A stretch of DNA of 64,000 nt from Flexilinea flocculi (GTDB taxonomy: Bacteria; Chloroflexota; Anaerolineae; Anaerolineales; Anaerolineaceae), in NCBI RefSeq assembly GCF_001192795.1, contig NZ_DF968179.1, positions 62,001 through 126,000 on the forward strand, read 5' to 3'. The notes under the pieces are model-generated. The model made no database searches, had not been told where the DNA came from, and saw only the letters and a list, made by a program, of their open reading frames with translations. Numbering within the stretch: the first letter of the stretch is position 1; every line of letters starts with the position of its first letter. Both the position numbers and the translations under genes were made by a program. Of this stretch, positions 1-64,000 are shown piece after piece.

Positions 1-2
1 TA

Positions 3-998
3 GGTAAAATTATCCAAGAAAATGGTTTTCCGGTTTCTTATTTAAATATGAAACGATCTGTACCGGATCTGTTTGCATGGATTCGGCTGGTGAAAATGAT
101 CCGGTTGGAACAACCGGATTTGATCCATTCCTGGCTGTATCATGCGGATTTGTATGTCAGTCTGGCAGATCTCTTTGTCCAAAAACCGCTGGTCTGGGGA
201 TTACATAATTCTACATTAGGTACGAAATCCAACCGTATTACCAGGGTCATTGTACGGATTCTGTCAAAATTATCTCATTTAGTGCCAAGGCGGATTCTCT
301 CTTGTTCGAAAGAAGCGATGAAAGTTCATCAAGCACTGGGATATCGGCCGGATATCATGCGCTTTGTCCCGAACGGTTTTGATACGGTAACATTCAAACC
401 CGATCTACACAAACGCATGGTTCTGCGTAATGAACTGAGATTGTCCGATCAACAAATACTGGTTGGCAACATTTCCCGCTTTGATCCACAAAAAAATCAT
501 ATAGGATTGATTGAATGCTGGGGCATGCTGGCTGCATCGCGGCCGGATGTGCGATTCCTATTGGCTGGCAAGGGACTGGATGCGGGAAATCCGATCATTC
601 GGGATCTTTTACGTTCTGCAGGTATCGATGATAAAACGATTTTATTGGGTATTCGGGAGGATGTGCCTGCGCTTCTGAATGCGTTGGATCTGTTTGTCTT
701 CTCTTCCAACAGCGGTGAAGCTTTTCCGTTGATTATCGGCGAAGCCATGAGCAGCGGAATCCTGTGTGTCGGGACAAAAGTTGGAGATACTGCCGACTTG
801 ATCGGCCCATGCGGACGGGTGGTTGAGCCAGATGACATCCCGGCGCTGCTGCAGGCTTGTCTGGAGATGCTTGCGCTATCAGAGGAAGAAAAAAAAGAAT
901 TGCGTGAAGATTCCCGAAGGAGAATCAAGGAGCAATTTTCATTGGAAAAGATGAGTCAGGGTTATCTCGCGGTTTATCGCGAAATTCTGGCTTCCTGA
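3..998 (+). CDS. Glycosyltransferase family 4, 5'-truncated by the window edge
   Basis: The protein transfers a sugar from a nucleotide-sugar donor, probably for an exopolysaccharide or cell-wall glycan. The reading frame is open from base 3, and the residues before the first in-window Met (position 48) read as normal GT4 sequence, so the gene starts upstream of the window and position 48 is not the true start. The C-terminal Rossmann half carries the GT-B donor-binding signature: 'NISRFDPQKN' followed by an EX7E motif in 'GEAFPLIIGEAMSSG'. It converges with the minus-strand ACP gene, leaving 26 bp between them. The family is clear; the acceptor and linkage are not. Confidence 0.9.
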   Translation, partial: GKIIQENGFPVSYLNMKRSVPDLFAWIRLVKMIRLEQPDLIHSWLYHADLYVSLADLFVQKPLVWGLHNSTLGTKSNRITRVIVRILSKLSHLVPRRILSCSKEAMKVHQALGYRPDIMRFVPNGFDTVTFKPDLHKRMVLRNELRLSDQQILVGNISRFDPQKNHIGLIECWGMLAASRPDVRFLLAGKGLDAGNPIIRDLLRSAGIDDKTILLGIREDVPALLNALDLFVFSSNSGEAFPLIIGEAMSSGILCVGTKVGDTADLIGPCGRVVEPDDIPALLQACLEMLALSEEEKKELREDSRRRIKEQFSLEKMSQGYLAVYREILAS

Positions 999-1024
999 AT
1001 ATGCAGAGATATACGGAAACGGAA

Positions 1025-1267
1025 TTAAAGTGTTCCGGAATGATTTTCTTCGATGATGCGCAGGAAATCCTGAATGCTTTTAACCCGGATAGCCTGTTCT
1101 GTCGTCATCCTGATGCCAAATTCTTTTTCAACCGCAGCACATAAATGAATGTGAGAAAAAGAATCCCATTCCGCAATATCTTCGGCGCTTGTGTGTTCAT
1201 CGATGACAAGCGTCTCATCATCAAAAACATCCTGTAAAATCTTCTGTAATTTTTCGATCGTTTCCAT
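1025..1267 (-). CDS. Acyl carrier protein
   Basis: This is an 80-residue acidic four-helix carrier protein. The phosphopantetheine attachment serine is Ser36 in 'EWDSFSHIHL', which matches the D-S motif of ACP/PCP domains. It lies 41 bp downstream of the FkbH-like gene on the same strand, so the two probably work together, with the FkbH-like protein loading a three-carbon unit on this carrier. It is not beside fatty-acid synthesis genes and is unlikely to be the housekeeping AcpP. The motif variant (DSF rather than DSL) is typical of specialised ACPs. Confidence 0.88.
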   Translation of the reverse strand: METIEKLQKILQDVFDDETLVIDEHTSAEDIAEWDSFSHIHLCAAVEKEFGIRMTTEQAIRVKSIQDFLRIIEENHSGTL

Positions 1268-1308
1268 CCGTTAAAAACTCCTCTTTACTGGTTTCAGACT
1301 GTTGTTTT

Positions 1309-3153
1309 TCACATGGTTTCTTCTGTAACATGGATTTTTGTTTCACATGGAACATATGAGGATACGGAAAGCGAATATCTGCGCGTTCCATTCTCTTCTG
1401 CGATCAAATCGAAACCCAGATCGTCCAACAGATTTGCCACGTATCCATTTTTGGCTGTCGGAATGTATTCTCCCAGAATCTCTGCACAGCCAAAATTTTT
1501 AGCCACTGCAACTATATGGTTCAGCATGGCTTTTTCGAGATCGCGTTTAAAAACACGGCAGCTCATAACCCAGGATTCGATCCATAACCGCTTCCCTTCC
1601 TGTTTACGCAAAATGCAGGCTGAAATCAAGCCGTAATTGCTGAATTTATCGGCAAGTATCGCCCGCAGCGGGTATACTGCTTCATCATTCAGGAGACAAT
1701 CCATCTCGGCTTCCGAATAACGAACAGTCCTGAGATTGAACTGGTTGGTTTTGTTGATTAATTGAGTGAAGCGTTCTGTTTCGGATCGACTGACGCGCCC
1801 GATCCGGGCGTCCATCTCCAAAGCGGCCAGATACGCATCATAGTCAACCGAGCTTTCGCTCAAGCGGATGCGTTCCTGATCCGCTGCGTACGATTGCGCA
1901 CGGGATAAATCTTCTTTCGACAACTGCAGCCAGTCAAAATAGCCTGCCTTGTCCAGTGCGACGCTGAACTGTGCCGGATCTGCCGGAACATCCAGCACCG
2001 CTACCTCTGGAAGCATGGAGCGGACGATTTCGCGTTCTGCCGGATTATCATCAAAGAAAACCAGTGAATCCAATCCGATATTCAACTGCTGTGCGATGTG
2101 GCGCAGATTGTCCGCCTTATTGTTCCAGTTAGCGATAAACGCTGCAAAATCCTGCAGTTTTAAGTAACAATACGGATGCGATAGAAATACTTGTTCTGCA
2201 ATCGTCTGATCGTTTTTACTGCATACAGCCAATAATACGCCACGTTCTTGATATCGTTTCAATGTATGCTGAAAATCGAGATAGGCTTCTCCGATGGCAT
2301 GATTCGGATCCAGGTTGATGCCCTCTAATCCATCATCGCCAATCACACCGCCCCATAACGTGTTGTCCAAATCCAACACAAGACACTTTTTCATCTTTCC
2401 CGTCAACGCCGCAGTCAGGCGTGACAGTGACAGCGCCATTACAGGCAATGCATCCATACAAAAAGGTTGCTTGCTGATGAACCAGGCGGAATCATCAAAC
2501 CAGCGGTCTTTTCCGAAATCAGCGGACATGGCTTCCTGATCAATCAGATGGATAAAGGATGGTTTTTCCCGCAGAAAACGGTCGTTAACCATGCGCAGAT
2601 AGGTATTCCGGCTGGATACCAGGTTTGCTTCCAGATTACCCAATACATGGCGATTTGGAACCGCAATGTTGGTTAAAAAGACTTGCGCACTGCTATGTTT
2701 GTGGAAAAACTGCCACAGCGCGAGCTGTGATTGCACTTCACGTTCAGCCAAATCATCCACAGCATCCATTGGTGATAACAGCTCCGGATACGCTTCCAGA
2801 TCCCGATATTGGCGCAACACGATGAATACATCCGGCTGAAACCGATACAAATCCGATTCAAGGTTCATCAAATCGTTCATCAAACCACCGTAAACGCTTT
2901 CATAGAACAGCGGCTGAATCCCGAAAGCATATAGATAAGGACGCAAAATACGGGTCAGAAATTGGGTGTTGCATGTTCCCGAGATGGCGATTTTCAGCGG
3001 GTGCAACTCTGGATGATTCTTTTGGAGCTGTGTCTCCTGTTTCATCAGCTTTCTTGAGAGCGATAGGATATCACTGGCATTCCATTGGAAAAAACTGCCG
3101 GAAAAGATGGTCTGTTCGATATCAGAAAATTTGATTTGAATTAGATCTGTCAT
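1309..3153 (-). CDS. FkbH-like HAD-superfamily protein
   Basis: The family (HAD phosphatase subfamily IIIC) dephosphorylates 1,3-bisphosphoglycerate and loads the resulting glyceryl unit on an ACP. In this 614-residue protein the N-terminal ~240 residues are a less conserved SGNH-like region. The HAD core follows, with motif I 'LDLDNTLWGG' near residue 257, motif II Ser in 'AVCSKND' near 309 and 'FFDDNPAER' near 363. A GNAT-like C-terminal region (about 450-600) completes the standard FkbH layout. Its ATG overlaps the stop of the upstream membrane phosphoesterase gene by 4 bp (ATGA), implying translational coupling, and the ACP follows. No ketosynthase is visible, so the product is more likely a glyceryl- or lactyl-modified glycan or lipid than a polyketide; that is an inference. 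Confidence 0.88.
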   Translation of the reverse strand: MTDLIQIKFSDIEQTIFSGSFFQWNASDILSLSRKLMKQETQLQKNHPELHPLKIAISGTCNTQFLTRILRPYLYAFGIQPLFYESVYGGLMNDLMNLESDLYRFQPDVFIVLRQYRDLEAYPELLSPMDAVDDLAEREVQSQLALWQFFHKHSSAQVFLTNIAVPNRHVLGNLEANLVSSRNTYLRMVNDRFLREKPSFIHLIDQEAMSADFGKDRWFDDSAWFISKQPFCMDALPVMALSLSRLTAALTGKMKKCLVLDLDNTLWGGVIGDDGLEGINLDPNHAIGEAYLDFQHTLKRYQERGVLLAVCSKNDQTIAEQVFLSHPYCYLKLQDFAAFIANWNNKADNLRHIAQQLNIGLDSLVFFDDNPAEREIVRSMLPEVAVLDVPADPAQFSVALDKAGYFDWLQLSKEDLSRAQSYAADQERIRLSESSVDYDAYLAALEMDARIGRVSRSETERFTQLINKTNQFNLRTVRYSEAEMDCLLNDEAVYPLRAILADKFSNYGLISACILRKQEGKRLWIESWVMSCRVFKRDLEKAMLNHIVAVAKNFGCAEILGEYIPTAKNGYVANLLDDLGFDLIAEENGTRRYSLSVSSYVPCETKIHVTEETM

Positions 3154-5885
3154 GGGCGTTCCAAAAACATGCGGAAAAGAATATTCATCTGATGGAGTGA
3201 ATCCAATTGAAAAATGGCTGCAACACTTTCCAACAGGATGAAAAAGATCAGGCTGGTCAGAATGAATAAAAATAGGACGACCGGAATTACAATCAGACGT
3301 TTCTTGCCTTGAATATCAGCAATTCCGGCTGCAGCTGTGGCTGTGGCAATTAACCGGATGAGTAAAATCGGAATAAACCAGAATGAACGAAAACCGGGAA
3401 ATAAAGCTCCAAACCACAAGATATCCAATATACCGCAGAATAAGAATCCACGGATCATTTTTCCGAAAAGATCTTCCTTCTGCAAAATCAACGTGCTGGC
3501 ATATGCGGAGCCGATCAGCATAAACAGATTGACTGACCATGTGATCAAACCCGCCAGAATCCGGTTTTCTAACGGGATATCCGTCATCAGCAGCCAAACC
3601 ACCAGGTTGGAAGACAGCGAGATTAGCGAAATCAGCAGTGCCGGTCCGTTGAAAATGGGATCATTCCCGATTTTTCGATACGAATCTCCCTGAAACAGCA
3701 CAATGTCCCGCAATAGAGGAGTCCATCGGCTGGTATGACGTATACCAGCTAGCAGCCTGGAGAAGCTCCAACCGGCTTTGATTTCGGCGGCCGATGCCTG
3801 TTGCTGTGCTCGAATATCTTTTTCGGATAGTTGATTTCTGCAATTCAGCAGAATATCATATATTTGATTGGAATTTGAAATATGATCCGGAATTTTGATC
3901 GTGACAGGATGGAAAATGAAGGCTGATGTTTGTTCTCCGCCCATTCCGCCATGTGATCCGATCAATTCTTCGAAGGAGGCAACCGTTCCGTCTGCATAAA
4001 CGGTTGAAAAGAGGATCATATCACCCCCGCTGGGAAACTGTGCCAGATAGGAAATCTGCTCCTGTCGCAGCTCCGGATTCCCATACGGCAGGAAAGGATC
4101 CTTTCCGCTGATCACCCCCGTTATAAGATTTCGCGATCCTTCTTTCCCGATGGCGATGGGTTCACCATCCTTCTGGACAACGACCAATCCGATCCCGGGA
4201 TGTTCAATCAGCCGCTGCACCAGATTGGGATAATGTGCTTCGATTTCTGCCAAGGAAACCTTATGGTTCAAAAAGGAAAAGTAGACATTGACCAGATTGC
4301 CGCTGGCCAACACCCAGATATCGCTCTCCTGAGACTCCAGTTCTTCGATCAGTTCACGTCGTTCATTTTTGTCCAGCGCCTTCTCGATGCGCGAGATGGT
4401 CTGTTCCCGGATGGATCCTGGATTTTGGGCTGAGACCGAGCGCAACGCCATCAATGCAGCGCGAATGCTGGCATCATTATCGGCACTGTTTTCAATACCA
4501 GTTACCAGCGTCACGGCTTTTTCCACCGCGCACTCGTATGCAAGCTGGCGGATGAAGGTACTCAGCGGATAACCATAGCGCTGTTTGAAGGTCGTGCCGA
4601 AGGATTGACCGTGATCGGAGAGGATCAGCAGTTCGTACTCTCTGCCGGCATCTTTTTCAGCGGCGTGCCAGATCTTCTTGATTGAGCGGTCGATGCCGTT
4701 CAGCGTGTGCATCGCTTCCAGACTGTCTGGCCCGGAATGATGCGCAATTTCATCATGTCCATAGAAGGTGGCATAAATCGCAGGACGACCGCGATACACA
4801 TCATTGATGATCAGCGCTGTTGAGATATCGCGCAGCAGCACAGCGGTGGCACCACGCACCAGTGGATAAAAACGCCGCAGTCGATTCAGGCGGGGGCGTT
4901 TATTGCGCACTTTAGCCCACAGATATTGCAGTATTTCAACAGCTGCCTCGAACAGCGCGTGAAGGATTGATTTGGTCAGCAAATACGGATTCATTGAAAA
5001 AAGGTATATGTCGATATTGCGAGTGATCAACTCCTCGTTATTTCTGGGGAAGATCGAGCTGACCGTTAAAATCGCTGCAGCTGCATTGCCTGACATCAGA
5101 TTGTTGATGCTGACGCCGCCTTGCAGTAAACCTCCCGGTTTTTCTTCTAAAATTCTCTTTTCAATCAGGTTTGCATCCTGAAAATTGCCGGAAGAGATTA
5201 CTTTCTTCAGTTTTTTGTCATACCAGCGAAAGGCGCAGATATTATGGTTATTACCGAACATGATGCCGGCCTGGCTGGATGACGTCTGGGATGGAATTCC
5301 GCAGTCGAATTCATCAATTTGATACTTGCCGGAATCCAACAACTCGCTGACAAATGGCATTATCCTTTTCGAAACCGCCTTTTGCATTCGTGTATAGGAA
5401 AGGCCGTCAATTTCCAATACGATAATTCCTTTTTTCCCGTCATCCTGAATGCGTGTCTGCTTCTTGATTCTTTCACCCACAAAATCAAAATACAACAGGT
5501 CATCGTCGATCGGGATGAGCGTTGAAAAAATGATATTGGTCAATGCAAACAGAAAGCTGGCGACAAAACCAGTCCAGTAGGAATCGATCACGAACAGATC
5601 CGTAAAATAAGCAACCAATAAGATGGTGAAGGCATTGATCAGCAAGGAAAAAAGACCGGCAGTCAGACCTGTTAGCGGGATAGTCAGCAACAGCAAGAAT
5701 GGCCGAACCAGCAGATTCAGTAATGTGAAAATCAGACTGACGGACATGGCGCTGATGATGATCGACAGCTCCTGGTCCGGCAGAATGGTCAGACCCGGCA
5801 GCAGCCAGTTGCTGACAAGAAAACAAGCGGCATTAAATACCCATAAAATGATCCATCTTAACAGCAGGGAAAAAATGTTTCGCAT
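3150..5885 (-). CDS. Membrane protein: holin-like N-terminus plus alkaline phosphatase-superfamily domain
   Basis: I choose ATG at 5885 (911 residues) over a longer frame reaching 6017, because the extra 44 residues would lie in an intergenic repeat. Residues 1-120 form about four transmembrane helices resembling the 'phage holin family 4' domain. Next comes a nucleotide pyrophosphatase/phosphodiesterase-like domain: 'IVLEIDGLSY', the nucleophile region 'SQTSSSQAG', the metal-ligand region 'FYGHDEIAHHSG' and 'ILSDHGQSFGTTF'. The C-terminal 200 residues hold several more membrane helices. The active site should face outside the membrane, suggesting action on a lipid- or polymer-linked phosphate. 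A TATAAT-like sequence lies directly before the ATG with no clear Shine-Dalgarno, so a leaderless transcript is possible. The substrate is unknown. Confidence 0.82.
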   Translation of the reverse strand: MRNIFSLLLRWIILWVFNAACFLVSNWLLPGLTILPDQELSIIISAMSVSLIFTLLNLLVRPFLLLLTIPLTGLTAGLFSLLINAFTILLVAYFTDLFVIDSYWTGFVASFLFALTNIIFSTLIPIDDDLLYFDFVGERIKKQTRIQDDGKKGIIVLEIDGLSYTRMQKAVSKRIMPFVSELLDSGKYQIDEFDCGIPSQTSSSQAGIMFGNNHNICAFRWYDKKLKKVISSGNFQDANLIEKRILEEKPGGLLQGGVSINNLMSGNAAAAILTVSSIFPRNNEELITRNIDIYLFSMNPYLLTKSILHALFEAAVEILQYLWAKVRNKRPRLNRLRRFYPLVRGATAVLLRDISTALIINDVYRGRPAIYATFYGHDEIAHHSGPDSLEAMHTLNGIDRSIKKIWHAAEKDAGREYELLILSDHGQSFGTTFKQRYGYPLSTFIRQLAYECAVEKAVTLVTGIENSADNDASIRAALMALRSVSAQNPGSIREQTISRIEKALDKNERRELIEELESQESDIWVLASGNLVNVYFSFLNHKVSLAEIEAHYPNLVQRLIEHPGIGLVVVQKDGEPIAIGKEGSRNLITGVISGKDPFLPYGNPELRQEQISYLAQFPSGGDMILFSTVYADGTVASFEELIGSHGGMGGEQTSAFIFHPVTIKIPDHISNSNQIYDILLNCRNQLSEKDIRAQQQASAAEIKAGWSFSRLLAGIRHTSRWTPLLRDIVLFQGDSYRKIGNDPIFNGPALLISLISLSSNLVVWLLMTDIPLENRILAGLITWSVNLFMLIGSAYASTLILQKEDLFGKMIRGFLFCGILDILWFGALFPGFRSFWFIPILLIRLIATATAAAGIADIQGKKRLIVIPVVLFLFILTSLIFFILLESVAAIFQLDSLHQMNILFRMFLERP

Positions 5886-5930
5886 GATTACGATTATACA
5901 TGATGGTATTTGGTGCTTTTTATCGGATTC

Positions 5931-6052
5931 GGTAATTTGAAATATGAGAAGTTTTTTTGGAAAAAAGAGAGAAGTTGTTATTGTGTTGTTTTTGCGCTTC
6001 GAGCAAAAACAACACAATAATAAATAATCCCTTTCATATTTCGAGTCGCTGG
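5931..6052. repeat. Dispersed palindromic element, copy 1
   Basis: The left end (GGTAATTTGAAATATGAG) and right end (CATATTTCGAGTCGCTGG) are inverted relatives. Inside lies a perfect 18-bp stem, 5978-5995 pairing with 6003-6020, with a 7-nt loop. It fills the spacer upstream of the phosphoesterase gene. Confidence 0.85.
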
Positions 6053-6060
6053 TCAGGAAT

Positions 6061-6103
6061 ACTATTCAATGTTTTCCCGCGGAGCGGGAAAACATTGAAT
6101 AGT
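6061..6103. repeat. Perfect 20-bp hairpin next to copy 1
   Basis: 6061-6080 is the exact reverse complement of 6084-6103, with loop GGA. The tip (TTTTCCCGC/GCGGGAAAA) resembles the tips of the dispersed element, but the conserved TTCGAA ends are missing. It lies 55 bp beyond the pyrH stop codon. Confidence 0.85.
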
Positions 6104-6158
6104 ACCAAAATATGATTTTAAATGATTTGAAAGACCAGCCTAATCAATAATTAGTCTG

Positions 6159-6875
6159 CTACGGAATGACGAGGGTGCCGACTTTCTCACCGGAAAGGGC
6201 TTTTTTGAGCGATTCATTCTCCCACAAATTCAGCACCAGCACCGGCATCTTGTTGTCCATACAAAGTGAGATAGCGGTTGAATCCATCACTTCAAGCTGC
6301 ATGGATAGCGCGTCAATATAGCGGATGGTATCAAATTTTTTCGCAGCGGGGTTTTTCCTGGGATCAGAATCGTAAATGCCATCGACCTTCGTCGCCTTGA
6401 TCAGAATATCGGCATGCATCTCGACAGCACGCAGCGCTGCGGCGGTATCCGTTGTGAAATAGGGATTTCCGGTACCGCCGGCGAAGATCACAACGCGTCC
6501 TTTTTCGATATGGCGCAGCGCACGGCGCCGGATGTAGGGTTCTGCGACAGACTGCATCTGAATAGCGGTTTGCACGCGTGTAGTCACTCCGATGTGCTCC
6601 AGAGCGTCCATCAGGACGAGGGAATTCATCACGGTGGCAAGCATTCCCATGTAATCCGCTGTCGCCTGATCCATGCCCACTTCAATTCCGATTTTACCGC
6701 GCCACAGATTGCCGCCGCCGATGACGATCGCGAGATCCGCTCCCATTTCGACTACACTTTTAACATGTAGTGCGATCTCGTTAGCAGCATGCGGATCAAT
6801 TCCGCTGCCTTCCTGTGGAGCCAGGGCTTCACCACTCAGTTTGAGCAGAACACGTTTAAACTTCAATTCCGACAT
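6159..6875 (-). CDS. pyrH: UMP kinase
   Basis: The enzyme phosphorylates UMP to UDP with ATP in de novo pyrimidine synthesis. The 238 residues match the hexameric bacterial UMP kinase of the amino-acid kinase fold. Visible landmarks are 'LLKLSGEAL' near residue 10 (phosphate binding), '[10 protein letters not shown]' near 50, '[20 protein letters not shown]' near 130 and '[13 protein letters not shown]' near 160. It follows rpsB-tsf on the same strand, but a 448-bp spacer with a terminator separates them, so it has its own transcription unit. The usual downstream partner frr is absent; a repeat-filled spacer and the phosphoesterase gene follow. Confidence 0.97.
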
Positions 6876-6898
6876 ATAGTTTCCTTTCAGTAAAAGAT

Positions 6899-6921
6899 CT
6901 TCCCTGAAAAATCCAGGGAAG
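6899..6921 (-). promoter_or_regulatory. Stem-loop in the pyrH leader
   Basis: CTTCCCTG (6899-6906) pairs with CAGGGAAG (6914-6921), about 24 nt upstream of the pyrH start. On the minus strand it is followed by a short U-rich stretch, so it could be an attenuator or an mRNA-stabilising hairpin. Confidence 0.45.
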
Positions 6922-6933
6922 TATCATTTCTGC

Positions 6934-7053
6934 TGCGATTCGAACTATGAATAGAATCCCGATTGATCTGATGGTTTTGCGCTTTGCGCAAAACCATCAG
7001 ATCATCAAATTTCCTCTCTTTATTCGAACGGTTAATCCAAATTTCGAATCGCT
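6934..7053. repeat. Dispersed palindromic element, copy 2
   Basis: The ends are GCGATTCGAACTATG and AAATTTCGAATCGC. The central stem is a perfect 18 bp, 6965-6982 pairing with 6986-7003, with loop TTT. The tip is GGTTTTGCGC/GCGCAAAACC. The rest of the pyrH-tsf spacer (7054-7276) shows only a small GCGGATT/AATCCGC hairpin near 7082-7101 and a degenerate element end near 7205-7255. Confidence 0.9.
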
Positions 7054-7276
7054 ATCATTCCTGTTCCCTGGTTGTATGGATGCGGATTGGTGTAAATCCG
7101 CTAAAAAATGGATGATCCGACCGAAAAAGAATTGCTTTCTCTTTCATTATATAGAGAAAATCCGGATCGAAAACGGTGTTTTTCCAGCAATACGAAATAA
7201 TAGCCAACTTTTTGAATCAACCGAGCGTACTCGTAATTCGAAATGCAAATTTCAAATACAAAAGTGCGTTTACCTG

Positions 7277-7310
7277 TAAAAAAGAGAACCAACTTTTCGG
7301 TTGGTTCTCT
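7277..7310 (-). terminator. Rho-independent terminator of rpsB-tsf
   Basis: On the minus strand an 11-bp stem (AGAGAACCAAC with its complement, 7283-7293/7300-7310) is followed by a run of six U residues. It lies 14 bp past the tsf stop codon. Confidence 0.9.
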
Positions 7311-7323
7311 CGATTTTGTTTTT

Positions 7324-7938
7324 TTATTCTTCTTCAGAATTTGTGGATTCACCCAGTGCAAAGCGGGCAAAACGCCGGATAACGACATTTTCTCCCATCG
7401 ATGCAATGTTCTGATTCAGCAAATCCTGAATGGTGATTGATTCATCGCGGATATACGGCTGATTGCACAGGACAAATTCATCCTTGTATTTCTTCAGTGC
7501 GCCTTCAACGATCTTCGGGATGATGGCATCCTTCTTTCCTTCTTCACGGGCTTTAGTCTCGGCAATTTTCGCTTCATGATCCAGCACATCCTGCGGGATG
7601 TCTTCTTCTTTGATGTAGATCGGAGAAGAGGCGGCAACCTGGAGAACCAGTTCATGTGCCAGAGCGCGGAACGCTTCTGACCGACCGACAAAATCGGTTT
7701 CGCAGTTCAGTTCTAACAGGACGCCTACGCGTCCGCCGCCGTGTGAGTAAACTTCCACGACACCTTCGGAAGCATCGCGGGTAGCGCGTTTCAATGCAGT
7801 GGCAAGCCCTTTTTCACGCAGGAAATCCATCGCTGCGTTGAGATCGCCGTTGGCGTTTTCCAGCGCCTTGCGGCATTCCAGAATGCCGGCGCCGGTGCTT
7901 TCGCGGAGTTGTTTGATTAATTCAACACTGATTGCCAT
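7324..7938 (-). CDS. tsf: Elongation factor Ts
   Basis: EF-Ts exchanges GDP for GTP on EF-Tu during translation. I start it at the ATG at 7938 (204 residues), because homologues begin 'MAISVELIKQLRESTGAG' and an upstream in-frame Met would extend into rpsB. The UBA-like N-terminus (LRESTGAGILECRKAL, about residues 10-25) and the 'ELNCETDFVGRSE' core signature are present. It is the short form, lacking part of the second core subdomain found in E. coli, as in several thermophilic and Chloroflexota-type bacteria. The start is 1 bp from the rpsB stop, so the two are one operon. Confidence 0.96.
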   Translation of the reverse strand: MAISVELIKQLRESTGAGILECRKALENANGDLNAAMDFLREKGLATALKRATRDASEGVVEVYSHGGGRVGVLLELNCETDFVGRSEAFRALAHELVLQVAASSPIYIKEEDIPQDVLDHEAKIAETKAREEGKKDAIIPKIVEGALKKYKDEFVLCNQPYIRDESITIQDLLNQNIASMGENVVIRRFARFALGESTNSEEE

Positions 7939-7939
7939 C

Positions 7940-8815
7940 TTATTCTTCCTCATCTTCAATCGCTGCATCCAAATCCAGATCTGCAGCTTTTTTGCTCGCT
8001 AATTTTGCTAATGTTGCAGCGCCGAACAGGTCTTCATCCGGGGTTTCGCTGTCATTCATATGGCTGTGTGTCTGTTCGCGGTAAGCCGTTTCTGAAGTAA
8101 AGGCAACATCGCCCATTTCTCCGTCTGTTCGCAGCGCTTTGCCTTCAATGACGGCATCTGCGATCTTTCCGACCACCAGTTTAATGGCACGAATCGCATC
8201 GTCATTGGACGGAATCACATAATCCACATTGGAGGGATCGCAATTGGTGTCCACCATGCCGATCACCGGAATGCCCTTCAGGTTCGCTTCATGAATGGCA
8301 GTTTGTTCGCGCATCACATCAATGACGAAGATCAGACTCGGGGTTGATTTAATATTGCGCACACCGCTCAAACGGAGTTGCAGACGGGCGATTTCACGTC
8401 CGATCATCAGCCCTTCTTTTTTAGTCAGTTTGTTGATTTCACCGCTATCGCGCATCTTCTCGAGCTTTTCCAGCTCCATGATTCGCTGATAGATGGTGGA
8501 CCAGTTGGTGAGCATACCGCCCAGCCAGCGTTCGGTCACATACGGCATGCCGCAGCGAATCGCTTCTTCTTTGATCGTTTCCTGCGCCTGGCGTTTTGTG
8601 CCGATAAACATAATGTTTTCACCAGATTGAACAATATCACGCACAACCGCATACGCTGTATTCAGACTCTTTGCCGTCTGCTGCAGGTCGATGATGTGGA
8701 TGCCGTTCCGTTCGGTGAAGATGTACGGTTTCATGGCGGGGTGCCATTTGTTCGTGCGGTGCCCAAAGTGAACGCCGCTTTCCAATAATGCTTTCATGGA
8801 AATTACATTGGTCAT
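7940..8815 (-). CDS. rpsB: 30S ribosomal protein S2
   Basis: S2 is a component of the 30S subunit head. The 291-residue sequence carries the family signatures 'LLESGVHFGHRTNKWHPAMKPYIF' region near residue 10 and 'VIGMVDTNCDPSNVDYVIPSNDDA' region near 200. It exceeds the ~240-residue core because of an acidic C-terminal tail ending in DAAIEDEEE. A strong AGGAGC Shine-Dalgarno sits about 7 nt before the ATG. It is the first gene of the rpsB-tsf operon, and its leader holds a GC-rich hairpin. Confidence 0.97.
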   Translation of the reverse strand: MTNVISMKALLESGVHFGHRTNKWHPAMKPYIFTERNGIHIIDLQQTAKSLNTAYAVVRDIVQSGENIMFIGTKRQAQETIKEEAIRCGMPYVTERWLGGMLTNWSTIYQRIMELEKLEKMRDSGEINKLTKKEGLMIGREIARLQLRLSGVRNIKSTPSLIFVIDVMREQTAIHEANLKGIPVIGMVDTNCDPSNVDYVIPSNDDAIRAIKLVVGKIADAVIEGKALRTDGEMGDVAFTSETAYREQTHSHMNDSETPDEDLFGAATLAKLASKKAADLDLDAAIEDEEE

Positions 8816-8870
8816 TTTTTACTGCTCCTTTTGCGTTTTTATCCTCTGCCTCCTTCATTTCTGCCCGACC

Positions 8871-8888
8871 CGGCTCCGTTACGAGCCG
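8871..8888 (-). promoter_or_regulatory. GC-rich hairpin in the rpsB leader
   Basis: CGGCTC (8871-8876) pairs with GAGCCG (8883-8888) around a 6-nt loop, about 56 nt upstream of the rpsB start. It lies between a possible promoter (TTTACA and TAAAAT on the minus strand near 8934-8960, short 15-bp spacing) and the start codon. S2 genes are commonly autoregulated through leader RNA; that this hairpin does so is an inference. The rest of 8816-9191 holds only an element end (9053-9070) and a long palindrome (9115-9154). Confidence 0.4.
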
Positions 8889-9052
8889 ACGCGGCTGGGA
8901 AGATCCGAAGGCATGTGTAATCCAAGCCGAACTATTTTACCATAGTTTCAGTCCTGTAAAGGAAAAGTCATGTGGAAGCCGAAATCGGAATTCCTTATTG
9001 TTCTGATGTTTTAAGAGAAACGAAAAAAATTCCATTAATACATGATCGTTCT

Positions 9053-9070
9053 CGAATTTCGAACCGCTGG
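9053..9070. repeat. Solo end of the dispersed element
   Basis: CGAATTTCGAACCGCTGG matches the right-hand end of the element. No left end or central hairpin is recognisable nearby. Confidence 0.5.
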
Positions 9071-9114
9071 CTGAAGATTCTTGACCATTGTCCATAGTAT
9101 AATTAGCTGAACTA

Positions 9115-9154
9115 TGAAAAGCATTTTTTCCTGATCAGGAAAAAATGCTTTTCA
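9115..9154. promoter_or_regulatory. Perfect 40-bp palindrome upstream of the M55 peptidase
   Basis: 9115-9134 is the exact reverse complement of 9135-9154, with no loop, centred on TGATCA. It lies 37 bp before the start codon at 9192 and just downstream of a TATAAT (about 9098). It could be an operator, an attenuating hairpin or a decayed element centre. Confidence 0.6.
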
Positions 9155-9191
9155 GCATATATACAATCAAAGGAAATTTTGGTTTCAGGTT

Positions 9192-10007
9192 ATGAAAATA
9201 CTAATAGCATGTGATATGGAAGGAATTACCGGCGTTACTCGCTGGGAGCATTGTGACAGTACCCATTCTGAATATACACGATTTAGAAAATTGATGACAG
9301 AAGATGTAAACGCAGTGGCCGATGGAGCGTTCAGTGCAGGTGTTGATGAGATTTTTGTTGGTGATGGGCATAATCGGGGCCAAAACCTGTTGATAGAAAA
9401 TCTTGATCATCGTATTGCTTATAATAATGGAACATTTTCTCCCTGGAGCATGATGAATGGTATTGATCAGCAAATCGATGCTGTGATGTTGATCGGATAT
9501 CATGCCAAAGCCGGAACTGGTGATGCGATCCTTGCGCATACCTGGTCTAAAGAAGTACTGGATTTGAAAATCAACGGCAGCTCCATGGGCGAATTCGGAT
9601 TAAATGCAATGATCGCAGGCTATTTTAATATTCCTGTGATTATGGTGAGTGGTGATCAGGCAATTGCAGCGGAAGCAGAAGGGCTGTTACCGGAAATTGA
9701 GACGGCAATTGTAAAACAGGCTTTCGGATATTTTTCCGGTTGTTGCCCTGCTCCAGAGCAAACACAGGCGCTATTAAAACAAAAAGCAAGAAAAGCGGTG
9801 GAAAAATATTTTGCAGGGGAGTCCTCTGCGCCGCTGAAAATCGCAGCACCGATCGATATTGAGGTGGAATTCCATATGCCCCATATGGCTGAAGCTGCAG
9901 CGAGAATGCCAGGTGCTGAACGCAGATCCGGTCGTTCTGTCGGTATGATATGCCGGAATGTTCCCGAAGCATTTGCTGCATTTCGAACGATGTGCAACTT
10001 AATCTAA
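9192..10007 (+). CDS. M55 family D-aminopeptidase (DppA-like)
   Basis: M55 enzymes are zinc peptidases that release D-amino acids such as D-Ala from peptides, probably in peptidoglycan peptide recycling. The 271 residues keep the ligand layout known for Bacillus DppA almost residue for residue: Asp8 and Glu10 in 'DMEGITGV', His60 in 'GDGHN', His104 in 'GYHAKAG' and Glu134 in 'SSMGEFG', with His116 as the probable catalytic base. The length is normal. No dipeptide transporter genes are adjacent, so it appears to be a single-gene unit. A long palindrome lies in its leader and a minimal repeat element sits 8 bp past its stop. Confidence 0.93.
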   Translation: MKILIACDMEGITGVTRWEHCDSTHSEYTRFRKLMTEDVNAVADGAFSAGVDEIFVGDGHNRGQNLLIENLDHRIAYNNGTFSPWSMMNGIDQQIDAVMLIGYHAKAGTGDAILAHTWSKEVLDLKINGSSMGEFGLNAMIAGYFNIPVIMVSGDQAIAAEAEGLLPEIETAIVKQAFGYFSGCCPAPEQTQALLKQKARKAVEKYFAGESSAPLKIAAPIDIEVEFHMPHMAEAAARMPGAERRSGRSVGMICRNVPEAFAAFRTMCNLI

Positions 10008-10015
10008 ACAGAATC

Positions 10016-10049
10016 AGCAATTCGAAATTTGGAAGAATTTCGAATTGCT
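10016..10049. repeat. Minimal form of the dispersed element (ends only)
   Basis: AGCAATTCGAAATT (10016-10029) and AATTTCGAATTGCT (10036-10049) are exact 14-bp inverted copies of the element ends, separated by 6 bp, with no central hairpin. Confidence 0.85.
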
Positions 10050-10272
10050 AAAGCAGAATCGGATTGAGAGAAAAATATTGTATAATCTCTTGTCAAAATC
10101 GAGACAAAAATTCGTTTATACAAGGTGAAGAATTCGTTCTACACGCCATTTTCTGAAAAACGAATCAGTCGCAAAAAGAAAGACAATCTTTGAAAGGGTG
10201 TAGAGGGAGGATTGGGTCCGAACAAAATTTCCGTTTCTTGATGTCTGATATTTGAAAGGATCGGATAATCAA

Positions 10273-11169
10273 ATGAAGTATTACTCAGATCATAAAAGAT
10301 CAAACGAAAATAATCAACAATTGTATCGGGCTTTAATCATCACCCTGTGCGGAAATGTTTTCCTGGCTGTCATTAAATCCTTAGCGGCAAAATATTCGGG
10401 AAGTTCGGCGGTAACTGCCGATGCATACAATTCAATTTCTGATGTTTTGTATTCCGTTATGCTGGTAATCGGACTGTTGATTGCTGTCCGTCCGGCTGAT
10501 ATATCCCACCCTCAAGGACATCGTCGTTTTGAGCCTCTGGTCGGACTGGTTATCAGCATATCCATGGCGTGGGCTGGATATCAAGCTGTAGCGGATTCCA
10601 TCGATAAGATAATTCACGGTACGCGTGCATTCGAGTTTGGCCTCCCGTCCCTGGTCCTTCTTTGTTCGGCGATTATTAAAGCTCTGATGTATTGGCTGAT
10701 CAATCGCATATCCCGCAAAATCAACAGTCCGACTTTAAGTACGGCAGCGATCGATAATTTAATGGATACAATCACTTCGTTTACTGCGATAGTCGGCATT
10801 ATTGCAGCCAGATTTTTTTATCCGCTTGCCGATCCGATTGCCGGTATTTTGGTTTCCATATGGATTTTCCGCGCAGCATTCAAAGCGCTGAAAGAAAATT
10901 TGGATTTTTTGACAGGCGCCGGCGCCAAAGCGGCGGAACGCGAGGATTTTCAAAAAATCATTGCTTCCGTCCCTGGTGTTATCAACGTACACCAAATCTT
11001 TACAGAATACGTCGGAACAAAACTCCTTTTGGATATTCATATCAATGTGGATGGTAAATTGACATTATATGAAGTCCATGCCATCGAATCTGAAATTGAG
11101 TCCCGTCTTACTGAAAATCCGGAAGTTGAACGTGCTTACATTCACATCGAACCGCCGGAATTTGACTAA
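10273..11169 (+). CDS. Cation diffusion facilitator family transporter
   Basis: The protein exports divalent metal ions (Zn, Mn, Fe or Cd) by proton antiport. I choose ATG 10273 (298 residues) rather than the TTG at 10252, because an AAAGGA Shine-Dalgarno lies inside that extension. There are six predicted membrane helices. Helix 2 carries 'ADAYNSISD' and helix 5 'DNLMDTITS', the metal-site pairs, and the loop has 'HPQGHRRFEPL'. A cytoplasmic ferredoxin-like domain with 'VHQIFTEYVG' and 'IHINVDG' ends the protein. The DxxxD-type helix 5 motif suggests manganese or broad specificity rather than strict zinc, but this is not decisive. Confidence 0.92.
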   Translation: MKYYSDHKRSNENNQQLYRALIITLCGNVFLAVIKSLAAKYSGSSAVTADAYNSISDVLYSVMLVIGLLIAVRPADISHPQGHRRFEPLVGLVISISMAWAGYQAVADSIDKIIHGTRAFEFGLPSLVLLCSAIIKALMYWLINRISRKINSPTLSTAAIDNLMDTITSFTAIVGIIAARFFYPLADPIAGILVSIWIFRAAFKALKENLDFLTGAGAKAAEREDFQKIIASVPGVINVHQIFTEYVGTKLLLDIHINVDGKLTLYEVHAIESEIESRLTENPEVERAYIHIEPPEFD

Positions 11170-11240
11170 AAAAATAGACTCTTTCAGGGACAGATTTCAG
11201 TTCCGCTGCCTAATCAGATTGAAAAACGAGGATCTACATC

Positions 11241-11678
11241 ATGCGAGCAGTCATCCAAAGAGTTAAACATGCAAAAGTATCTGTCAATGGGAAAGAAATC
11301 AGCCGAATCAATGGCGGATTGCTTATCCTGCTTGGAATCGGCCCTGATGATCAGGAAGAGAATGCGAGAACGATGACAAAAAAGATCGCAGCGCTGCGAA
11401 TATTTCAGGATGATCAGGACAAAATGAATCTTTCGGTTCTTGATTGCGGCGGAGAAGCGCTGGTTGTTTCTCAATTCACGCTTTATGCGGATACGCGTAA
11501 AGGGAACCGTCCTTCTTTTACTGGGGCAGCTTTGCCGAATCTGGCTGAACCGTTGGTAGATCGGTTTGCAGCGTTGTTAAATGAGCAAGGTGTTCCGACA
11601 CAAAAAGGTGAATTTGGCGCATACATGCAGGTTGAACTCGAAAATGATGGCCCGGTAACGATCATTCTTGAGAGCTAA
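11241..11678 (+). CDS. dtd: D-aminoacyl-tRNA deacylase
   Basis: Dtd hydrolyses D-amino acids wrongly attached to tRNA. At 145 residues it has normal length and both active-site signatures: 'SQFTLYAD' (residues 77-84) and the Gly-cis-Pro region 'NDGPVTIIL' near the C-terminus. The N-terminus '[15 protein letters not shown]' is typical. It ends 4 bp before the uvrC start, so the two are co-transcribed. Confidence 0.97.
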
Positions 11679-11682
11679 GAAT

Positions 11683-13545
11683 ATGGCAGTCAACGAAAAA
11701 ATTCAAGGAATTCTTGACACACTCCCGAAAAAACCGGGTTGTTATCTGATGAAAGATAAAGATGGCACGATTATCTATATCGGGAAAGCCATTAATCTCT
11801 GGAATCGGGTTCACTCTTATTTTCAAGAAAGAGGCGACCATGTTCCACGCATTCGCCAGATGATTGCCCGAATCGACTTTATCGACTGGATAGTTGTGGA
11901 ATCAGAGTTGGAAGCCCTGATTCTGGAAATGAATCTGATCAAAAAGCATCGGCCGCAGTACAATGTCCAATTGAAGGATGACAAAAATTATCCTTATATA
12001 AAAATTGAATTTCAAAAACCGTTTCCTAAAATTTACATTACCCGTCAGATGCATCGCGATGGATCACGATATTTTGGACCCTATACCAGCGTATGGGCGG
12101 TTCACCAGACATTGGATCTGTTGAGAAAAATCTTTCCCTATATTTCTTGCGACCGGGATATTACCGGACACGATTTGCGAGCCTGTTTATATTACGATAT
12201 CAAATTATGTTCCGGCCCCTGCATTGGCGCTATCTCGCAAAAAGAGTACTATGCGATGATAGAAGATATGGGGAATTTTCTCGAAGGTAAAACAGCGAAA
12301 ATCGTTGATCGGTTGCAGAAAGAGATGGAAGAAGCCTCGGATCAGCTGCGATTCGAGAAGGCGGCGATGATCCGTGACCAGATTCAGGCAATCAGTCGAG
12401 TTGTAGAAAAGCAAAAAATTGTCAGCAGTGAACAGATGGACTCGGATGTTATATCCCTGGCTCGCGCTGAAAATGAAGCATGTATTCAGATGTTTTTCAT
12501 CCGCGGCGGAAAATTGATCGGGCAGGAATACTTCATTATGAAAGGGACTGAAGACGCAAAGGATGCAGAGGTTCTTACTGAATTCATCAAACAATATTAC
12601 AACGAGGCGACCAGCGTACCGGATCAAATGCTCCTTCCGCAGGAATTAGATGAAACCCGGATCATTCGTCAATGGCTGAAACAAAAACAGGGACGAGGTT
12701 GTGTCGAAATCAAGGTACCCAAAAGCGGCGATGGGAAAGACTTGGTGAATATGGCGACAGAAAACGCAATCGAGACATTGCGTGCGCTCAAGACACAGTG
12801 GGAAAATGATACAAACAAGCAAAGCGAAACCCTCGCTGAACTTCAGGAAGCGCTTTCCATGGATGTGCCGCCAAATCGTATCGAATGTTATGATATTTCA
12901 AATACACAGGGATCCTTATCAGTAGGATCGATGGTGGTTTTCGAACAGGGAACCCCAAGTAAACAAATGTATCGCAGGTTTAATATCAAAACGGTTGAAG
13001 GTCCGAATGATTTTGACAGTATGACAGAAGTCTTGACGCGCAGACTGAAACGATGGCAGGCTGCCCAGGAAAAAAATCAGGAAGCAGGTGGAAAACCGGA
13101 TGTTTCTTTTGCTTTGCTTCCGGATTTAATCATCATGGATGGCGGTAAAGGTCAGCTTGGCCGTGCTGTTGAAGTGCTGACCGAATTTGGATTGCGGGAT
13201 CGAATCGCTGTTGTCGGTTTGGCAAAACGGGAAGAAGAGATATTTGTGCCGGGGAAAGCAGATCCCGTTGTTTTACCGAGACATTCACAAGCACTCTATC
13301 TGGTTCAGCGAATTCGTGATGAAGCACATCGTTTTGCGATAACTGCCCATCGAAATCGCAGAACGAAGGAAGGATTAGCCTCACAACTCGAGAAGATTCC
13401 TGGAATCGGACCGGTGAAACGAAAAGCATTATTAAAAAAGTTTGGCACGATTGAAAACATTGTAAAAGCAGAAAAAGCGGAACTTATGCTGGTAAATGGA
13501 ATTTCTGAAATCAATGCGGAGGCGATTCGGGATTATTTTGGCTAA
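11683..13545 (+). CDS. uvrC: Excinuclease ABC subunit C
   Basis: UvrC makes both incisions around DNA lesions in nucleotide excision repair. From ATG 11683 it is 620 residues, the usual length. Domains in order are a GIY-YIG nuclease ('GCYLMKDKDGTIIYIGKA', about 18-36), a UVR motif that binds UvrB (about 200-235), the RNase H-like C-terminal nuclease ('ECYDISNTQGS' and 'LIIMDGGKGQL') and helix-hairpin-helix motifs ('IPGIGPVKRKALLKKFG') at the end. A TTG at 11668 inside dtd would be a less likely start. No uvrA or uvrB is in the window. Confidence 0.97.
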   Translation: MAVNEKIQGILDTLPKKPGCYLMKDKDGTIIYIGKAINLWNRVHSYFQERGDHVPRIRQMIARIDFIDWIVVESELEALILEMNLIKKHRPQYNVQLKDDKNYPYIKIEFQKPFPKIYITRQMHRDGSRYFGPYTSVWAVHQTLDLLRKIFPYISCDRDITGHDLRACLYYDIKLCSGPCIGAISQKEYYAMIEDMGNFLEGKTAKIVDRLQKEMEEASDQLRFEKAAMIRDQIQAISRVVEKQKIVSSEQMDSDVISLARAENEACIQMFFIRGGKLIGQEYFIMKGTEDAKDAEVLTEFIKQYYNEATSVPDQMLLPQELDETRIIRQWLKQKQGRGCVEIKVPKSGDGKDLVNMATENAIETLRALKTQWENDTNKQSETLAELQEALSMDVPPNRIECYDISNTQGSLSVGSMVVFEQGTPSKQMYRRFNIKTVEGPNDFDSMTEVLTRRLKRWQAAQEKNQEAGGKPDVSFALLPDLIIMDGGKGQLGRAVEVLTEFGLRDRIAVVGLAKREEEIFVPGKADPVVLPRHSQALYLVQRIRDEAHRFAITAHRNRRTKEGLASQLEKIPGIGPVKRKALLKKFGTIENIVKAEKAELMLVNGISEINAEAIRDYFG

Positions 13546-13636
13546 TGTCAGCCTAAATAAAATGACTTTGCCAAATTTTTTCATGCTGTTCAAGTTGCAG
13601 TCTGCTTTGATGAAAATCCAATAGTTTCCGGTTCAT

Positions 13637-13708
13637 TAATTCAAAATATCAACTTGTGATCCGAATCAATTACGACAACAAAAAATCCTCCCCAAATTTT
13701 TCAGTTTT
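13637..13708. repeat. Degenerate copy of the dispersed element
   Basis: The stretch keeps an ATTAATTCAAAATAT-like left end, the internal TGATCCGAATCAAT motif seen in other copies, and a CCAAATTTTTCAG-like right end. The central hairpin is lost. Confidence 0.4.
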
Positions 13709-13784
13709 CCTAATTCTGTCAATTTTATTAAAACAATATACAATAGAATCAATCTATCAGAAGAAACCATAAAGGAAAAAAATC

Positions 13785-14426
13785 ATGGCACAAACACCTG
13801 TTCAAATTCGTAATGACAAACTTGCTGAAAAAGTTGTGAAGGCATTGAATTCAAGACATTTTGAAGCATATTATTGTCCAACCAAAGAAGCTGCGCTTGA
13901 AAAAGCATTGAGTTTGATTCCCAAAACGGATGTTGTTGCATGGGGCGGATCCGAAACGATTAAACAAATCGGACTGTGGCAATATGTGATCGACAATGGT
14001 TATACAGTGATCAATCGTGATCTTGGTAAATCTCCGGAAGAGCGTACCGAATTAATGCGCAAGGCATTAACCTGTGACACATTCCTGATGAGTTCCAATG
14101 CTATCAGTGAGGATGGACAACTGGTCAATGTAGATGGAAACGGCAACCGTGTTGCCGCATTGATTTTTGGCCCGAAACAAGTCATTGTTATCGCCGGAAT
14201 TAATAAAGTTGTCAAATCCGTTGAGGACGCCGTTGTCCGTGCGAGAACAATTGCCGCGCCAATCAATGTGCAGCGCTATGAAACGAAAACACCCTGCAAT
14301 GTCACGGGAACTTGTGAAGATTGCATTTCCCCGGACTGTATTTGTGCGAATGTTGTGACAACTCGGATCAGCCGTCCGGCAAAGAAAGTCAAAGTGATCC
14401 TGGTCGGTGAATCACTGGGTTTTTAG
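13785..14426 (+). CDS. LUD domain protein (LutC-like, DUF162)
   Basis: The 213-residue protein belongs to the LUD family, named for lactate utilisation subunits LutB/LutC. The family core is visible as 'VVAWGGSETIKQIGLW' near residue 45 and 'AALIFGPKQVIVIAGINKVV' near 125. A cysteine cluster ('CNVTGTCEDCISPDCIC', about 175-191) near the C-terminus could bind a metal or Fe-S centre. No lutA or lutB partner is next to it, so a stand-alone role in lactate oxidation is doubtful. It is preceded by a possible weak -10 (TACAAT near 13738) and stands alone between divergent and convergent neighbours. Confidence 0.85.
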   Translation: MAQTPVQIRNDKLAEKVVKALNSRHFEAYYCPTKEAALEKALSLIPKTDVVAWGGSETIKQIGLWQYVIDNGYTVINRDLGKSPEERTELMRKALTCDTFLMSSNAISEDGQLVNVDGNGNRVAALIFGPKQVIVIAGINKVVKSVEDAVVRARTIAAPINVQRYETKTPCNVTGTCEDCISPDCICANVVTTRISRPAKKVKVILVGESLGF

Positions 14427-14450
14427 CAGCGATTGAAAGCAGCATAATCA

Positions 14451-14570
14451 ACAGATTTAAAATCGAGACCTGTCTATTGAATGAATCAAAAAACAGGTTG
14501 TTCTCATGGTTTTGCGCAACGTGCAAAACCATGAGAACATTAAGAATTCTTTTTATATTTCGAATTACTG
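14451..14570. repeat. Dispersed palindromic element overlapping the glmU stop
   Basis: The central stem is 14499-14517 pairing with 14521-14539 (19 bp, one wobble). The right end, ATATTTCGAATTACTG, runs into the glmU reading frame and supplies its stop codon at 14565-14567. The left end is degenerate. Confidence 0.8.
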
Positions 14571-15563
14571 TCCCAATACTTGAAAAGGCCCGATCACCGA
14601 TTTTTCAGGGAGTGAATAATTCTTTACTGAGGACTGGCGGATGACACAGCCTTTGCCGATCTCGCTGTCAGCTATAAAAGTGCCGGGTCCGATCAGGCAA
14701 TTGTCCCCAATGATTGTTTTCCCTTCAATCCAGGTGTCGGGATACAAAATGACGTCACGACTGATGGTGACATCTGCTGCAATGTATGTCGATGACGGAT
14801 CGATCATCGTTACACCTTCCATCATCCATTTTTGGTTGATTCGTTTCCGGAGAATTCCCTCTGCTTCGGATAAATGGACTCGGTTGTTGACTCCCAGCGC
14901 CTCTTCCTGATCTTCTAAGACGACCGCCTGGACGGGCAAGTGATCCTCATTCGCCAATTCCACCAAATCGGTCAGATAGTATTCTCCTTTTGGAGAAATC
15001 TTGACACGTTTTAGAGCTTGCCACAACCACGAGGAACGAAAACAATACACGCCGACGTTACATTCTTTAATATTCAGGATTTCTGGTGTTGCCTGTGCTT
15101 CTTCAACGATGGCTGCGACGGAGCCATCCATCTGACGGACGATCCGGCCAAAACCGTGTGAATCCTCCTGAATGATGGTTAACATTGAAAAAGCCCCAGA
15201 ATTCTCTTTCTGAGTGTCACAAATTCTCTGAATTGTTTGTGCGCGAAGACAGGGCATGTCTGAATATGCGACAATAACATATTCGGTTTTATCGGCAGCT
15301 TGTGCTTCCGCTGCCAGTACGGCGTCGGCTGTCCCAAGCTGTTGTTTTTGAATTGCGATATGAGCTCGTTCCTGAATTACTGCTTTTACTTGATCCGCTC
15401 CATGTCCGAGAACAACCACCGGTTTTTCAGGTGTTACTTTCGCAATTTCATCCAGAATGTATGAAATCATCGGTTTGCCGAGGACTGCATGAAGGACCTT
15501 GGGAAGTGCAGATTTCATTCGGGTTCCCTGACCTGCAGCTAAGATGACTGGAATAATGGACAT
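14565..15563 (-). CDS. Short GlmU-type UDP-GlcNAc pyrophosphorylase
   Basis: The N-terminal nucleotidyltransferase domain should make UDP-GlcNAc from GlcNAc-1-phosphate and UTP. Signature 'LAAGQGTRMKSALPKVLH' (8-25) binds the nucleotide, and 'QQLGTADAVLAA', 'YSDMPCL' and 'GEYYLTDLVELA' follow as in GlmU. After residue 240 only a few left-handed beta-helix hexapeptide turns remain ('TISRDVILYPDTWIEGKTIIG'). At 332 residues it lacks the ~125 C-terminal residues that carry the glucosamine-1-phosphate acetyltransferase site of the 456-residue E. coli enzyme. The last Gln codon and stop (CAG TAA) coincide with a repeat element end. It may be a natural short form or a truncated bifunctional enzyme. 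Confidence 0.85.
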   Translation of the reverse strand: MSIIPVILAAGQGTRMKSALPKVLHAVLGKPMISYILDEIAKVTPEKPVVVLGHGADQVKAVIQERAHIAIQKQQLGTADAVLAAEAQAADKTEYVIVAYSDMPCLRAQTIQRICDTQKENSGAFSMLTIIQEDSHGFGRIVRQMDGSVAAIVEEAQATPEILNIKECNVGVYCFRSSWLWQALKRVKISPKGEYYLTDLVELANEDHLPVQAVVLEDQEEALGVNNRVHLSEAEGILRKRINQKWMMEGVTMIDPSSTYIAADVTISRDVILYPDTWIEGKTIIGDNCLIGPGTFIADSEIGKGCVIRQSSVKNYSLPEKSVIGPFQVLGQ

Positions 15564-15697
15564 TAAATTTATCCTCTGTTTTCATCAATTTTTAAATTTT
15601 TTCCGGTCAAAAAAATTTCTGCTTTTTTTTTAATCCGGTCTTTTTCAGTTCGAATCATTGTTGAAAATAAAAATCAATCAAGAATTTTTATGAATAG

Positions 15698-15821
15698 CCA
15701 GCACTTCGAAATCGAGACTAACTTCTAAAATTGAAAAAAGAAATGTGGTATTGTGGTGTTTTTGTAATTCGCACAAAAACGCCACACCAACAATATATTT
15801 TTCCGAATTTTGAATCGCTGG
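15698..15821. repeat. Dispersed palindromic element upstream of glmU and downstream of folKP
   Basis: Ends CCAGCACTTCG and TGAATCGCTGG bound a 124-bp element with an imperfect central stem (ATTGTGGTGTTTTTGT region against ACAAAAACGCCACACC). It occupies most of the 364-bp spacer 15564-15927; nothing else is seen there. Confidence 0.85.
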
Positions 15822-15927
15822 CGAACAGCAGTTCATAAGATTTAATGATGTTTTAATTATAGAGCAGCTATTCTAAAAAAGGAAAAGATTTAGTTTCTCA
15901 TGTGCATTGCGATTCATCGAAGCGAAA

Positions 15928-17232
15928 TTATCGAATAATTGAATCAACCATTTTTGCCACATCGTACAGCGCGGCCGCATCATGGATTCGAATAATATCT
16001 GCACCATTCATGATTCCTGCGGCGATTGCTGCCGCAGTACCTTCGAGACGTGCTTCGATCTCTTTTTGGAGATAATGACCGATAAAGGATTTACGGCTGG
16101 GACCGATGAGAACAGGAAATCCCATTTCTCTGATTCGTTGTAAATTGTTGATGATTTCCAGATTTTGTTCCGGCGTTGTCCCAAAACCAATCCCCGTATC
16201 GATGATGATTTGTTCATCACGAATACCTGCCTTGCGAGCGTTATCAACCAGGGACAACAATTCAGACCGTACAGAATTGATCGTATCTCCGGTGGGTTGC
16301 AACGGTTTGTTCCGCATGAGAACGATCGGACAATGACTGGAGGCACATACGGGAGACATTTTATCGTCATAAGCAGCTCCTCCGATATCATTGATCCAGT
16401 CAGCGCCGATTTGGATGGCTGCTTCTGCTGTCGATGCATTTCTTGTATCAACGGACAGGACGAGCGAGGGAAAATGAGTCCTGATTGCTTTTAGAACCGG
16501 CAAGAGCCGCTCCTGTTCCATTTGAACGGTTATTGTGGTAAATCCGGGACGGGAGCTTTCAGCACCGATATCGATGATATCCATTCCTGCTGCAATTAAT
16601 GCTTCCGATTTCTGCAGCGCTTTTCGGATCATTTCATCCGATGTTCCGTAAATCCCGTCTTTTGAAAAACTGTCCGGAGTCAGGTTTAATATTCCCATTA
16701 AGTAGGTTCGAATACCCCAACGAAATACGATTCTCGAAAAATCGATCTTTTCTGTGACAGCCGTTATCTCCGCTGATGGTAATTCCGATAACAATTGATG
16801 CCACGTTTTTCCGAATTCGGGATGTAATTTTTCTGGAATCAAGTCGCATAACGGAACCAGGACAAATTGCCGGTTTGGGATTTGCGGATGTGGGATGATG
16901 AGTTCATCTGTTTGAATGCTTTCGTCATCATAAAGGAGGATATCCAGATCAATTACGCGGGGCCCATATCGGAAATTGGGCATTCGGCCAATCCGTTTTT
17001 CAATTTTTTTAAGATAAGATAACAAACTCGCCGGTGGAAGTGTTGTTTCTGCTTCCCAGACCAGGTTATAAAAAGAGTTCTGATCTTTAAATCCCCATGG
17101 TTCGGTTTCATATACCGATGATGTCCTGAGAATTTTTACTGCCGGCGGAAGAAGCTGGGCAGCCAGTCTGAGGTTTTCTGCCCGATTTCCGAGATTTGTT
17201 CCCGCTCCGATATAAATCAATGCTTTTTTCAT
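15928..17232 (-). CDS. Bifunctional HPPK / dihydropteroate synthase (FolK-FolP fusion)
   Basis: The protein catalyses two successive folate steps: pyrophosphorylation of 6-hydroxymethyl-dihydropterin, then condensation with p-aminobenzoate. Residues 1-160 are FolK, with 'YIGAGTNLGNRAENL' and 'RYGPRVIDLDILLYD'. Residues ~175-434 are FolP, with 'MGILNLTPDSFSKDG', 'GAESSRPG', 'DIGIGFG'-type loop 'IDTGIGFGTTPEQN' and 'GPSRKSF'. Both active sites look intact. The order FolK-FolP in one chain is known in some eukaryotes and scattered bacteria. The start is 4 bp from the preceding gene's stop, so they share an operon. Confidence 0.93.
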   Translation of the reverse strand: MKKALIYIGAGTNLGNRAENLRLAAQLLPPAVKILRTSSVYETEPWGFKDQNSFYNLVWEAETTLPPASLLSYLKKIEKRIGRMPNFRYGPRVIDLDILLYDDESIQTDELIIPHPQIPNRQFVLVPLCDLIPEKLHPEFGKTWHQLLSELPSAEITAVTEKIDFSRIVFRWGIRTYLMGILNLTPDSFSKDGIYGTSDEMIRKALQKSEALIAAGMDIIDIGAESSRPGFTTITVQMEQERLLPVLKAIRTHFPSLVLSVDTRNASTAEAAIQIGADWINDIGGAAYDDKMSPVCASSHCPIVLMRNKPLQPTGDTINSVRSELLSLVDNARKAGIRDEQIIIDTGIGFGTTPEQNLEIINNLQRIREMGFPVLIGPSRKSFIGHYLQKEIEARLEGTAAAIAAGIMNGADIIRIHDAAALYDVAKMVDSIIR

Positions 17233-17236
17233 AGGA

Positions 17237-17971
17237 TCACGACGTATGACATGCGTTTATAAAAGCGGTAAATAATTTGATCTGGTCCGGATCATCCTGC
17301 ATGCATTCCGGATGCCATTGTACGCCAATGGCAAAAGGATGATCGGGTATTTCCACTGCTTCGATCAGTCCGTCCGGTGTCATTCCAACCGGTGAAAATG
17401 CTGATGCGATTTTACTGATTGCCTGGTGATGAAAAGAATTAACGTTGAGAGACGATTTCCCATAAATTTTTTCAAGACGAGACTGTGGATCGAATTGTAC
17501 CGAATGAATAGCCTGATTGCGTGGTGTTCCCTTGGGGCTGCTATGATGAATTGTTCCCGGAACTTGATCCGCAATATCGGTATACAGCGATCCGCCCAAA
17601 GCGACATTCATGGTTTGAATGCCGCGGCAGATGCCCAGAATTGGCCAACTGGTTTCAACAGCATGTTTTGTTATTTCAATTTCGAGTATGTCCCGTGGGT
17701 GATTTGGCGCTGAAATGGAAGGGTGGACTTTTCCAAAAAATCGTTCCACTGCAACATCACCCCCGCCAATCAAGAAGACTCCGGAATATGTATCTCTCAA
17801 ATATTGAATCTCTGATGGTGGAAATTCATCGGGAATCAACACAGGAAGTCCGCCGGCATTCAGAATTGCTGTAGTGTACCGTTGGCTTACGTCGTTATAA
17901 ATCGCTTCATCCGGATTGTCCGGAATATCCTGATTGCATATGATTGCGATGACTGGTCTTTTTTGATTCAT
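17237..17971 (-). CDS. Peptidase C26 / gamma-glutamyl hydrolase-like protein (PuuD type)
   Basis: This is a stand-alone class I glutamine amidotransferase fold of 244 residues that probably hydrolyses a gamma-glutamyl amide bond. The nucleophile is Cys115 in 'ILGICRGIQTMN', and the His-Glu pair is in 'GVQWHPECM' near residue 220. 'FLIGGGDVAVERFFG' forms the oxyanion loop. Its partnership with folKP hints at folyl-polyglutamate or gamma-Glu metabolite hydrolysis, but PuuD-like gamma-glutamyl-GABA hydrolase is the usual label. The exact substrate is not decidable from sequence. Confidence 0.88.
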   Translation of the reverse strand: MNQKRPVIAIICNQDIPDNPDEAIYNDVSQRYTTAILNAGGLPVLIPDEFPPSEIQYLRDTYSGVFLIGGGDVAVERFFGKVHPSISAPNHPRDILEIEITKHAVETSWPILGICRGIQTMNVALGGSLYTDIADQVPGTIHHSSPKGTPRNQAIHSVQFDPQSRLEKIYGKSSLNVNSFHHQAISKIASAFSPVGMTPDGLIEAVEIPDHPFAIGVQWHPECMQDDPDQIKLFTAFINACHTS

Positions 17972-18040
17972 TTGCTGATCTCATTTTAAATAAGGAGGTG
18001 TTATGTTGAAAATGATTGTACCAAACTGCCTTGGCGAACA

Positions 18041-18075
18041 ATAAAAAAACAGGAGTGATAAATACACTCCTGTTT
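18041..18075 (-). terminator. Rho-independent terminator of rplS
   Basis: AAACAGGAGTG (18047-18057) pairs with CACTCCTGTTT (18065-18075) around a 7-nt loop. On the minus strand it is followed by a run of seven U residues, 50 bp beyond the rplS stop. Confidence 0.93.
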
Positions 18076-18124
18076 ATTCTGTTTCAATAAGACTTTAAAA
18101 GTCGCGCAACCCGCACAAATTGGA

Positions 18125-18469
18125 TTAAAACTTTTGCTTGAGGCGAGCGCTTTTTCCGCTGCGATCCCGCAAGAAATACAAACGACCGCGGCGAACCTTG
18201 CTGTGACGTTCTACGACAACTTTGTCAATGCGAGGGGAACGGGTAAGAAAAGTGCGTTCAACACCTATACCATTGGATGCGAGACGACGAACAGTAAATG
18301 TGGAATTTGTACCATTGTTATGGGTATAAAGGACAATGCCCTTAAATTCCTGAATACGTTCCCGATTACCTTCTTTAATTTTCACATGAACGGAAACACC
18401 ATCACCCGGAAGTAAATCCGGAATATTGGGATTGATCGGGGCTTCAATACTTCGTAAAATATCTGTCAT
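18125..18469 (-). CDS. rplS: 50S ribosomal protein L19
   Basis: L19 sits at the subunit interface of the 50S particle. From ATG 18469 it has 114 residues, normal for the family. Signatures are 'IPDLLPGDGVSVHVKIKEG', 'QEFKGIVL', 'GVERTFLTRSPRIDKV' and 'GRLYFLRDRSGKSAR'. A GTG three codons upstream is less likely, since the AGGTG Shine-Dalgarno spaces correctly to the ATG. The usual neighbours rpsP, rimM and trmD are absent. A strong promoter lies about 65 bp upstream and a terminator downstream, so this is a monocistronic unit. Confidence 0.97.
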   Translation of the reverse strand: MTDILRSIEAPINPNIPDLLPGDGVSVHVKIKEGNRERIQEFKGIVLYTHNNGTNSTFTVRRLASNGIGVERTFLTRSPRIDKVVVERHSKVRRGRLYFLRDRSGKSARLKQKF

Positions 18470-18532
18470 AATAAACACCTAATCCTTGCAAAGGGTTGCA
18501 TCGATATCAGCGCAATTTATGCGCGAGAACGG

Positions 18533-18561
18533 ATTATAGCACATTCTGGCAATCATGTAAA
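18533..18561 (-). promoter_or_regulatory. Sigma-70 type promoter of rplS
   Basis: On the minus strand TTTACA (-35, 18556-18561) and TATAAT (-10, 18533-18538) are separated by exactly 17 bp. Confidence 0.85.
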
Positions 18562-18618
18562 GCCGTTATAGTAATTCCAATTTTCGTAACAATTGCCAAA
18601 GCCATTGCCAAATCGCAA

Positions 18619-18642
18619 ATGCAGATTTTCACGCATCTGCAT
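18619..18642. repeat. Short inverted repeat ATGCAGAT/ATCTGCAT
   Basis: The 8-bp arms (18619-18626 and 18635-18642) flank an 8-nt centre, upstream of the rplS promoter. It could be an operator or a decayed hairpin. The rest of the 18470-18907 spacer holds the rplS promoter and a dispersed element. Confidence 0.4.
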
Positions 18643-18740
18643 TGTTTCATAAGAATACCTTATTTTTTCAAAAAAAAAGGGTTTGTTCTTCAAACTACTT
18701 ACGCAGGGTGATTACATGTCAGCAAATCGAACTGTTGCAG

Positions 18741-18868
18741 GTCAATAATTCGAAATATGGACTTGTTATCCAAATCAATCGAAAAAAAACTTGTTATTAT
18801 GTTGCTTTTTTGCTTCGCGTTAATACATCATAATAACAAAAATTCTTCCTCACATTTCGAATTGCTGG
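18741..18868. repeat. Dispersed palindromic element upstream of the decarboxylase operon
   Basis: Ends are AATAATTCGAAATATGG and CACATTTCGAATTGCTGG. The stem TTGTTATTATGTTG pairs with CATCATAATAACAA with one mismatch; its tip is degenerate. The right end is 40 bp before the mmdA-like start. Confidence 0.8.
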
Positions 18869-18907
18869 TTGCCGCAGAAAATCCGGTTTTAAGGTAGAAT
18901 TGTATGA

Positions 18908-20455
18908 ATGGAAAAATTGCCTGTTGATCCCCGGATTGCTGAACTGAAGAAACGCAAACAGGAAGTTTTGAAAGGCGGCGGTTCGGAAAGAATTGCAAAA
19001 CAACACGCCAAGGGGAAACTGACTGCGCGCGAACGGATTGAGTATTTGCTCGATCCCGGTTCATTTCAGGAATTGGAATCATACATTCTATCCCGATTTG
19101 AACAAAAAGAAAAGATTCATGGCGATGGTGTAATTACCGGGTTCGGTACAATTGACAATCGCCTTGTTTATGTATATGCGCAGGACTTTACCGTTTATGG
19201 TGGAACCATGAGCGAGATGCAAAGTCGGAAAATCTGTCGAATGATGGATCTTGCGTTAGAAAATAAAGCGCCTGTGATTCATATCATTGATTCAGGTGGA
19301 GCCAGAATTCAGGAAGGGATTGTCAGTCTGGCCGGTTACGCAGGTATCTTTCTTCGGACAACCAGGCTCTCAGGACTTGTCCCGCAAATCAGCTTGATTA
19401 TGGGACCTTGTGCTGGCGGAGCTGCTTATTCTCCGGCTGCTACTGATTTCATTATTATGACCCGAAAGAATTCGTTTATGTTTTTAACCGGGCCTGATGT
19501 GGTGAAATCTGTGACAGGTGAGGTAATTGACGCTGAAAATTTAGGCGGAAGCGATACACATCTGATAAAAAGCGGATTAGCTCATCTTGCTGGGAACACG
19601 GATGAAGAAGCACTGCAGCTTTGTCGAAAGGTCTTTTCATATTTTCCAAATCATGCACTTGAAAAAGCGGTTGTTATTCCAACAGAGGATTCACCGGATC
19701 GGACTGAGGATTGCCTGAATTCAATGATTCCGGAAGATCCATCGGAACCCTATTCCATGCATGCCGTCATCGAAAAAATCGTTGACAAAAACAGCTTTTT
19801 GGAACTGCAAGCTGATTTTGCACCCAATTGCATCATTGGACTGGCGCGTTTTAATGGAAAAGGTGTCGGAATCGTTGCCCAGGAGCCGGCAAAAATTGCG
19901 GGTGTGATGGACATTGATTCCTCAGATAAGATTGCCCGCTTTGTTCGGACATGCGATTGTTATAATCTGCCGATTGTGACTTTGGTGGATTGCCCGGGTT
20001 TTCTTCCGGGAGTTTATCAGGAACATCACGGCGTAATCCGTCATGGGGCAAAAGTGCTGTATGCATACTCTGAATCGACTGTACCGAAGATTACAGTTAT
20101 TATTCGAAAGGCTTATGGCGGTGCTTATATTGTACTTGGCAGCAAGATGATGGGAACCGATATTACCTATGCCTGGCCAAGTGCGGAAATCGCTGTGATG
20201 GGACCGGAAGGTGCAACAAAAATCTTGTACCGAAAACAAATTGATGAGGCTGAAGATCCGGAAGCTGAACATGACCGACTAGTTGATGAATATCGGAAAA
20301 AGTTTCTGAATCCGTATATATCCGCCGAAGCCGGATACATTGATGATATTATCGAGCCGAAAGAAACGCGTCCGAAGATAATTGCCGCCCTGGCAGGAAT
20401 CCGTTTCAAGAAAATAGAACGCGATCTGAAGAAACATGGAAATATGCCGGTGTAG
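18908..20455 (+). CDS. mmdA: Carboxyltransferase (alpha) subunit of a Na+-translocating acyl-CoA decarboxylase
   Basis: The subunit moves CO2 from the substrate acyl-CoA, probably methylmalonyl-CoA, to the biotin on the carrier subunit. The 515 residues form two crotonase-fold halves, with 'HAKGKLTARERIEYLLDPGSF' at the start, 'HIIDSGGARIQEG' and 'MGPCAGGAAYSPA' in the first half, and 'VDCPGFLPGVYQEHHGVIRHGAK' region plus 'KAYGGAYIVLGSK' in the second. Gene order A-D-C-B behind it matches known methylmalonyl-CoA decarboxylase operons, which favours mmdA over pccB. ATG 18908 is the only in-frame start; an overlapping ATG at 18904 is out of frame and stops quickly. Confidence 0.92.
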   Translation: MEKLPVDPRIAELKKRKQEVLKGGGSERIAKQHAKGKLTARERIEYLLDPGSFQELESYILSRFEQKEKIHGDGVITGFGTIDNRLVYVYAQDFTVYGGTMSEMQSRKICRMMDLALENKAPVIHIIDSGGARIQEGIVSLAGYAGIFLRTTRLSGLVPQISLIMGPCAGGAAYSPAATDFIIMTRKNSFMFLTGPDVVKSVTGEVIDAENLGGSDTHLIKSGLAHLAGNTDEEALQLCRKVFSYFPNHALEKAVVIPTEDSPDRTEDCLNSMIPEDPSEPYSMHAVIEKIVDKNSFLELQADFAPNCIIGLARFNGKGVGIVAQEPAKIAGVMDIDSSDKIARFVRTCDCYNLPIVTLVDCPGFLPGVYQEHHGVIRHGAKVLYAYSESTVPKITVIIRKAYGGAYIVLGSKMMGTDITYAWPSAEIAVMGPEGATKILYRKQIDEAEDPEAEHDRLVDEYRKKFLNPYISAEAGYIDDIIEPKETRPKIIAALAGIRFKKIERDLKKHGNMPV

Positions 20456-20489
20456 ATAACAACCGGTTAGAAAGGAAGAAAAAACATAT

Positions 20490-20777
20490 ATGAATAATGT
20501 TGGAATAATTACCCAATCTTTGCTGATCACCTTGATCGGTATGGTCATTTTATTCATCTCCCTGTTTATTCTGTGGGGTGTGATGGAGTTATTAGTAAGG
20601 TTCCTTAAGGATCCTGCAGAAGCTGCAGAAGAAATCGAAGAACCCGAAGTTGTTTCTGTCGGTGAAGATGAATTGAAGATGCGGGCTGCCGCTGCGGCTG
20701 TCGCTTCGATTCAGGATTACGACCTGAAAATGAAAATCGCTGCCGCTGCAGCAAGTGCTGTATCTGTAAAGAAATAA
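20490..20777 (+). CDS. Decarboxylase gamma/delta subunit (OadG family)
   Basis: This 95-residue protein has one N-terminal membrane helix (about residues 10-35) and a charged, Ala-rich cytoplasmic tail ending 'MKIAAAAASAVSVKK'. OadG-type subunits anchor the carboxyltransferase and biotin carrier to the membrane pump. The tail contains two imperfect 'KMRAAAAAVAS / KMKIAAAAAS' segments. AGGAAG precedes the ATG. Its position between the A and C subunits is standard. Confidence 0.9.
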   Translation: MNNVGIITQSLLITLIGMVILFISLFILWGVMELLVRFLKDPAEAAEEIEEPEVVSVGEDELKMRAAAAAVASIQDYDLKMKIAAAAASAVSVKK

Positions 20778-20839
20778 TCTTTTCGTTTCGCCAATCATTG
20801 CGAAAATGTATAACAAAAAATAATTAAGGAGTTATTCAT

Positions 20840-21250
20840 ATGAAACTGAACATTAAGGTTGAAGGTAAAAATTTTTCTGTGGAAATTGCAGATCCCAATG
20901 CGAATCCGATGATTGTCAATGTGGAAGGAACTGAATTCAGTGTTTATTCCGATAATGCACCGCGCGCTGCTGTTGCGGCACCGGTTACCACTCCTGCAGC
21001 CGCTCCAGCTCCTGTTAAACCAGTAGCAGCCGGCGCTGATGTTATAAAAGCACCCATTCCCGGCGTTATTCAGGAAGTCAACGTGACAGCGGGTCAGACA
21101 GTGAAAAAAGGCGATGTGCTGTTCGTTTTGGAAGCAATGAAAATGAAAAATAACATCACTGCAATGCGTGCAGGAACAATCGCTTCTGTCAATGTAAGCA
21201 AAGGTGATACCGTTACTCATGGGCAGGTGTTGCTGTCATTTGCTGATTAA
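20840..21250 (+). CDS. mmdC: Biotin carboxyl carrier subunit of the decarboxylase
   Basis: The protein carries CO2 on biotin between the carboxyltransferase and the membrane pump. It has 136 residues: an N-terminal part, an Ala/Pro-rich flexible linker (about 43-66) and a biotinyl domain with the biotin lysine at Lys101 in 'EAMKMKNN'. A perfect AAGGAG Shine-Dalgarno precedes the ATG. The gene lies 62 bp after the gamma subunit and 12 bp before the beta subunit. Confidence 0.94.
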   Translation: MKLNIKVEGKNFSVEIADPNANPMIVNVEGTEFSVYSDNAPRAAVAAPVTTPAAAPAPVKPVAAGADVIKAPIPGVIQEVNVTAGQTVKKGDVLFVLEAMKMKNNITAMRAGTIASVNVSKGDTVTHGQVLLSFAD

Positions 21251-21262
21251 GAGGAAATTACT

Positions 21263-22396
21263 ATGGGTAACTTTGGTAGTTTCATCAGTTCTTCGTTTCT
21301 GGCATTAAGCTGGCAAAATATTGTGATGATTTGTATTGGACTGGTTCTAATTGGTCTGGCGATCATTAAAGAATATGAACCTAATTTGCTGTTGCCTATT
21401 GGATTCGGCTGCATTCTGGCGAATCTGGGTATGTCGATTAATACTGGTTTCATGAAAGTTTTGTATGAAGCTGGTATCGAGACAGAATTATTTCCGCTCC
21501 TGATTTTCATCGGAGTTGGAGCCATGATTGATTTCCGCCCGCTGCTTGCAATGCCGAAAATGGTCATTTTAGGCGCTGCAGGACAGTTCGGTATTTATGG
21601 AACATTAATTTTAGGCTGCATCCTTGCTAAGTATATTCCCGGACTAAAATGGGGTTTGGCGGAAGCCGCATCAATTGGTACGATTGGGGCAATTGACGGA
21701 CCAACGGCAATTTATGTCACCTCGAAAATTGCGCCGCATCTTTTAGGCCCGATTGCTGTTGCCGCCTATTCCTATATGAGCTTGGTTCCGATTATTCAAC
21801 CTCCGATTATGAAAGCATTGACATCGAAAGCGGATCGGCAAATCCATATGGAATATGCTGCGCGACCGGTTTCAAACCGTGCTGTGATTGTCTTCCCGAT
21901 GCTTGTCACAATCGCTATCAGCATTATTTCTCCTGCAGCTGCTCCATTAATCGCCGCGTTGATGCTGGGTAATTTGATGAAAGAGAGTGGTGTTGTTCCT
22001 CGTTTAGACAAAGCTGCTCAAAATGAAATCATCAATATATCTACACTTTTCCTGGGACTTGCAGTTGGCGCTACTATGACCGGCGAAAGTTTCTTGAAAC
22101 CGGATGTACTTTTTATTCTGATTTTAGGATTACTTGCTTTCATACTCGATACTGCTGCCGGAGTCCTTTTTGGACAATTCATGAAAGTTATCAGCGGCCG
22201 TAAGATTAATCCGTTAATTGGTGCATGCGGTATCAGCGCATTCCCGATGTCGGGCCGTATTGTTGCACAAATGGCATTGAAAGATGATCCGGATAACTTC
22301 ATTTTAATGCATGCCATGGGATCCAACACAGCCGGACAGCTCGGCTCTGTGGTTGCCGGTGGCGTCTTACTTGCGCTTGTCCAAAGTATGCTCTGA
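21263..22396 (+). CDS. mmdB: Na+-translocating decarboxylase beta subunit (OadB family)
   Basis: The membrane subunit releases CO2 from carboxybiotin and exports Na+. The 377 residues form about nine to eleven helices with family signatures 'GIGAMIDFRPLLAMP'-type loop ('FIGVGAMIDFRPLLAMPK'), 'IDGPTAIYVTSKIAP', 'GNLMKESGVVPRL', 'TMTGESFL' and 'GACGISAFPMSGRI'. The Asp of 'GAIDGPT' is the conserved Na+-coordinating region in the family. It ends the operon, followed by a terminator. This gives the cell a Na+ gradient from succinate/propionate-type metabolism. Confidence 0.95.
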   Translation: MGNFGSFISSSFLALSWQNIVMICIGLVLIGLAIIKEYEPNLLLPIGFGCILANLGMSINTGFMKVLYEAGIETELFPLLIFIGVGAMIDFRPLLAMPKMVILGAAGQFGIYGTLILGCILAKYIPGLKWGLAEAASIGTIGAIDGPTAIYVTSKIAPHLLGPIAVAAYSYMSLVPIIQPPIMKALTSKADRQIHMEYAARPVSNRAVIVFPMLVTIAISIISPAAAPLIAALMLGNLMKESGVVPRLDKAAQNEIINISTLFLGLAVGATMTGESFLKPDVLFILILGLLAFILDTAAGVLFGQFMKVISGRKINPLIGACGISAFPMSGRIVAQMALKDDPDNFILMHAMGSNTAGQLGSVVAGGVLLALVQSML

Positions 22397-22415
22397 TCAA
22401 ATATTTTAGAGTTTT

Positions 22416-22450
22416 GAGGCTGAAGCGAAAGCTTACAGCCTCTTTTTTTT
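22416..22450 (+). terminator. Terminator of the decarboxylase operon
   Basis: GAGGCTG (22416-22422) pairs with CAGCCTC (22436-22442), followed by eight T residues. It lies 20 bp past the beta-subunit stop. Confidence 0.9.
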
Positions 22451-22541
22451 TAATGTTTTCCATCCTCTTCGAAAGATATGCCTATATCTCTCTTGAGATA
22501 ATGGAAGACTATTCACTCCATTTTCCATAACAGAAAATGAT

Positions 22542-22567
22542 TGTCATGAAAATATGACACTTGTCAT
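22542..22567. promoter_or_regulatory. Triple TGTCAT operator-like array
   Basis: TGTCAT (22542-22547), ATGACA (22554-22559) and TGTCAT (22562-22567) alternate in orientation with 6- and 2-bp gaps. They end 9 bp before a good -35 box. This is the layout of a dimer-binding repressor or activator site; the regulator is not known. Confidence 0.6.
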
Positions 22568-22576
22568 AAAAACGAC

Positions 22577-22604
22577 TTGCATTATATGACGAATGTAATA
22601 TAAT
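22577..22604 (+). promoter_or_regulatory. Sigma-70 type promoter with no obvious ORF downstream
   Basis: TTGCAT (22577-22582) and TATAAT (22599-22604) are separated by 16 bp. Transcription should start near 22611. Confidence 0.75.
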
Positions 22605-22610
22605 AGTGAC

Positions 22611-22711
22611 CAGGGACAGCAAAAGCAAAATTCTTCTTTTTATCTTTTTCCATGCCGCCTTTATATTTTTGAGAAAAAATGTGAAGGCGGCACTCCTTTT
22701 TATATTTTTTT
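22611..22711 (+). ncRNA. Candidate small RNA
   Basis: The segment from the predicted start site to a terminator-like hairpin is about 100 nt and has no plausible ORF with a ribosome binding site. Its 3' part is a stem-loop, TGCCGCCTT (22653-22661) with AAGGCGGCA (22684-22692), extended by weaker T/A pairs. A U-rich stretch (22693-22711) follows. Promoter, operator array and terminator together suggest a regulated independent transcript; no Rfam family is recognised. Confidence 0.45.
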
Positions 22712-22755
22712 CGCCCCACAACCAGAAAAGATTATCATACCTGTCTATTCCTCAT

Positions 22756-22800
22756 CAGCAATTCGAATCAAATATTAAGTTCTTTATTTCGAACCGTTGG
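22756..22800. repeat. Minimal element (ends only)
   Basis: CAGCAATTCGAAT and TTTCGAACCGTTGG are inverted ends separated by about 18 bp. The central hairpin is missing. Confidence 0.6.
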
Positions 22801-22809
22801 ATGTCTGTC

Positions 22810-22890
22810 ACTAATTCGAAATACGGGGCAGTACTTCGAATAATGCACACAAATACATGATGTTGTGTTGCGTTTTTGTTTTGTGCTGAA
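22810..22890. repeat. Left half of a dispersed element
   Basis: CTAATTCGAAATACGG is a left end, followed by TGTTGTGTTGCGTTTTTG, a left hairpin arm without its partner. Different sequence follows abruptly. Confidence 0.5.
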
Positions 22891-22920
22891 GATTTATATA
22901 ATAAATCATTCATGGGTTAA

Positions 22921-23033
22921 TCTGTTATTCCGAGGAGTGTGTCAGCTCGATGAAACAATCGATTCTTCTATGTGTCAAGAGATTGCTTAACCCCTACGGA
23001 CTCGTCCCTCCAGGGTAATAACAAAGACAGGTT
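22921..23033. repeat. Degenerate copy of a second palindromic repeat (GTCATTGCG type)
   Basis: CTGTTATTCCGAGGAG at the left and AGAGATTGCTT, then GGTAATAACAAAGACAG, at the right resemble the repeat at 24464-24548 in degenerate form. Downstream, TCCATTTGA (23042-23050) pairs with TCAAATGGA (23068-23076). Nothing else is recognised in the 22891-23244 spacer. Confidence 0.4.
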
Positions 23034-23244
23034 TCATCCACTCCATTTGACTTGTTTTCAACTACTTTCAAATGGAACATCATTAATTAAAAGGTACAAG
23101 TCTTTAATTTTTTCGATCATCCGTATTCGTTTCTCCGAATTTCTTATATTTCTACCTGCTGGATGTCTATCTGTATTATTGACTTTATTGATACAATTGA
23201 CATAACTGGATTTGGCTCTATAGACTGAGTAGGAGGAAAAAATT

Positions 23245-23676
23245 ATGTTTCATACAATTATTGTGGCCGGAAATATCGGACGTGATCCAGAAATGCGATA
23301 TACCCCTTCAGGTGTAGCGGTAACATCCTTTAGTGTGGCATCAAGCCGTCAATATAGCAATGCACAGGGACAAGCTGTCAAAGAAACGATTTGGTTCCGA
23401 GTAAGCTGCTGGTCAAAATTAGCTGAATATGCGAATACTTATTTAAAAAAGGGGAACAAAGTCCTGATTGAAGGCCGTTTGGTTCCGGATACAACGACAG
23501 GCGGACCAAGAATATGGAATAGAAGCGATGGAACAACCTCTGCTTCTTATGAAATTAATGCCGTGACGATTCGTTCTCTGGCAACCCGCTCCGAAAGCGA
23601 AGGGACAGCGAATAATTCAAGCGGTTTCCCGGAATACAGCGAACCTTCTATAGAAGAGGATGACATTCCATTCTAA
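23245..23676 (+). CDS. ssb: Single-stranded DNA-binding protein
   Basis: SSB coats single-stranded DNA and recruits replication and repair proteins. The 143 residues show an OB-fold: 'IIVAGNIGRDPEMRYTPSGVAVTSFSVA' region, 'KETIWFRVSCWSKLAEYANTYLKKG' region and the acidic 'EEDDIPF' tip that binds partner proteins. A strong GGAGGA Shine-Dalgarno precedes the ATG. Its stop overlaps the next start (TAATG). It is not placed between rpsF and rpsR, so this may be a second or relocated ssb. Confidence 0.95.
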   Translation: MFHTIIVAGNIGRDPEMRYTPSGVAVTSFSVASSRQYSNAQGQAVKETIWFRVSCWSKLAEYANTYLKKGNKVLIEGRLVPDTTTGGPRIWNRSDGTTSASYEINAVTIRSLATRSESEGTANNSSGFPEYSEPSIEEDDIPF

Positions 23677-24326
23677 TGAACACATCAGAAAAAATATTAG
23701 AAATTGCTGAGTTGGCATATAAAGATTTTGAAGCTCGAACTTCTGCACGTGATACAGCTTTAACACTGGCACGCGAATTAACCAGACATGCAGCAAATTC
23801 GATCAGGGCTATTCATCGAAATGAAAATGAATTAGCCCATCATCATTTGAATCAAGCAAAATTGATTGTTGAAAAATTGCAGAACGGATTGAGTGAATTT
23901 CCCGATCTTTATTATGCGGGGTATACACAGGATGCGATTAAAGAATTCTGTGAAGCAAGTTTAACTTGCGCCTTGATTGAAGGAGAAATGATTCCGACTC
24001 CCGAAGAATTGAAAATTCCCTATGCAACGTATTTACGGGGCATGGCGGAGACACCGGGGGAGTTGCGCCGCCGTTGTATGGATATCCTGCGTATGGGCTA
24101 TTCGGATGATGCTGAAAAACTTTTAAGTCTGATGGATGATATCTATTCCATCATGATCACAATGGATTATCCGGATGCAGTAACCAATGGATTACGGAGA
24201 CAGACAGATTTACTTCGCGGAATTGTTGAAAGAACAAGAGCTGATTTGACGCTCAGCCTGCGAGAAGAAAAACTAAAAACAATGCTCCAGTCAGCGGTTG
24301 ATACATTTTCTGAAAAACGATCCTGA
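23676..24326 (+). CDS. Translin-family protein
   Basis: The 216-residue all-helical protein resembles eukaryotic translin, an octameric single-stranded RNA/DNA-binding protein. The best landmark is 'YATYLRGMAETPGELRRRCMDIL' region (about 116-138), matching the translin 'YLxGVADLTGELMR' segment. The N-terminal helix 'ARDTALTLARELTRHAANSIRAIHR' region and the central 'FPDLYYAGYTQDAIKEFCEA' region, with its conserved 'QEYVEA'-like surface, also fit. Acidic residues that would form a TRAX-type nuclease site are not evident. Its start overlaps the ssb stop by 1 bp, so it is translated with SSB, which argues for a role with single-stranded nucleic acid. Confidence 0.75.
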   Translation: MNTSEKILEIAELAYKDFEARTSARDTALTLARELTRHAANSIRAIHRNENELAHHHLNQAKLIVEKLQNGLSEFPDLYYAGYTQDAIKEFCEASLTCALIEGEMIPTPEELKIPYATYLRGMAETPGELRRRCMDILRMGYSDDAEKLLSLMDDIYSIMITMDYPDAVTNGLRRQTDLLRGIVERTRADLTLSLREEKLKTMLQSAVDTFSEKRS

Positions 24327-24419
24327 CTCTACAAATTCAGCACTTACGGATTATTGTGAGGCGTATTATTTCATTCGATGAGATAATGCGCCTTCATTAT
24401 TTATGGATCAAAAAAGCAC

Positions 24420-24453
24420 AGCAACGAATAATCCCTCCCATAATTCGAATTGC
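24420..24453. repeat. Right half of a dispersed element
   Basis: GCAACGAATAATCCCTCCC then ATAATTCGAATTGCT match the right arm base and right end of other copies. The left half is missing. Confidence 0.55.
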
Positions 24454-24463
24454 TATAAGGAAC

Positions 24464-24548
24464 CTGTCATTGCGTGGCAATCTCCCCGGCACATGTAGGG
24501 CAAAGCGCCATCCGGAAAGAGATTGCTTCTCAATGATCGCAATGACAG
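24464..24548. repeat. Palindromic repeat of the GTCATTGCG type
   Basis: CTGTCATTGCG (24464-24474) is the exact inverse of CGCAATGACAG (24538-24548). Inside, GCAATCTC pairs with GAGATTGC (24519-24526). Repeats of this kind are widespread in unrelated bacterial genomes. The remainder of the 24327-24791 spacer shows nothing clear. Confidence 0.75.
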
Positions 24549-24791
24549 ATCCATCCATATTTCGAACAGCAGATGAAAGAAATTACACTTCCGATAAAGA
24601 AAATTGAATTCTATTTTCATAGGAATTACTGGGTAAAACTGAATCACAACGATGGAAACAAAATTTTCGTATACAATTGAAAAGAAAAATTAAAATAATC
24701 ATTTATAGCAACATTATCAGAATGACGATTTAAGAGAGATGGTTATGACTATCTCTGAAAAGAACTGATACAAAATAGAAATTGAAAACAA

Positions 24792-25676
24792 ATGAAACCG
24801 CCATTAAAAAAGCCTGAACGAATCGCTGTTACCTGGGCTCCGAGTTTACAGGAAGCAAAATTCGAAGCGATGAAAATCGTAAAAGAGATTTCGTCTGCCG
24901 GAGGGAAAACCGTTACGGCGGAAGGATTCTCCTTATATGATTCAAGATTCCGCGAAATATTACAGAGTGAACCCTATGATCTGGTAATTACGCTGGGTGG
25001 GGATGGAACAATGTTGCGCACTGGAAAATTATGCGCTCCTGTGCATGTTCCCATCTGCGGGATCAATATGGGCAGTTTTGGATTTCTGATTGAAGTTCAG
25101 CAAAATCAGTGGCATGAAATGATCCCATTACTGTTGGATGGATCGTGGAAAATTGAAGAACGGATGATGCTTCATGTCGAACTACAGAGAAAATTCAGTA
25201 ATCTGCTGCAATGGGAGGTGCTGAATGATGCAGTGGTTGCACACGGGGCAGAACTGCGGCCAATTCGAGTGAATGTCAAAGTCAGCGGCCACCTTCTGAC
25301 CGATTATGTTGCGGACGGGTTAATTGTCTCAACTGCTACCGGATCTACAGCGTATGCGATGGCTGCAGGAGGACCGATTCTTCAACCTGAGTTACGAAAT
25401 ATGCTGGTAATTCCCATTGCTCCGCATCTGTGTCTGGATCGCGGTTTGATTTTACAGGAAGGTGAAACGGTCGATATTTCCGTTGCAGCAGATCACGAAA
25501 CCGTTTTTTCTCCGGATGGTGCAAAAGGTGTAATTTTGTCTGAGGATGATCGCATATGCGTCTCTTCTTCCGAATACTCTGCTCAATTCATCCGATTTCG
25601 GGATAACGGTTTTTTTTACCAAAATTTCATTCAATATATGCAGCGGAATCCAAGCGCTGTAAGAGATAAATCATGA
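24792..25676 (+). CDS. nadK: NAD kinase
   Basis: The enzyme phosphorylates NAD to NADP. The 294 residues carry the catalytic 'GGDGT' motif (69-73), 'NMGSFGFLIE' and the glycine-rich 'DGLIVSTATGSTAYAMAAGGPI' region near 180, all diagnostic. Length is normal. There is no strong Shine-Dalgarno before the ATG. Its stop overlaps the start of the next gene by 4 bp (ATGA), forming an operon with the zinc-finger protein and recN, the common nadK-recN linkage. Confidence 0.96.
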   Translation: MKPPLKKPERIAVTWAPSLQEAKFEAMKIVKEISSAGGKTVTAEGFSLYDSRFREILQSEPYDLVITLGGDGTMLRTGKLCAPVHVPICGINMGSFGFLIEVQQNQWHEMIPLLLDGSWKIEERMMLHVELQRKFSNLLQWEVLNDAVVAHGAELRPIRVNVKVSGHLLTDYVADGLIVSTATGSTAYAMAAGGPILQPELRNMLVIPIAPHLCLDRGLILQEGETVDISVAADHETVFSPDGAKGVILSEDDRICVSSSEYSAQFIRFRDNGFFYQNFIQYMQRNPSAVRDKS

Positions 25677-26233
25677 ATTCGAATACAAATCACATTCAAA
25701 CATGCTATAAACATCCAAACCGCCAGACTGTACTGCGGTGTAATCAATGCGGACGTCCAATTTGTCTGGATTGTGCCGTGTCTACTCCTACCGGATATCG
25801 CTGCAAAGAATGTATAAAAGAGCAACAGAGACGATTTAATAACAGTATCCCGCGGGATTATATCTTTGCAGGATTGATTGCCTTTATTCTTGGATTGGCG
25901 GGTTCATATTTCTTAATAGTGCTCCGTATATTATCCGGAATTTTCGCACTGTTGCTTGGCCCTTCCATCGGGATGCTGGTGGTGAAACTGGTGCGTGCTG
26001 TCACCCAAAAAAGGCGGTCCTCCACGTTAAATCATGTAACCGTCATTGCAGCAGGTATTGGAGCCGGTCTTCCATTACTCAGCAACGTTTTTCGTATCTT
26101 ACAATCCATTGTTGTTGGAAATTTTCGTTTATTATTCAGTAATACACTTGAAATTGGCTGGGGCGTTGCCTTTCTGGTTCTCTTATGCAGTGTTATCCTG
26201 TCAAATATGAAAGGTTTTTCAATTCGAAGATAA
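25673..26233 (+). CDS. B-box-type zinc finger membrane protein
   Basis: The N-terminal 45 residues form a zinc-binding module ('CYKHPN', 'CNQCGRPICLDC', 'GYRCKEC') like the B-box finger seen at the start of bacterial membrane proteins. Three to four hydrophobic helices follow (about 60-110, 125-145 and 160-182). In bacteria this finger often precedes rhomboid or unknown membrane domains; here no protease motif is visible. The function is unknown. It lies between nadK and recN with a 4-bp overlap and a 6-bp gap. Confidence 0.8.
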   Translation: MNSNTNHIQTCYKHPNRQTVLRCNQCGRPICLDCAVSTPTGYRCKECIKEQQRRFNNSIPRDYIFAGLIAFILGLAGSYFLIVLRILSGIFALLLGPSIGMLVVKLVRAVTQKRRSSTLNHVTVIAAGIGAGLPLLSNVFRILQSIVVGNFRLLFSNTLEIGWGVAFLVLLCSVILSNMKGFSIRR

Positions 26234-26239
26234 TTCCTT

Positions 26240-27976
26240 ATGCTAAAAGAGATTGCAATCCACAACTTTGCTATCATTGATGAACTGGAATTGACCTTTT
26301 CTGATGGTTTTAATGCTTTTACCGGTGAAACTGGTGCAGGAAAGTCCATTATTCTGGATGCTGTATCGATGGTACTTGGCGGCAAATCGGATCCGACTTT
26401 TGTACGGGATGGATCAGGACGTGCAGTCATTGAAGCTGTTTTTTCCTGCGGGGATTACAAAGAAGTCATTCGAGAAATCCTTCTTCGCGAAGATTTGTTG
26501 GATGAAACCGATTTCGAAGAGCTGATAATGACACGTGAAATACGGGCTGAAGGGCGGAGCATTGCCCGTATCAATGGGCATAATGTGAGTTTATCGGTGA
26601 TGCACGAAATTGGAGAATATTTTGTTGATATTCATGGGCAATCCGAGCATTTGTCGTTGCTGAATCCGAGAAACCACATTCATATATTGGATCGATTCGC
26701 GATGAACCAGGATTTGCTGAAGGTCTATCATGAGAAACTGAAAAAATTGCAGACCGTTCAACGGCAGTTAAAATCATTGCGCGTTGGCGAAGAAGAGAGT
26801 CTTCGTCAGAAAGATATGCTGACATTCCAGATCAATGAAATTGAATCCGCAAAAATATCTGAAAATGAAGAAGTAGATTTAATAAAAGAACGCGATCGGT
26901 TGGGGAATATTGAAAATCTGAGTAAGTATATCCGTCAAAGTATTCAGTATCTGGAAGGAAACAATACAGAAATTCCTGGCATCATCGATCTATTGGGACT
27001 TTTAACAAAATCTTTTGAGAACCTTGTAAAAAATGATTCGGATATTCAGACAGTCAGTGACACGGTTTTTTCAATCAGTGAACAGGCAAATGAAATATAC
27101 GATTTTTTGCAGCACTATCAGGATCGATTGGAATTCAATCCGCATCGCTTAGAACAAATCGAAGAGCGTTTAATGATCATCAATGGCTTAAAAAGGAAGT
27201 ATGGCGGAAGTATTCCGAATGTTTTGAGTTTTGCATTGAAAGCACAAGAAAAATTATCCCATCTGGAAAATTCGGAAGAAGAAATTGAAAATCTGGTTGA
27301 ACAAGAGAAACAGTTATTGAATGAACTGTCGTTGATTGCGTGCCAGTTATCTGAAAAACGGATAGCTTCTGCACGAAAAGTAAGTCAGGACGTTGAAAAA
27401 GAGCTGGGAGACCTCCATATGGCCAATGCAAAATTCCAAGTTTCTATGACAACGCGTGAGGATGAGAACGGACTGCTGAATTCTTCAGGACAACGATTCG
27501 TATTTAATGAAAACGGGTTTGATGAGGTGGAATTTTTAATCGCTCCAAATCCTGGGGAGGGATTGAAACCTCTTTCAAAAATCGCATCTGGTGGTGAAAC
27601 ATCACGATTAATGCTCGCATTGAAAAATTCGCTTGCAAGTGCGGATGCGATTCCAACACTGGTTTTTGATGAAATTGATCAGGGAATTGGCGGACGAATA
27701 GGCTCCATTGTCGGAGAAAAAATTTGGAATATTTCTCGGAATCATCAGGTTCTATGTATAACGCACCTTCCGCAATTAGCGGCTTTTTTTGACGTTCATT
27801 TCCATGTGTCGAAGGAAGTTATCAATGGACGAACTAGGACGATTGTTCAGCGAATGGATCGAGAATCCAGCATTCATGAAATGGCATCGTTGTTAGGATC
27901 TGATTCAGAAGAAAACATACTGGCAGCCGAAGCTATGCTAAAAGACGCTGAAACCCGGAAGTCAAAGAAAAAATAA
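26240..27976 (+). CDS. recN: DNA repair protein RecN
   Basis: RecN is an SMC-like ATPase for double-strand break repair. The 578 residues begin 'MLKEIAIHNFAIIDELELTF' and contain Walker A 'GETGAGKS' (about 29-36), a central coiled coil (about 155-390), the signature 'SGGETSRLMLALK' (about 452-464) and Walker B 'TLVFDEIDQGIGG', ending with 'VLCITHLPQLAAFFDVHFHVSK' region. All motifs are intact and length is usual. Confidence 0.97.
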   Translation: MLKEIAIHNFAIIDELELTFSDGFNAFTGETGAGKSIILDAVSMVLGGKSDPTFVRDGSGRAVIEAVFSCGDYKEVIREILLREDLLDETDFEELIMTREIRAEGRSIARINGHNVSLSVMHEIGEYFVDIHGQSEHLSLLNPRNHIHILDRFAMNQDLLKVYHEKLKKLQTVQRQLKSLRVGEEESLRQKDMLTFQINEIESAKISENEEVDLIKERDRLGNIENLSKYIRQSIQYLEGNNTEIPGIIDLLGLLTKSFENLVKNDSDIQTVSDTVFSISEQANEIYDFLQHYQDRLEFNPHRLEQIEERLMIINGLKRKYGGSIPNVLSFALKAQEKLSHLENSEEEIENLVEQEKQLLNELSLIACQLSEKRIASARKVSQDVEKELGDLHMANAKFQVSMTTREDENGLLNSSGQRFVFNENGFDEVEFLIAPNPGEGLKPLSKIASGGETSRLMLALKNSLASADAIPTLVFDEIDQGIGGRIGSIVGEKIWNISRNHQVLCITHLPQLAAFFDVHFHVSKEVINGRTRTIVQRMDRESSIHEMASLLGSDSEENILAAEAMLKDAETRKSKKK

Positions 27977-27978
27977 TT

Positions 27979-28133
27979 ACTCATTCGAAATATGAATTCC
28001 CAGTGATTTGAAGAATGGATATTCTTTTAAAATAAAGGGAGAAAGCTCGTTGCTGTGTTGTTTTTGCGCAAAACGCAAAAACAACACAGCAACAAATAAT
28101 TCTTTCCAAATTTGGAATTGTTGCGAATTACTG
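27979..28133. repeat. Dispersed palindromic element after recN
   Basis: The left end is ACTCATTCGAAATATG. The central stem is a perfect 20 bp, 28049-28068 pairing with 28074-28093. Right-end motifs occur twice: CCAAATTTGGAATTG, then GCGAATTACTGG, with a further partial end at 28141-28153. Confidence 0.88.
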
Positions 28134-28198
28134 GTATCAAATTCGAATTACTGAAAAATGATATAATTCGCTTTAGGAGCATGCTTAAAGGAAGCCGG

Positions 28199-28981
28199 AT
28201 GAACCAAAAAAGAGTGAAAATACTATTTCTGATTCTGCTGTTTTTATCGGTAACAGTAAATCAAAATTTCCACGTCGTTGCAGCTCCAATGAAACAGGCT
28301 TTAGCTTCACCGACACCTGATTTAGATGGAAAAATCCTTTACACAGTAACCGATAATGATACTTGTCTGAGTGTTTCCCTGAAAATGGGAATTGATATCG
28401 ATACCATTAAAAGCCTCAATAAACTGGATGAAAATTGTACGTTATTTTCTGGTACGCAGATCTTGCTGGGCATATACAGCACACCGACTCCGACCGCAGG
28501 ACCTTCACCGACTCCAACTGAAATTCTTCCGACTCCGACACCGTTTAATGGCAATGCGCAGCTCTGTATCTATCTGTTTGAAGACATCAACGGGAATGCA
28601 ACGGCTGAAGAAAATGAATCTGGAATCGGCGGGGGAGCTGTCAGTGTCACAAAAAAGAGCGGAAGTGAAACCTTCACCGGATTGACAACAGGAATCGATC
28701 TGTTGTGTTTTCCTGAAGTTCCTGAGGGTGAATATAATATCAGTGTGGCACCGCCTAATGAATATAATGCCACAACCAACATGAACTACGCGATAACGGT
28801 AAAAGCAGGTGATATGACTCAGGTCAACTTTGGCGCACAGAAACAAGCAGCGTTCGAGGACACTGGCACAGAGCAATCCGGAACACGGCGTTCTCCAGTC
28901 ATGGCGCTTTTAGGAATCGGATTGATTCTGGTTGGTATTGTGATAGCAGTGATATTTGGAATTGTCAAAAGAAGAGATTAA
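28199..28981 (+). CDS. LysM and SdrD-like repeat surface protein
   Basis: I place the start at ATG 28199 (260 residues), preceded by AAAGGAAG; an upstream extension would run into the repeat. An N-terminal signal peptide (about 1-28) is followed by a LysM-like domain ('YTVTDNDTCLSVSLKMGIDI', about 45-95) that may bind peptidoglycan. A Pro/Thr-rich linker ('TPTPTAGPSPTPTEILPTPT') leads to an SdrD-B-like beta domain ('LCIYLFEDINGNATAEENES', about 120-200). A C-terminal membrane helix with 'KRRD' tail anchors it. It is probably outside the cytoplasmic membrane. The role is structural or unknown. Confidence 0.8.
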   Translation: MNQKRVKILFLILLFLSVTVNQNFHVVAAPMKQALASPTPDLDGKILYTVTDNDTCLSVSLKMGIDIDTIKSLNKLDENCTLFSGTQILLGIYSTPTPTAGPSPTPTEILPTPTPFNGNAQLCIYLFEDINGNATAEENESGIGGGAVSVTKKSGSETFTGLTTGIDLLCFPEVPEGEYNISVAPPNEYNATTNMNYAITVKAGDMTQVNFGAQKQAAFEDTGTEQSGTRRSPVMALLGIGLILVGIVIAVIFGIVKRRD

Positions 28982-28999
28982 CAGGAATCTTGTGCATTT

Positions 29000-29929
29000 G
29001 TGATTAAAGTTCGACTATTCCGTATTTATGATCTGACCTTTTTCCTTGACAAGAAAAGTAAAATTATTTGCTTGATTAACCGAGTCCGGTATACTGGTTG
29101 TCAGCTTTCACTGATAAATTGTCTGCTGGATTATTTCGGTTTGACTTCACTGGAAATCTCTGCAGTATGTTACACATCACCTGCCGAATACTATTGGGGT
29201 GGATTAGCAAGTTTGGAAAGACGAGGAACCACGTCCTGGATTAATTGGTTGATAGCCAGTGAGAAAGCTGACAACCTCAATCTTCCGTTGCTGCTGGATT
29301 TTTTAGTAACAGCCGCTGGAAATGAACAAATGAAATATTTGGCAGCCGTTGTAGATGAAAACCAATGGTTTTGCAGTTCTTTTCGTCTGAACGGTTTTTC
29401 AATTTATTCAAGACAGTGTGTATGGCATCTTTGTGCTTCTTCCATTCCAACGGATGAGCATTGGACATCAGAGCTGATCGAGCCTTTTAATGAATGCGAT
29501 CTTTTCCTTCAATCGCAGATCCCGCCATTAATTCGTCAAATTGGCAATAATTGGAGCAATAACCAGGTTTATATTCTCAGGAAAAATAATCAAATTATTC
29601 TTTGTGCAAAAATTGAACTATTCAAAAAACAGGTCTACATTGAACCAGTATTTCATCCGGAAGCAGAAAATCCTGGCAATTTATTGGTGCAATTGGCTTC
29701 ATGGGTTTGTCAAAGTCCAGAAATTGAGATTCGAGTGGCAATTCCCGGGTTTCAAGCCTGGCTGACTGAATCCTTATTGTCTGAGGGATTTCAAATTGAA
29801 ATGAAACAGATTATTTATGTGAAAAACCTCACTGTAAAAGTAACTGATGAAGTTATGTCATTTGCGTTTGATCAGAAAAAATTACAACCGATAGGACCGC
29901 ATCAATACCATGCGATCGAAAAGAAATAA
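29000..29929 (+). CDS. Hypothetical protein, possibly GNAT-fold
   Basis: I do not recognise this 309-residue protein with certainty. It starts at GTG 29000 and its stop overlaps the next ATG by 1 bp (TAATG), so it is co-translated with the R3H ATPase gene. It has no signal peptide or membrane helix. The spacing of strands around 'YLAAVVDENQWFCSSFRLNGFSIYSRQCVW' region and 'QVYIEPVFHPEAENPGNLLVQLASW' region recalls two N-acetyltransferase-like halves, but no clear acetyl-CoA loop is visible. Homologues probably accompany the same ATPase in related genomes; this is an inference. Confidence 0.55.
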   Translation: MIKVRLFRIYDLTFFLDKKSKIICLINRVRYTGCQLSLINCLLDYFGLTSLEISAVCYTSPAEYYWGGLASLERRGTTSWINWLIASEKADNLNLPLLLDFLVTAAGNEQMKYLAAVVDENQWFCSSFRLNGFSIYSRQCVWHLCASSIPTDEHWTSELIEPFNECDLFLQSQIPPLIRQIGNNWSNNQVYILRKNNQIILCAKIELFKKQVYIEPVFHPEAENPGNLLVQLASWVCQSPEIEIRVAIPGFQAWLTESLLSEGFQIEMKQIIYVKNLTVKVTDEVMSFAFDQKKLQPIGPHQYHAIEKK

Positions 29930-31623
29930 TGAAAAATTACGATAATAATTTAGATGATATCTATGCGCTTGTAGCAATTTTACCGGAACGCCTATCTTTT
30001 CCAATTCATACAATAGGTAATTTTGATGAATTGGTCGAAATTGTTCTGGATGTCGGACGGCCACCAACTGCGCGTTATGTGAAAGAAGAAATTCAATTAT
30101 CCGAACAGGAAGTTCTTGCTGAGGAGATCGAATATATCGTCAAGAATGTCGGTGACTTTGATCTGGATAATCGTGCCGGCATGGAACGAACGCTGCATCG
30201 AATCTCTGCAATCAGAAATCGAAAAGGCAAAATCATTGGTCTTACATGTCGTGTGGGTCGGGCAATTTTTGGAACGCTGGAAATTATCCAGGATTTTGTT
30301 GAATCCGGGCGAAGTATCTTGATACTTGGAAAACCCGGTATTGGGAAAACGACTATGCTGCGGGAAGCAGCCCGTGTTTTAGCTGAAAACCATCGTGTTG
30401 TGATCGTAGATACCTCCAATGAGATTGGCGGTGATGGGGATGTTCCGCATCCTGCTGTAGGAAAAGCTCGCCGGATGCAGGTAGCAAAGCCGGCATTGCA
30501 GCATGAGGTTATGATCGAGGCTGTTGAAAACCATAATCCGGAAGTGATTGTGATTGATGAAATTGGACGTGAACTGGAAGCTACCGCAGCACGAACCATT
30601 GCTGAACGGGGTGTACAATTGATCGGTACAGCTCATGGCCGAACGCTTAACAATTTGCTGATGAATCCAACGTTATCCGATCTTATTGGCGGAATTGAAT
30701 CTGTTACATTATCGGATGAGGAAGCAAAAAGACGCGGAACACAAAAGACCGTTCTTGAGCGGCGCTCTCCCCCGACTTTTGATGTGTTGGTTGAGATAAA
30801 AGAAAGAAATTGTATTATTGTTTATCCGGATGTGGCAGCGGCCGTTGATGCCCTGGTTCGGGGTATTGAATTGAATCCCGAATTAAGAAGAAAAACAGAT
30901 AAAGGCGATATTGTCCGTGAAAAAGCACCAGCTCCAGTCCTCGAAGGAAATGGAAATGGATTTTCCGTAAATGATACAACCGAGAAATCCCGCCAAAAAT
31001 ATAATATTATTCAAATTTCAGGCAAAAGCCGAAAACAACTCGATTCATTCAAAACCAATCCTGAAAATCTGACCAGGACAAACAGCAAAAAAACTGATTC
31101 AAATATTTCGATGGATGGCTTTTTGGATTACAAGCCAGGTGGCATGGTTTCAGAACCTGTAAAAATTTTCCCCCATGGAGTGGCTCGAAATCGGCTGATG
31201 GAAGCTGCTGAACGAATTCAAGTGCCGATTCGCATTGTGAATAGTATTGAAGAAGCTGATATTTTTATGACCTTGAAGCCTTATTATCGGGATCGCCAGC
31301 AGGTCATACTGGATGCCGAAGCGCGAAATATACCCATTTATGTCCTGCGTTCGAACACGATTAATCAAATGGAATACTCTCTTGCCAATGTTTTTGACGT
31401 TAAAGTAAATATTCAGGCAACTGACTGGAACACCGTTGAGAAAGAGACGTTATCCGCAATTCAAAAGGTGTTGAGCGGTCAGGCATCATGGATTGATCTT
31501 TCACCTGCAGACCATTCTATTCGACATATGCAGCACGAAATGGTCCAGCAAGCCGGGTTGATTTCTCAATCCTATGGAAAAGAACCGATGCGTCGAATTC
31601 GAATCTATCAAAATCCGGAGTGA
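29929..31623 (+). CDS. R3H domain AAA ATPase (SpoIIIAA/Ycf45-like)
   Basis: The 564-residue cytosolic protein combines a P-loop ATPase with a nucleic-acid-binding tail. Walker A is 'ILGKPGIGKTTMLREAAR' (about 130-147), and Walker B is 'EVIVIDEIGRELEA' near 205, followed by 'GTAHGRTLNNLL'. This core resembles the sporulation protein SpoIIIAA and algal Ycf45. A linker (about 315-400) leads to a C-terminal region with a 'RHMQHEMVQQAGLISQSYG' R3H motif near 530-550, known to bind single-stranded nucleic acids. The biological role in non-sporulating bacteria is unknown. It lies 3 bp before tmk. Confidence 0.88.
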   Translation: MKNYDNNLDDIYALVAILPERLSFPIHTIGNFDELVEIVLDVGRPPTARYVKEEIQLSEQEVLAEEIEYIVKNVGDFDLDNRAGMERTLHRISAIRNRKGKIIGLTCRVGRAIFGTLEIIQDFVESGRSILILGKPGIGKTTMLREAARVLAENHRVVIVDTSNEIGGDGDVPHPAVGKARRMQVAKPALQHEVMIEAVENHNPEVIVIDEIGRELEATAARTIAERGVQLIGTAHGRTLNNLLMNPTLSDLIGGIESVTLSDEEAKRRGTQKTVLERRSPPTFDVLVEIKERNCIIVYPDVAAAVDALVRGIELNPELRRKTDKGDIVREKAPAPVLEGNGNGFSVNDTTEKSRQKYNIIQISGKSRKQLDSFKTNPENLTRTNSKKTDSNISMDGFLDYKPGGMVSEPVKIFPHGVARNRLMEAAERIQVPIRIVNSIEEADIFMTLKPYYRDRQQVILDAEARNIPIYVLRSNTINQMEYSLANVFDVKVNIQATDWNTVEKETLSAIQKVLSGQASWIDLSPADHSIRHMQHEMVQQAGLISQSYGKEPMRRIRIYQNPE

Positions 31624-31626
31624 CCG

Positions 31627-32271
31627 ATGTTTATTACCTTTGAGGGACCTGACGGTTCCGGAAAAACAACGCAAGTTCAAAAAATTGTCCATATATTGAT
31701 GGATGAGGGATATGATGTCGTTACAACCCGTGAACCGGGAGGTACTGAGATCAGCAATCAAGTCCGTGAAGTATTGATGAATTTGCGTAACAAGAATATG
31801 TTTCCGCGGACAGAAATTTTGCTTTTTTGTTCAGCAAGGGCACAGTTAGTGGAAGAAGTTATCCGTCCGGCGCTACGTGAAGGAAAAATCGTTATCAGTG
31901 ACCGGTACTCCGATTCCACCCTGGCCTATCAAGGTTTTGGGCATGGCTTTGATCAACAGACACTCAAGCAATTACTGAATTTTGCAACAGGCAATTTGTG
32001 GCCTGATATGACCTTCCTTTTGGATATTCCGGCTGAGAAAGGGCTTCAGCGCAGAATCTCCAATAACGTTGAATGGAATCGCATGGATGATTATCAATTG
32101 ACCTTCCATCAGCGAGTCCGCGATGGTTATATGTCTTTGGTTGAGGAATGTCCGATGCGGTGGGAAGTGATCAATGCGGATCAGCCGGAAAATTTGGTTC
32201 ATGAAGAAATCAGACGGCGACTCCATGATCGGATGAATCAATTCAGAAAAACAATTCTCTGCTCAAGTTAG
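31627..32271 (+). CDS. tmk: Thymidylate kinase
   Basis: The enzyme phosphorylates dTMP to dTDP. The 214 residues have P-loop 'FEGPDGSGKTTQ' (about 4-15), the DR(Y/F) motif 'ISDRYSDSTLAYQG' near 95 and a LID region with 'KGLQRRISNN'. 'TREPGGTEISNQVR' is the conserved dTMP-binding loop. It ends the unit that starts at the unknown gene at 29000. Confidence 0.96.
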   Translation: MFITFEGPDGSGKTTQVQKIVHILMDEGYDVVTTREPGGTEISNQVREVLMNLRNKNMFPRTEILLFCSARAQLVEEVIRPALREGKIVISDRYSDSTLAYQGFGHGFDQQTLKQLLNFATGNLWPDMTFLLDIPAEKGLQRRISNNVEWNRMDDYQLTFHQRVRDGYMSLVEECPMRWEVINADQPENLVHEEIRRRLHDRMNQFRKTILCSS

Positions 32272-32321
32272 AAGAAAACGCTGACTATCTCAATCCGGAA
32301 CGGCAAGTTTATTATAAGGAG

Positions 32322-32472
32322 CAGCAATTCGAAAAGGTAAGCCATGTTTAGAATTGTTGTATGAGCAGAGAATTACTTGTTATTCTGTCGGTTTTCCGCA
32401 GAAAAATAAATAACAGAATAATAAATTTATCTTTACTCATCATAAAAAGCTTTTCCACAATCCGAGTTACTG
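32322..32472. repeat. Diverged dispersed element after tmk
   Basis: CAGCAATTCGAAAAGG at the left and CAATCCGAGTTACTG at the right flank an imperfect stem (TTGTTATTCTGT with ACAGAATAATAA). It fills much of the 32272-32596 spacer; no other feature is seen there except an AAAGGA before the next start. Confidence 0.6.
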
Positions 32473-32596
32473 ATCAATTATGTAAAAAAAATCAAGTATT
32501 TGTTAATACAAAGATAAACTAACAAAATACGAAACGGTGATTTACAATAACGTAATCAATATGCGTCATATGGATAAATGAAAGGAATTCTTGCAA

Positions 32597-33916
32597 ATGC
32601 AAAAAAAAGGATTAACGTCAATCATTTTTGTTTTTATGCTCGTTATCACGATTTGTTTTTCCGCTGCGGCAGAAGATGAATGGACTGCGTTTCAGCCGAG
32701 CGAAACAGCCTCCGGTTCAATTGCGTGTAACGTTGTCGGTCCATTAGGCCCAAATGAAAAAGTTTCAAAGATTCTTCCTCCCATTTCCGATACGGACTGG
32801 AGTACAGGACCGGAAGATGCACCGCTGACGATTTTAGAATATGCGGATTTTCAATGCCCATATTGTTCACAAGCCGGTATTGCATTAATCGACTTTCAAC
32901 GACAGTTTCCGAATGATGTTCGGTATGTTTACCGCCATTTTCCATTAAGTTTTCATGATAAAGCGCCAACCGCTGCTTATGCTGCGGATGCCGCCGGTGC
33001 GCAGGGATACTTTTTTGAAGCGGAAGAATTCCTTTATGGAACTCAAAATGAATGGTCTGTTCTTGAGTCGATCGAGGCTTTTGATTCCTGGCTGAAAGAA
33101 AAATTTAAAACAGAAATACCTGACTTGGACTATGATCAATGGCTGAAAGATTATCAGAGTGAAGAAATTCATCAGAAAATCGACGCAGCTTATGACGAAG
33201 TATTATCCTATGTAAAAGATGATGGCAGCCAATTAATCACTGGAACTCCGTCAATTTTTCTGAATTTCAATGGATATCAGGGATCTTTGGACACAGAAGC
33301 TTTAAAAAAATATTTGAATTTATTTAAACTTCAGAGCCGCGTATTCAATTCATGTCCTGCTTTGACACTGGATTCTTCAAAAGACTATCGCGCTGTTGTC
33401 GATACATCCAAAGGACAGATCACATTTGATTTGTTCACAGATAAAGCACCTCTTGCCGTCAACAATTTTGTCTTCCTTGCAACTAACGGCTGGTATGATA
33501 AGAACACTTTCCATCGAATTGTTCCGAATTTTGTCGCTCAAACAGGTGATCCCAGTGCAACCGGTTTAGGAACTCCTGGGTATTATTTCGCTGATGAGGT
33601 CAGTGATGCCAAATTTGGTGAACCGGGCATGGTCGGAATGGCGAATTCCGGAGCCAATAAGAATGGCAGCCAGTTTTTCTTCACATATAACTTACATGAT
33701 TATTATGAAAAATCCATTAATGATGCCAATGCAAATCTGAAAGATGAGAAAAAGCTGACTGCTGAAATGGTTGAAGCGGAAGTACAACAACAATTAGATG
33801 ATCTTTCGCAAAAATATTCTGTATTCGGTAAGATTTCATCAGGATATGACATTGTAGAGTCTTTAGAACAGGGTGATCAAATCCTCAGTATAAAAATCGA
33901 AGAGAAAGCAAAATAA
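32597..33916 (+). CDS. Secreted DsbA-like thioredoxin fused to cyclophilin
   Basis: The protein combines disulfide chemistry with peptidyl-prolyl isomerisation, presumably for folding exported proteins. I start it at ATG 32597 (439 residues); a TTG two codons upstream is also possible. A signal peptide (about 1-25) precedes a DsbA-type thioredoxin domain (about 65-245) with active site Cys-Pro-Tyr-Cys at about 87-90 and the cis-Pro region 'ITGTPSIFLNFNGYQ'. Residues ~260-439 are a cyclophilin ('TFHRIVPNFVAQTGDP' and 'MANSGANKNGSQFFFT', Arg and Gln catalytic positions intact). It seems to be a single-gene unit, not beside dsbB. Confidence 0.92.
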   Translation: MQKKGLTSIIFVFMLVITICFSAAAEDEWTAFQPSETASGSIACNVVGPLGPNEKVSKILPPISDTDWSTGPEDAPLTILEYADFQCPYCSQAGIALIDFQRQFPNDVRYVYRHFPLSFHDKAPTAAYAADAAGAQGYFFEAEEFLYGTQNEWSVLESIEAFDSWLKEKFKTEIPDLDYDQWLKDYQSEEIHQKIDAAYDEVLSYVKDDGSQLITGTPSIFLNFNGYQGSLDTEALKKYLNLFKLQSRVFNSCPALTLDSSKDYRAVVDTSKGQITFDLFTDKAPLAVNNFVFLATNGWYDKNTFHRIVPNFVAQTGDPSATGLGTPGYYFADEVSDAKFGEPGMVGMANSGANKNGSQFFFTYNLHDYYEKSINDANANLKDEKKLTAEMVEAEVQQQLDDLSQKYSVFGKISSGYDIVESLEQGDQILSIKIEEKAK

Positions 33917-33980
33917 AACACAACAGTTTGAAAGTTTTTACAACTGATCGAATTAAAAACGAAAAGTGACTTTACATATT

Positions 33981-34047
33981 CAGTAATCCGAAATATAGAC
34001 TTGCTTCCTTGGTTGATTCAACCGACAGGTCTATATTTCGAATTATT
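33981..34047. repeat. Short dispersed element without central hairpin
   Basis: CAGTAATCCGAAATATAGAC (33981-34000) and GTCTATATTTCGAATTATT (34029-34047) are inverted over 17 of 19 positions. The centre is the internal GGTTGATTCAACC motif shared with other copies. Confidence 0.75.
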
Positions 34048-34088
34048 TTCTATTAAAATATTTTTGGCATCAGAAAGAGAGGATCATT

Positions 34089-34793
34089 CTGAAAAGTTTT
34101 ATTAATCGTGATTCAGCATTTAAAATATTTAATACGCTTTATCGCATATTGACTCATGTGACCATTGAGAATCTGGAGTTTTTTCCAAAGAACGGCCCGT
34201 TGATTTTGGCCATGAACCACATGAGCCGCATTGATTTTCCTTTATTATGCGCAACGGATTACCGTTTAGACTGGACGGCGCTAGTTGCTGATAAATATCA
34301 AAAATGGTGGCTCTTTAAATATATCTGTGACCATACAGATATGATCTGGATCGATCGCTCAAAAGCAGATTTTGAGGCCTTTAAAAAAGCTTTTGAATGG
34401 ATAAAATCAGGAAATTTGCTTGTTTTAGCACCGGAGGGAACCCGGAGCCGTAACGCACAGCTTCTGGAGGCGAAAACAGGAATTGTAATGCTTGCTGTAA
34501 AAGCCGGTGTGCCTGTTTGTACGGCAAGTATCACTGGAACCGAACATTTTATGAATGATTTTCTACATTTCAGAAAACCGCGAATCACAATCCGATTCAG
34601 TCCACCCGTGATTCTTCCGAAGATTGATCCGGAAAATCGGGAGAAATCACTGCGCGAAAGTACAGATGAAGTGATGTGCAGAATTGCGGCGATGCTTCCG
34701 GAATCATACAGAGGCTTTTATAAAGATTTTCCAAGAGTGAAGGAACTTTTGTCAGAATGGAAGAGTATTCCGCAGCTTAAAATTCCACAATGA
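34089..34793 (+). CDS. 1-acyl-sn-glycerol-3-phosphate acyltransferase (PlsC family)
   Basis: The enzyme acylates lysophosphatidate or a related glycerol lipid at the membrane. The catalytic motif is 'NHMSRIDF' and the phosphate-binding motif 'APEGTRSR'. Reading from the TTG at 34149 gives 214 residues without the usual N-terminal helix. The frame stays open upstream and encodes 'KSFINRDSAFKIFNTLYRIL', typical PlsC sequence, with AGAGAGG ending 6 bp before a CTG at 34089. I therefore propose CTG 34089 (or ATT 34086) as a non-canonical start, giving about 234 residues. The start is uncertain; the family is not. Confidence 0.85.
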   Translation: MKSFINRDSAFKIFNTLYRILTHVTIENLEFFPKNGPLILAMNHMSRIDFPLLCATDYRLDWTALVADKYQKWWLFKYICDHTDMIWIDRSKADFEAFKKAFEWIKSGNLLVLAPEGTRSRNAQLLEAKTGIVMLAVKAGVPVCTASITGTEHFMNDFLHFRKPRITIRFSPPVILPKIDPENREKSLRESTDEVMCRIAAMLPESYRGFYKDFPRVKELLSEWKSIPQLKIPQ

Positions 34794-34862
34794 TAAACTA
34801 TCAGTTCAATCTAATAAGGTTTTATTTAGAAAAGGCAGCAAATAGCGGAATTCTAAAAACGA

Positions 34863-34964
34863 CTTAGAATATGAAAAGAGACTATTCGTTGTTGAAGGTG
34901 TTTTTGTAGTGAGAAAATGCCTTTCAACAACAATATTTTCTCTATTTTCTTGATAGATTTACTG
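34863..34964. repeat. Degenerate dispersed element upstream of rho
   Basis: GTTGTTGAAGG (34888-34898) pairs with CTTTCAACAAC (34921-34931) except for one position, between diverged ends (CTTAGAATATG and TAGATTTACTG). Confidence 0.6.
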
Positions 34965-34979
34965 AGAATTCAAAATTTC

Positions 34980-35009
34980 TTTACAATTCGATTGAAATAA
35001 TGCTATAAT
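34980..35009 (+). promoter_or_regulatory. Probable rho promoter and long leader
   Basis: TTTACA (34980-34985) and TATAAT (35004-35009) are 18 bp apart. The predicted start lies about 320 nt before the rho ATG. A long leader is common for autoregulated rho. AATCCG/CGGATT (about 35018-35038) is a small hairpin in it. Confidence 0.6.
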
Positions 35010-35338
35010 AATTAAAATCCGGTTGAAAAACGGATTCATTTAGACTTTGTTTCTTTTTTCTCTGATCTGAGGGAAGCCTGCTTTCGGAGAATTCATCAGG
35101 TAACTATCTTGCTCATCAAACCAAATTTCTCCATTAATCTTTAAAATTTGGATGGACAATATCCCATAAATTTCTTTTACGCTTTTTACGAATAATATAC
35201 TGGTTTGTACTTTCGGTTTTATTGAAAAACACGATCGATGATGTTTCATCAGTTTGTCTTTAATTGAACTGTGTCTCCTCAGTTCTGAATTTTGTTCTCA
35301 AATTTAATAAATTTAACACATAGGATAGAAAAACATAT

Positions 35339-36613
35339 ATGAAGACAGAAGGTTTGGATAATTTAACGCTGGCAGAACTGCGAAAAATCGCTAAGGATAT
35401 GGAAATTCCAAATTCTCAGCGGATGAAAAAAGATGCATTGGTTGTCAGAATTCGGCAAGCTGAAGGTGAAAAAGAAGGAGTCGAAATTCGAGGCGGAATT
35501 CTGGAAATCATGAATGAAGGGATTGGCTTTCTGCGGGCAAATTATCAAATTGGTCCCGAAGATGTTTATGTATCCCAGGCACAATTACGACGATATGATT
35601 TGAGGGGCGGCGATCAGGTAATCGGTTTGGTTCGTCCTCCACGGGAATCCGAAAGACATTATGGATTATTAAAAGTCGAGTCTATTAATGGCCTTACTCC
35701 GGAAGAAGCAAAACACCGAAAGACTTTTGAGTCTATGACACCGATTTTCCCGGAAGAACGTTTTGATCTTGAGTATGATCATGCCAGTTTAGCCTCCCGA
35801 TTAATTAATTTAATTGCACCCATCGGCCGTGGACAGCGTGGAATGATTGTATCTCCGCCTAAAGCTGGAAAGACAACCATTTTAAAACAAATTGCCAATG
35901 CAATCTCATCCAGTTATCCGGATGTTCATTTAATCATTGCCTTGATTGGTGAACGGCCGGAAGAAGTCACCGATATGGATCGGTCTGTCGATGCAGAAGT
36001 TGTGGCCTCAACGTTTGATGAACCGGTTAATTCACATGTTCGCACATCGGAAATTACGTTGGATCGAGCGAAACGACTGGTAGAAATCGGCAAGGATGTT
36101 GTCATCCTTATGGATAGCTTAACCAGGCTGGCACGGGCTTATAATATGGTAGTAAATCCATCCGGACGTACACTTTCCGGTGGTATGGATCCTTCCGCGA
36201 TGTATCCTCCAAAACGTTTTTTCGGAGCAGCAAGAAATTTGGAGGAAGGCGGATCACTGACGATATTGGCGACTGCATTGGTCGATACGGGATCCAGATT
36301 GGATGATGTTGTATATGAAGAGTTCAAAGGAACCGGCAATATGGAACTTCATCTTTCCAGAAAACTGCAGGAAAGACGCATCTTCCCTGCTATCGATATT
36401 GAAAAATCTGGAACAAGACGAGAAGAATTACTTTTAGGTCCGGATTTGCTGCCTCGTGTCTGGTTGATGCGTCGGATGTATATGCAAATGATTGGACAGC
36501 CGCCACAGGGAGCTGGAATGGATACAGCGGTAGCGACAGAGGCCATTATTCAAAAAATGTCAAAGGCCAAAACGAATCTTGAATTCTTAGAGAATTTGAC
36601 GGAGGGTATGTGA
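35339..36613 (+). CDS. rho: Transcription termination factor Rho
   Basis: Rho is a hexameric RNA helicase that ends transcription. The 424 residues contain the N-terminal helical 'LTLAELRKIAKDMEIPNSQRMKKDALVVRI' region, a cold-shock-like RNA-binding OB domain (about 50-115, 'GFLRANYQIGPEDVYVSQAQLRRYDLRGGD' region), Walker A 'SPPKAGKTTILKQIA' (about 175) and Walker B 'VVILMDSLTRLARAYN', with the Q-loop/R-loop segments intact. There is no large insertion. Its stop overlaps the next gene's GTG start by 4 bp. Confidence 0.98.
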   Translation: MKTEGLDNLTLAELRKIAKDMEIPNSQRMKKDALVVRIRQAEGEKEGVEIRGGILEIMNEGIGFLRANYQIGPEDVYVSQAQLRRYDLRGGDQVIGLVRPPRESERHYGLLKVESINGLTPEEAKHRKTFESMTPIFPEERFDLEYDHASLASRLINLIAPIGRGQRGMIVSPPKAGKTTILKQIANAISSSYPDVHLIIALIGERPEEVTDMDRSVDAEVVASTFDEPVNSHVRTSEITLDRAKRLVEIGKDVVILMDSLTRLARAYNMVVNPSGRTLSGGMDPSAMYPPKRFFGAARNLEEGGSLTILATALVDTGSRLDDVVYEEFKGTGNMELHLSRKLQERRIFPAIDIEKSGTRREELLLGPDLLPRVWLMRRMYMQMIGQPPQGAGMDTAVATEAIIQKMSKAKTNLEFLENLTEGM

Positions 36614-37713
36614 GTTTTAAATCCATGAAGCCGGATAATCGTCAATCGGGACTTCCGGCGTGGATCACAATTTCATTATGGGTGTTTGCTCTGATCTGTG
36701 TCTTTTTCATGGGAGTTGTCATGGTTCAGAGAACCCCTTATATTCGTGGGACAACCGATAAGAACGGAATATCAAAAAATCCAGGATCGCAATTGGCTGT
36801 TCAGGTCGAGTCGAATCCGGCTTTACCGGATTCCCTGGCTGAATTGAAGATTGATGAACCGAATTCACTCAACCGAAAAACCGACCTGACGACAAACAAA
36901 CCGGATCGCGGGAATATGGAACCGGTAAAATATACGATCAAGGCGGGAGATTCCATCTATGGCATTGCGAAAAAGTATGGATTGGAACCCGAAAGTGTTT
37001 TATGGGCGAATTATGATGTGCTTTATGATGATGTTCAAAATATCTCAATCGGTGATGAAATTATTATTCCCCCCGGTGACGGAATCTATTACAAATGGAA
37101 AGAAAGCGATGTATTGCAGAAAGTTGCCGATAAGTATCGCGTAGAGGTAAAGGATATTCTTGCTTATCCGGCAAATTATCTGGACATCACCAATCCGCAG
37201 ATTAAGCCCGGTGATTACCTGATGCTTCCCGGTGGTTATCGGGAAACTGCCGTGATCAATCCGATTGTCTTCGATTATTCAAAAGGTTCCGGTGTGAAGA
37301 AGAGTATTGTCGGACCTGGTGGCTGTTCTTGGGATTATCAGGCATATGGAAGTGGCTCTTTTGTCTGGCCGACTGCAAACCATACCTTAACAGGCAACGA
37401 TTTCTGGTCAGGTCATCTGGGAGTTGATTTGGGAACAGTAGAAGGTGGGCCGATTTATGCTGCAGATAGCGGAACTGTGATCTATTCCGGTCCAATCAGC
37501 GGCGGTTATGGAATTATGGTCATGTTGGATCATGGAAATGGATATCAAACGCTTTATGCCCACTTAAGCTCGACTTCAGTCGGCTGCGGACAGAGCGTTT
37601 CTCAGGGACAAGTGATCGGATATGGCGGAAGTACAGGAAACTCGACCGGGCCTCACCTCCATTTTGAGGTACGGTATGCTGGCGGTTACGTCAATCCATG
37701 GAATGTTTTATAA
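36610..37713 (+). CDS. LysM / M23 cell-wall peptidase
   Basis: This membrane-anchored protein probably cuts or organises peptidoglycan outside the membrane. It starts at GTG 36610 with GGAGG in the rho tail as its Shine-Dalgarno. Residues 15-40 form a membrane anchor. Two LysM-like segments follow ('YTIKAGDSIYGIAKKYGLEP' about 113-160, and a second one about 165-205), then an M23 domain with Zn ligands in 'SGHLGVDLG', 'GYQTLYAHLS' and 'GPHLHFEVR'. All metal residues are present. The coupling to rho is translational and probably historical. A terminator follows. Confidence 0.92.
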   Translation: MSFKSMKPDNRQSGLPAWITISLWVFALICVFFMGVVMVQRTPYIRGTTDKNGISKNPGSQLAVQVESNPALPDSLAELKIDEPNSLNRKTDLTTNKPDRGNMEPVKYTIKAGDSIYGIAKKYGLEPESVLWANYDVLYDDVQNISIGDEIIIPPGDGIYYKWKESDVLQKVADKYRVEVKDILAYPANYLDITNPQIKPGDYLMLPGGYRETAVINPIVFDYSKGSGVKKSIVGPGGCSWDYQAYGSGSFVWPTANHTLTGNDFWSGHLGVDLGTVEGGPIYAADSGTVIYSGPISGGYGIMVMLDHGNGYQTLYAHLSSTSVGCGQSVSQGQVIGYGGSTGNSTGPHLHFEVRYAGGYVNPWNVL

Positions 37714-37737
37714 AAAAAGCGCGTAAGCGCTTTTTTT
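37712..37737 (+). terminator. Terminator of the rho-M23 operon
   Basis: AAAAAAAGCGC and GCGCTTTTTTT are separated by a GTAA loop (37712-37737), directly after the stop codon of the M23 gene. The symmetrical A and T runs allow it to work in both directions. Confidence 0.9.
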
Positions 37738-37766
37738 AATCAGCGATTTCAATCAGGAAGATACCT

Positions 37767-37930
37767 TATTCGAATGGTTAATCCAAATATCGAATATCTT
37801 GAATTATCGCCATTAATGAAAAATGTGAATAGAATTCTTTGCTATCGTGATGGCTTTCCCCGAAACCATCACGATAGCACGTATTTCCCGATTGATTCAA
37901 ATAGTAAGTCGATATTTCGAATTATTGCAG
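37767..37930. repeat. Dispersed palindromic element touching the S9 peptidase ribosome-binding site
   Basis: The stem is 37841-37856 pairing with 37863-37878 (16 bp, one mismatch). The right end, ATATTTCGAATTATTGCAG, runs into the GGAGG Shine-Dalgarno of the next gene. The left part is degenerate. Confidence 0.75.
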
Positions 37931-37939
37931 GAGGTTTTC

Positions 37940-39796
37940 ATGAAAAAAATCCCGTTTGGTTTATGGCAGACCCCTGTTGATGAAGAATTTGTAACCCATC
38001 GCGGCAAAATATCCGAGATCAAATGGGATACACAAAATTCCATTGACACACTGGTTTTTTCTGGATCCAAAGATGGAAAAAGCTTTCTCAATGCATGGAG
38101 CTTACAAAATGGGTTGCGGGAACTCGGCGGCGGATATGCTGTAGGTGGATCGGTGGGATATGGCGGCGGTGACTTTGATATCCGTGATGGCAGGATCCTT
38201 TTTGCAGCGGGTGAAAAGGGGCTTTGCATGAGAAATCTTGGCAGATCATTGATCCAGGAATTAACAAATGACCGGTATGCGACAGCTTCCCCTGTGATTT
38301 CTCCGAATCATCGTTTCATAGCATATATCTGCAGCGATGGTGAAAATGATTGCATTGCGCTGCTTTCGCTTGCAGACAAATCCTGGCCTGTTCTGTGGAT
38401 TAAAGGTTCTGACTTTTATATGCAGCCAACCTGGAGCTCCGACGGACGTTATTTTTCCTGGGTGGAATGGGATCATCCTCATATGGCGTGGCAGGCATCC
38501 AGAGTAATGCTGGCTGAAATCGATCCCTCCGACAGCCGAATTATTACCATGCGTATCGTCAGCGGCGGCGAATTTCTCCCTGCAAGTCAGCCGCAGTTTT
38601 CACCAGATAGTAGACTACTTAGTTTTATTCGTTCAAATGGAGAATGGGAAGATCTAGTTTTGGTCGATCTGGAAGATGGGTCAGAACGGATTGTCATACA
38701 TGGAGAACGTTTTTCACTCTCCAATCCTGCTTTCAGTCAGGGCGTTCACTCTTATGACTGGTTTGGTGATAATCAACGTATTTTGTATACAAAAATCTAT
38801 GGTCCAAAAAATACATTGTGGATAAAAGATATTAAATCCGGATCGGAAGAACTGCTTGAAATTCCTGATTATACGATCTTTCATACAGTATCCGTTTCGA
38901 AAACCGAAGGAAAAATTGCCGCGATTGCATCAAGTCCAACTACCTTTCCGCAGGTTATCTGCATGGATCACAATCAGATTTTCATCGTTTTTCGAACAAA
39001 TTCTGATGATTTACCGCTGGAGTATTTCTCAAAACCGCGCGAGTTGTCCTGGGAAGCGAAAAATGGCACAACAATTTACGGTCTTTACTATCCCCCTCTA
39101 AATCCGAATTTTTCCTGGCAAGGTCTTCCGCCGGCGATTGTTCGTCCCCACAGCGGTCCTACCGGAAAAGCAGAGCTGGCTTTGTATCCAGAAATACAAT
39201 ATTTTACATCCAGAGGATTTGGATGGCTGGAGGTGAATTATCGCGGAAGCCATGGATACGGCAGATCTTATTTGGAATCCCTGAATGGACATTGGGGAGA
39301 GTATGATGTTGAGGATACAATTACCGGTGCAGCGGTGCTGACAAAGATGGGATTTGCGGATCCCCAGCGTATATTTCTAATGGGAAGCAGCGCAGGCGGT
39401 TACACCGTCTACAATGTGTTAATTCGTTATCCTGATTCTTTTCGTGCCGGAATCGTTCTATATGGGGTCACAAACCTCTATCAGACCATTACTGACACAC
39501 ATAAATTGGAACTGCATTATACGGATTCTCTGGTAGGGACTCTGCCGGAAGCCAAAGAAAAATTTGATGAATGGTCTCCCGCTTTTCATGCCGAAAAAAT
39601 ATCCACCCCTATAGCAATTTTCCAAGGCGATCGAGATTGTGTGGTTTCTTCTGATCAATCCAGAGAGATCATTGCAAAGATTCGCTCACGGAATATTTTC
39701 CGTCTTTATGAAGGGGAAGGTCATGGTTTTCGTAAACCCGAAACAATACGGGATTATTTGCTGACAACAGCCAAATTTTTGATGGAATTCCTGTAA
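37940..39796 (+). CDS. S9 family (prolyl oligopeptidase-type) peptidase
   Basis: This cytosolic serine peptidase probably releases acyl- or aminoacyl groups or dipeptides from short peptides. ATG 37940 (618 residues) is chosen because GGAGG lies 6 bp before it; the longer frame would begin in the repeat. The N-terminal ~370 residues form a beta-propeller with 'SPDSR', 'SSDGRYFSW' and 'SPNHRF' type blades. The C-terminal alpha/beta-hydrolase has Ser484 in 'GSSAGG', Asp in 'GDRDCVV' near 566 and His595 in 'GEGHGF'. No signal peptide is seen. It stands alone. Confidence 0.92.
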   Translation: MKKIPFGLWQTPVDEEFVTHRGKISEIKWDTQNSIDTLVFSGSKDGKSFLNAWSLQNGLRELGGGYAVGGSVGYGGGDFDIRDGRILFAAGEKGLCMRNLGRSLIQELTNDRYATASPVISPNHRFIAYICSDGENDCIALLSLADKSWPVLWIKGSDFYMQPTWSSDGRYFSWVEWDHPHMAWQASRVMLAEIDPSDSRIITMRIVSGGEFLPASQPQFSPDSRLLSFIRSNGEWEDLVLVDLEDGSERIVIHGERFSLSNPAFSQGVHSYDWFGDNQRILYTKIYGPKNTLWIKDIKSGSEELLEIPDYTIFHTVSVSKTEGKIAAIASSPTTFPQVICMDHNQIFIVFRTNSDDLPLEYFSKPRELSWEAKNGTTIYGLYYPPLNPNFSWQGLPPAIVRPHSGPTGKAELALYPEIQYFTSRGFGWLEVNYRGSHGYGRSYLESLNGHWGEYDVEDTITGAAVLTKMGFADPQRIFLMGSSAGGYTVYNVLIRYPDSFRAGIVLYGVTNLYQTITDTHKLELHYTDSLVGTLPEAKEKFDEWSPAFHAEKISTPIAIFQGDRDCVVSSDQSREIIAKIRSRNIFRLYEGEGHGFRKPETIRDYLLTTAKFLMEFL

Positions 39797-39827
39797 GGAT
39801 TAGCAGGATACTCATAGGACAGTGTTG

Positions 39828-39882
39828 ATTGTGTTGTTCTTTGATCTTCATGTTCATCGTGAGACGAAAAGACCAACACAAT
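39828..39882. repeat. Degenerate hairpin of the element family
   Basis: ATTGTGTTG (39828-39836) pairs with CAACACAAT (39874-39882). The conserved ends are not recognisable, and a fuller copy starts 14 bp later. Confidence 0.55.
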
Positions 39883-39895
39883 GTCTCTTTTTAAT

Positions 39896-40019
39896 CAGTA
39901 TTTCGAAATTTGGGAATGCCTTTAACACAAAGAGAGAAGAAATGTTGTTGTGTAATTCTTTACACTCCGTGTAAAAATTACACAACAACTAATAGTTCTT
40001 TCCGTATTTCGAATCGCTG
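39896..40019. repeat. Dispersed palindromic element between the S9 peptidase and GT2 genes
   Basis: Ends CAGTATTTCGAAATTTGG and CCGTATTTCGAATCGCTG bound 124 bp. The stem 39944-39965 pairs with 39969-39989 with a single bulge. Its tip is TTTACAC/GTGTAAA, different from the TTTTGCGC class. Confidence 0.88.
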
Positions 40020-40055
40020 CTTTGTGATCGAAAGACCGGATAAAATCTTAGATTA

Positions 40056-41540
40056 CTAGCCAGGTTGCTTTTGTTGTTTCGCATTTTCTAACAACTGCGG
40101 CAGTGTCAGGGATGGTTTGGCTGTCATTAAGATCTGATAGGCAAACAACCCTTTTGAAATGTGAATCAGGAAATTGTTAATATGCTGCAGGAATGATGAG
40201 AGCCCTTTATGATTGGGTATCGCTTTTTGATAAGGAGCCGGAATCCCTTTAACTGACAAAATTTGAAATCCATTGTCCTTTAACATTCGTTTTAAAGAAT
40301 TCTGTGTGAACAAACGCTTCTTTTTCATTTCTAGAATGCCTAATTTTCCGTAGTTGAATTTGCCAAAGAATAAGCTGAATCTGGTGATAAAAAAAGCAAC
40401 ATTTCCGGTTGAGATGACGACATTCGGATGATCGGGAGCAAACGATTCCCGTATCTCTTGAAGCAGTTTTTCTGGTGAATCTAAAAATTCAAGTATATCC
40501 AACAATAAAATGTAGTTAAATTGACCTTTTATTTCTGAGAAATTAAGATGATTCAAATCTGCCTGGATTGTTTTTTGGGAATATTTTTCCAACTTTTCTG
40601 TGATAATCTTGTCAACGGAGGTTACTGAAATATTTTTTTCCGATAATGCCTTTGCCATATAACCAGGTCCGGCTCCCAGATCTAAGACTGTAGCGCCGGA
40701 AGGAAGCAAATCAACTGTGAATTGATGAGAGCTGAATAAACCAAACTTGCCCTCATATAATGACTGTTCCTGGCTGTTGATTTCATAATCGAATTTCGGA
40801 TTATAAAAGAGACCGAAGCGCATGATGCGGGATTCAATACAGGATTTCATGATCATTTTCGCGTATTTCATTCCGTTGACCCGACAGATTTCATCGCCGT
40901 ATTTTGTCGGGATCGGAATCTCACCGATTCGAAAATGGTTATCGGCTACTTGAATAATGATATCCGTATCAAAATCGTAGTATTTTGAGTCGAACTGAAA
41001 AGGTATTTGGCGCAGCACATCGACTTTATACGCTCGAAATCCTGTATGGTATTCGCTTAACTTCTGTTTCAATAATGCATTTTCAGACCAGGTCAAAATC
41101 TGGTTGCCAATCCATTTATACAGCGGCATTCCGCCACGTAATGCATCGGTCTTTACTTTCATACGCGATCCGAGCATCACATCGAAATCTCCATTGAGGA
41201 TCGGTTCAGCCATCTCGTTGATGTATTCGGGAGGATATTGACCGTCTCCATGCAAAAGAATAACCACATCAAAATGGTGATCAATTGCATAAAGATATCC
41301 AATTTGCTGATTTCCACCATATCCCTGGTTGATTGGATTATACAGGTTGGTTATCGTTATTTCCGGATGGGCAAATGCAAATTTTTGTGCCAATTCATAC
41401 GTTCTGTCTTTTGAGCAGTCATCGATTACTAAAATTTCATAATAATATGAATCGTTGATTTGTGCGGATATTCGATCCAGCACATTTTCAATAAAATTTT
41501 CTGCCTGATAAGCGACCACAAAGACTAAAATTTTTTTCAT
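40056..41540 (-). CDS. GT2 glycosyltransferase fused to SAM-dependent methyltransferase
   Basis: Residues 1-240 form a dolichyl-phosphate-sugar synthase-like GT2 domain: 'VFVVAYQAENFIENVL', 'EILVIDDCSKDRTYE' and the metal-binding 'LLHGDGQYPPEYI'. Residues ~265-450 are a class I methyltransferase with motif I 'VLDLGAGPGYMAKAL' and a 'LLLDILEFLDSPEKLL' segment. The two are in one chain with no sign of a frameshift. A role in making a methylated or lipid-linked glycan is likely; the product is unknown. It has no glycan gene neighbours in this window. Confidence 0.88.
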   Translation of the reverse strand: MKKILVFVVAYQAENFIENVLDRISAQINDSYYYEILVIDDCSKDRTYELAQKFAFAHPEITITNLYNPINQGYGGNQQIGYLYAIDHHFDVVILLHGDGQYPPEYINEMAEPILNGDFDVMLGSRMKVKTDALRGGMPLYKWIGNQILTWSENALLKQKLSEYHTGFRAYKVDVLRQIPFQFDSKYYDFDTDIIIQVADNHFRIGEIPIPTKYGDEICRVNGMKYAKMIMKSCIESRIMRFGLFYNPKFDYEINSQEQSLYEGKFGLFSSHQFTVDLLPSGATVLDLGAGPGYMAKALSEKNISVTSVDKIITEKLEKYSQKTIQADLNHLNFSEIKGQFNYILLLDILEFLDSPEKLLQEIRESFAPDHPNVVISTGNVAFFITRFSLFFGKFNYGKLGILEMKKKRLFTQNSLKRMLKDNGFQILSVKGIPAPYQKAIPNHKGLSSFLQHINNFLIHISKGLFAYQILMTAKPSLTLPQLLENAKQQKQPG

Positions 41541-41570
41541 TCGATTGGATTCAAGTTCTTTCTTTCCTGA

Positions 41571-42512
41571 TTATTTCAGCGCTTCAACGATGGTGTTAAC
41601 ATTGTGTCGAATCATTTCCAGGTAAGTGGGTGCTCCACCGTCCGACGGGGTTAGAGAATGCGTGTATAAATCTGTGATCAATTTGATCCCGGTTTCCTTG
41701 GCAATTTGTTCTGCCAATGCAGTATTGCTGCCTGTCTCAAGAAACAATGCCCGCGTACCGGTTTCCTTGATCCGATTGATCAAAGTGGTCAATTGACCGG
41801 CAGAGGGATCCGACATTGAACTTGAACTCATTAAAACCGTCCCAACGATCTTAAAACCGTACTCATCCGCAAAATAACCGAAACTTTCGTGATTCGTAAT
41901 AATTAATCGTTGTTCTGCTGGAATTTCAGAAACTGCTTTCCGAATTTCTTTATCCAGATCCTCCAATTTGTTGATATAAGAGTCTGCATTTTGAGCGTAG
42001 ATGGATGCGCCTTCAGGATCCAACGCACTGAGTCCGTCACGGATATTTTTTGCATATTGAATAACGAGAACTGGATCCAGCCAGAAATGCGGATCACCCG
42101 CTTCATGAGTATGTTCTGTTTGATTGTCATGGGACTCTTCATCAGATGCTTCCTGTCTTGTTTGAAGTCCCTGCGATGCAACGATCATCGGTTGTTTCTC
42201 AGCCACACTTGTCAGAACCTTATCAATCCATGGTTCCAAACCTCCGCCGTTAATGACGATCGCAGAACTTTTTGAAATTTTTAAGACATCCTGCACCGAT
42301 GGCTCGAAAGAATGCGGGTCGACTCCGATCGGAAAAAGGGAATCCACTTCCATTCTGTCGCCTGCAATATTTTTGACGATATCTGCCAGATAATTTTCTA
42401 CTGCAACGACTTTCATTTTTTCTGAATTTTGATTCGATGTTTTACTGCAACCGGTGAAAAATAACAAAAGGCAGAAAAACAGAAGGGATAAAATCAAGTG
42501 TTTTTTTAGCAT
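41571..42512 (-). CDS. Zinc/manganese ABC transporter substrate-binding lipoprotein (ZnuA-like)
   Basis: The protein captures metal outside the membrane for an ABC importer. A lipobox 'FFTGCSK' places the lipidated Cys at 22. The cluster A-I features are present: 'GVDPHSFEPS', the His/acid-rich loop 'EESHDNQTEHTHEAGDPHFW', 'NHESFGYFADEYG' and 'FLETGSNTALAEQIA'. The His-rich loop points to zinc. No permease or ATPase gene is adjacent, so it must use a transporter encoded elsewhere. It shares a unit with the DUF1980 protein upstream. Confidence 0.92.
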   Translation of the reverse strand: MLKKHLILSLLFFCLLLFFTGCSKTSNQNSEKMKVVAVENYLADIVKNIAGDRMEVDSLFPIGVDPHSFEPSVQDVLKISKSSAIVINGGGLEPWIDKVLTSVAEKQPMIVASQGLQTRQEASDEESHDNQTEHTHEAGDPHFWLDPVLVIQYAKNIRDGLSALDPEGASIYAQNADSYINKLEDLDKEIRKAVSEIPAEQRLIITNHESFGYFADEYGFKIVGTVLMSSSSMSDPSAGQLTTLINRIKETGTRALFLETGSNTALAEQIAKETGIKLITDLYTHSLTPSDGGAPTYLEMIRHNVNTIVEALK

Positions 42513-42518
42513 ATACCT

Positions 42519-42995
42519 CTATTCAGAATAAATATAGGGATCATCCGGGATTTCAGCTTTTTCAATTGTTTCAGGCAGGATTACATTTCTTTCTTTGTCT
42601 CCGACTTTAATACGATCCCATTTTCCTTTCACCAAAATCCATTGATCATTTTCCCATTTCGCATTGTCTTCCAATAAAACAGGCAATCCTTGTGGTAAAG
42701 CGTCATCATAGCAGCAATCTAACAGCAATCTGCCAACAAAAAAAATGTTTTCTGGATCTTCTTCATGGCGGTATACAAATCCAAGAATTTCTACCGGTTT
42801 GCCAAGATACTCAGAAGGATCTTTGGCATTAAACAGTAATTTTTGCCAATAGATGATTCCTTTTGGAGATTCTTCTTCAATTCCCTCGGCTTTTGAATCA
42901 ATATTCATTTTTTGAACCGTAACTGTCGGATTGGAGAAGCTGATTAACAGAAACATAACGATGAATTGAATAATAAAAAGGTTGTTTTTTTTCAT
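42519..42995 (-). CDS. Secreted DUF1980-type protein (TIGR03943 C-terminal domain)
   Basis: I start this at ATG 42995 (158 residues), preceded by GAGGAGG; the longer frame runs into an element. An N-terminal hydrophobic segment is a signal peptide or anchor. The rest matches the C-terminal domain of TIGR03943/YcgQ proteins: 'GKPVEILGFVYRHEEDP', 'FFVGRLLLDCCYDDALPQGLPV' and 'WILVKGKWDRI'. In Bacillus this family is zinc-regulated and linked to a permease-like partner; here the YcgQ membrane half is missing. Its place 6 bp before the zinc-binding lipoprotein supports a role in zinc handling. Confidence 0.8.
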   Translation of the reverse strand: MKKNNLFIIQFIVMFLLISFSNPTVTVQKMNIDSKAEGIEEESPKGIIYWQKLLFNAKDPSEYLGKPVEILGFVYRHEEDPENIFFVGRLLLDCCYDDALPQGLPVLLEDNAKWENDQWILVKGKWDRIKVGDKERNVILPETIEKAEIPDDPYIYSE

Positions 42996-43042
42996 CTTGT
43001 CCTCCTCACAAATATCATAGCTGTCGATATTCTTTTCAGTAA

Positions 43043-43165
43043 CAGCAACTCGCAATATGGATTGATTTTTTGAATCAACCAAGAAAATTTGTTGTTTTTA
43101 TGGTTTTACGTGAAGCGCAAAACCATAAGAACAACGATTAATTCTCTTCATATTATGATTTACTG
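43043..43165. repeat. Dispersed palindromic element upstream of the DUF1980 gene
   Basis: Ends CAGCAACTCGCAATATGG and CATATTATGATTTACTG bound 123 bp. The stem 43091-43111 pairs with 43115-43135 (21 bp with two wobbles and one mismatch). Confidence 0.88.
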
Positions 43166-43679
43166 TTTTTGCTAAGCTAAAACATCCATTTGAATCGCTT
43201 CAGATTTATGACAAACTATCGATTTGCCTGATAAATTGAATTCAGCATCAATTTTCCAGGTATTCTCAGATCTGAAAGCGATTGCAATTCAGTACGAGTA
43301 TTACTCGGTAATTAGTTTGATTATACAATATCGTACCGGTCATTTTGATCAATTTGCGTTTTGCTATGATAGAGAAAAGTGCCCATTCGCCCATGAATAT
43401 TCTGGACTAACAGTGATGCGAAATAATTCATCCGGTGACAGGGACAGCGAATCGGCTTTTTGAAATGCTGCTGTTACTGTAGTTACAACCTTATAAAAAC
43501 TCTTATAATCAATAACAGGAAGGAATTTCGATAATTTTTTAAGAATATCAACGATTCGAAATAAGTGAAGAATGTAATTCTGATTTCTTTTATATGCAGA
43601 ACTCAAAAAATCGATTAAAAGTTTTCTCTACAAATTCGAAAAGAAATTGATAATTTTGTATCGCTTTGGAAATACTGAC

Positions 43680-43803
43680 CCGCAATTTGAAATATGAAAA
43701 GAATTCTATGTTGTTCTTATGGATTTTAAGCTTCATGCGAAACCAAAAGATCAATAAGTTTTCTTGATTGATTCGGAAAGTCAATCGAAATTTCAAATCA
43801 CAG
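43680..43803. repeat. Dispersed palindromic element with flanking direct repeats
   Basis: CCGCAATTTGAAATATG and CGAAATTTCAAATCACAG bound 124 bp. It is flanked by AATACTGAC (43671-43679) and AATAATGAC (43804-43812). The centre is degenerate. In the 907-bp spacer 42996-43902 I see only this copy, the one at 43043 and unsupported small ORFs. Confidence 0.82.
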
Positions 43804-43902
43804 AATAATGACTCATTTGTTTGAATATCTGTTCAAGGTTACAATTCAGAAGAAAAACTGGTAATAATATAATGAGGAACAATCGAACTGTCTGGAATAC
43901 CT

Positions 43903-44748
43903 ATGGGTAATCGGCATCTGGTTATTTCTGATATTCATGAAAATCATGAAGCGATTATGCGATTGATTCTTAAAGCCAGGAAAATACCCGGAGGTTTTTG
44001 CGATATATGGTTTTTGGGTGATTTTTTTGGTCATTCTGAAGATGCCGACGGGAAAAATCATCTGACGCAAAATAGTTTATTAACCATTGAGGATTTGTTT
44101 CAACTGCCATTATATTGTGTATTCGGGAATTGGGAATATTGGCTGGCGCATCCGGAGAATGATGAAGTCAATGACGGGCAACGCGGTAATAGCAATGCTT
44201 TGGGGGAACGACGGGAAATCCTGAAGCGCACAAAAACTCACCTTTTACAGCGTCTGATGCGATATTCAATTCTCGAATTACCCGAAACGAGGCCGGAGTT
44301 TACATTGTTTCACGGTTGCAGTTTTTCATGTCATGATACGGTAGCTTACCATGCCGATCCTTGGGAGAGTTATATTAATCCACATGATCTGAATATTGTG
44401 ACAAGAAATCTTTTTGGAAATGCAGATCATCTGAAAACTCCTCATTTTCTGTTTGGTCACACGCACATCCCCGGTTTTTTTGTTTATTCAAAAACATCGT
44501 TTGTAAATATGTGGAGAATATTCAGTCCGGAAATGGCAAAAAAACCGATCTATTACGGGAACGAAAACCAGCGGTTTGGTATCAATCCTGGAAGCGCGGG
44601 TATCACCCAGGTGAATTTTCCAAGGACTGCCATCATTCTGGATACAAAAGAGAAAACTTTTCAATATATTGTGGATCATGGAGATCCCATGAGAATAAAC
44701 CGGAACTTCTTTTTAACTTCGCTGTCGATGAGAAATCGTCAGCGTTGA
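43903..44748 (+). CDS. Calcineurin-like metallophosphoesterase
   Basis: This 281-residue protein has the two-metal phosphoesterase motifs in order: 'ISDIHENHEA' (about 8-17), 'WFLGDFFGHSED', 'VFGNWEYW' and 'LFGHTHIPG'. The third motif has Trp in place of the usual His of GNH(D/E), a variation also tolerated in YfcE-type members (which have GNCD). It is cytosolic. It begins a tight three-gene unit, 29 bp before the kinase-like gene, so it may act as phosphatase counterpart of that protein. Its substrate is unknown. Confidence 0.85.
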   Translation: MGNRHLVISDIHENHEAIMRLILKARKIPGGFCDIWFLGDFFGHSEDADGKNHLTQNSLLTIEDLFQLPLYCVFGNWEYWLAHPENDEVNDGQRGNSNALGERREILKRTKTHLLQRLMRYSILELPETRPEFTLFHGCSFSCHDTVAYHADPWESYINPHDLNIVTRNLFGNADHLKTPHFLFGHTHIPGFFVYSKTSFVNMWRIFSPEMAKKPIYYGNENQRFGINPGSAGITQVNFPRTAIILDTKEKTFQYIVDHGDPMRINRNFFLTSLSMRNRQR

Positions 44749-44777
44749 GGACAAAAGATTCAGGTTTTGGAGGGAAT

Positions 44778-47700
44778 ATGGAACGAACAATTTTGGATCA
44801 ATTTGCAGAACAAATTCATTCTGTAAAGATTCGCAATAAGATACTTCCATTGACATATACCGGTGTAAAAAATGGCGGCGGATTTACCGCAGCTTTTGAA
44901 TTTGAAAATTCAGAAACCAAAGAAAAGTATTATATAAAATTTACAGAAGTCCGTGATGATTCATCGAATGAGGTCGCTGTTCTAACCAAAGCGGCTCAGT
45001 TATTTCGTAATGAAGTCCTGATCGAACCAGATCCGCTGAAAAGGATGAATTATGTCCCTGTTCCTGAAATATTAACGGATGATCCTGAGAATTTTAATCT
45101 TGAATTTATTCGAATTTTTGATCGGGGTCGGTATCATATTCAAATTCAGACTTCTGGTGAAGGCGACCATTGTGAAACCAAACTGCCTGATCAATTACAA
45201 GGAAGAATTGCGATCGCGCTGCAGTTCGCAAAACTATTGCGAACTTGTGCAAAAAATAAAATCGCCTATGTCGATGTCAAACCATTGGAACATTTATTCT
45301 GGATAGAAAAAGAAAACCGGGTTCAGATTACCTTGATCGACTGGGGAATTTCCAGAGCAAACGCATCTGTTTTCTTATTGTCTGAAGACCTGAGAAAATT
45401 CTGCCTTTACCTGCCGGAGATTATCTATGGCAGAAAAATGCTGGAACTAACGAATAAGGGAAAATTTGAATATCCGATTCAAAAAGAAAACGACAGCATT
45501 TTGATTCGAATGCTTGGCCGTCTCAGTTTTGCTGCAAACTTGCCGCCTCTGAGTCAAAAATATGCGGTTTTGGTTGGTGAACAATTATCTGGCGCTGTGA
45601 GCGAAATCCGGATTCAAAATCGCTGTGTGGAAGTTTGGGATGAAGTCATCGATGTTTTGGATACTGCTTACGATGCATCGAAGACGAAGTCGGTCATTAT
45701 GTCTGACTGGGAGAGTCTGAAAAAGAAAGCAGAGGAATTGATTCAGAAGGAAGGAGAGATGTTCCTTGGAAAAGATTTTTTCAAAATTATGGAATCTCGT
45801 CTCACTTCGTTGGCTTCCTATCCATCATGGTTGATTCCTGAAATTCGTTTTATTCAAACATGGTTTGGAAAGATCGATTTTGTTCCTCATCGCGGTTTTG
45901 ACCTTTGTGTTCAGTGTTGTATCAATGATCAGCCACAGCAATTTGAGTTGGAATTTAATAAAATTTCGGAACTGATTCTTGCAAAATTGGAGAAAAACAC
46001 ATCCAATCCGGAGCTGACTGCATTGTTGAAGGAAAATATCGAACAAGTCCGCCATGTAATTCAAGCCTGGATCATTATTCATGATCTGAACAACGGCAAT
46101 CTTTCAGACGAAGATTTCCATATCAAATTCAGTTCTTCCGTTTTAAGGGTCATCGATCCTATTCTGGCTGACGCATATAAAAAAAAGACCAGACAAAATC
46201 GTGAGAAAAAAACAAACATCCTTCCGCCTGACGCAGAATTCAATGAGAACCTGTCTGGGGACGCGGATGTTGCAACCCGGCTTTCAAGCAAACTGGAAAC
46301 AAAACCTGATCTTGCGAATCGTATTTATACGCTGGTTGCATCTTTTGGAAGCTCGGACCTTGCATCCGATCGATGGGGATTTGGTTTCATTCAAGAATTA
46401 GACTCCATTTTACAGATTACTCAAGAAACAAAAGCATATGCAGAAGAAAAGCAGTTAGAGCCAATACTTGAATCGATGGTTCAAGAGATTCAAGAATGGA
46501 CGGAAAAAATCGGACCACAAACATTCATTGCAGCGGATGAGGTTCTGCATCATGTGAACTGGATAACCACGCTACCGCAAAACATTTTAAATTCGAAGAT
46601 TATTAAAAGAACTGAAAAGATTGAAATCGGTTCGAAAATTAAAAACGAATTGGATCAATGTATTCAGAAACTGACTGAAGCAGGTGTTGTAGTCTCTCAG
46701 GAAGTCTTTGACAGAATTAGCGATAAGCTGATCAGAATCAAGGGTCTGAGAAAAAAGTTGGATTCAGATAATCTTTTCCGTTTGCGCAATATGATCGAAA
46801 ATGGTGATTATAAAAATGCGAATCAGATCATTGATGAGCATTATATGGAGAATCCTCCTTTATATGATCGTATTCGCGAGGAAATTCTCAGCCGGCAGAA
46901 AGATGATGAGGATAAAAAATCAATTGCATTGATTAATGCGGTTTTGACGGATTTATCCGGCAATAGCGATTATTCTGAAACTGGGAAATATTTAAAAAAC
47001 CAGCAAAATGTCCCAATCGTTCAACAAAAGATTTATGAATTTCGTCAAAAGAATATCCAATTATTTGATATTCAGGATGAACTAATTCGAACGAAGAGCA
47101 TCGCACATGACAGTAAGAAGTCACTTTTTGGCGTCAAACAAAACACAGGAATCATTCTCTTTTTGCTGATTCTGGTAATTCTTTTTTCAATCGGAACACT
47201 GACAGTGATTTTAGCGAAGAATTTTTCTGTTGCCCAAAATATCGCCAAGGTTGAAAAGAACCTGAACAGTTTTCAGGAAACCTATCTGGCATATGCCAAT
47301 GCGACAGATCTGCCGACAATGACGGCTATTCCAGTAACGCCAACAGTCCCAGCTGCAACACCGACATCAACCGTTATCCCGACGGTGATTCCGACAGCAG
47401 ATATCAGTGTGGGCTCAGTAACTTCCGTTGCTCTCAGCCCAGCTGATGAACATCTGCAAGCATTATTAGGAAAGAAAGTACTTTTCGATCTGAATGGAAA
47501 TGTGAGCCTTTTTGCAGATGAGGCAATGACTCCGGAAAGACAACTGGGAACTGTCATTAATTTTGTGCAGGGCATGAATGGCGTATTGGTAAATTACAAC
47601 GATAAAGCAGTTCATTTGCAGTCAACCTTTAATATCGGACGAAGTCAGATTTCCATCAGCACCTATAAGAACGTCAGTCGATCCACCAATATTCGTATGT

Positions 47701-47861
47701 TTTCCGATGTCCCATCTGCTACGACTCCAGTATTCATTTCGCAAATTGAATTCGTTTTAGTCGAACCCGCTTCAGCTTGCACCAGTGGAAACCAGGAGTT
47801 TTGTCACGGTCTCATTTCATTTTGGGTATCTCGAGATCAAATTGAGTCCTCTATCAAATGA
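44778..47861 (+). CDS. Kinase-like transmembrane protein with extracellular C-terminal domain
   Basis: I start it at ATG 44778 (GGAGGG precedes), giving 1027 residues; a longer frame would overlap the phosphoesterase gene out of frame. Residues 20-260 look like an atypical protein kinase: Lys54 in 'YYIKF' (beta-3), Glu65 (helix C), the catalytic loop 'YVDVKPLEH' with Asp166 and Lys168, and 'LIDWG' (Asp188) for DFG. The usual Asn of HRDxKxxN is not evident. A long helical region follows (about 300-780), then a membrane helix (about 790-812), a Thr/Pro-rich linker and an external beta-rich domain (about 895-1027). No PASTA or FHA domains are seen. Activity is unproven. Confidence 0.72.
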   Translation: MERTILDQFAEQIHSVKIRNKILPLTYTGVKNGGGFTAAFEFENSETKEKYYIKFTEVRDDSSNEVAVLTKAAQLFRNEVLIEPDPLKRMNYVPVPEILTDDPENFNLEFIRIFDRGRYHIQIQTSGEGDHCETKLPDQLQGRIAIALQFAKLLRTCAKNKIAYVDVKPLEHLFWIEKENRVQITLIDWGISRANASVFLLSEDLRKFCLYLPEIIYGRKMLELTNKGKFEYPIQKENDSILIRMLGRLSFAANLPPLSQKYAVLVGEQLSGAVSEIRIQNRCVEVWDEVIDVLDTAYDASKTKSVIMSDWESLKKKAEELIQKEGEMFLGKDFFKIMESRLTSLASYPSWLIPEIRFIQTWFGKIDFVPHRGFDLCVQCCINDQPQQFELEFNKISELILAKLEKNTSNPELTALLKENIEQVRHVIQAWIIIHDLNNGNLSDEDFHIKFSSSVLRVIDPILADAYKKKTRQNREKKTNILPPDAEFNENLSGDADVATRLSSKLETKPDLANRIYTLVASFGSSDLASDRWGFGFIQELDSILQITQETKAYAEEKQLEPILESMVQEIQEWTEKIGPQTFIAADEVLHHVNWITTLPQNILNSKIIKRTEKIEIGSKIKNELDQCIQKLTEAGVVVSQEVFDRISDKLIRIKGLRKKLDSDNLFRLRNMIENGDYKNANQIIDEHYMENPPLYDRIREEILSRQKDDEDKKSIALINAVLTDLSGNSDYSETGKYLKNQQNVPIVQQKIYEFRQKNIQLFDIQDELIRTKSIAHDSKKSLFGVKQNTGIILFLLILVILFSIGTLTVILAKNFSVAQNIAKVEKNLNSFQETYLAYANATDLPTMTAIPVTPTVPAATPTSTVIPTVIPTADISVGSVTSVALSPADEHLQALLGKKVLFDLNGNVSLFADEAMTPERQLGTVINFVQGMNGVLVNYNDKAVHLQSTFNIGRSQISISTYKNVSRSTNIRMFSDVPSATTPVFISQIEFVLVEPASACTSGNQEFCHGLISFWVSRDQIESSIK

Positions 47862-47888
47862 TCGCTATGGATTAAGGAATTATTAAGA

Positions 47889-50800
47889 ATGAGCGTCCTT
47901 ATGGAAAGTGATTCACTCATCACAAAAATCACTCAGTTGATTCTTAATTGGCAATTGCGTGAGGCGTCTGCTTTTATTGATACACAACAAAATGTATTAT
48001 CCGTAAAAGATATTTTTGCGATGCGTAATTTGCTGGATCAATATTTGGAGTGGGAAAATGCGTTTTCGGAAATAATTGCAAAAATCGATTCTGATCCGGC
48101 AGCTGCGCAGTATATGTTGAACCAAATTCCTGAGGAAATTCGCATTACGTATCCGCAGATCAAATCGATTTATTCATCCATGGAGTTGACAAAAGACAAA
48201 CAGCAAATCGATGCGGCTTTAAAAAAATGTGATGAAGCTTATGAATCGTTGCTCCATGAGCTGAATGAAAAAAAAGCGAAAGCGTTAATCGAAGAAGCCA
48301 AGCGAATTTTCCCCAATTGGGATCGAAATAATGAGTTAAGAGAACGAATAAATAACATTCAGGAACTGCATGAAAAACTGGCAAGGGGACTGCAAATTCA
48401 AACGGAGGTCAGCGCTTTGCGAGAAAAAGGTGGCCAGTCTGCTTATCAAAAAGCAATGTCCCTCATTAATGAATATACATCGCTCGGATTGGAAAATGTA
48501 GGAATCGCATTATTTGATGTCGCTGCTGAACGCGACCATTTGCTGCAAATGATCACCCGGGCTGAGGGAAAAAGCTGGTCTCATCGGCTGACTATAACTT
48601 CAGAGTCAGAAGAGATTTTAAGATTAGAACAATCCATTCATTCTCTGGAAGATGCCGAAAGCAAAAATCTGCGTGTCCTGTTTAACAATAACGCAAGATT
48701 ATTAAACCTTCTGACGAAAGAAAAAAGTGAAACAGAATCGGATTCTGAAAAAAGTATTCAATTAGGGATTCGAATCGAAGAATTAAGAAAAAATAACCAG
48801 CAAATCGAAACGGATATTCGTACGGAGGTCGGAAAACGATCGATGGAATACTGTACACTTGCCCAGGCGGCGTTGAAAGCCGGGGAGTTGTCTACTGCAG
48901 AAATTAATATCCGACTGGCAAAAGAAACCGGGAAATCTGCAGATCCATTCGATCCAGATGAATTTTTAGGCGATATTGATCTGCCTACATCTGTATTGGA
49001 TTCCATTGATCAACTTGAAGAAACGTTAAAAAGGGTTTCTGTTGTACGAAATGAGGTGGAAGAGAAACTGCGAAATATCCGGGAGCAATTCAGCGCGGAA
49101 GAAAACATTACTTTAAATAACCTCTCTTACTGGATTTCCGTCATTGAGGAATGCTTTGAAAAAGATCCCATTACACCTGGTCTATCTCAATTTCGCACTG
49201 AAATAAACAATCGCTATCAATCTGTTCGCACGTACGCCTTTGAAAAAGGCATCCGTGAAATTGACCGGTCCATTAAAAATGGCAAGTTTACGGACGCAAA
49301 AATTAAACTGGATTTTTTAATTGCATCGTTTCCAGATGATCAGGAAAAAGAACAACTCACGAAACGGCTTAATAAAATCAGCGTTTTAGAAAAAATTTTT
49401 GACCAAATTGATGGTTTACAAAAACAAATTGCCGAGTTGTATCACTCAACGACTGAAAAACTGGAATCTGATGCAGAACATACTGGACAGCTTGAATCTT
49501 ATTATCAGAAGATTCAAGCAATTTATAAAAAATACCATTTACAAGAGCCAAAAGAACTTGAAATTAACCGGTTTAATCAGCTCCGTATCTTTGATAAAAT
49601 CGGCGAGTATGAATCAGAAATAAAAATTGTTAAAAACAGTATCGCCAATGGGATATTGACAGCAGAAAGCCTCTCAGCTGCTGAAAAAATCGAAATATCC
49701 GATCTCTATTCCGTTGAGACGGCTCGCGATCTGTTAGCCAGATTCTGGTTCTTTTGTGCAAAAGTGGATAATAACCGGGAAAATTTACCGCGATATCTGG
49801 CGAAAGCGGAACGAATTGCTGAAGATTGCAACGATTCAGCGCTGCATCAGGAAATCAGCGCGTTTCGAATAACGATGAATGAAAAAAATGAAGAAGGAAA
49901 ACGAGTCAATTTACTTCTTGAAACATTGAATCAATTCTGGAAGGAGAAAACTTTTTTAGCTGGAATTGACTATATATCGAAAAATGTCACCGTAGAAGAC
50001 CGGAAAAATCCCCAGATTTTTCAGTTGGTTGACCGGATTGAACAGGCATATCGTTTTAATTTATCGGAAGAATTGCTGAAATCTGCTAAAGAAGCATTTT
50101 CTCACGGCGATTATCAGAAAGCAGAAGAAGACATTTCGCGAAGCCTGGATTATTTATATTCTGTTGAGGGTGCTCAGCTCCAAAAAACGATTAACAGTAT
50201 CCAGCAATTTGAAGAGAACAATCTGAAAGAGATTGAAAACTTTCTTAATCAGGATGTTTTTCACGATGGTGAAATCGACGAATTGGCTGCTGAAGAAATT
50301 CGTTACATTGCTGATCGCATTGATTCGATGGAAAAATCCCAAATGGTAGACCGTCGGATACGATCCAGAATCGGAACTGCAAAAAACCGGATCATCAGAA
50401 TAAAAAATCAGGAAACCGGTACTTTTAACAATTTGCGTCAGCAATTTGAGAATGCTCTGATGCTGGGCGAGGAGGGATTGGAACAGGCAGAGTCCGTGTT
50501 GAAAGATATGGATTCCCGCATCTGGATTGAAAACCGAAGTTCAGAAATACTATCTCTGAAAATGAAGTTGGATGAGATCAAGAATATTCTCAAAGCATTG
50601 CGCATTGTGATTAACCAATCGGATCATTATTTACATCAGGGGGATTTTCGTTCCGCGGAAAGAATTCTTGCAGCATTTCATGCAGACGCAAAACAAAAAT
50701 GGCCAGATTGGCTGCTGATCCTTAAAGAAAATGCGGAATTTCGTATCCGCGAGCTGCATGAAAAATATCAGCAGGTTCAATCGAGATTTGAAAAAAAGGA

Positions 50801-51962
50801 TTCAAATACCGGTGAGGTTATCGATGAGGCAAACCGGATTTTGGATCCTAAATCTACAGATGCTGTTCAAAGTTTCCGTTTGACAACAGAACTTGGTCAA
50901 TATAAAACAATTTTAGAACGGGATATTCGGGTTGATTCTGAGCAAAATCCTTATATGATTGGCATTAATTATCTGCTGGATGTTCTGAAATGGAATGAAA
51001 TCGCAGTAGAAGCAGTCTCCGGAATGGGAAACCATCGAGAAGGGATCTCTTTGGATGCATTATATGGTATTCGGAAAGCCGGACGGGATTTATTTGATCG
51101 AATGCCTCCTGCGCTGGTTGGAATTCAACCCAGTTTTGCTGAACGGAATAAATGGCTGGAAGAAAGAACACGGGTACGGCAGCTCTTGTTGGAATTGGAG
51201 GGGACACAGAAAAAAACAGCGAATCGTCCATCAGAACGACAATCAATCATTCGCCGGGATATTCAGGAACTTGAGAAATTATCACTGTTGCCAAATGAAG
51301 AGGAATCGCTCTCGCGAATAAAAAAAATCCAGGAAAATCGAAAAAAACGGAAAGGTTGTCTTTTCTCTGGTATTCTCTTTTTCGTTCTTGCGCTTGCAGG
51401 GCTGTATCTCGCTTCACCGATATTGATTCCATACTTAACTCCTGAACCGACGATTTCATATACTCCCTCGATGACATTCACACCTAGCCTGACAGCTTCA
51501 CCTACCATGACCATGACAGCGACGCTGACTGCAACACCTACGTTGACACCGACAGCGACATTTACTCATACGCCGACAGCAACACCAATGGGATTGACCG
51601 GCGTTATACGCAACCATCTGATTGGTGTATATGAACTTCCTGATGGCAATACGAAAATGCTCAGCAACGGGTATTTAGAACCTGGGTCGGAAGTGGAAAT
51701 AATCCGCTATTGTGAATCCGCAGTGATCAAAGGTGAATATTGGGCACTGATTTTTTATCCGTCTCAGGACAGGAATACAGGCTGGATTCGGATCCGTTTG
51801 CCTGATTCGCTGGATTATGTCTTATTATCAGATACCGGCCAGCCTTCTTTAGAAGTACTGAATGATAATCCGGCATTGAAGATGACTTGTCCGCTGAAAT
51901 CCTATATCCGGATGCCGGGAGACCCGACAATCACTCCGACTGTTTCGCAGCAAGAAGATTGA
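47889..51962 (+). CDS. Giant coiled-coil/helical-repeat membrane protein with external C-terminal domain
   Basis: This 1357-residue protein has no recognised enzyme domain. Residues ~1-1150 are almost entirely helical and charged, in repeated units of 60-100 residues with phrases such as 'LRNIREQFS', 'GKFTDAKIKLDFLIASFP' and 'GDYQKAEEDISRSLDYL', recalling TPR- or spectrin-like scaffolds. A membrane helix (about 1157-1180) follows, then a Thr/Pro linker (about 1184-1235) with 'TPTLTPTATFTHTPTATP' and an SH3-like external domain containing 'PGSEVEIIRYCESAVIKGEYW' region. It repeats the overall plan of the preceding kinase-like protein (large cytosolic part, one helix, TP linker, small outer domain). 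Role unknown; a scaffold is inferred. Confidence 0.8.
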   Translation: MSVLMESDSLITKITQLILNWQLREASAFIDTQQNVLSVKDIFAMRNLLDQYLEWENAFSEIIAKIDSDPAAAQYMLNQIPEEIRITYPQIKSIYSSMELTKDKQQIDAALKKCDEAYESLLHELNEKKAKALIEEAKRIFPNWDRNNELRERINNIQELHEKLARGLQIQTEVSALREKGGQSAYQKAMSLINEYTSLGLENVGIALFDVAAERDHLLQMITRAEGKSWSHRLTITSESEEILRLEQSIHSLEDAESKNLRVLFNNNARLLNLLTKEKSETESDSEKSIQLGIRIEELRKNNQQIETDIRTEVGKRSMEYCTLAQAALKAGELSTAEINIRLAKETGKSADPFDPDEFLGDIDLPTSVLDSIDQLEETLKRVSVVRNEVEEKLRNIREQFSAEENITLNNLSYWISVIEECFEKDPITPGLSQFRTEINNRYQSVRTYAFEKGIREIDRSIKNGKFTDAKIKLDFLIASFPDDQEKEQLTKRLNKISVLEKIFDQIDGLQKQIAELYHSTTEKLESDAEHTGQLESYYQKIQAIYKKYHLQEPKELEINRFNQLRIFDKIGEYESEIKIVKNSIANGILTAESLSAAEKIEISDLYSVETARDLLARFWFFCAKVDNNRENLPRYLAKAERIAEDCNDSALHQEISAFRITMNEKNEEGKRVNLLLETLNQFWKEKTFLAGIDYISKNVTVEDRKNPQIFQLVDRIEQAYRFNLSEELLKSAKEAFSHGDYQKAEEDISRSLDYLYSVEGAQLQKTINSIQQFEENNLKEIENFLNQDVFHDGEIDELAAEEIRYIADRIDSMEKSQMVDRRIRSRIGTAKNRIIRIKNQETGTFNNLRQQFENALMLGEEGLEQAESVLKDMDSRIWIENRSSEILSLKMKLDEIKNILKALRIVINQSDHYLHQGDFRSAERILAAFHADAKQKWPDWLLILKENAEFRIRELHEKYQQVQSRFEKKDSNTGEVIDEANRILDPKSTDAVQSFRLTTELGQYKTILERDIRVDSEQNPYMIGINYLLDVLKWNEIAVEAVSGMGNHREGISLDALYGIRKAGRDLFDRMPPALVGIQPSFAERNKWLEERTRVRQLLLELEGTQKKTANRPSERQSIIRRDIQELEKLSLLPNEEESLSRIKKIQENRKKRKGCLFSGILFFVLALAGLYLASPILIPYLTPEPTISYTPSMTFTPSLTASPTMTMTATLTATPTLTPTATFTHTPTATPMGLTGVIRNHLIGVYELPDGNTKMLSNGYLEPGSEVEIIRYCESAVIKGEYWALIFYPSQDRNTGWIRIRLPDSLDYVLLSDTGQPSLEVLNDNPALKMTCPLKSYIRMPGDPTITPTVSQQED

Positions 51963-51969
51963 ATCTGGG

Positions 51970-52094
51970 CCAGCAATTCGAAATATGGATTAGCTTTTTG
52001 AATTCATCAAGAAAATTTGTAGTCCTTATGGTTTTACGCGAAGCGCAAAACCATAAGGACTACAAAGAATACTTTTCATATTTCGAATGACTGG
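51970..52094. repeat. Best-preserved dispersed element, with a target duplication
   Basis: CCAGCAATTCGAAATATGG and CATATTTCGAATGACTGG bound 125 bp. ATCTGGG occurs directly outside both ends (51963-51969 and 52095-52101). The stem 52017-52039 pairs with 52043-52065 (23 bp, one mismatch, loop GAA). Confidence 0.92.
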
Positions 52095-52139
52095 ATCTGG
52101 GCAGGTAATTCTGCTTCCAACCGAAATCCTCTCGATGCA

Positions 52140-54326
52140 TTAAGGAAGATCCGTTCGTTGTCTTTTAACCAATTCGGCGAAATGCCCGTTGCGATTGATC
52201 AGCGTCTCATAATTGCCATCTTCAAGAATTCGTCCTTTGTCCAGGACGATAATCCGGTCACAGTTTTTAATGGTGGATAATCGGTGAGCTATGATAATGC
52301 GCGTGCATTTCATCTGATCCAAGGCATCCGAAATCTGTTTTTGGGTAATATTGTCGAGTGCTGAGGTTGCTTCATCGAAAATTAGAATTTTTGGTCGATG
52401 CGCAATGGCTCTGGCAATCATCAGCCGTTGTTTTTGACCTCCGGAAATGCCTCCGTTGCCTTCCGAAATATATGTGAACATGCCCATCGGCATATTGCGG
52501 ATATCTTCTGCGATTCCTGCAATTTCTGCCGCCTTCCAGGCATCTTCTGTAGATGACTGAGGCGCTGCAAGAAGAATATTTGAACGTATATCCCCGGAAA
52601 AAAGTTTCCCGTTTTGCGTGACACTGCCAATATGGCTGCGCAGAGACTTCAGATCCAGCTTTAACAAATCTTTGCCATCATAATAAATAACGCCTTTTTG
52701 CGGCTTTTCAAATCCCAATAATAGACGAACCAGCGTCGACTTACCGGAACCGGTGGTGCCAACGATGGCCAGCGATTGTCCTGGTTTGATTTTAAGAGAA
52801 AAATCAGCAATGATGAAAGGCGTATCTTCTGTATAACGGAATGAAACGTGATTCATTTCTACCAGACCGGATATATGGCGAATCACTTCTTTCCCTTCCG
52901 AGATTTCAGGTTCCGTTTGTAGAATCGGATGAATAATTTCCAGAATTGGTTTCAAGTTCGCGAGCATAAGAGCGATGCCCGAGAATGACAAAATTGCAGA
53001 GCTTGCCATGCCATAGGAAACATTAAATGCCATATAATTTGCCGTGCTGATATGGTTCATCGCTGTAGTGAAATAGATCAAGATCGATCCTGCCATGGCT
53101 ATCAGACCGGCTGCAACTGGCTGCATTTTCAGCATCCAGGGCAGATCGTACGATAATTCTGCATTGGTTTTATAGGATTCCGCCCATTTTGTGAACGCTC
53201 TTTTTTCAGCTCCGGATAGTTTGATTTTTTGAATTCCTGAAAATAATCCGAAAACAAGGCCGTTTAATTTCGATGAGGAAATCATCTGTTTCTGGCTGAT
53301 TTGTATCTGTATGAAGATTGAAAGAATTGAATAAAGAAGCATGACAGCAAAAATCAGACAAGCTGGGACAAGCAGACTGGAGGCAAATAATGAAATCTGA
53401 AAAAGATATACCAACGAAACCACGGCGTTTAAACCGCTTGAGAATAATCCGTTTGCCAGCGTACTGCAAAAAACTGATACATATTGGCTGATACTGGCCA
53501 ACTCACCTGAGTTGTATTCTTTAAAAAAAGATGCTGGGAGTGACAGGATTCTTGCCATGGAAGCTGCTTCGGCGGCTGCTCTCATTTTCAGTAGCATCCG
53601 GTTTAAAACAAGACCTGAAAATAGCTTCATCAGCGTAGTAGAAAGTATCATGCCCACGAACACGAAAACGATCGGAAATAAAAAACGAACATTTTCAGCG
53701 GGGATGATACGTTCAAATAATAGCTTGTTTAAAAAAGGAGGTATAAAACCAAGTGCCGTTATCAACGTGGTTGAAAAAAACAGCGCTGCATAGTCTGCTT
53801 TTGAAAGCGCTTCAAAAATGAACACGAACAAATCCCTGGCTTTCAGAGACCTCAATGGGAAAGGTTTATAAAAACAATAAGCATCTTCAAGAATCTGATC
53901 TTTTGATTTTCGATTGATTCTTACTTTTTGTTTGCTCTGATAATCGTAATAGCTATATCCGGTAAAACCATCTGGCAGTAAAGCGGCTGCATCACCTTGT
54001 TTTGTTCGTGCGAGCAACGGTCCAATTGAATCTTTGTACCAGTTATTTTCCAAACGAACTCTTCTGCGCATGATTCCGGCGGGTCTCAGCAGATACTCTA
54101 AAATTTCGTCGGTTTCTTCCAATTTTTCAGGGATTTCTTTTGATTTTATTTGATAGAATCGAAGAATTTCACTGATTGCATCCTGCGTTTTTTTTCGATC
54201 AGTTCGGATTACAGCGGAAGCATCTTTTTTACCCGAAACTACAGAAGCAAGTCCATATAAGGACTGCTCCAAAGATTCTTGATCGTTCAGAATTCTTGTT
54301 TTGATCTGATCATCAAACCAGCCCAT
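52140..54326 (-). CDS. NHLM-type bacteriocin export ABC transporter, second permease/ATPase
   Basis: This 728-residue half-transporter lacks a peptidase domain. An N-terminal cytosolic region (about 1-165) precedes six membrane helices (about 170-460) and an ATPase with Walker A 'GTTGSGKST', signature 'ISGGQKQRL' and Walker B 'ILIFDEATSALD'. It corresponds to the second ABC subunit of NHLM/NHLP natural-product export systems, in which it pairs with a C39 peptidase-type ABC protein. It follows the C39 transporter by 82 bp on the same strand. All ATPase motifs are intact. Confidence 0.9.
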   Translation of the reverse strand: MGWFDDQIKTRILNDQESLEQSLYGLASVVSGKKDASAVIRTDRKKTQDAISEILRFYQIKSKEIPEKLEETDEILEYLLRPAGIMRRRVRLENNWYKDSIGPLLARTKQGDAAALLPDGFTGYSYYDYQSKQKVRINRKSKDQILEDAYCFYKPFPLRSLKARDLFVFIFEALSKADYAALFFSTTLITALGFIPPFLNKLLFERIIPAENVRFLFPIVFVFVGMILSTTLMKLFSGLVLNRMLLKMRAAAEAASMARILSLPASFFKEYNSGELASISQYVSVFCSTLANGLFSSGLNAVVSLVYLFQISLFASSLLVPACLIFAVMLLYSILSIFIQIQISQKQMISSSKLNGLVFGLFSGIQKIKLSGAEKRAFTKWAESYKTNAELSYDLPWMLKMQPVAAGLIAMAGSILIYFTTAMNHISTANYMAFNVSYGMASSAILSFSGIALMLANLKPILEIIHPILQTEPEISEGKEVIRHISGLVEMNHVSFRYTEDTPFIIADFSLKIKPGQSLAIVGTTGSGKSTLVRLLLGFEKPQKGVIYYDGKDLLKLDLKSLRSHIGSVTQNGKLFSGDIRSNILLAAPQSSTEDAWKAAEIAGIAEDIRNMPMGMFTYISEGNGGISGGQKQRLMIARAIAHRPKILIFDEATSALDNITQKQISDALDQMKCTRIIIAHRLSTIKNCDRIIVLDKGRILEDGNYETLINRNGHFAELVKRQRTDLP

Positions 54327-54408
54327 ACATGCGCTCCTACAAGTTGAAGAGTAAGGAAAAAGGATGGTAAATCGTTTTTTAAAGCGTTTTTCTGCACAGT
54401 TGCTTGAT

Positions 54409-56553
54409 TTAATCCGTTGAAATCAACTTTTGATAGAGTCCTCCGGCTGAATAAAGTGCCTCGTGAGTGCCTCGTTCAGCAATCATGCCATGATCCAGAA
54501 CAATAATCTCATCACAATCACGGATCGTTGATAATCGATGCGCAATAATGATGCAGGTTATTCCGCGATCTTTTATCGATTTTATAACCTCAGATTCAGT
54601 TTTTGAATCCAATGCAGAGGTCGCTTCATCTAAAATCAGAATTGTTGGATCTTGTGAAAGCACGCGTGCAATTTCCAAACGCTGCCGTTGTCCGCCGGAA
54701 AAATTTTTTCCGTCTTCAAGCAATCGATGATTATAACCACCTTCTCTCTGGATGATATCGTCGTGAATACCGGCATCACGTGCTGCCAGGATCATTTCAA
54801 AATCTTCAATTGCGGAATCCCATAATTTAATATTGTCTGCGACAGTGTCTTCGAAAAGGACAATATCCTGATCAACAACGGCAACCGAACCGGTAAAAAC
54901 CTCCCGATTAATTTGGTCGCGGGTCAGACCGTCATAAAGAATTTCACCGCTCCAGGGACGATATAAACCGGATATGACTTTTGATAATGTGGATTTTCCG
55001 CTGCCGGATAACCCTACAACCGCAACTTTTGATCCCGGATGAAGGCTCATGTTGAAATCCCTGATGATCGGTTCCTCCAACTTCGAATAACCAAAAGTTA
55101 CATTTTTAAGTTCGAGTTCACCGGAGAGTTTTTGCAGTGGTTCAGCACTGGATACGTGACGATATTCGGTATCAGATTTATAGTCCATTACATCATCAAT
55201 GCGTTCCATTGCCGTTCGCATTTCCTGAATGCTTTGGCCTGTTGAAATCAGTGAGTTGACAGGATTCATAAATGAACCGGTCAATCCTTGAAAAGCAAGG
55301 AGTGCGCCTACAGAAAAATCCTTTTGTATAATCAGGAGAATTCCAACCGACAAGATCAGTAAATTACAAATTTCCTGCAAAAAAAGAGGAATTGATCCTA
55401 AAAATTGATTGATTTTGACAGTTTTTCCGCTGAGAGCGATGACAGAAGCCTGGTATCCTGCCCATCTTTCAAAAAAACCATTTTCAGCTCCGGATGCCTT
55501 AATCGTTTCGATCATATCAATTCCTGATACGGTCGCAGCTGTAAGTTTTCCGGAATCCCTCATCAATACGCGTGTCAGATTCATACGTTTTTTGGAGATG
55601 TAATCCGCCATCAGCAGGTTGAAAAATACAGCTGTTAAGCCTATGACCGTCAAACTGAGATTATATTTCAGCATAAATACGAAATAAAAAATCATCAGTC
55701 CGAAATTGATCAAAACAGCAGAAAGATCTGTGATGGTGATTTCAGCTATCTGATCGTTGGACTGTTGTCGTGCTGCAATATCCCCAGCCAACCGCTGTGA
55801 GAAAAAATCCATCGGTAAATGCAAAACATGCCACATAAACATCGCATTCGATGAAATTGCCAATTTCCCTTTCAGTTTTTCCATGAAAGTGGTTTTGATG
55901 GTTAATACGATAATTTGGATAACTACAGCTATGGTTAAAATCAACAGTAACGGGAATAACCAGTCAGGATGACCCGCTGTTAAAATGTGATCCAGAAAAA
56001 TTCTGGATGCAATGGGATTCAGAATTCCAATGATCGCTGTAAGAATTCCAGTCAAGGAGATAAAGAGGAGGGGAATAAACGCGTTTGATAACCTTTTCGT
56101 CAAAAAGCTGAGTACACTTTTCGGCGAACCACCGGGAACGAATGATTCAGATTTCTCAAAACGCAGACAAATTCCGGTAAAAGATCTATTAAATTCTTCA
56201 AGCGGAACTTCAATCATCCCTTTTGCGGGATCATTAATGATCGCTTTTGTTTTGGTGAAGCCCTTCAAAACGACAAAATGATTGAAATTCCAATGAATAA
56301 TAACCGGCATGGGTATGCTCATCAGTTTCTCAACACTGTATCGATACCCTGAAGCGGTTAAACCATACCTGCGTGCTGCTTTTACAATATTGATCGCTTT
56401 CGATCCATTTCTTGAAATTCCACAATCAATGCGAACCTGTTCTAACGGGACCCATTTATTGAAATACGCTAAAATCATTGTCAGACAGGCAGCACCGCAC
56501 TCTAAAGCTTCCATCTGCATAACCAGCGGCACTTTTTCAACTTTTTTTCTCAT
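54409..56553 (-). CDS. C39 peptidase-containing bacteriocin ABC transporter
   Basis: This transporter cuts double-glycine leaders and exports the core peptide. ATG 56553 is chosen (714 residues) with AAGGAT upstream; an earlier frame would enter the accessory gene. The C39 domain has Cys19 in 'MEALECGAACL', His92 in 'HWNFNHFVVLKGF' and Asp108 in 'IINDPAKG'. Six membrane helices and an ATPase ('GLSGSGKST', 'FSGGQRQRL', 'ILILDEATSALD') follow. Catalytic residues are all present. It lies between the HlyD-like gene and the second ABC gene. Confidence 0.95.
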   Translation of the reverse strand: MRKKVEKVPLVMQMEALECGAACLTMILAYFNKWVPLEQVRIDCGISRNGSKAINIVKAARRYGLTASGYRYSVEKLMSIPMPVIIHWNFNHFVVLKGFTKTKAIINDPAKGMIEVPLEEFNRSFTGICLRFEKSESFVPGGSPKSVLSFLTKRLSNAFIPLLFISLTGILTAIIGILNPIASRIFLDHILTAGHPDWLFPLLLILTIAVVIQIIVLTIKTTFMEKLKGKLAISSNAMFMWHVLHLPMDFFSQRLAGDIAARQQSNDQIAEITITDLSAVLINFGLMIFYFVFMLKYNLSLTVIGLTAVFFNLLMADYISKKRMNLTRVLMRDSGKLTAATVSGIDMIETIKASGAENGFFERWAGYQASVIALSGKTVKINQFLGSIPLFLQEICNLLILSVGILLIIQKDFSVGALLAFQGLTGSFMNPVNSLISTGQSIQEMRTAMERIDDVMDYKSDTEYRHVSSAEPLQKLSGELELKNVTFGYSKLEEPIIRDFNMSLHPGSKVAVVGLSGSGKSTLSKVISGLYRPWSGEILYDGLTRDQINREVFTGSVAVVDQDIVLFEDTVADNIKLWDSAIEDFEMILAARDAGIHDDIIQREGGYNHRLLEDGKNFSGGQRQRLEIARVLSQDPTILILDEATSALDSKTESEVIKSIKDRGITCIIIAHRLSTIRDCDEIIVLDHGMIAERGTHEALYSAGGLYQKLISTD

Positions 56554-56569
56554 ATGTTGAGTATCCTTA

Positions 56570-57058
56570 TTATCGATCAAATATAAGATCAATAGGCTTT
56601 ATCGTGTCAGTGGTAATTTTTATGGATAAAAACTGATGATCTGCGATTTCTTCTGATGGAATCAGGATGATTTTCTGGTTCCATGGAGATTGAATCATCT
56701 TGTCTGCCTGATACGCCCCAATTTCAACGCTCACTTCTTCTTTTGAGATCGGATCTGGAGAGATGCTTTGAATTTTTCCTTCTTTTTCATCAATTTTGAC
56801 GACCATACCGGGTGATAATGATTGCGCCTCTTCAACCGGAAGAAAACAAACGATACCATCCTCTGAAAAAATACCTTGGGCTTGAACCACAACCGGCAGA
56901 TTCGCAGAAAAAGCCCAAAATATGACCACTACGGCTAAAATCAAAAAAAGGCTGATGATCAGCCAGATACTCGGATTCGGCACCCGTATATAGTCATTTA
57001 ATTGTTCAGGAGAAGCGATGTGATCAAGGCTTTCCTTTCGAAAGAGGTTTTCGTTCAT
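56570..57058 (-). CDS. NHLM-type secretion accessory protein (short HlyD-like)
   Basis: This 162-residue protein has one membrane helix (about 30-52, 'IWLIISLFLILAVVVIFWAF') and a short periplasmic-side beta domain containing 'VVQAQGIFSEDGIVCFLPVEEAQSLSPGMVVKI' region. It resembles the truncated membrane-fusion subunit of NHLM bacteriocin systems and lacks the coiled-coil hairpin of Gram-negative HlyD. The stop is 16 bp before the C39 transporter start. It should couple the exporter to the outside. Confidence 0.88.
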   Translation of the reverse strand: MNENLFRKESLDHIASPEQLNDYIRVPNPSIWLIISLFLILAVVVIFWAFSANLPVVVQAQGIFSEDGIVCFLPVEEAQSLSPGMVVKIDEKEGKIQSISPDPISKEEVSVEIGAYQADKMIQSPWNQKIILIPSEEIADHQFLSIKITTDTIKPIDLIFDR

Positions 57059-57121
57059 ACATGTCCTCTCTGGAAAAACAGATTTAATCCAATGTAATGA
57101 TTTATTATAAAAATCTGATCC

Positions 57122-57208
57122 GACAATTCGAAATTTGGGGAGGATTCTTTGTTGTTGTGATGTTTTTCCTGATTGATTCGAACATCAAGTCAATATTTTG
57201 AATCACTG
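57122..57208. repeat. Short dispersed element between precursor and exporter
   Basis: GACAATTCGAAATTTGGGG and CAATATTTTGAATCACTG bound 87 bp. AATCTGAT (57112-57119) and AATCAGAT (57209-57216) flank it. The internal TTGATTCGAACATCAA motif is present, and the long stem is missing. Confidence 0.65.
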
Positions 57209-57234
57209 AATCAGATTGAATTCAAGCCTTTTTT

Positions 57235-57468
57235 TTATCCCGTGTATCCATGCGGACAGGTACCGCCGTTTTTCAGAGGACATATCCAGTCTTTATGAAG
57301 AAGACGGTTTGCAGCGGCACAAGCGGTACACCAACTGTTACCTGAGCCGCCGGAAATTGCATCCAACATCGTTTCTGATAATTCTTTATCTTCTATATAA
57401 TCATGAGGGGAAGATTTCGGAAGAGGCAGACTCTTGTTTTCATCGTTTTGATTTTTGAGTATAGGCAT
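57235..57468 (-). CDS. Cys-rich peptide precursor with double-glycine leader
   Basis: I start the gene at ATG 57468 (77 residues); an upstream TTG would add 11 residues. The first 41 residues form an acidic leader ending 'LSETMLDAISGG', a textbook C39 cleavage site. The released peptide would be 36 residues, rich in Gly, Ala and aromatic residues, with cysteines at core positions 6, 9, 22 and 30. Two disulfides or another thiol-based modification would be possible. No LanM, YcaO, radical SAM or other modifying enzyme lies in the window. It sits at the head of the exporter genes on the same strand. A bacteriocin or signalling peptide is the likely function. Confidence 0.8.
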   Translation of the reverse strand: MPILKNQNDENKSLPLPKSSPHDYIEDKELSETMLDAISGGSGNSWCTACAAANRLLHKDWICPLKNGGTCPHGYTG

Positions 57469-57518
57469 ATGATTTCTTCGTGGATCAATAATTTGTATCA
57501 AACTGTGTCTGAACCATG

Positions 57519-57638
57519 CAGCAATTCAAAACATGGGAAAGATTTCATGTTGGTGTGTATTTTTTCACTTTATGCAAAAACGATACACCAGCAATCTGTC
57601 GCTCATAATTTCGGGGAGTTTCCGAATTTCGAATTACT
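57519..57638. repeat. Dispersed palindromic element upstream of the precursor
   Basis: CAGCAATTCAAAACATGG and CCGAATTTCGAATTACT bound 120 bp. The imperfect stem TGTTGGTGTGTATTTTTTCA pairs with the TGCAAAAACGATACACCAGC region. Confidence 0.82.
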
Positions 57639-57652
57639 ATGAGGTGTGTATT

Positions 57653-58975
57653 TTATTCAATCAATCCATAGAACTGCGGTAATCTCTCACAAGGGGTGTC
57701 GCTGTATTGAACTGCACTGGATAATTTCTTTTCGGCATTGTAACACGAATCATCCGAATGGGCATGAATTGTAAAAAGAGGTTCACCCTGGGTAATGCGA
57801 TCTCCGACTTTGTGATGCACGATGATTCCAACGCGGTGGTCTATCGAGTCAGTTTTTTTAATGCGTCCTGCGCCTAAGTCAACGGATGTTTCACCAATGA
57901 TTCTGGCATTGATTTCTGAAAGCCACCCGGTTTTGGGTGCTGAGACAACTCGGATGACTGGCGCTTTTGGAAATTTTTCCAGATTATCCAAATAAGAGAT
58001 GTCACCTTTTTGAAGCGAAACAAGCTGCTTCAGACTTTCAAAGGCTTTACCGCTATTCAGCGCGTCTTCAACCATGATTCTTGCCTGTTCCTTCGTATCA
58101 GCTTTTTGTCCCATCATCAGAAGAATTGCTGAGGATTCGATGCAGTGTTCTCTAAGATCTGGCGCAGCGGGTTCTCCACGCAGTAAGGCGACCGCTTCTT
58201 TAACTTCCAGAATGTTACCGACGGCAAAACCCAACGGCTGGTTCATATCTGAAAGTTCTGCTTTAACGAATCTTCCGTTGTTTTTCCCGATTGCAACCAT
58301 TAATTTTGCTAATTTTGTGGCATCTTCGAGGTTTTCCATGAAAGCGCCGCAGCCAACTTTTACATCCAACAAAATTGCATGGGTTCCGACAGCGAGTTTT
58401 TTACTCATGATCGAGGATGCAATCAATGGCATTGCCGGAACTGTACCGGTGACGTCTCGCAGGGCGTACATTTTTCCATCTGCAGGCGCCAGGTCTGCAG
58501 ATTGACCTGAAAGGACCGTATGATACGTCAGATACTGTTGAAGGAATTCATCTTTTGTTAAATTCAATCGCATTCCCGGAATAGACTCTAATTTGTCAAT
58601 GGTTCCGCCGCTGTATCCCAATCCTCTGCCGGACATCTTTGCAACAGCCAGACCGCAGGATGTTACAATCGGCTGAACAATCAGCGTCGTTTTGTCTCCG
58701 ACACCACCGGTAGAATGCTTATCCACAGCTTGATTGACTTTAATCCCGTTGACAACTTCTTCCAGAGAAAGCATTTCTCCGGATTGCGCCATGGCTCTTG
58801 TTAATGCGGCGGTTTCAACATCCGTCATTCCCTTGCATAGAATTGCCATTGCCCAGGCAGCTGCCTGATAATCCGGAATATCGCCTTGGGTATATCCCCG
58901 GATGAAAAAGGCTATCTCATCGTTTGTAAGTTCTTCTCCGTCCCGTTTTTTGATAATGATATCCACAGCATTCAT
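57653..58975 (-). CDS. Pyrimidine-nucleoside (thymidine) phosphorylase
   Basis: The enzyme converts thymidine or uridine and phosphate to base and (deoxy)ribose-1-phosphate in salvage. The 440 residues match the type II family: 'VDIIIKKRDGEELTNDEIAFFI' region at the start, 'VDKHSTGGVGDKTTLI' near 84-99, signature 'KMSGRGLGYSGGTIDKLESIPG' region (about 113-135) and the C-terminal 'GDRITQGEPLFTIHAH' domain. Whether it is specific (DeoA) or broad (Pdp) cannot be told. It starts 9 bp from the stop of the next lipoprotein gene on the same strand. Confidence 0.95.
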   Translation of the reverse strand: MNAVDIIIKKRDGEELTNDEIAFFIRGYTQGDIPDYQAAAWAMAILCKGMTDVETAALTRAMAQSGEMLSLEEVVNGIKVNQAVDKHSTGGVGDKTTLIVQPIVTSCGLAVAKMSGRGLGYSGGTIDKLESIPGMRLNLTKDEFLQQYLTYHTVLSGQSADLAPADGKMYALRDVTGTVPAMPLIASSIMSKKLAVGTHAILLDVKVGCGAFMENLEDATKLAKLMVAIGKNNGRFVKAELSDMNQPLGFAVGNILEVKEAVALLRGEPAAPDLREHCIESSAILLMMGQKADTKEQARIMVEDALNSGKAFESLKQLVSLQKGDISYLDNLEKFPKAPVIRVVSAPKTGWLSEINARIIGETSVDLGAGRIKKTDSIDHRVGIIVHHKVGDRITQGEPLFTIHAHSDDSCYNAEKKLSSAVQYSDTPCERLPQFYGLIE

Positions 58976-58984
58976 TTCAACCTC

Positions 58985-59662
58985 TCATGGCAGTCTTATG
59001 ACAGGAAACCAGATGTTGGCATTGAATCCAAATTCATCCGCAGTAACTCCCTGACCGGTGATCTGCGGCACACCTGATTTACAGGTCCATTCATATGCAG
59101 TGGTATAACCGGTGACCGCCCCTGGGAGGGTAACATTTTCCATTCCAGGTTTTGCACATTCATTTTGAATAATTTCTGAAGGCTGAGTGGAAAAATCGAC
59201 TAATTCCGGACATTGCGGATATGAACTGGAATCGCATCCCCAGACTTGTCCATTGGCGCAGCGCCAGATCGTAATATGATTGGATGCTTCTGAAAGATCA
59301 ATTCCCATCGCCTGTAAAACAGATTCAGTTACTTCGTCGTTGGGGCTTTTTCCGATGTATTCACTTCCGGGTGTATTGATGGTACCGACTGCTTTGCAGT
59401 AATCCCAAGGATCATCAAAGGTTGTACCAGCCGGTAAGGTGTTGGATCCTAAAAGTATATTCATCTGGTTTGTCTGATTTTGAGGTTGATCGGAGACTAC
59501 TGTGGACTCTGTCTGCGAAAGTGCAGTTTGTCCGGATGCAGTCTGTTCTTCTGCTGGCGTATTTTGTATCGGATTCCGATTTTCACTGGGCAAATTTTTC
59601 AGACAGGCAGATACCATGAAAGGAACCAAAAAAATCCAGATCAGCGGAATTGTTTTTTTCAT
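58985..59662 (-). CDS. Hypothetical lipoprotein
   Basis: The 225-residue protein has a lipobox 'FMVSACLKN' with lipidated Cys20, a low-complexity Gln/Thr/Ser linker (about 25-65) and a globular part (about 70-225) with five cysteines, 'IWRCANGQVWGCDSSSYPQC' being the densest. I recognise no family. It is expected on the outer face of the membrane. It is upstream of the nucleoside phosphorylase on the same strand with a 9-bp gap and may share its transcript. Confidence 0.75.
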   Translation of the reverse strand: MKKTIPLIWIFLVPFMVSACLKNLPSENRNPIQNTPAEEQTASGQTALSQTESTVVSDQPQNQTNQMNILLGSNTLPAGTTFDDPWDYCKAVGTINTPGSEYIGKSPNDEVTESVLQAMGIDLSEASNHITIWRCANGQVWGCDSSSYPQCPELVDFSTQPSEIIQNECAKPGMENVTLPGAVTGYTTAYEWTCKSGVPQITGQGVTADEFGFNANIWFPVIRLP

Positions 59663-59726
59663 TTAAAGATCCTTTGAAATAATCTATTCCTATTGTAACA
59701 ATCATTTCTTGATATGAAAAGAAACG

Positions 59727-59850
59727 GTAGTTCGAAATATATACTTGCTATAAGAGCTAATCGAGAATAACTTTTAACTGTGATGGCTTCAGACTTCGCG
59801 CAAAAACATCACAGTAAAAAAAGAATCCACCCCATATTTCGCATTTCTGG
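59727..59850. repeat. Dispersed palindromic element with a flanking direct repeat
   Basis: GTAGTTCGAAATATATAC and CATATTTCGCATTTCTG bound about 124 bp. GAAACG lies directly outside both ends (59721-59726 and 59850-59855). ACTGTGATG pairs with CATCACAGT at the base of the centre. Elsewhere in the 59663-60054 spacer, a degenerate element end (59875-59890) and a TATAAT (59973-59978) before aspS are visible. Confidence 0.78.
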
Positions 59851-60054
59851 AAACGAAAGGTTTCGCAATAACGGCAATTCGAAATAACAACATATCTTTC
59901 ATTTCAAATGGTAAATCGCTGAATCATTGACTATTTTTCAGCCTTTTCGTCAAAAAACTTTAAGAAGGATAGTATAATACTTTCCCAATAATAATAAGCT
60001 CATGATTCATTTCTGTCTCATGAAGCATGTTGGCATGAAAAGAGGTGTTTTGTT

Positions 60055-61845
60055 ATGTATAAGACGCATACTTGTGGAGAGCTTCGAATTTCGGATATCG
60101 GAAAGACCGTAATTCTGGCTGGCTGGGTTCACCGATATCGCGATCACGGCGGAGTATATTTTATTGATCTTCGAGACCGTTTTGGATTGACGCAGGTTGT
60201 CATAAATCCGGAACTTTCTCAAGAATTGGCTGAAATTGCTCAAAGTGTTCGTTTTGAGTGGGTTCTCCAGATTACCGGAGAAGTTAAAGCTCGTCCTGAA
60301 GATGCAGAAAATTCAAATCTTTCGACGGGTGCAATTGAGGTTCATGCCACCAAAGCAGTTGTCTTGAATACCTGCAAACCACTTCCATTTTCAATCAATA
60401 AAGATGAGAATACTGACGAATTAATTCGTTTGAAATACCGGTTTTTGGATTTACGTCGACCGCGAATGTTACGGAACATTGAACTACGTCATCGCATTAT
60501 TAAATATATGCGCGATTTTCTCGATCAACGCGGATTTCTTGAAATTGAAACACCGATTCTTTTCAAAACGACTCCAGAAGGCGCAAGAGATTATTTGGTT
60601 CCATCCCGCATTTACCCCGGCCAATTTTATGCGCTTCCCCAAAGCCCACAGCAGTTGAAACAATTGCTACAGGTTGCAGGAGTCGAACGTTATTTCCAGA
60701 TTGCTCGCTGTTTTCGTGATGAAGATCAACGCGGCGACAGACAGCCGGAATTTACGCAGCTGGATATGGAAATGTCTTTTGTTGAGCGTGATGACATTCT
60801 GGACTTAGTAGAAGAATTGTTTACAAAGTTGTGTCAGGATATTGTTCCAGAGAAGAAAATTGTTTTCAGCCCATGGCCGAAGTTGACGTATCAGGAAGCG
60901 ATGGATCGGTTTGGTAAAGATGCTCCGGATATGCGCTTTGGCATGGAATTGGTCGATATCTCCGATTTAGCAAAAGATTGCGGTTTTTCGGTTTTTGAAT
61001 CTGCGATTAACGCCGGAGGCAGTGTACGCGGGATCAATGCGAAAACGCTTGGCGAGTATACACGGAAACAATTGGACGAATTAACTGAACAGGCAAAACT
61101 TTGGGGAGCAAAAGGTTTGGCTTATGTCAAAATCAGCCCGAATGGCGAAGAATCTTCCCCATTCAAGAAGTTTCTATCTGAAGAAAAATGGACTGAGCTT
61201 AAAAAACGCATGGAAGCTGAAAACGGGGATTTGCTGTTGTTTGTTTCGGATAGCAAAAAGGCCGTTGTTTATGACTGTCTTGCACGTCTCCGCGTCATGC
61301 TTGGAGACCGTTTAGGATTGCGTGATCCCAATAAATTAGCGTTTTGCTGGATCATTGACTTCCCATTGTTTGAGTGGAATGAAGATGAAAGCCGTTGGGA
61401 TTCAACCCATCATCCATTTACCAGACCGGTCAAAGCTGACTTTGATCTTTTGGAGACGGATCCTGGAAAAGTCCGCGGCGACCAATATGATATGGTGATG
61501 AATAATTACGAATTGGCTTCTGGCTCATTAAGAATTCATGAACGATCACTGCAGGAAAGAGTGTTCAAATTGATTGGACTTTCCCCGGAGGTTGCACAGG
61601 AAAGATTTCATCAGATGATGGATGCCTTTGAGTATGGGGCTCCCCCGCATGGCGGAATTGCTCCGGGAATCGATCGGTTTGTCATGCTTCTGGCTGATGA
61701 GCCAAATATTCGCGAAGTGATAGCCTTCCCGAAGAGCAATGCAGCACGGGATGTGATGAGTGATGCACCTTCGGAACCAATGCCGGGTCAATTAGAGGAA
61801 TTGCATCTGAAAGTGGTCCTTCCGGAACCGAAAAAATCCGAGTAA
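60055..61845 (+). CDS. aspS: Aspartyl-tRNA synthetase
   Basis: The enzyme charges tRNA-Asp. The 596 residues show the bacterial-type layout: anticodon-binding OB-fold (about 1-110, '[21 protein letters not shown]' region), class II motif 2 '[23 protein letters not shown]' region near 220-240, a GAD insert (about 290-410), and motif 3 '[14 protein letters not shown]' near 530. The length and GAD domain separate it from the archaeal type; discriminating versus non-discriminating use for tRNA-Asn cannot be told. No T-box is seen in its leader. A strong terminator follows. Confidence 0.97.
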
Positions 61846-61851
61846 ATAGAG

Positions 61852-61891
61852 AAAAAAATGAGCGGCTGTTTTTCACAGCCGCTCATTTTTT
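61852..61891 (+). terminator. Terminator of aspS
   Basis: ATGAGCGGCTGT (61858-61869) pairs exactly with ACAGCCGCTCAT (61875-61886), followed by a T run, 6 bp past the aspS stop. Confidence 0.95.
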
Positions 61892-61915
61892 GAATTTGCA
61901 TGTTGTCGAGTCTGT

Positions 61916-62021
61916 ACAATTCGAATTACTGCTTTTCTGTGATTTCATTCATTATAATTATTTTCAAAACAGGAAAAATCGTACACAACAATATCGAATT
62001 CTCCTCATATTTCGAATTGAT
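61916..62021. repeat. Degenerate dispersed element after aspS
   Basis: ACAATTCGAATTACTG is a fused pair of ends, and CATATTTCGAATTGATG is a right end about 85 bp later. The central stem is not preserved. Confidence 0.5.
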
Positions 62022-62098
62022 GATATCAACAGATCTGTGATTCGGTTTTCATTTCATGGTGAATTTGTATATTTTTTGAAAGACGGCAAAGAAAATTG

Positions 62099-64000
62099 AT
62101 GAAATCTTTCTGGCATCAGACGACGCTTAAAAAATGGCTTATCCTGGTTGCGATCAGTGTTGTTCTTGAATTTTTTCTCTTTAATATTCGTCATTTTGAG
62201 CTGCTGACTTGTAAAAGTGAACCGCAGATATTTTCTTTTAATGCTGAAACTGTACAAATAATCGATGGCCCGGATCAAAAATCTAGTATTCGAATGGTCA
62301 TCGATTCCGAGAATAATATTCCGGAGGATCTGAGAAATGTTAAGGTTGAATTCTCAGAACCTGTTCAATCCATTGTATCCGGGAGTGTCTATACCCAAGA
62401 AACCGATTTTTTATCCGGCCATGTGCGAGAATTCAAAATTATCCCTGGTGTCCCACACAGCCAATCCATATATCTTTATCCAAGTAATCGTGTAGAAAAA
62501 ATCACACTGGATATTTACGATGTAATTCCGCAGACAATACAACTTACAGTCAATCAAAGTCTGCCCATTGAAGTAAATTGGTTTCGTTTGATTTGTATTT
62601 TCATGATCCTGACAATTATCGACTTCATCCGCCCGAATTCAGCGTCTTATAAGATTGCGTTACATCTTCAGCATGCCAATCAAAAAGCGATTCTCATTCT
62701 GTTGATCGTTTTTCAAATATCTTTATTGTTTTTTTCAGTTTTTACTACATATACGAATTTAAACGAGGCTGTACAAAAGGGCAATATTCGAGAAGAAGAT
62801 TATATTTTTAAACAACACTATCAATGGTTAACAGAAGCCCTTTTCCAAAAGTCGTTTTCAGTGTTGAAGGTACCTCCCGAACAATTGACGCAGGTGGATA
62901 ATCCCTATGATCCACTGCAGCGGATCGATCAATTTCCGAAATATGAATGGGATATGTCGTATTACAAGAGTAGATATTACGTGTACTTTGGTGTGATTCC
63001 GGTATTCACTTTTTATATGCCTTACACATTACTTTTTCACGCGTATCCGCTGAACGATTTTGCAGTATTGTTCTTCGCAGTAATCAGCATTCTGGGATTT
63101 GCTTATTGTTACACCTGGTTCATCCGCCGTTTTTTCCCTAACATTCCCGCAGCTATTTTTTTCATGGGAATGATGCTCTTTTTGAATTCAACTTTTCTTA
63201 TCTGGTGCGTTCGACGCTCGTTCAGTTATGAGCTGGCACTTGTTTCTGGGGTTTGTTTTTCAATAACCGGATTGTCGTTCATTCTCAGCGCCATGCGAGA
63301 AGACAGAATTCAAAAATGGAAAATAGTTATTGGTTGTTTCCTGATGGCTTGTGCGGTGGGTTGCCGGCCAACTTCAATTCTGGTTTTGTTTTTAATGATT
63401 CCGCTTTTCTTTTTTATTTATATCCATTACTATCGAAATTCTCATGTCGCTGGTTTCTGGAAATTGATATTCATTGCAGCTGTTCCCTGCCTGATTGTCG
63501 GAAGTGGTCTTATTTTTTATAATCAGATGCGATTCGATTCAATTTTTGAATTTGGCAGAACCTATCAATTGAGTACGCAAGAAAGCAGTGCGTATATCAA
63601 TGGACTGCCGATCTCGAGTTTTTTGATTGGAATTATCAATTATGTCTTTGGAAATCCCGGGGTTCTGAAAGATTATTTCCCTTTTCTAAAAGCCGGAAAT
63701 GGTTTGTTTTTCAACTTTTTTGGTACGAAAGAATTTGAAAGTATCTTTCCGGTCAGTGCGGTTTGTCCATTGGCTTATCTGATTCTTTTCTTCCCTGTTT
63801 TTTGGAAAAAAATTTGCAATAAAGGATTCTTATTTTGGTCGTTTCTTCTCGTTCTGATCATCCTGGGATTTGTCCTCTCCGGAATAACTGGAATGATGGT
63901 CGGGACAATACAACGTTATTCTCTTGATTTTTCATGGATGCTCGTTTTGGCATCAATCCTTATCGCTTTCCTCATATGGGAAAACCTGCAGAATTCGTCC
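62099..64000 (+). CDS. Large polytopic membrane protein, 3'-truncated by the window edge
   Basis: An open frame runs from ATG 62099 to the window end (at least 634 residues) without a stop, in a region with no other gene. One N-terminal helix (about 13-33) is followed by an external soluble region (about 40-170), then many hydrophobic helices from about 180 on ('FRLICIFMILTIIDFI', 'ILILLIVFQISLLFFSVFTT', 'NDFAVLFFAVISILGFAY' and others). The plan resembles GT-C membrane glycosyltransferases or O-antigen-polymerase-like proteins, but no diagnostic motif was found. The weak Shine-Dalgarno leaves the start less certain. Confidence 0.7.
   Translation, partial: MKSFWHQTTLKKWLILVAISVVLEFFLFNIRHFELLTCKSEPQIFSFNAETVQIIDGPDQKSSIRMVIDSENNIPEDLRNVKVEFSEPVQSIVSGSVYTQETDFLSGHVREFKIIPGVPHSQSIYLYPSNRVEKITLDIYDVIPQTIQLTVNQSLPIEVNWFRLICIFMILTIIDFIRPNSASYKIALHLQHANQKAILILLIVFQISLLFFSVFTTYTNLNEAVQKGNIREEDYIFKQHYQWLTEALFQKSFSVLKVPPEQLTQVDNPYDPLQRIDQFPKYEWDMSYYKSRYYVYFGVIPVFTFYMPYTLLFHAYPLNDFAVLFFAVISILGFAYCYTWFIRRFFPNIPAAIFFMGMMLFLNSTFLIWCVRRSFSYELALVSGVCFSITGLSFILSAMREDRIQKWKIVIGCFLMACAVGCRPTSILVLFLMIPLFFFIYIHYYRNSHVAGFWKLIFIAAVPCLIVGSGLIFYNQMRFDSIFEFGRTYQLSTQESSAYINGLPISSFLIGIINYVFGNPGVLKDYFPFLKAGNGLFFNFFGTKEFESIFPVSAVCPLAYLILFFPVFWKKICNKGFLFWSFLLVLIILGFVLSGITGMMVGTIQRYSLDFSWMLVLASILIAFLIWENLQNSS

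Follow-up and report, generated by a model that had tools for sequence, protein, structure and literature searches.

A conserved gene trio of Flexilinea flocculi that may encode an envelope-linked kinase module

Hanks-type kinases such as PrkC and PknB combine a cytosolic N-terminal kinase, a single membrane helix and an extracytoplasmic C-terminal domain. Here we describe three adjacent genes of Flexilinea flocculi, the second of which (gene 2) encodes a protein of the same layout, with an N-terminal cytosolic kinase domain, one membrane helix and an outer C-terminal domain. It differs from PrkC/PknB, however, in that no PASTA repeat is matched in Pfam at E values up to 1, in the about 500 mostly helical residues that separate the kinase from the membrane, in its atypical catalytic loop, and in its partner scaffold, which carries a membrane helix of its own. 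EssB/YukC also resembles gene 2, with an N-terminal kinase fold, one membrane segment and an outer domain (PMC12599244), but the catalytic motifs of EssB are degraded (PMC12599244), whereas gene 2 retains the Lys, the Asp-x-Lys and the DFG Asp. Gene 2 has no Pfam match to EssB/YukC, no type VII secretion genes lie nearby, and the neighbours are unrelated. Bacterial pseudokinases with structural or other enzymatic roles have been reviewed, and Chloroflexi are not mentioned there (PMC12599244). As for the first gene (gene 1), the closest described enzymes are the YfcE-type calcineurin-like phosphoesterases (PF12850), with which it shares all metal ligands. The preliminary description of this DNA knew of no described system with this set of genes, and this still stands within the literature that we searched, where no description of such a module was found. 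The trio is a real and conserved gene unit, apparently an undescribed one, for which we infer a function below.

The window, that is, the whole stretch of 64,000 nucleotides that was analysed, comes from a genome of 3.5 Mb in three contigs. Inspection of its open reading frames gives a co-directional unit on the + strand, made of a metallophosphoesterase gene, a kinase-like membrane-protein gene and a scaffold gene:

43845..43873, + strand: sigma-70-like match TTCAGA-17-TATAAT, 30 bp before gene 1, with 10 of 12 consensus positions
43903..44748, + strand: gene 1, calcineurin-like metallophosphoesterase of 281 aa, without membrane segment
44778..47861, + strand: gene 2, kinase-like single-pass membrane protein of 1027 aa, from its reading frame and genus-wide orthologues
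47889..51962, + strand: gene 3, giant membrane-anchored scaffold of 1357 aa, or of 1353 aa with the ATG at 47901 as start

The spacing of 29 bp between genes 1 and 2 and of 27 bp between genes 2 and 3, already noticed before, is confirmed from the reading frames for a gene-3 start at 47889; since relatives align from Met5, translation may instead begin with the ATG at 47901, in which case the second gap would be 39 bp. A GGAGGG precedes the ATG of gene 2. The promoter-like match is to be read with the fact that sigma-70-like sites are no more numerous in the region than in shuffled versions of it, and no RNA family was found in the trio region. Upstream of the trio there is a stretch of 820 bp with no convincing gene in it. 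In this gene-poor stretch, at 43119-43726 of the window, there is a 36-nt inverted repeat (83%), its arms 536 nt apart, which is perhaps a decayed mobile element.

The kinase-like protein is the centre of the unit, and its parts are the following:

44778..45674, + strand: atypical kinase-like domain of gene 2, residues 1-299, from alignments, Foldseek and VIA-align
47151..47207, + strand: transmembrane segment of gene 2, residues 792-810, mean hydropathy 2.98, the sole segment above 1.6
47430..47858, + strand: outer domain of gene 2, residues 885-1027, with two invariant Cys in the alignment

Against the Pfam Pkinase model (PF00069), gene 2 alone scores 13.9 bits, well under the gathering cut-off of 31.7, which is passed by its relatives L094 (32.3) and L125 (37.2). 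An AlphaFold2 model was built on a 13-sequence alignment, with a mean pLDDT of 65 and moderate to low values in the N-lobe. The Foldseek and VIA-align lists obtained with this model are occupied by kinase-domain matches: nearly all the top Foldseek matches listed are protein kinases, as are all of the best 50 rows listed by VIA-align, which gives a Z of 11.5 to JAK2 (221 residues aligned, 4.5 A), where models without a clear match typically reach a best Z of 7-8. A bilobal protein-kinase fold is thus supported by modelling, and the kinase fold proposed in the preliminary description holds, both on structure prediction and on distant relatives that reach the Pfam Pkinase cut-off. The residues that are invariant in gene 2 are K54 (in beta3), E65, D166-x-K168, E171-H172 and D188-W189-G190, the invariance of K54, D166, K168 and D188 being counted over 13 sequences. 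The catalytic loop reads YVDxKPLEHxFW, that is, D-[VI]-K-P-L-E-H where kinases have D-x-K-P-x-N, so that the metal-binding Asn is absent and Glu171-His172 is found in every gene-2 sequence. The DFG motif is DWG, a form which occurs in CK2 as well. Because the metal-binding Asn is replaced by Glu-His, phosphotransfer may be lost or altered in gene 2. This Asn (N171 of PKA) belongs to the ten key residues of the kinase-like superfamily, each of which but one is dispensable in some family (PMC1821047). The kinase domain is followed by the about 500 mostly helical residues, the membrane segment, a Pro/Thr linker and the outer domain. The latter is present in all complete orthologues and is modelled with a pLDDT of about 87; no sequence relative of it was found in the PDB.

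The third gene encodes a second single-pass protein, with the parts below:

47901..51362, + strand: cytosolic part of gene 3, predicted all-helical TPR-like alpha-solenoid, from AlphaFold2 and Foldseek
51372..51428, + strand: transmembrane segment of gene 3, residues 1158-1176 counted from 47901, mean hydropathy 2.49
51444..51590, + strand: Thr/Pro-rich linker of gene 3, from sequence and alignment
51591..51959, + strand: outer domain of gene 3, from alignments; SH3-like by eye only

The AlphaFold2 model of the cytosolic part has a mean pLDDT of 83, about 45 helices and no strands, and its pTM is low, as expected for a long rod. The best Foldseek matches listed include subunits of IFT-A, Ctr9 and SKI3, which are long solenoids in which TPR repeats are prominent. 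Of the giant coiled-coil scaffold of the preliminary description, the helical part of ~1150 residues stands, while the coiled coil itself is rejected on the solenoid model and on the TPR-rich proteins among the top structural matches. The charge around the membrane segment (+4 on the N-side and -1 on the C-side) favours a cytosolic N-terminus. The outer domain has no Pfam match and no significant match in the PDB. Genes 2 and 3 do follow the shared plan that had been suggested for them, each with a single hydrophobic segment, a Thr/Pro linker and a small C-terminal domain, except that the linker and outer domain of gene 3 are missing in five species (the subclade G041/42/45/46/47), where the protein ends about twelve residues past the membrane segment. 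Gene 3 can thus do without its outer domain, whereas gene 2 keeps its own.

The gene in front of these two passes the Metallophos_2 model (PF12850) with an E of 2e-10 and 41.3 bits, against a gathering cut-off of 27, and among solved structures a profile comparison places 3rqz and 3qfm nearest to it. Its metal ligands D10, H12, D40, N76, H137, H186 and H188 are invariant over 8 orthologues. In such phosphoesterases, GNH[DE] is the usual form of the motif; gene 1 has GNWE at this site, and so it departs from the YfcE type by the lack of this His, by its greater length (281 aa), and by its score of 18.1 against the NCBIfam YfcE model, whose cut-off is 56.25.

Conservation was examined in 147 genomes of the same family, of which 14 make up the genus. 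The linkage of the orthologues in other genomes, on which the preliminary description had made its proposal hinge, is found across the genus: the trio lies on one contig, in the same order and on the same strand, in 12 of the 14 genomes (that of the window included), and the remaining two have contig breaks. Gene 2 is present in all 14, with a full-length match in no other of the 147 family genomes. Gene 1 is likewise found at the expected place in 14 of 14, incomplete in two solely from an assembly gap or a contig end, and gene 3 is full length or nearly so in 13, the exception being G048, a genome that is 80% complete and whose contig ends inside gene 2. In the orthologue alignments, gene 2 is 82 to 34% identical to the window protein, and gene 3 is 86 to 35% identical. 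Only short gaps separate the trio genes across the genus, and G037 has a 4-bp overlap of genes 1 and 2. The flanks, in turn, vary: thymidine phosphorylase is found in one clade, glycosyltransferase, EamA or FAD-binding genes in the other, and a gyrase A gene in G037. As genes and order are kept genus-wide down to 34-37% identity and the flanks change, the linkage is not due to chance. All three genes are under purifying selection, with dN/dS values to the nearest species of about 0.13 (gene 1), 0.09 (gene 2) and 0.07 (gene 3). From a reading of the frames, a CTG seems to be the start codon of gene 1 in five species (L056-L058, L060 and L061), where it overlaps the TGA that ends the FAD-binding gene before it. 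The records that match the trio loci are metagenome-assembled genomes named Flexilinea sp., Leptolinea sp., uncultured Anaerolineaceae and uncultured Chloroflexi, several of them from gut samples. When 199-298 genomes of the class were searched with single sequences and with profiles, the only matches to genes 2 and 3 beyond the genus were kinase domains. A contig scan with a single gene-2 protein gave no match; with the gene-2 alignment, it gave 12 named loci.

These distant kinases bring the trio into a wider context. The profile of the gene-2 kinase finds kinase-like domains in another Anaerolineae family (f22), where they are either stand-alone (about 375 aa) or part of giant single proteins (1342-1447 aa), in which the kinase is combined with helices, a single membrane segment and an outer domain, and a search with one protein of the f22 type leads to further genera of the window's own family. 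In g5 and g26, a kinase A (927-972 aa), a kinase B (336-338 aa) and a receptor (605-649 aa) are adjacent, the receptor being built of TPR, a membrane segment, a Thr/Pro linker and a small Cys-containing domain; these modules have no adjacent hydrolase. In g3, kinases A and B form one fused protein (about 1000 aa), and the next gene encodes 575-705 aa; in L125 its product is confirmed to have TPR, a membrane segment and the linker. In the g3 genomes examined (G004, G005 and G006), a short reading frame whose beginning resembles the MBL-fold hydrolase of L125 overlaps the start of the fused kinase by 4 bp, with Pfam Lactamase_B_2 confirmed for G004 and G006 and the G005 copy judged by its sequence start alone. 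The g3 loci, with MBL-fold hydrolase, fused tandem kinase and third gene, lie at 9019-14540 of L125, 6284-12672 of L124 and 6614-12666 of L126, the hydrolase of L126 being called MBL-fold by its sequence start only; just upstream of the g3-type module of G006 (L124) there is a PPK2 polyphosphate kinase. The giant kinase receptors at 4285-13124 of L093 and 9349-17024 of L094 have neighbours of penicillin-binding-protein type, the transpeptidase being a Pfam match in L093 and a sequence look only in L094, and the convergent neighbours in L093 are a metallophosphoesterase and a regulator-like gene. Among the 147 family genomes, kinase A is found in 50 and kinase B in 46, and none of the 14 trio genomes carries either, so that the two module types are mutually exclusive in this set.

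The likeness between the two types of module is first of all that of the kinase loop. Kinases A, B and f22 have D-x-K-x(2,3)-H-x-[FY]-W, with almost always IDW[GN], and the gene-2 kinase fits this pattern too; ordinary kinases of the phylum from the same search have [YF]RDxKPxN...IDFG. Where the metal-binding Asn would be, kinases A and B have His; the giant f22 proteins have Asp or Ala for the Lys of the loop. The uniformity of the A, B and f22 loops is partly due to selection, since those sequences were extracted with the loop pattern, and the searches that first found these kinases were made without it. Kinase A has weak matches to APH and Kdo/WaaP, and by profile it matches CK2 chains. Beyond the loop, the A/B/receptor modules and the f22 proteins have the same plan as the trio, in which a long helical stretch in the cytosol is joined through one membrane segment and a Thr/Pro linker to a small outer domain, and the A/B/receptor modules also have adjacent genes on one strand and, in one genus, a metal hydrolase upstream. 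The A/B modules differ from the trio in having two kinases instead of one, an MBL-fold instead of a calcineurin-like hydrolase, and a receptor of about half the length, which would be the only membrane-bound component, as their kinases have no membrane segment, unlike in the trio. Comparison by hhalign connects the gene-2 kinase to kinase B with a probability of 96.9 and to kinase A with one of 84. The kinase tree groups each type well and sets gene 2 on a very long branch, with a weak placement (80/61) that is not with A/B. When separate parts of gene 3 and the TPR receptors are aligned, the rods reach a probability of 8 and the outer domains one below 1; a high-probability hhalign match between them was rejected, as it was driven by the Thr/Pro linker and disappeared once rod and outer domain were compared apart. 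With an hhalign link, a weak placement in the tree and no demonstrable homology of gene 3 to the receptors, it is better supported to say that the trio works like the A/B modules than that it is a member of them. In our reading, the trio is the form which an undescribed kinase module linked to the envelope has in one lineage. A broader proposal, which we consider possible but doubtful, is that Anaerolineae share such undescribed envelope-linked modules, built around a new kinase-like family (with His, followed by an aromatic residue and Trp, for the Asn, and with DWG/DWN for DFG), in which the kinase is split, fused or membrane-anchored, the hydrolase is exchanged, and the scaffold of the trio genus is enlarged to more than 1100 cytosolic residues.

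As to function, our tentative preference is that the trio forms one membrane signalling module, made of a kinase receptor, a solenoid scaffold and a phosphoesterase that resets it. Gene 2 would be a single-pass receptor, with the atypical kinase domain in the cytosol and the two-Cys domain outside. Gene 3 would offer its cytosolic TPR-like solenoid as a docking scaffold, perhaps also as a substrate, and a Thr/Pro stalk would carry its outer domain in most species. The outer domains of both proteins may sense or hold something in the envelope, and a cue sensed there by that of gene 2 would alter the activity of the kinase on the scaffold or on its cargo. The soluble product of gene 1 would then remove the phosphate, or another product of the kinase, and so reset the module. 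What we infer here is that the three proteins associate, which way the signal travels, that the scaffold is modified and that gene 1 undoes this. Reversal is plausible given the invariant metal ligands of gene 1 and the unrelated metal hydrolase at the same place in another genus, and its best circumstantial support is indeed that two lineages have metal hydrolases of unrelated folds next to the kinase, although g5 and g26 have none adjacent. In favour of the module are the conserved linkage among changing flanks, the kinase fold with its invariant K54, D166, K168 and D188, the invariant metal site of gene 1, the purifying selection on the three genes, and the differently built and mutually exclusive modules of the same family. 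Against it count the replaced Asn, the low Pfam score of gene 2, the low-confidence parts of its kinase model, the five species without the gene-3 outer domain, the hydrolase-free modules of g5 and g26, and the comparisons that join neither gene 3 to the TPR receptors nor, in the tree, the gene-2 kinase to A/B.

The main rival to a signalling module is a pseudokinase scaffold, which we find less probable but serious: gene 2 would be a nucleotide-sensing or assembly fold within a structural scaffold that links envelope and cytoplasm, by a logic similar to that of EssB/YukC, and gene 1 would act elsewhere. The Glu-His that replaces the Asn in all gene-2 sequences and the helix-rich assembly architecture both fit it, and transmembrane bacterial pseudokinases have precedent (PMC12599244), but the invariance of the beta3 Lys, of the catalytic Asp and Lys and of the DFG Asp is unexpected for a dead enzyme. 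It is improbable, in our opinion, that the kinase-like domain performs another chemistry, either the transfer of AMP or glutamate (as in SelO and SidJ) or the phosphorylation of a small molecule, with gene 1 as the matching phosphodiesterase. The altered metal-binding loop of gene 2, the weak APH and Kdo/WaaP matches of its relative kinase A, the GNWE of gene 1 in place of GNH[DE], and the further chemistries reviewed for kinase-fold proteins (PMC12599244) all point this way, but protein kinases are the best structural matches and direct evidence for another chemistry is absent. We give a similarly small chance to gene 1 being an ordinary housekeeping enzyme that shares no more than its transcript with a membrane complex of two proteins. 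Its phosphoesterase type is common and the g5 and g26 versions do without an adjacent hydrolase, but the linkage is kept genus-wide despite the changing flanks, the reading frames overlap or abut in several species, and another genus has an unrelated metal hydrolase at the same position.

Downstream of the trio, on the opposite strand, two NHLM-type exporter genes are found, and the features of this neighbourhood are:

57235-57468, - strand: 77-aa leader-type peptide (...ETMLDAISGG/SGNSWCTACAAANRLLHKDWICPLKNGGTCPHGYTG), upstream of the C39-peptidase NHLM exporters
56570-57058, - strand: 162-aa HlyD-like adaptor, covering 2-78 of 421 of the NHLM secretion-protein model
43098-43128 and 52026-52056, also 6969-6999 and 14504-14534: palindromic repeat TTATGGTTTTRCG...CGYAAAACCATAA, which flanks the trio on both sides

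The leader-type peptide is likely a peptide natural-product precursor, and the adaptor, which matches only the beginning of the model, is short or truncated. No match to the cyclase/lyase domains of class III/IV lanthipeptide synthetases was found in gene 2. The palindromic repeat, with 77 copies in the genome of the window, 76 in G044, one in G049 and none in G037 and G047, is a lineage-specific REP-like element, and its copy at 52019-52063 also scores as a terminator-like hairpin. It is very improbable that the trio is a defence system, as had been suggested among other roles, or a part of the neighbouring export cluster, and a bacteriocin role is not supported either. The trio is indeed directly followed by NHLM-type ABC exporters and a leader-type peptide, but no species other than that of the window and its nearest relative (G044) has the exporter pair next to the trio, which led us to reject the export link. 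Moreover, no PADLOC match and no informative PHROG match were obtained, and the trio is universal in the genus, among varying ordinary neighbours.

Anaerolineae are frequent in anaerobic digesters and also occur in rumen and gut, and, to our knowledge, little is known about how they sense their surroundings. If our reading of the trio as a signalling module is right, it would be a single-copy module kept throughout a genus, and its kinases would directly test whether a His can replace a nearly invariant Asn in the active site of a protein kinase. As sister genera assemble a hydrolase, a kinase and a stalked receptor from different parts, the functional link between the three would also be testable by comparison.
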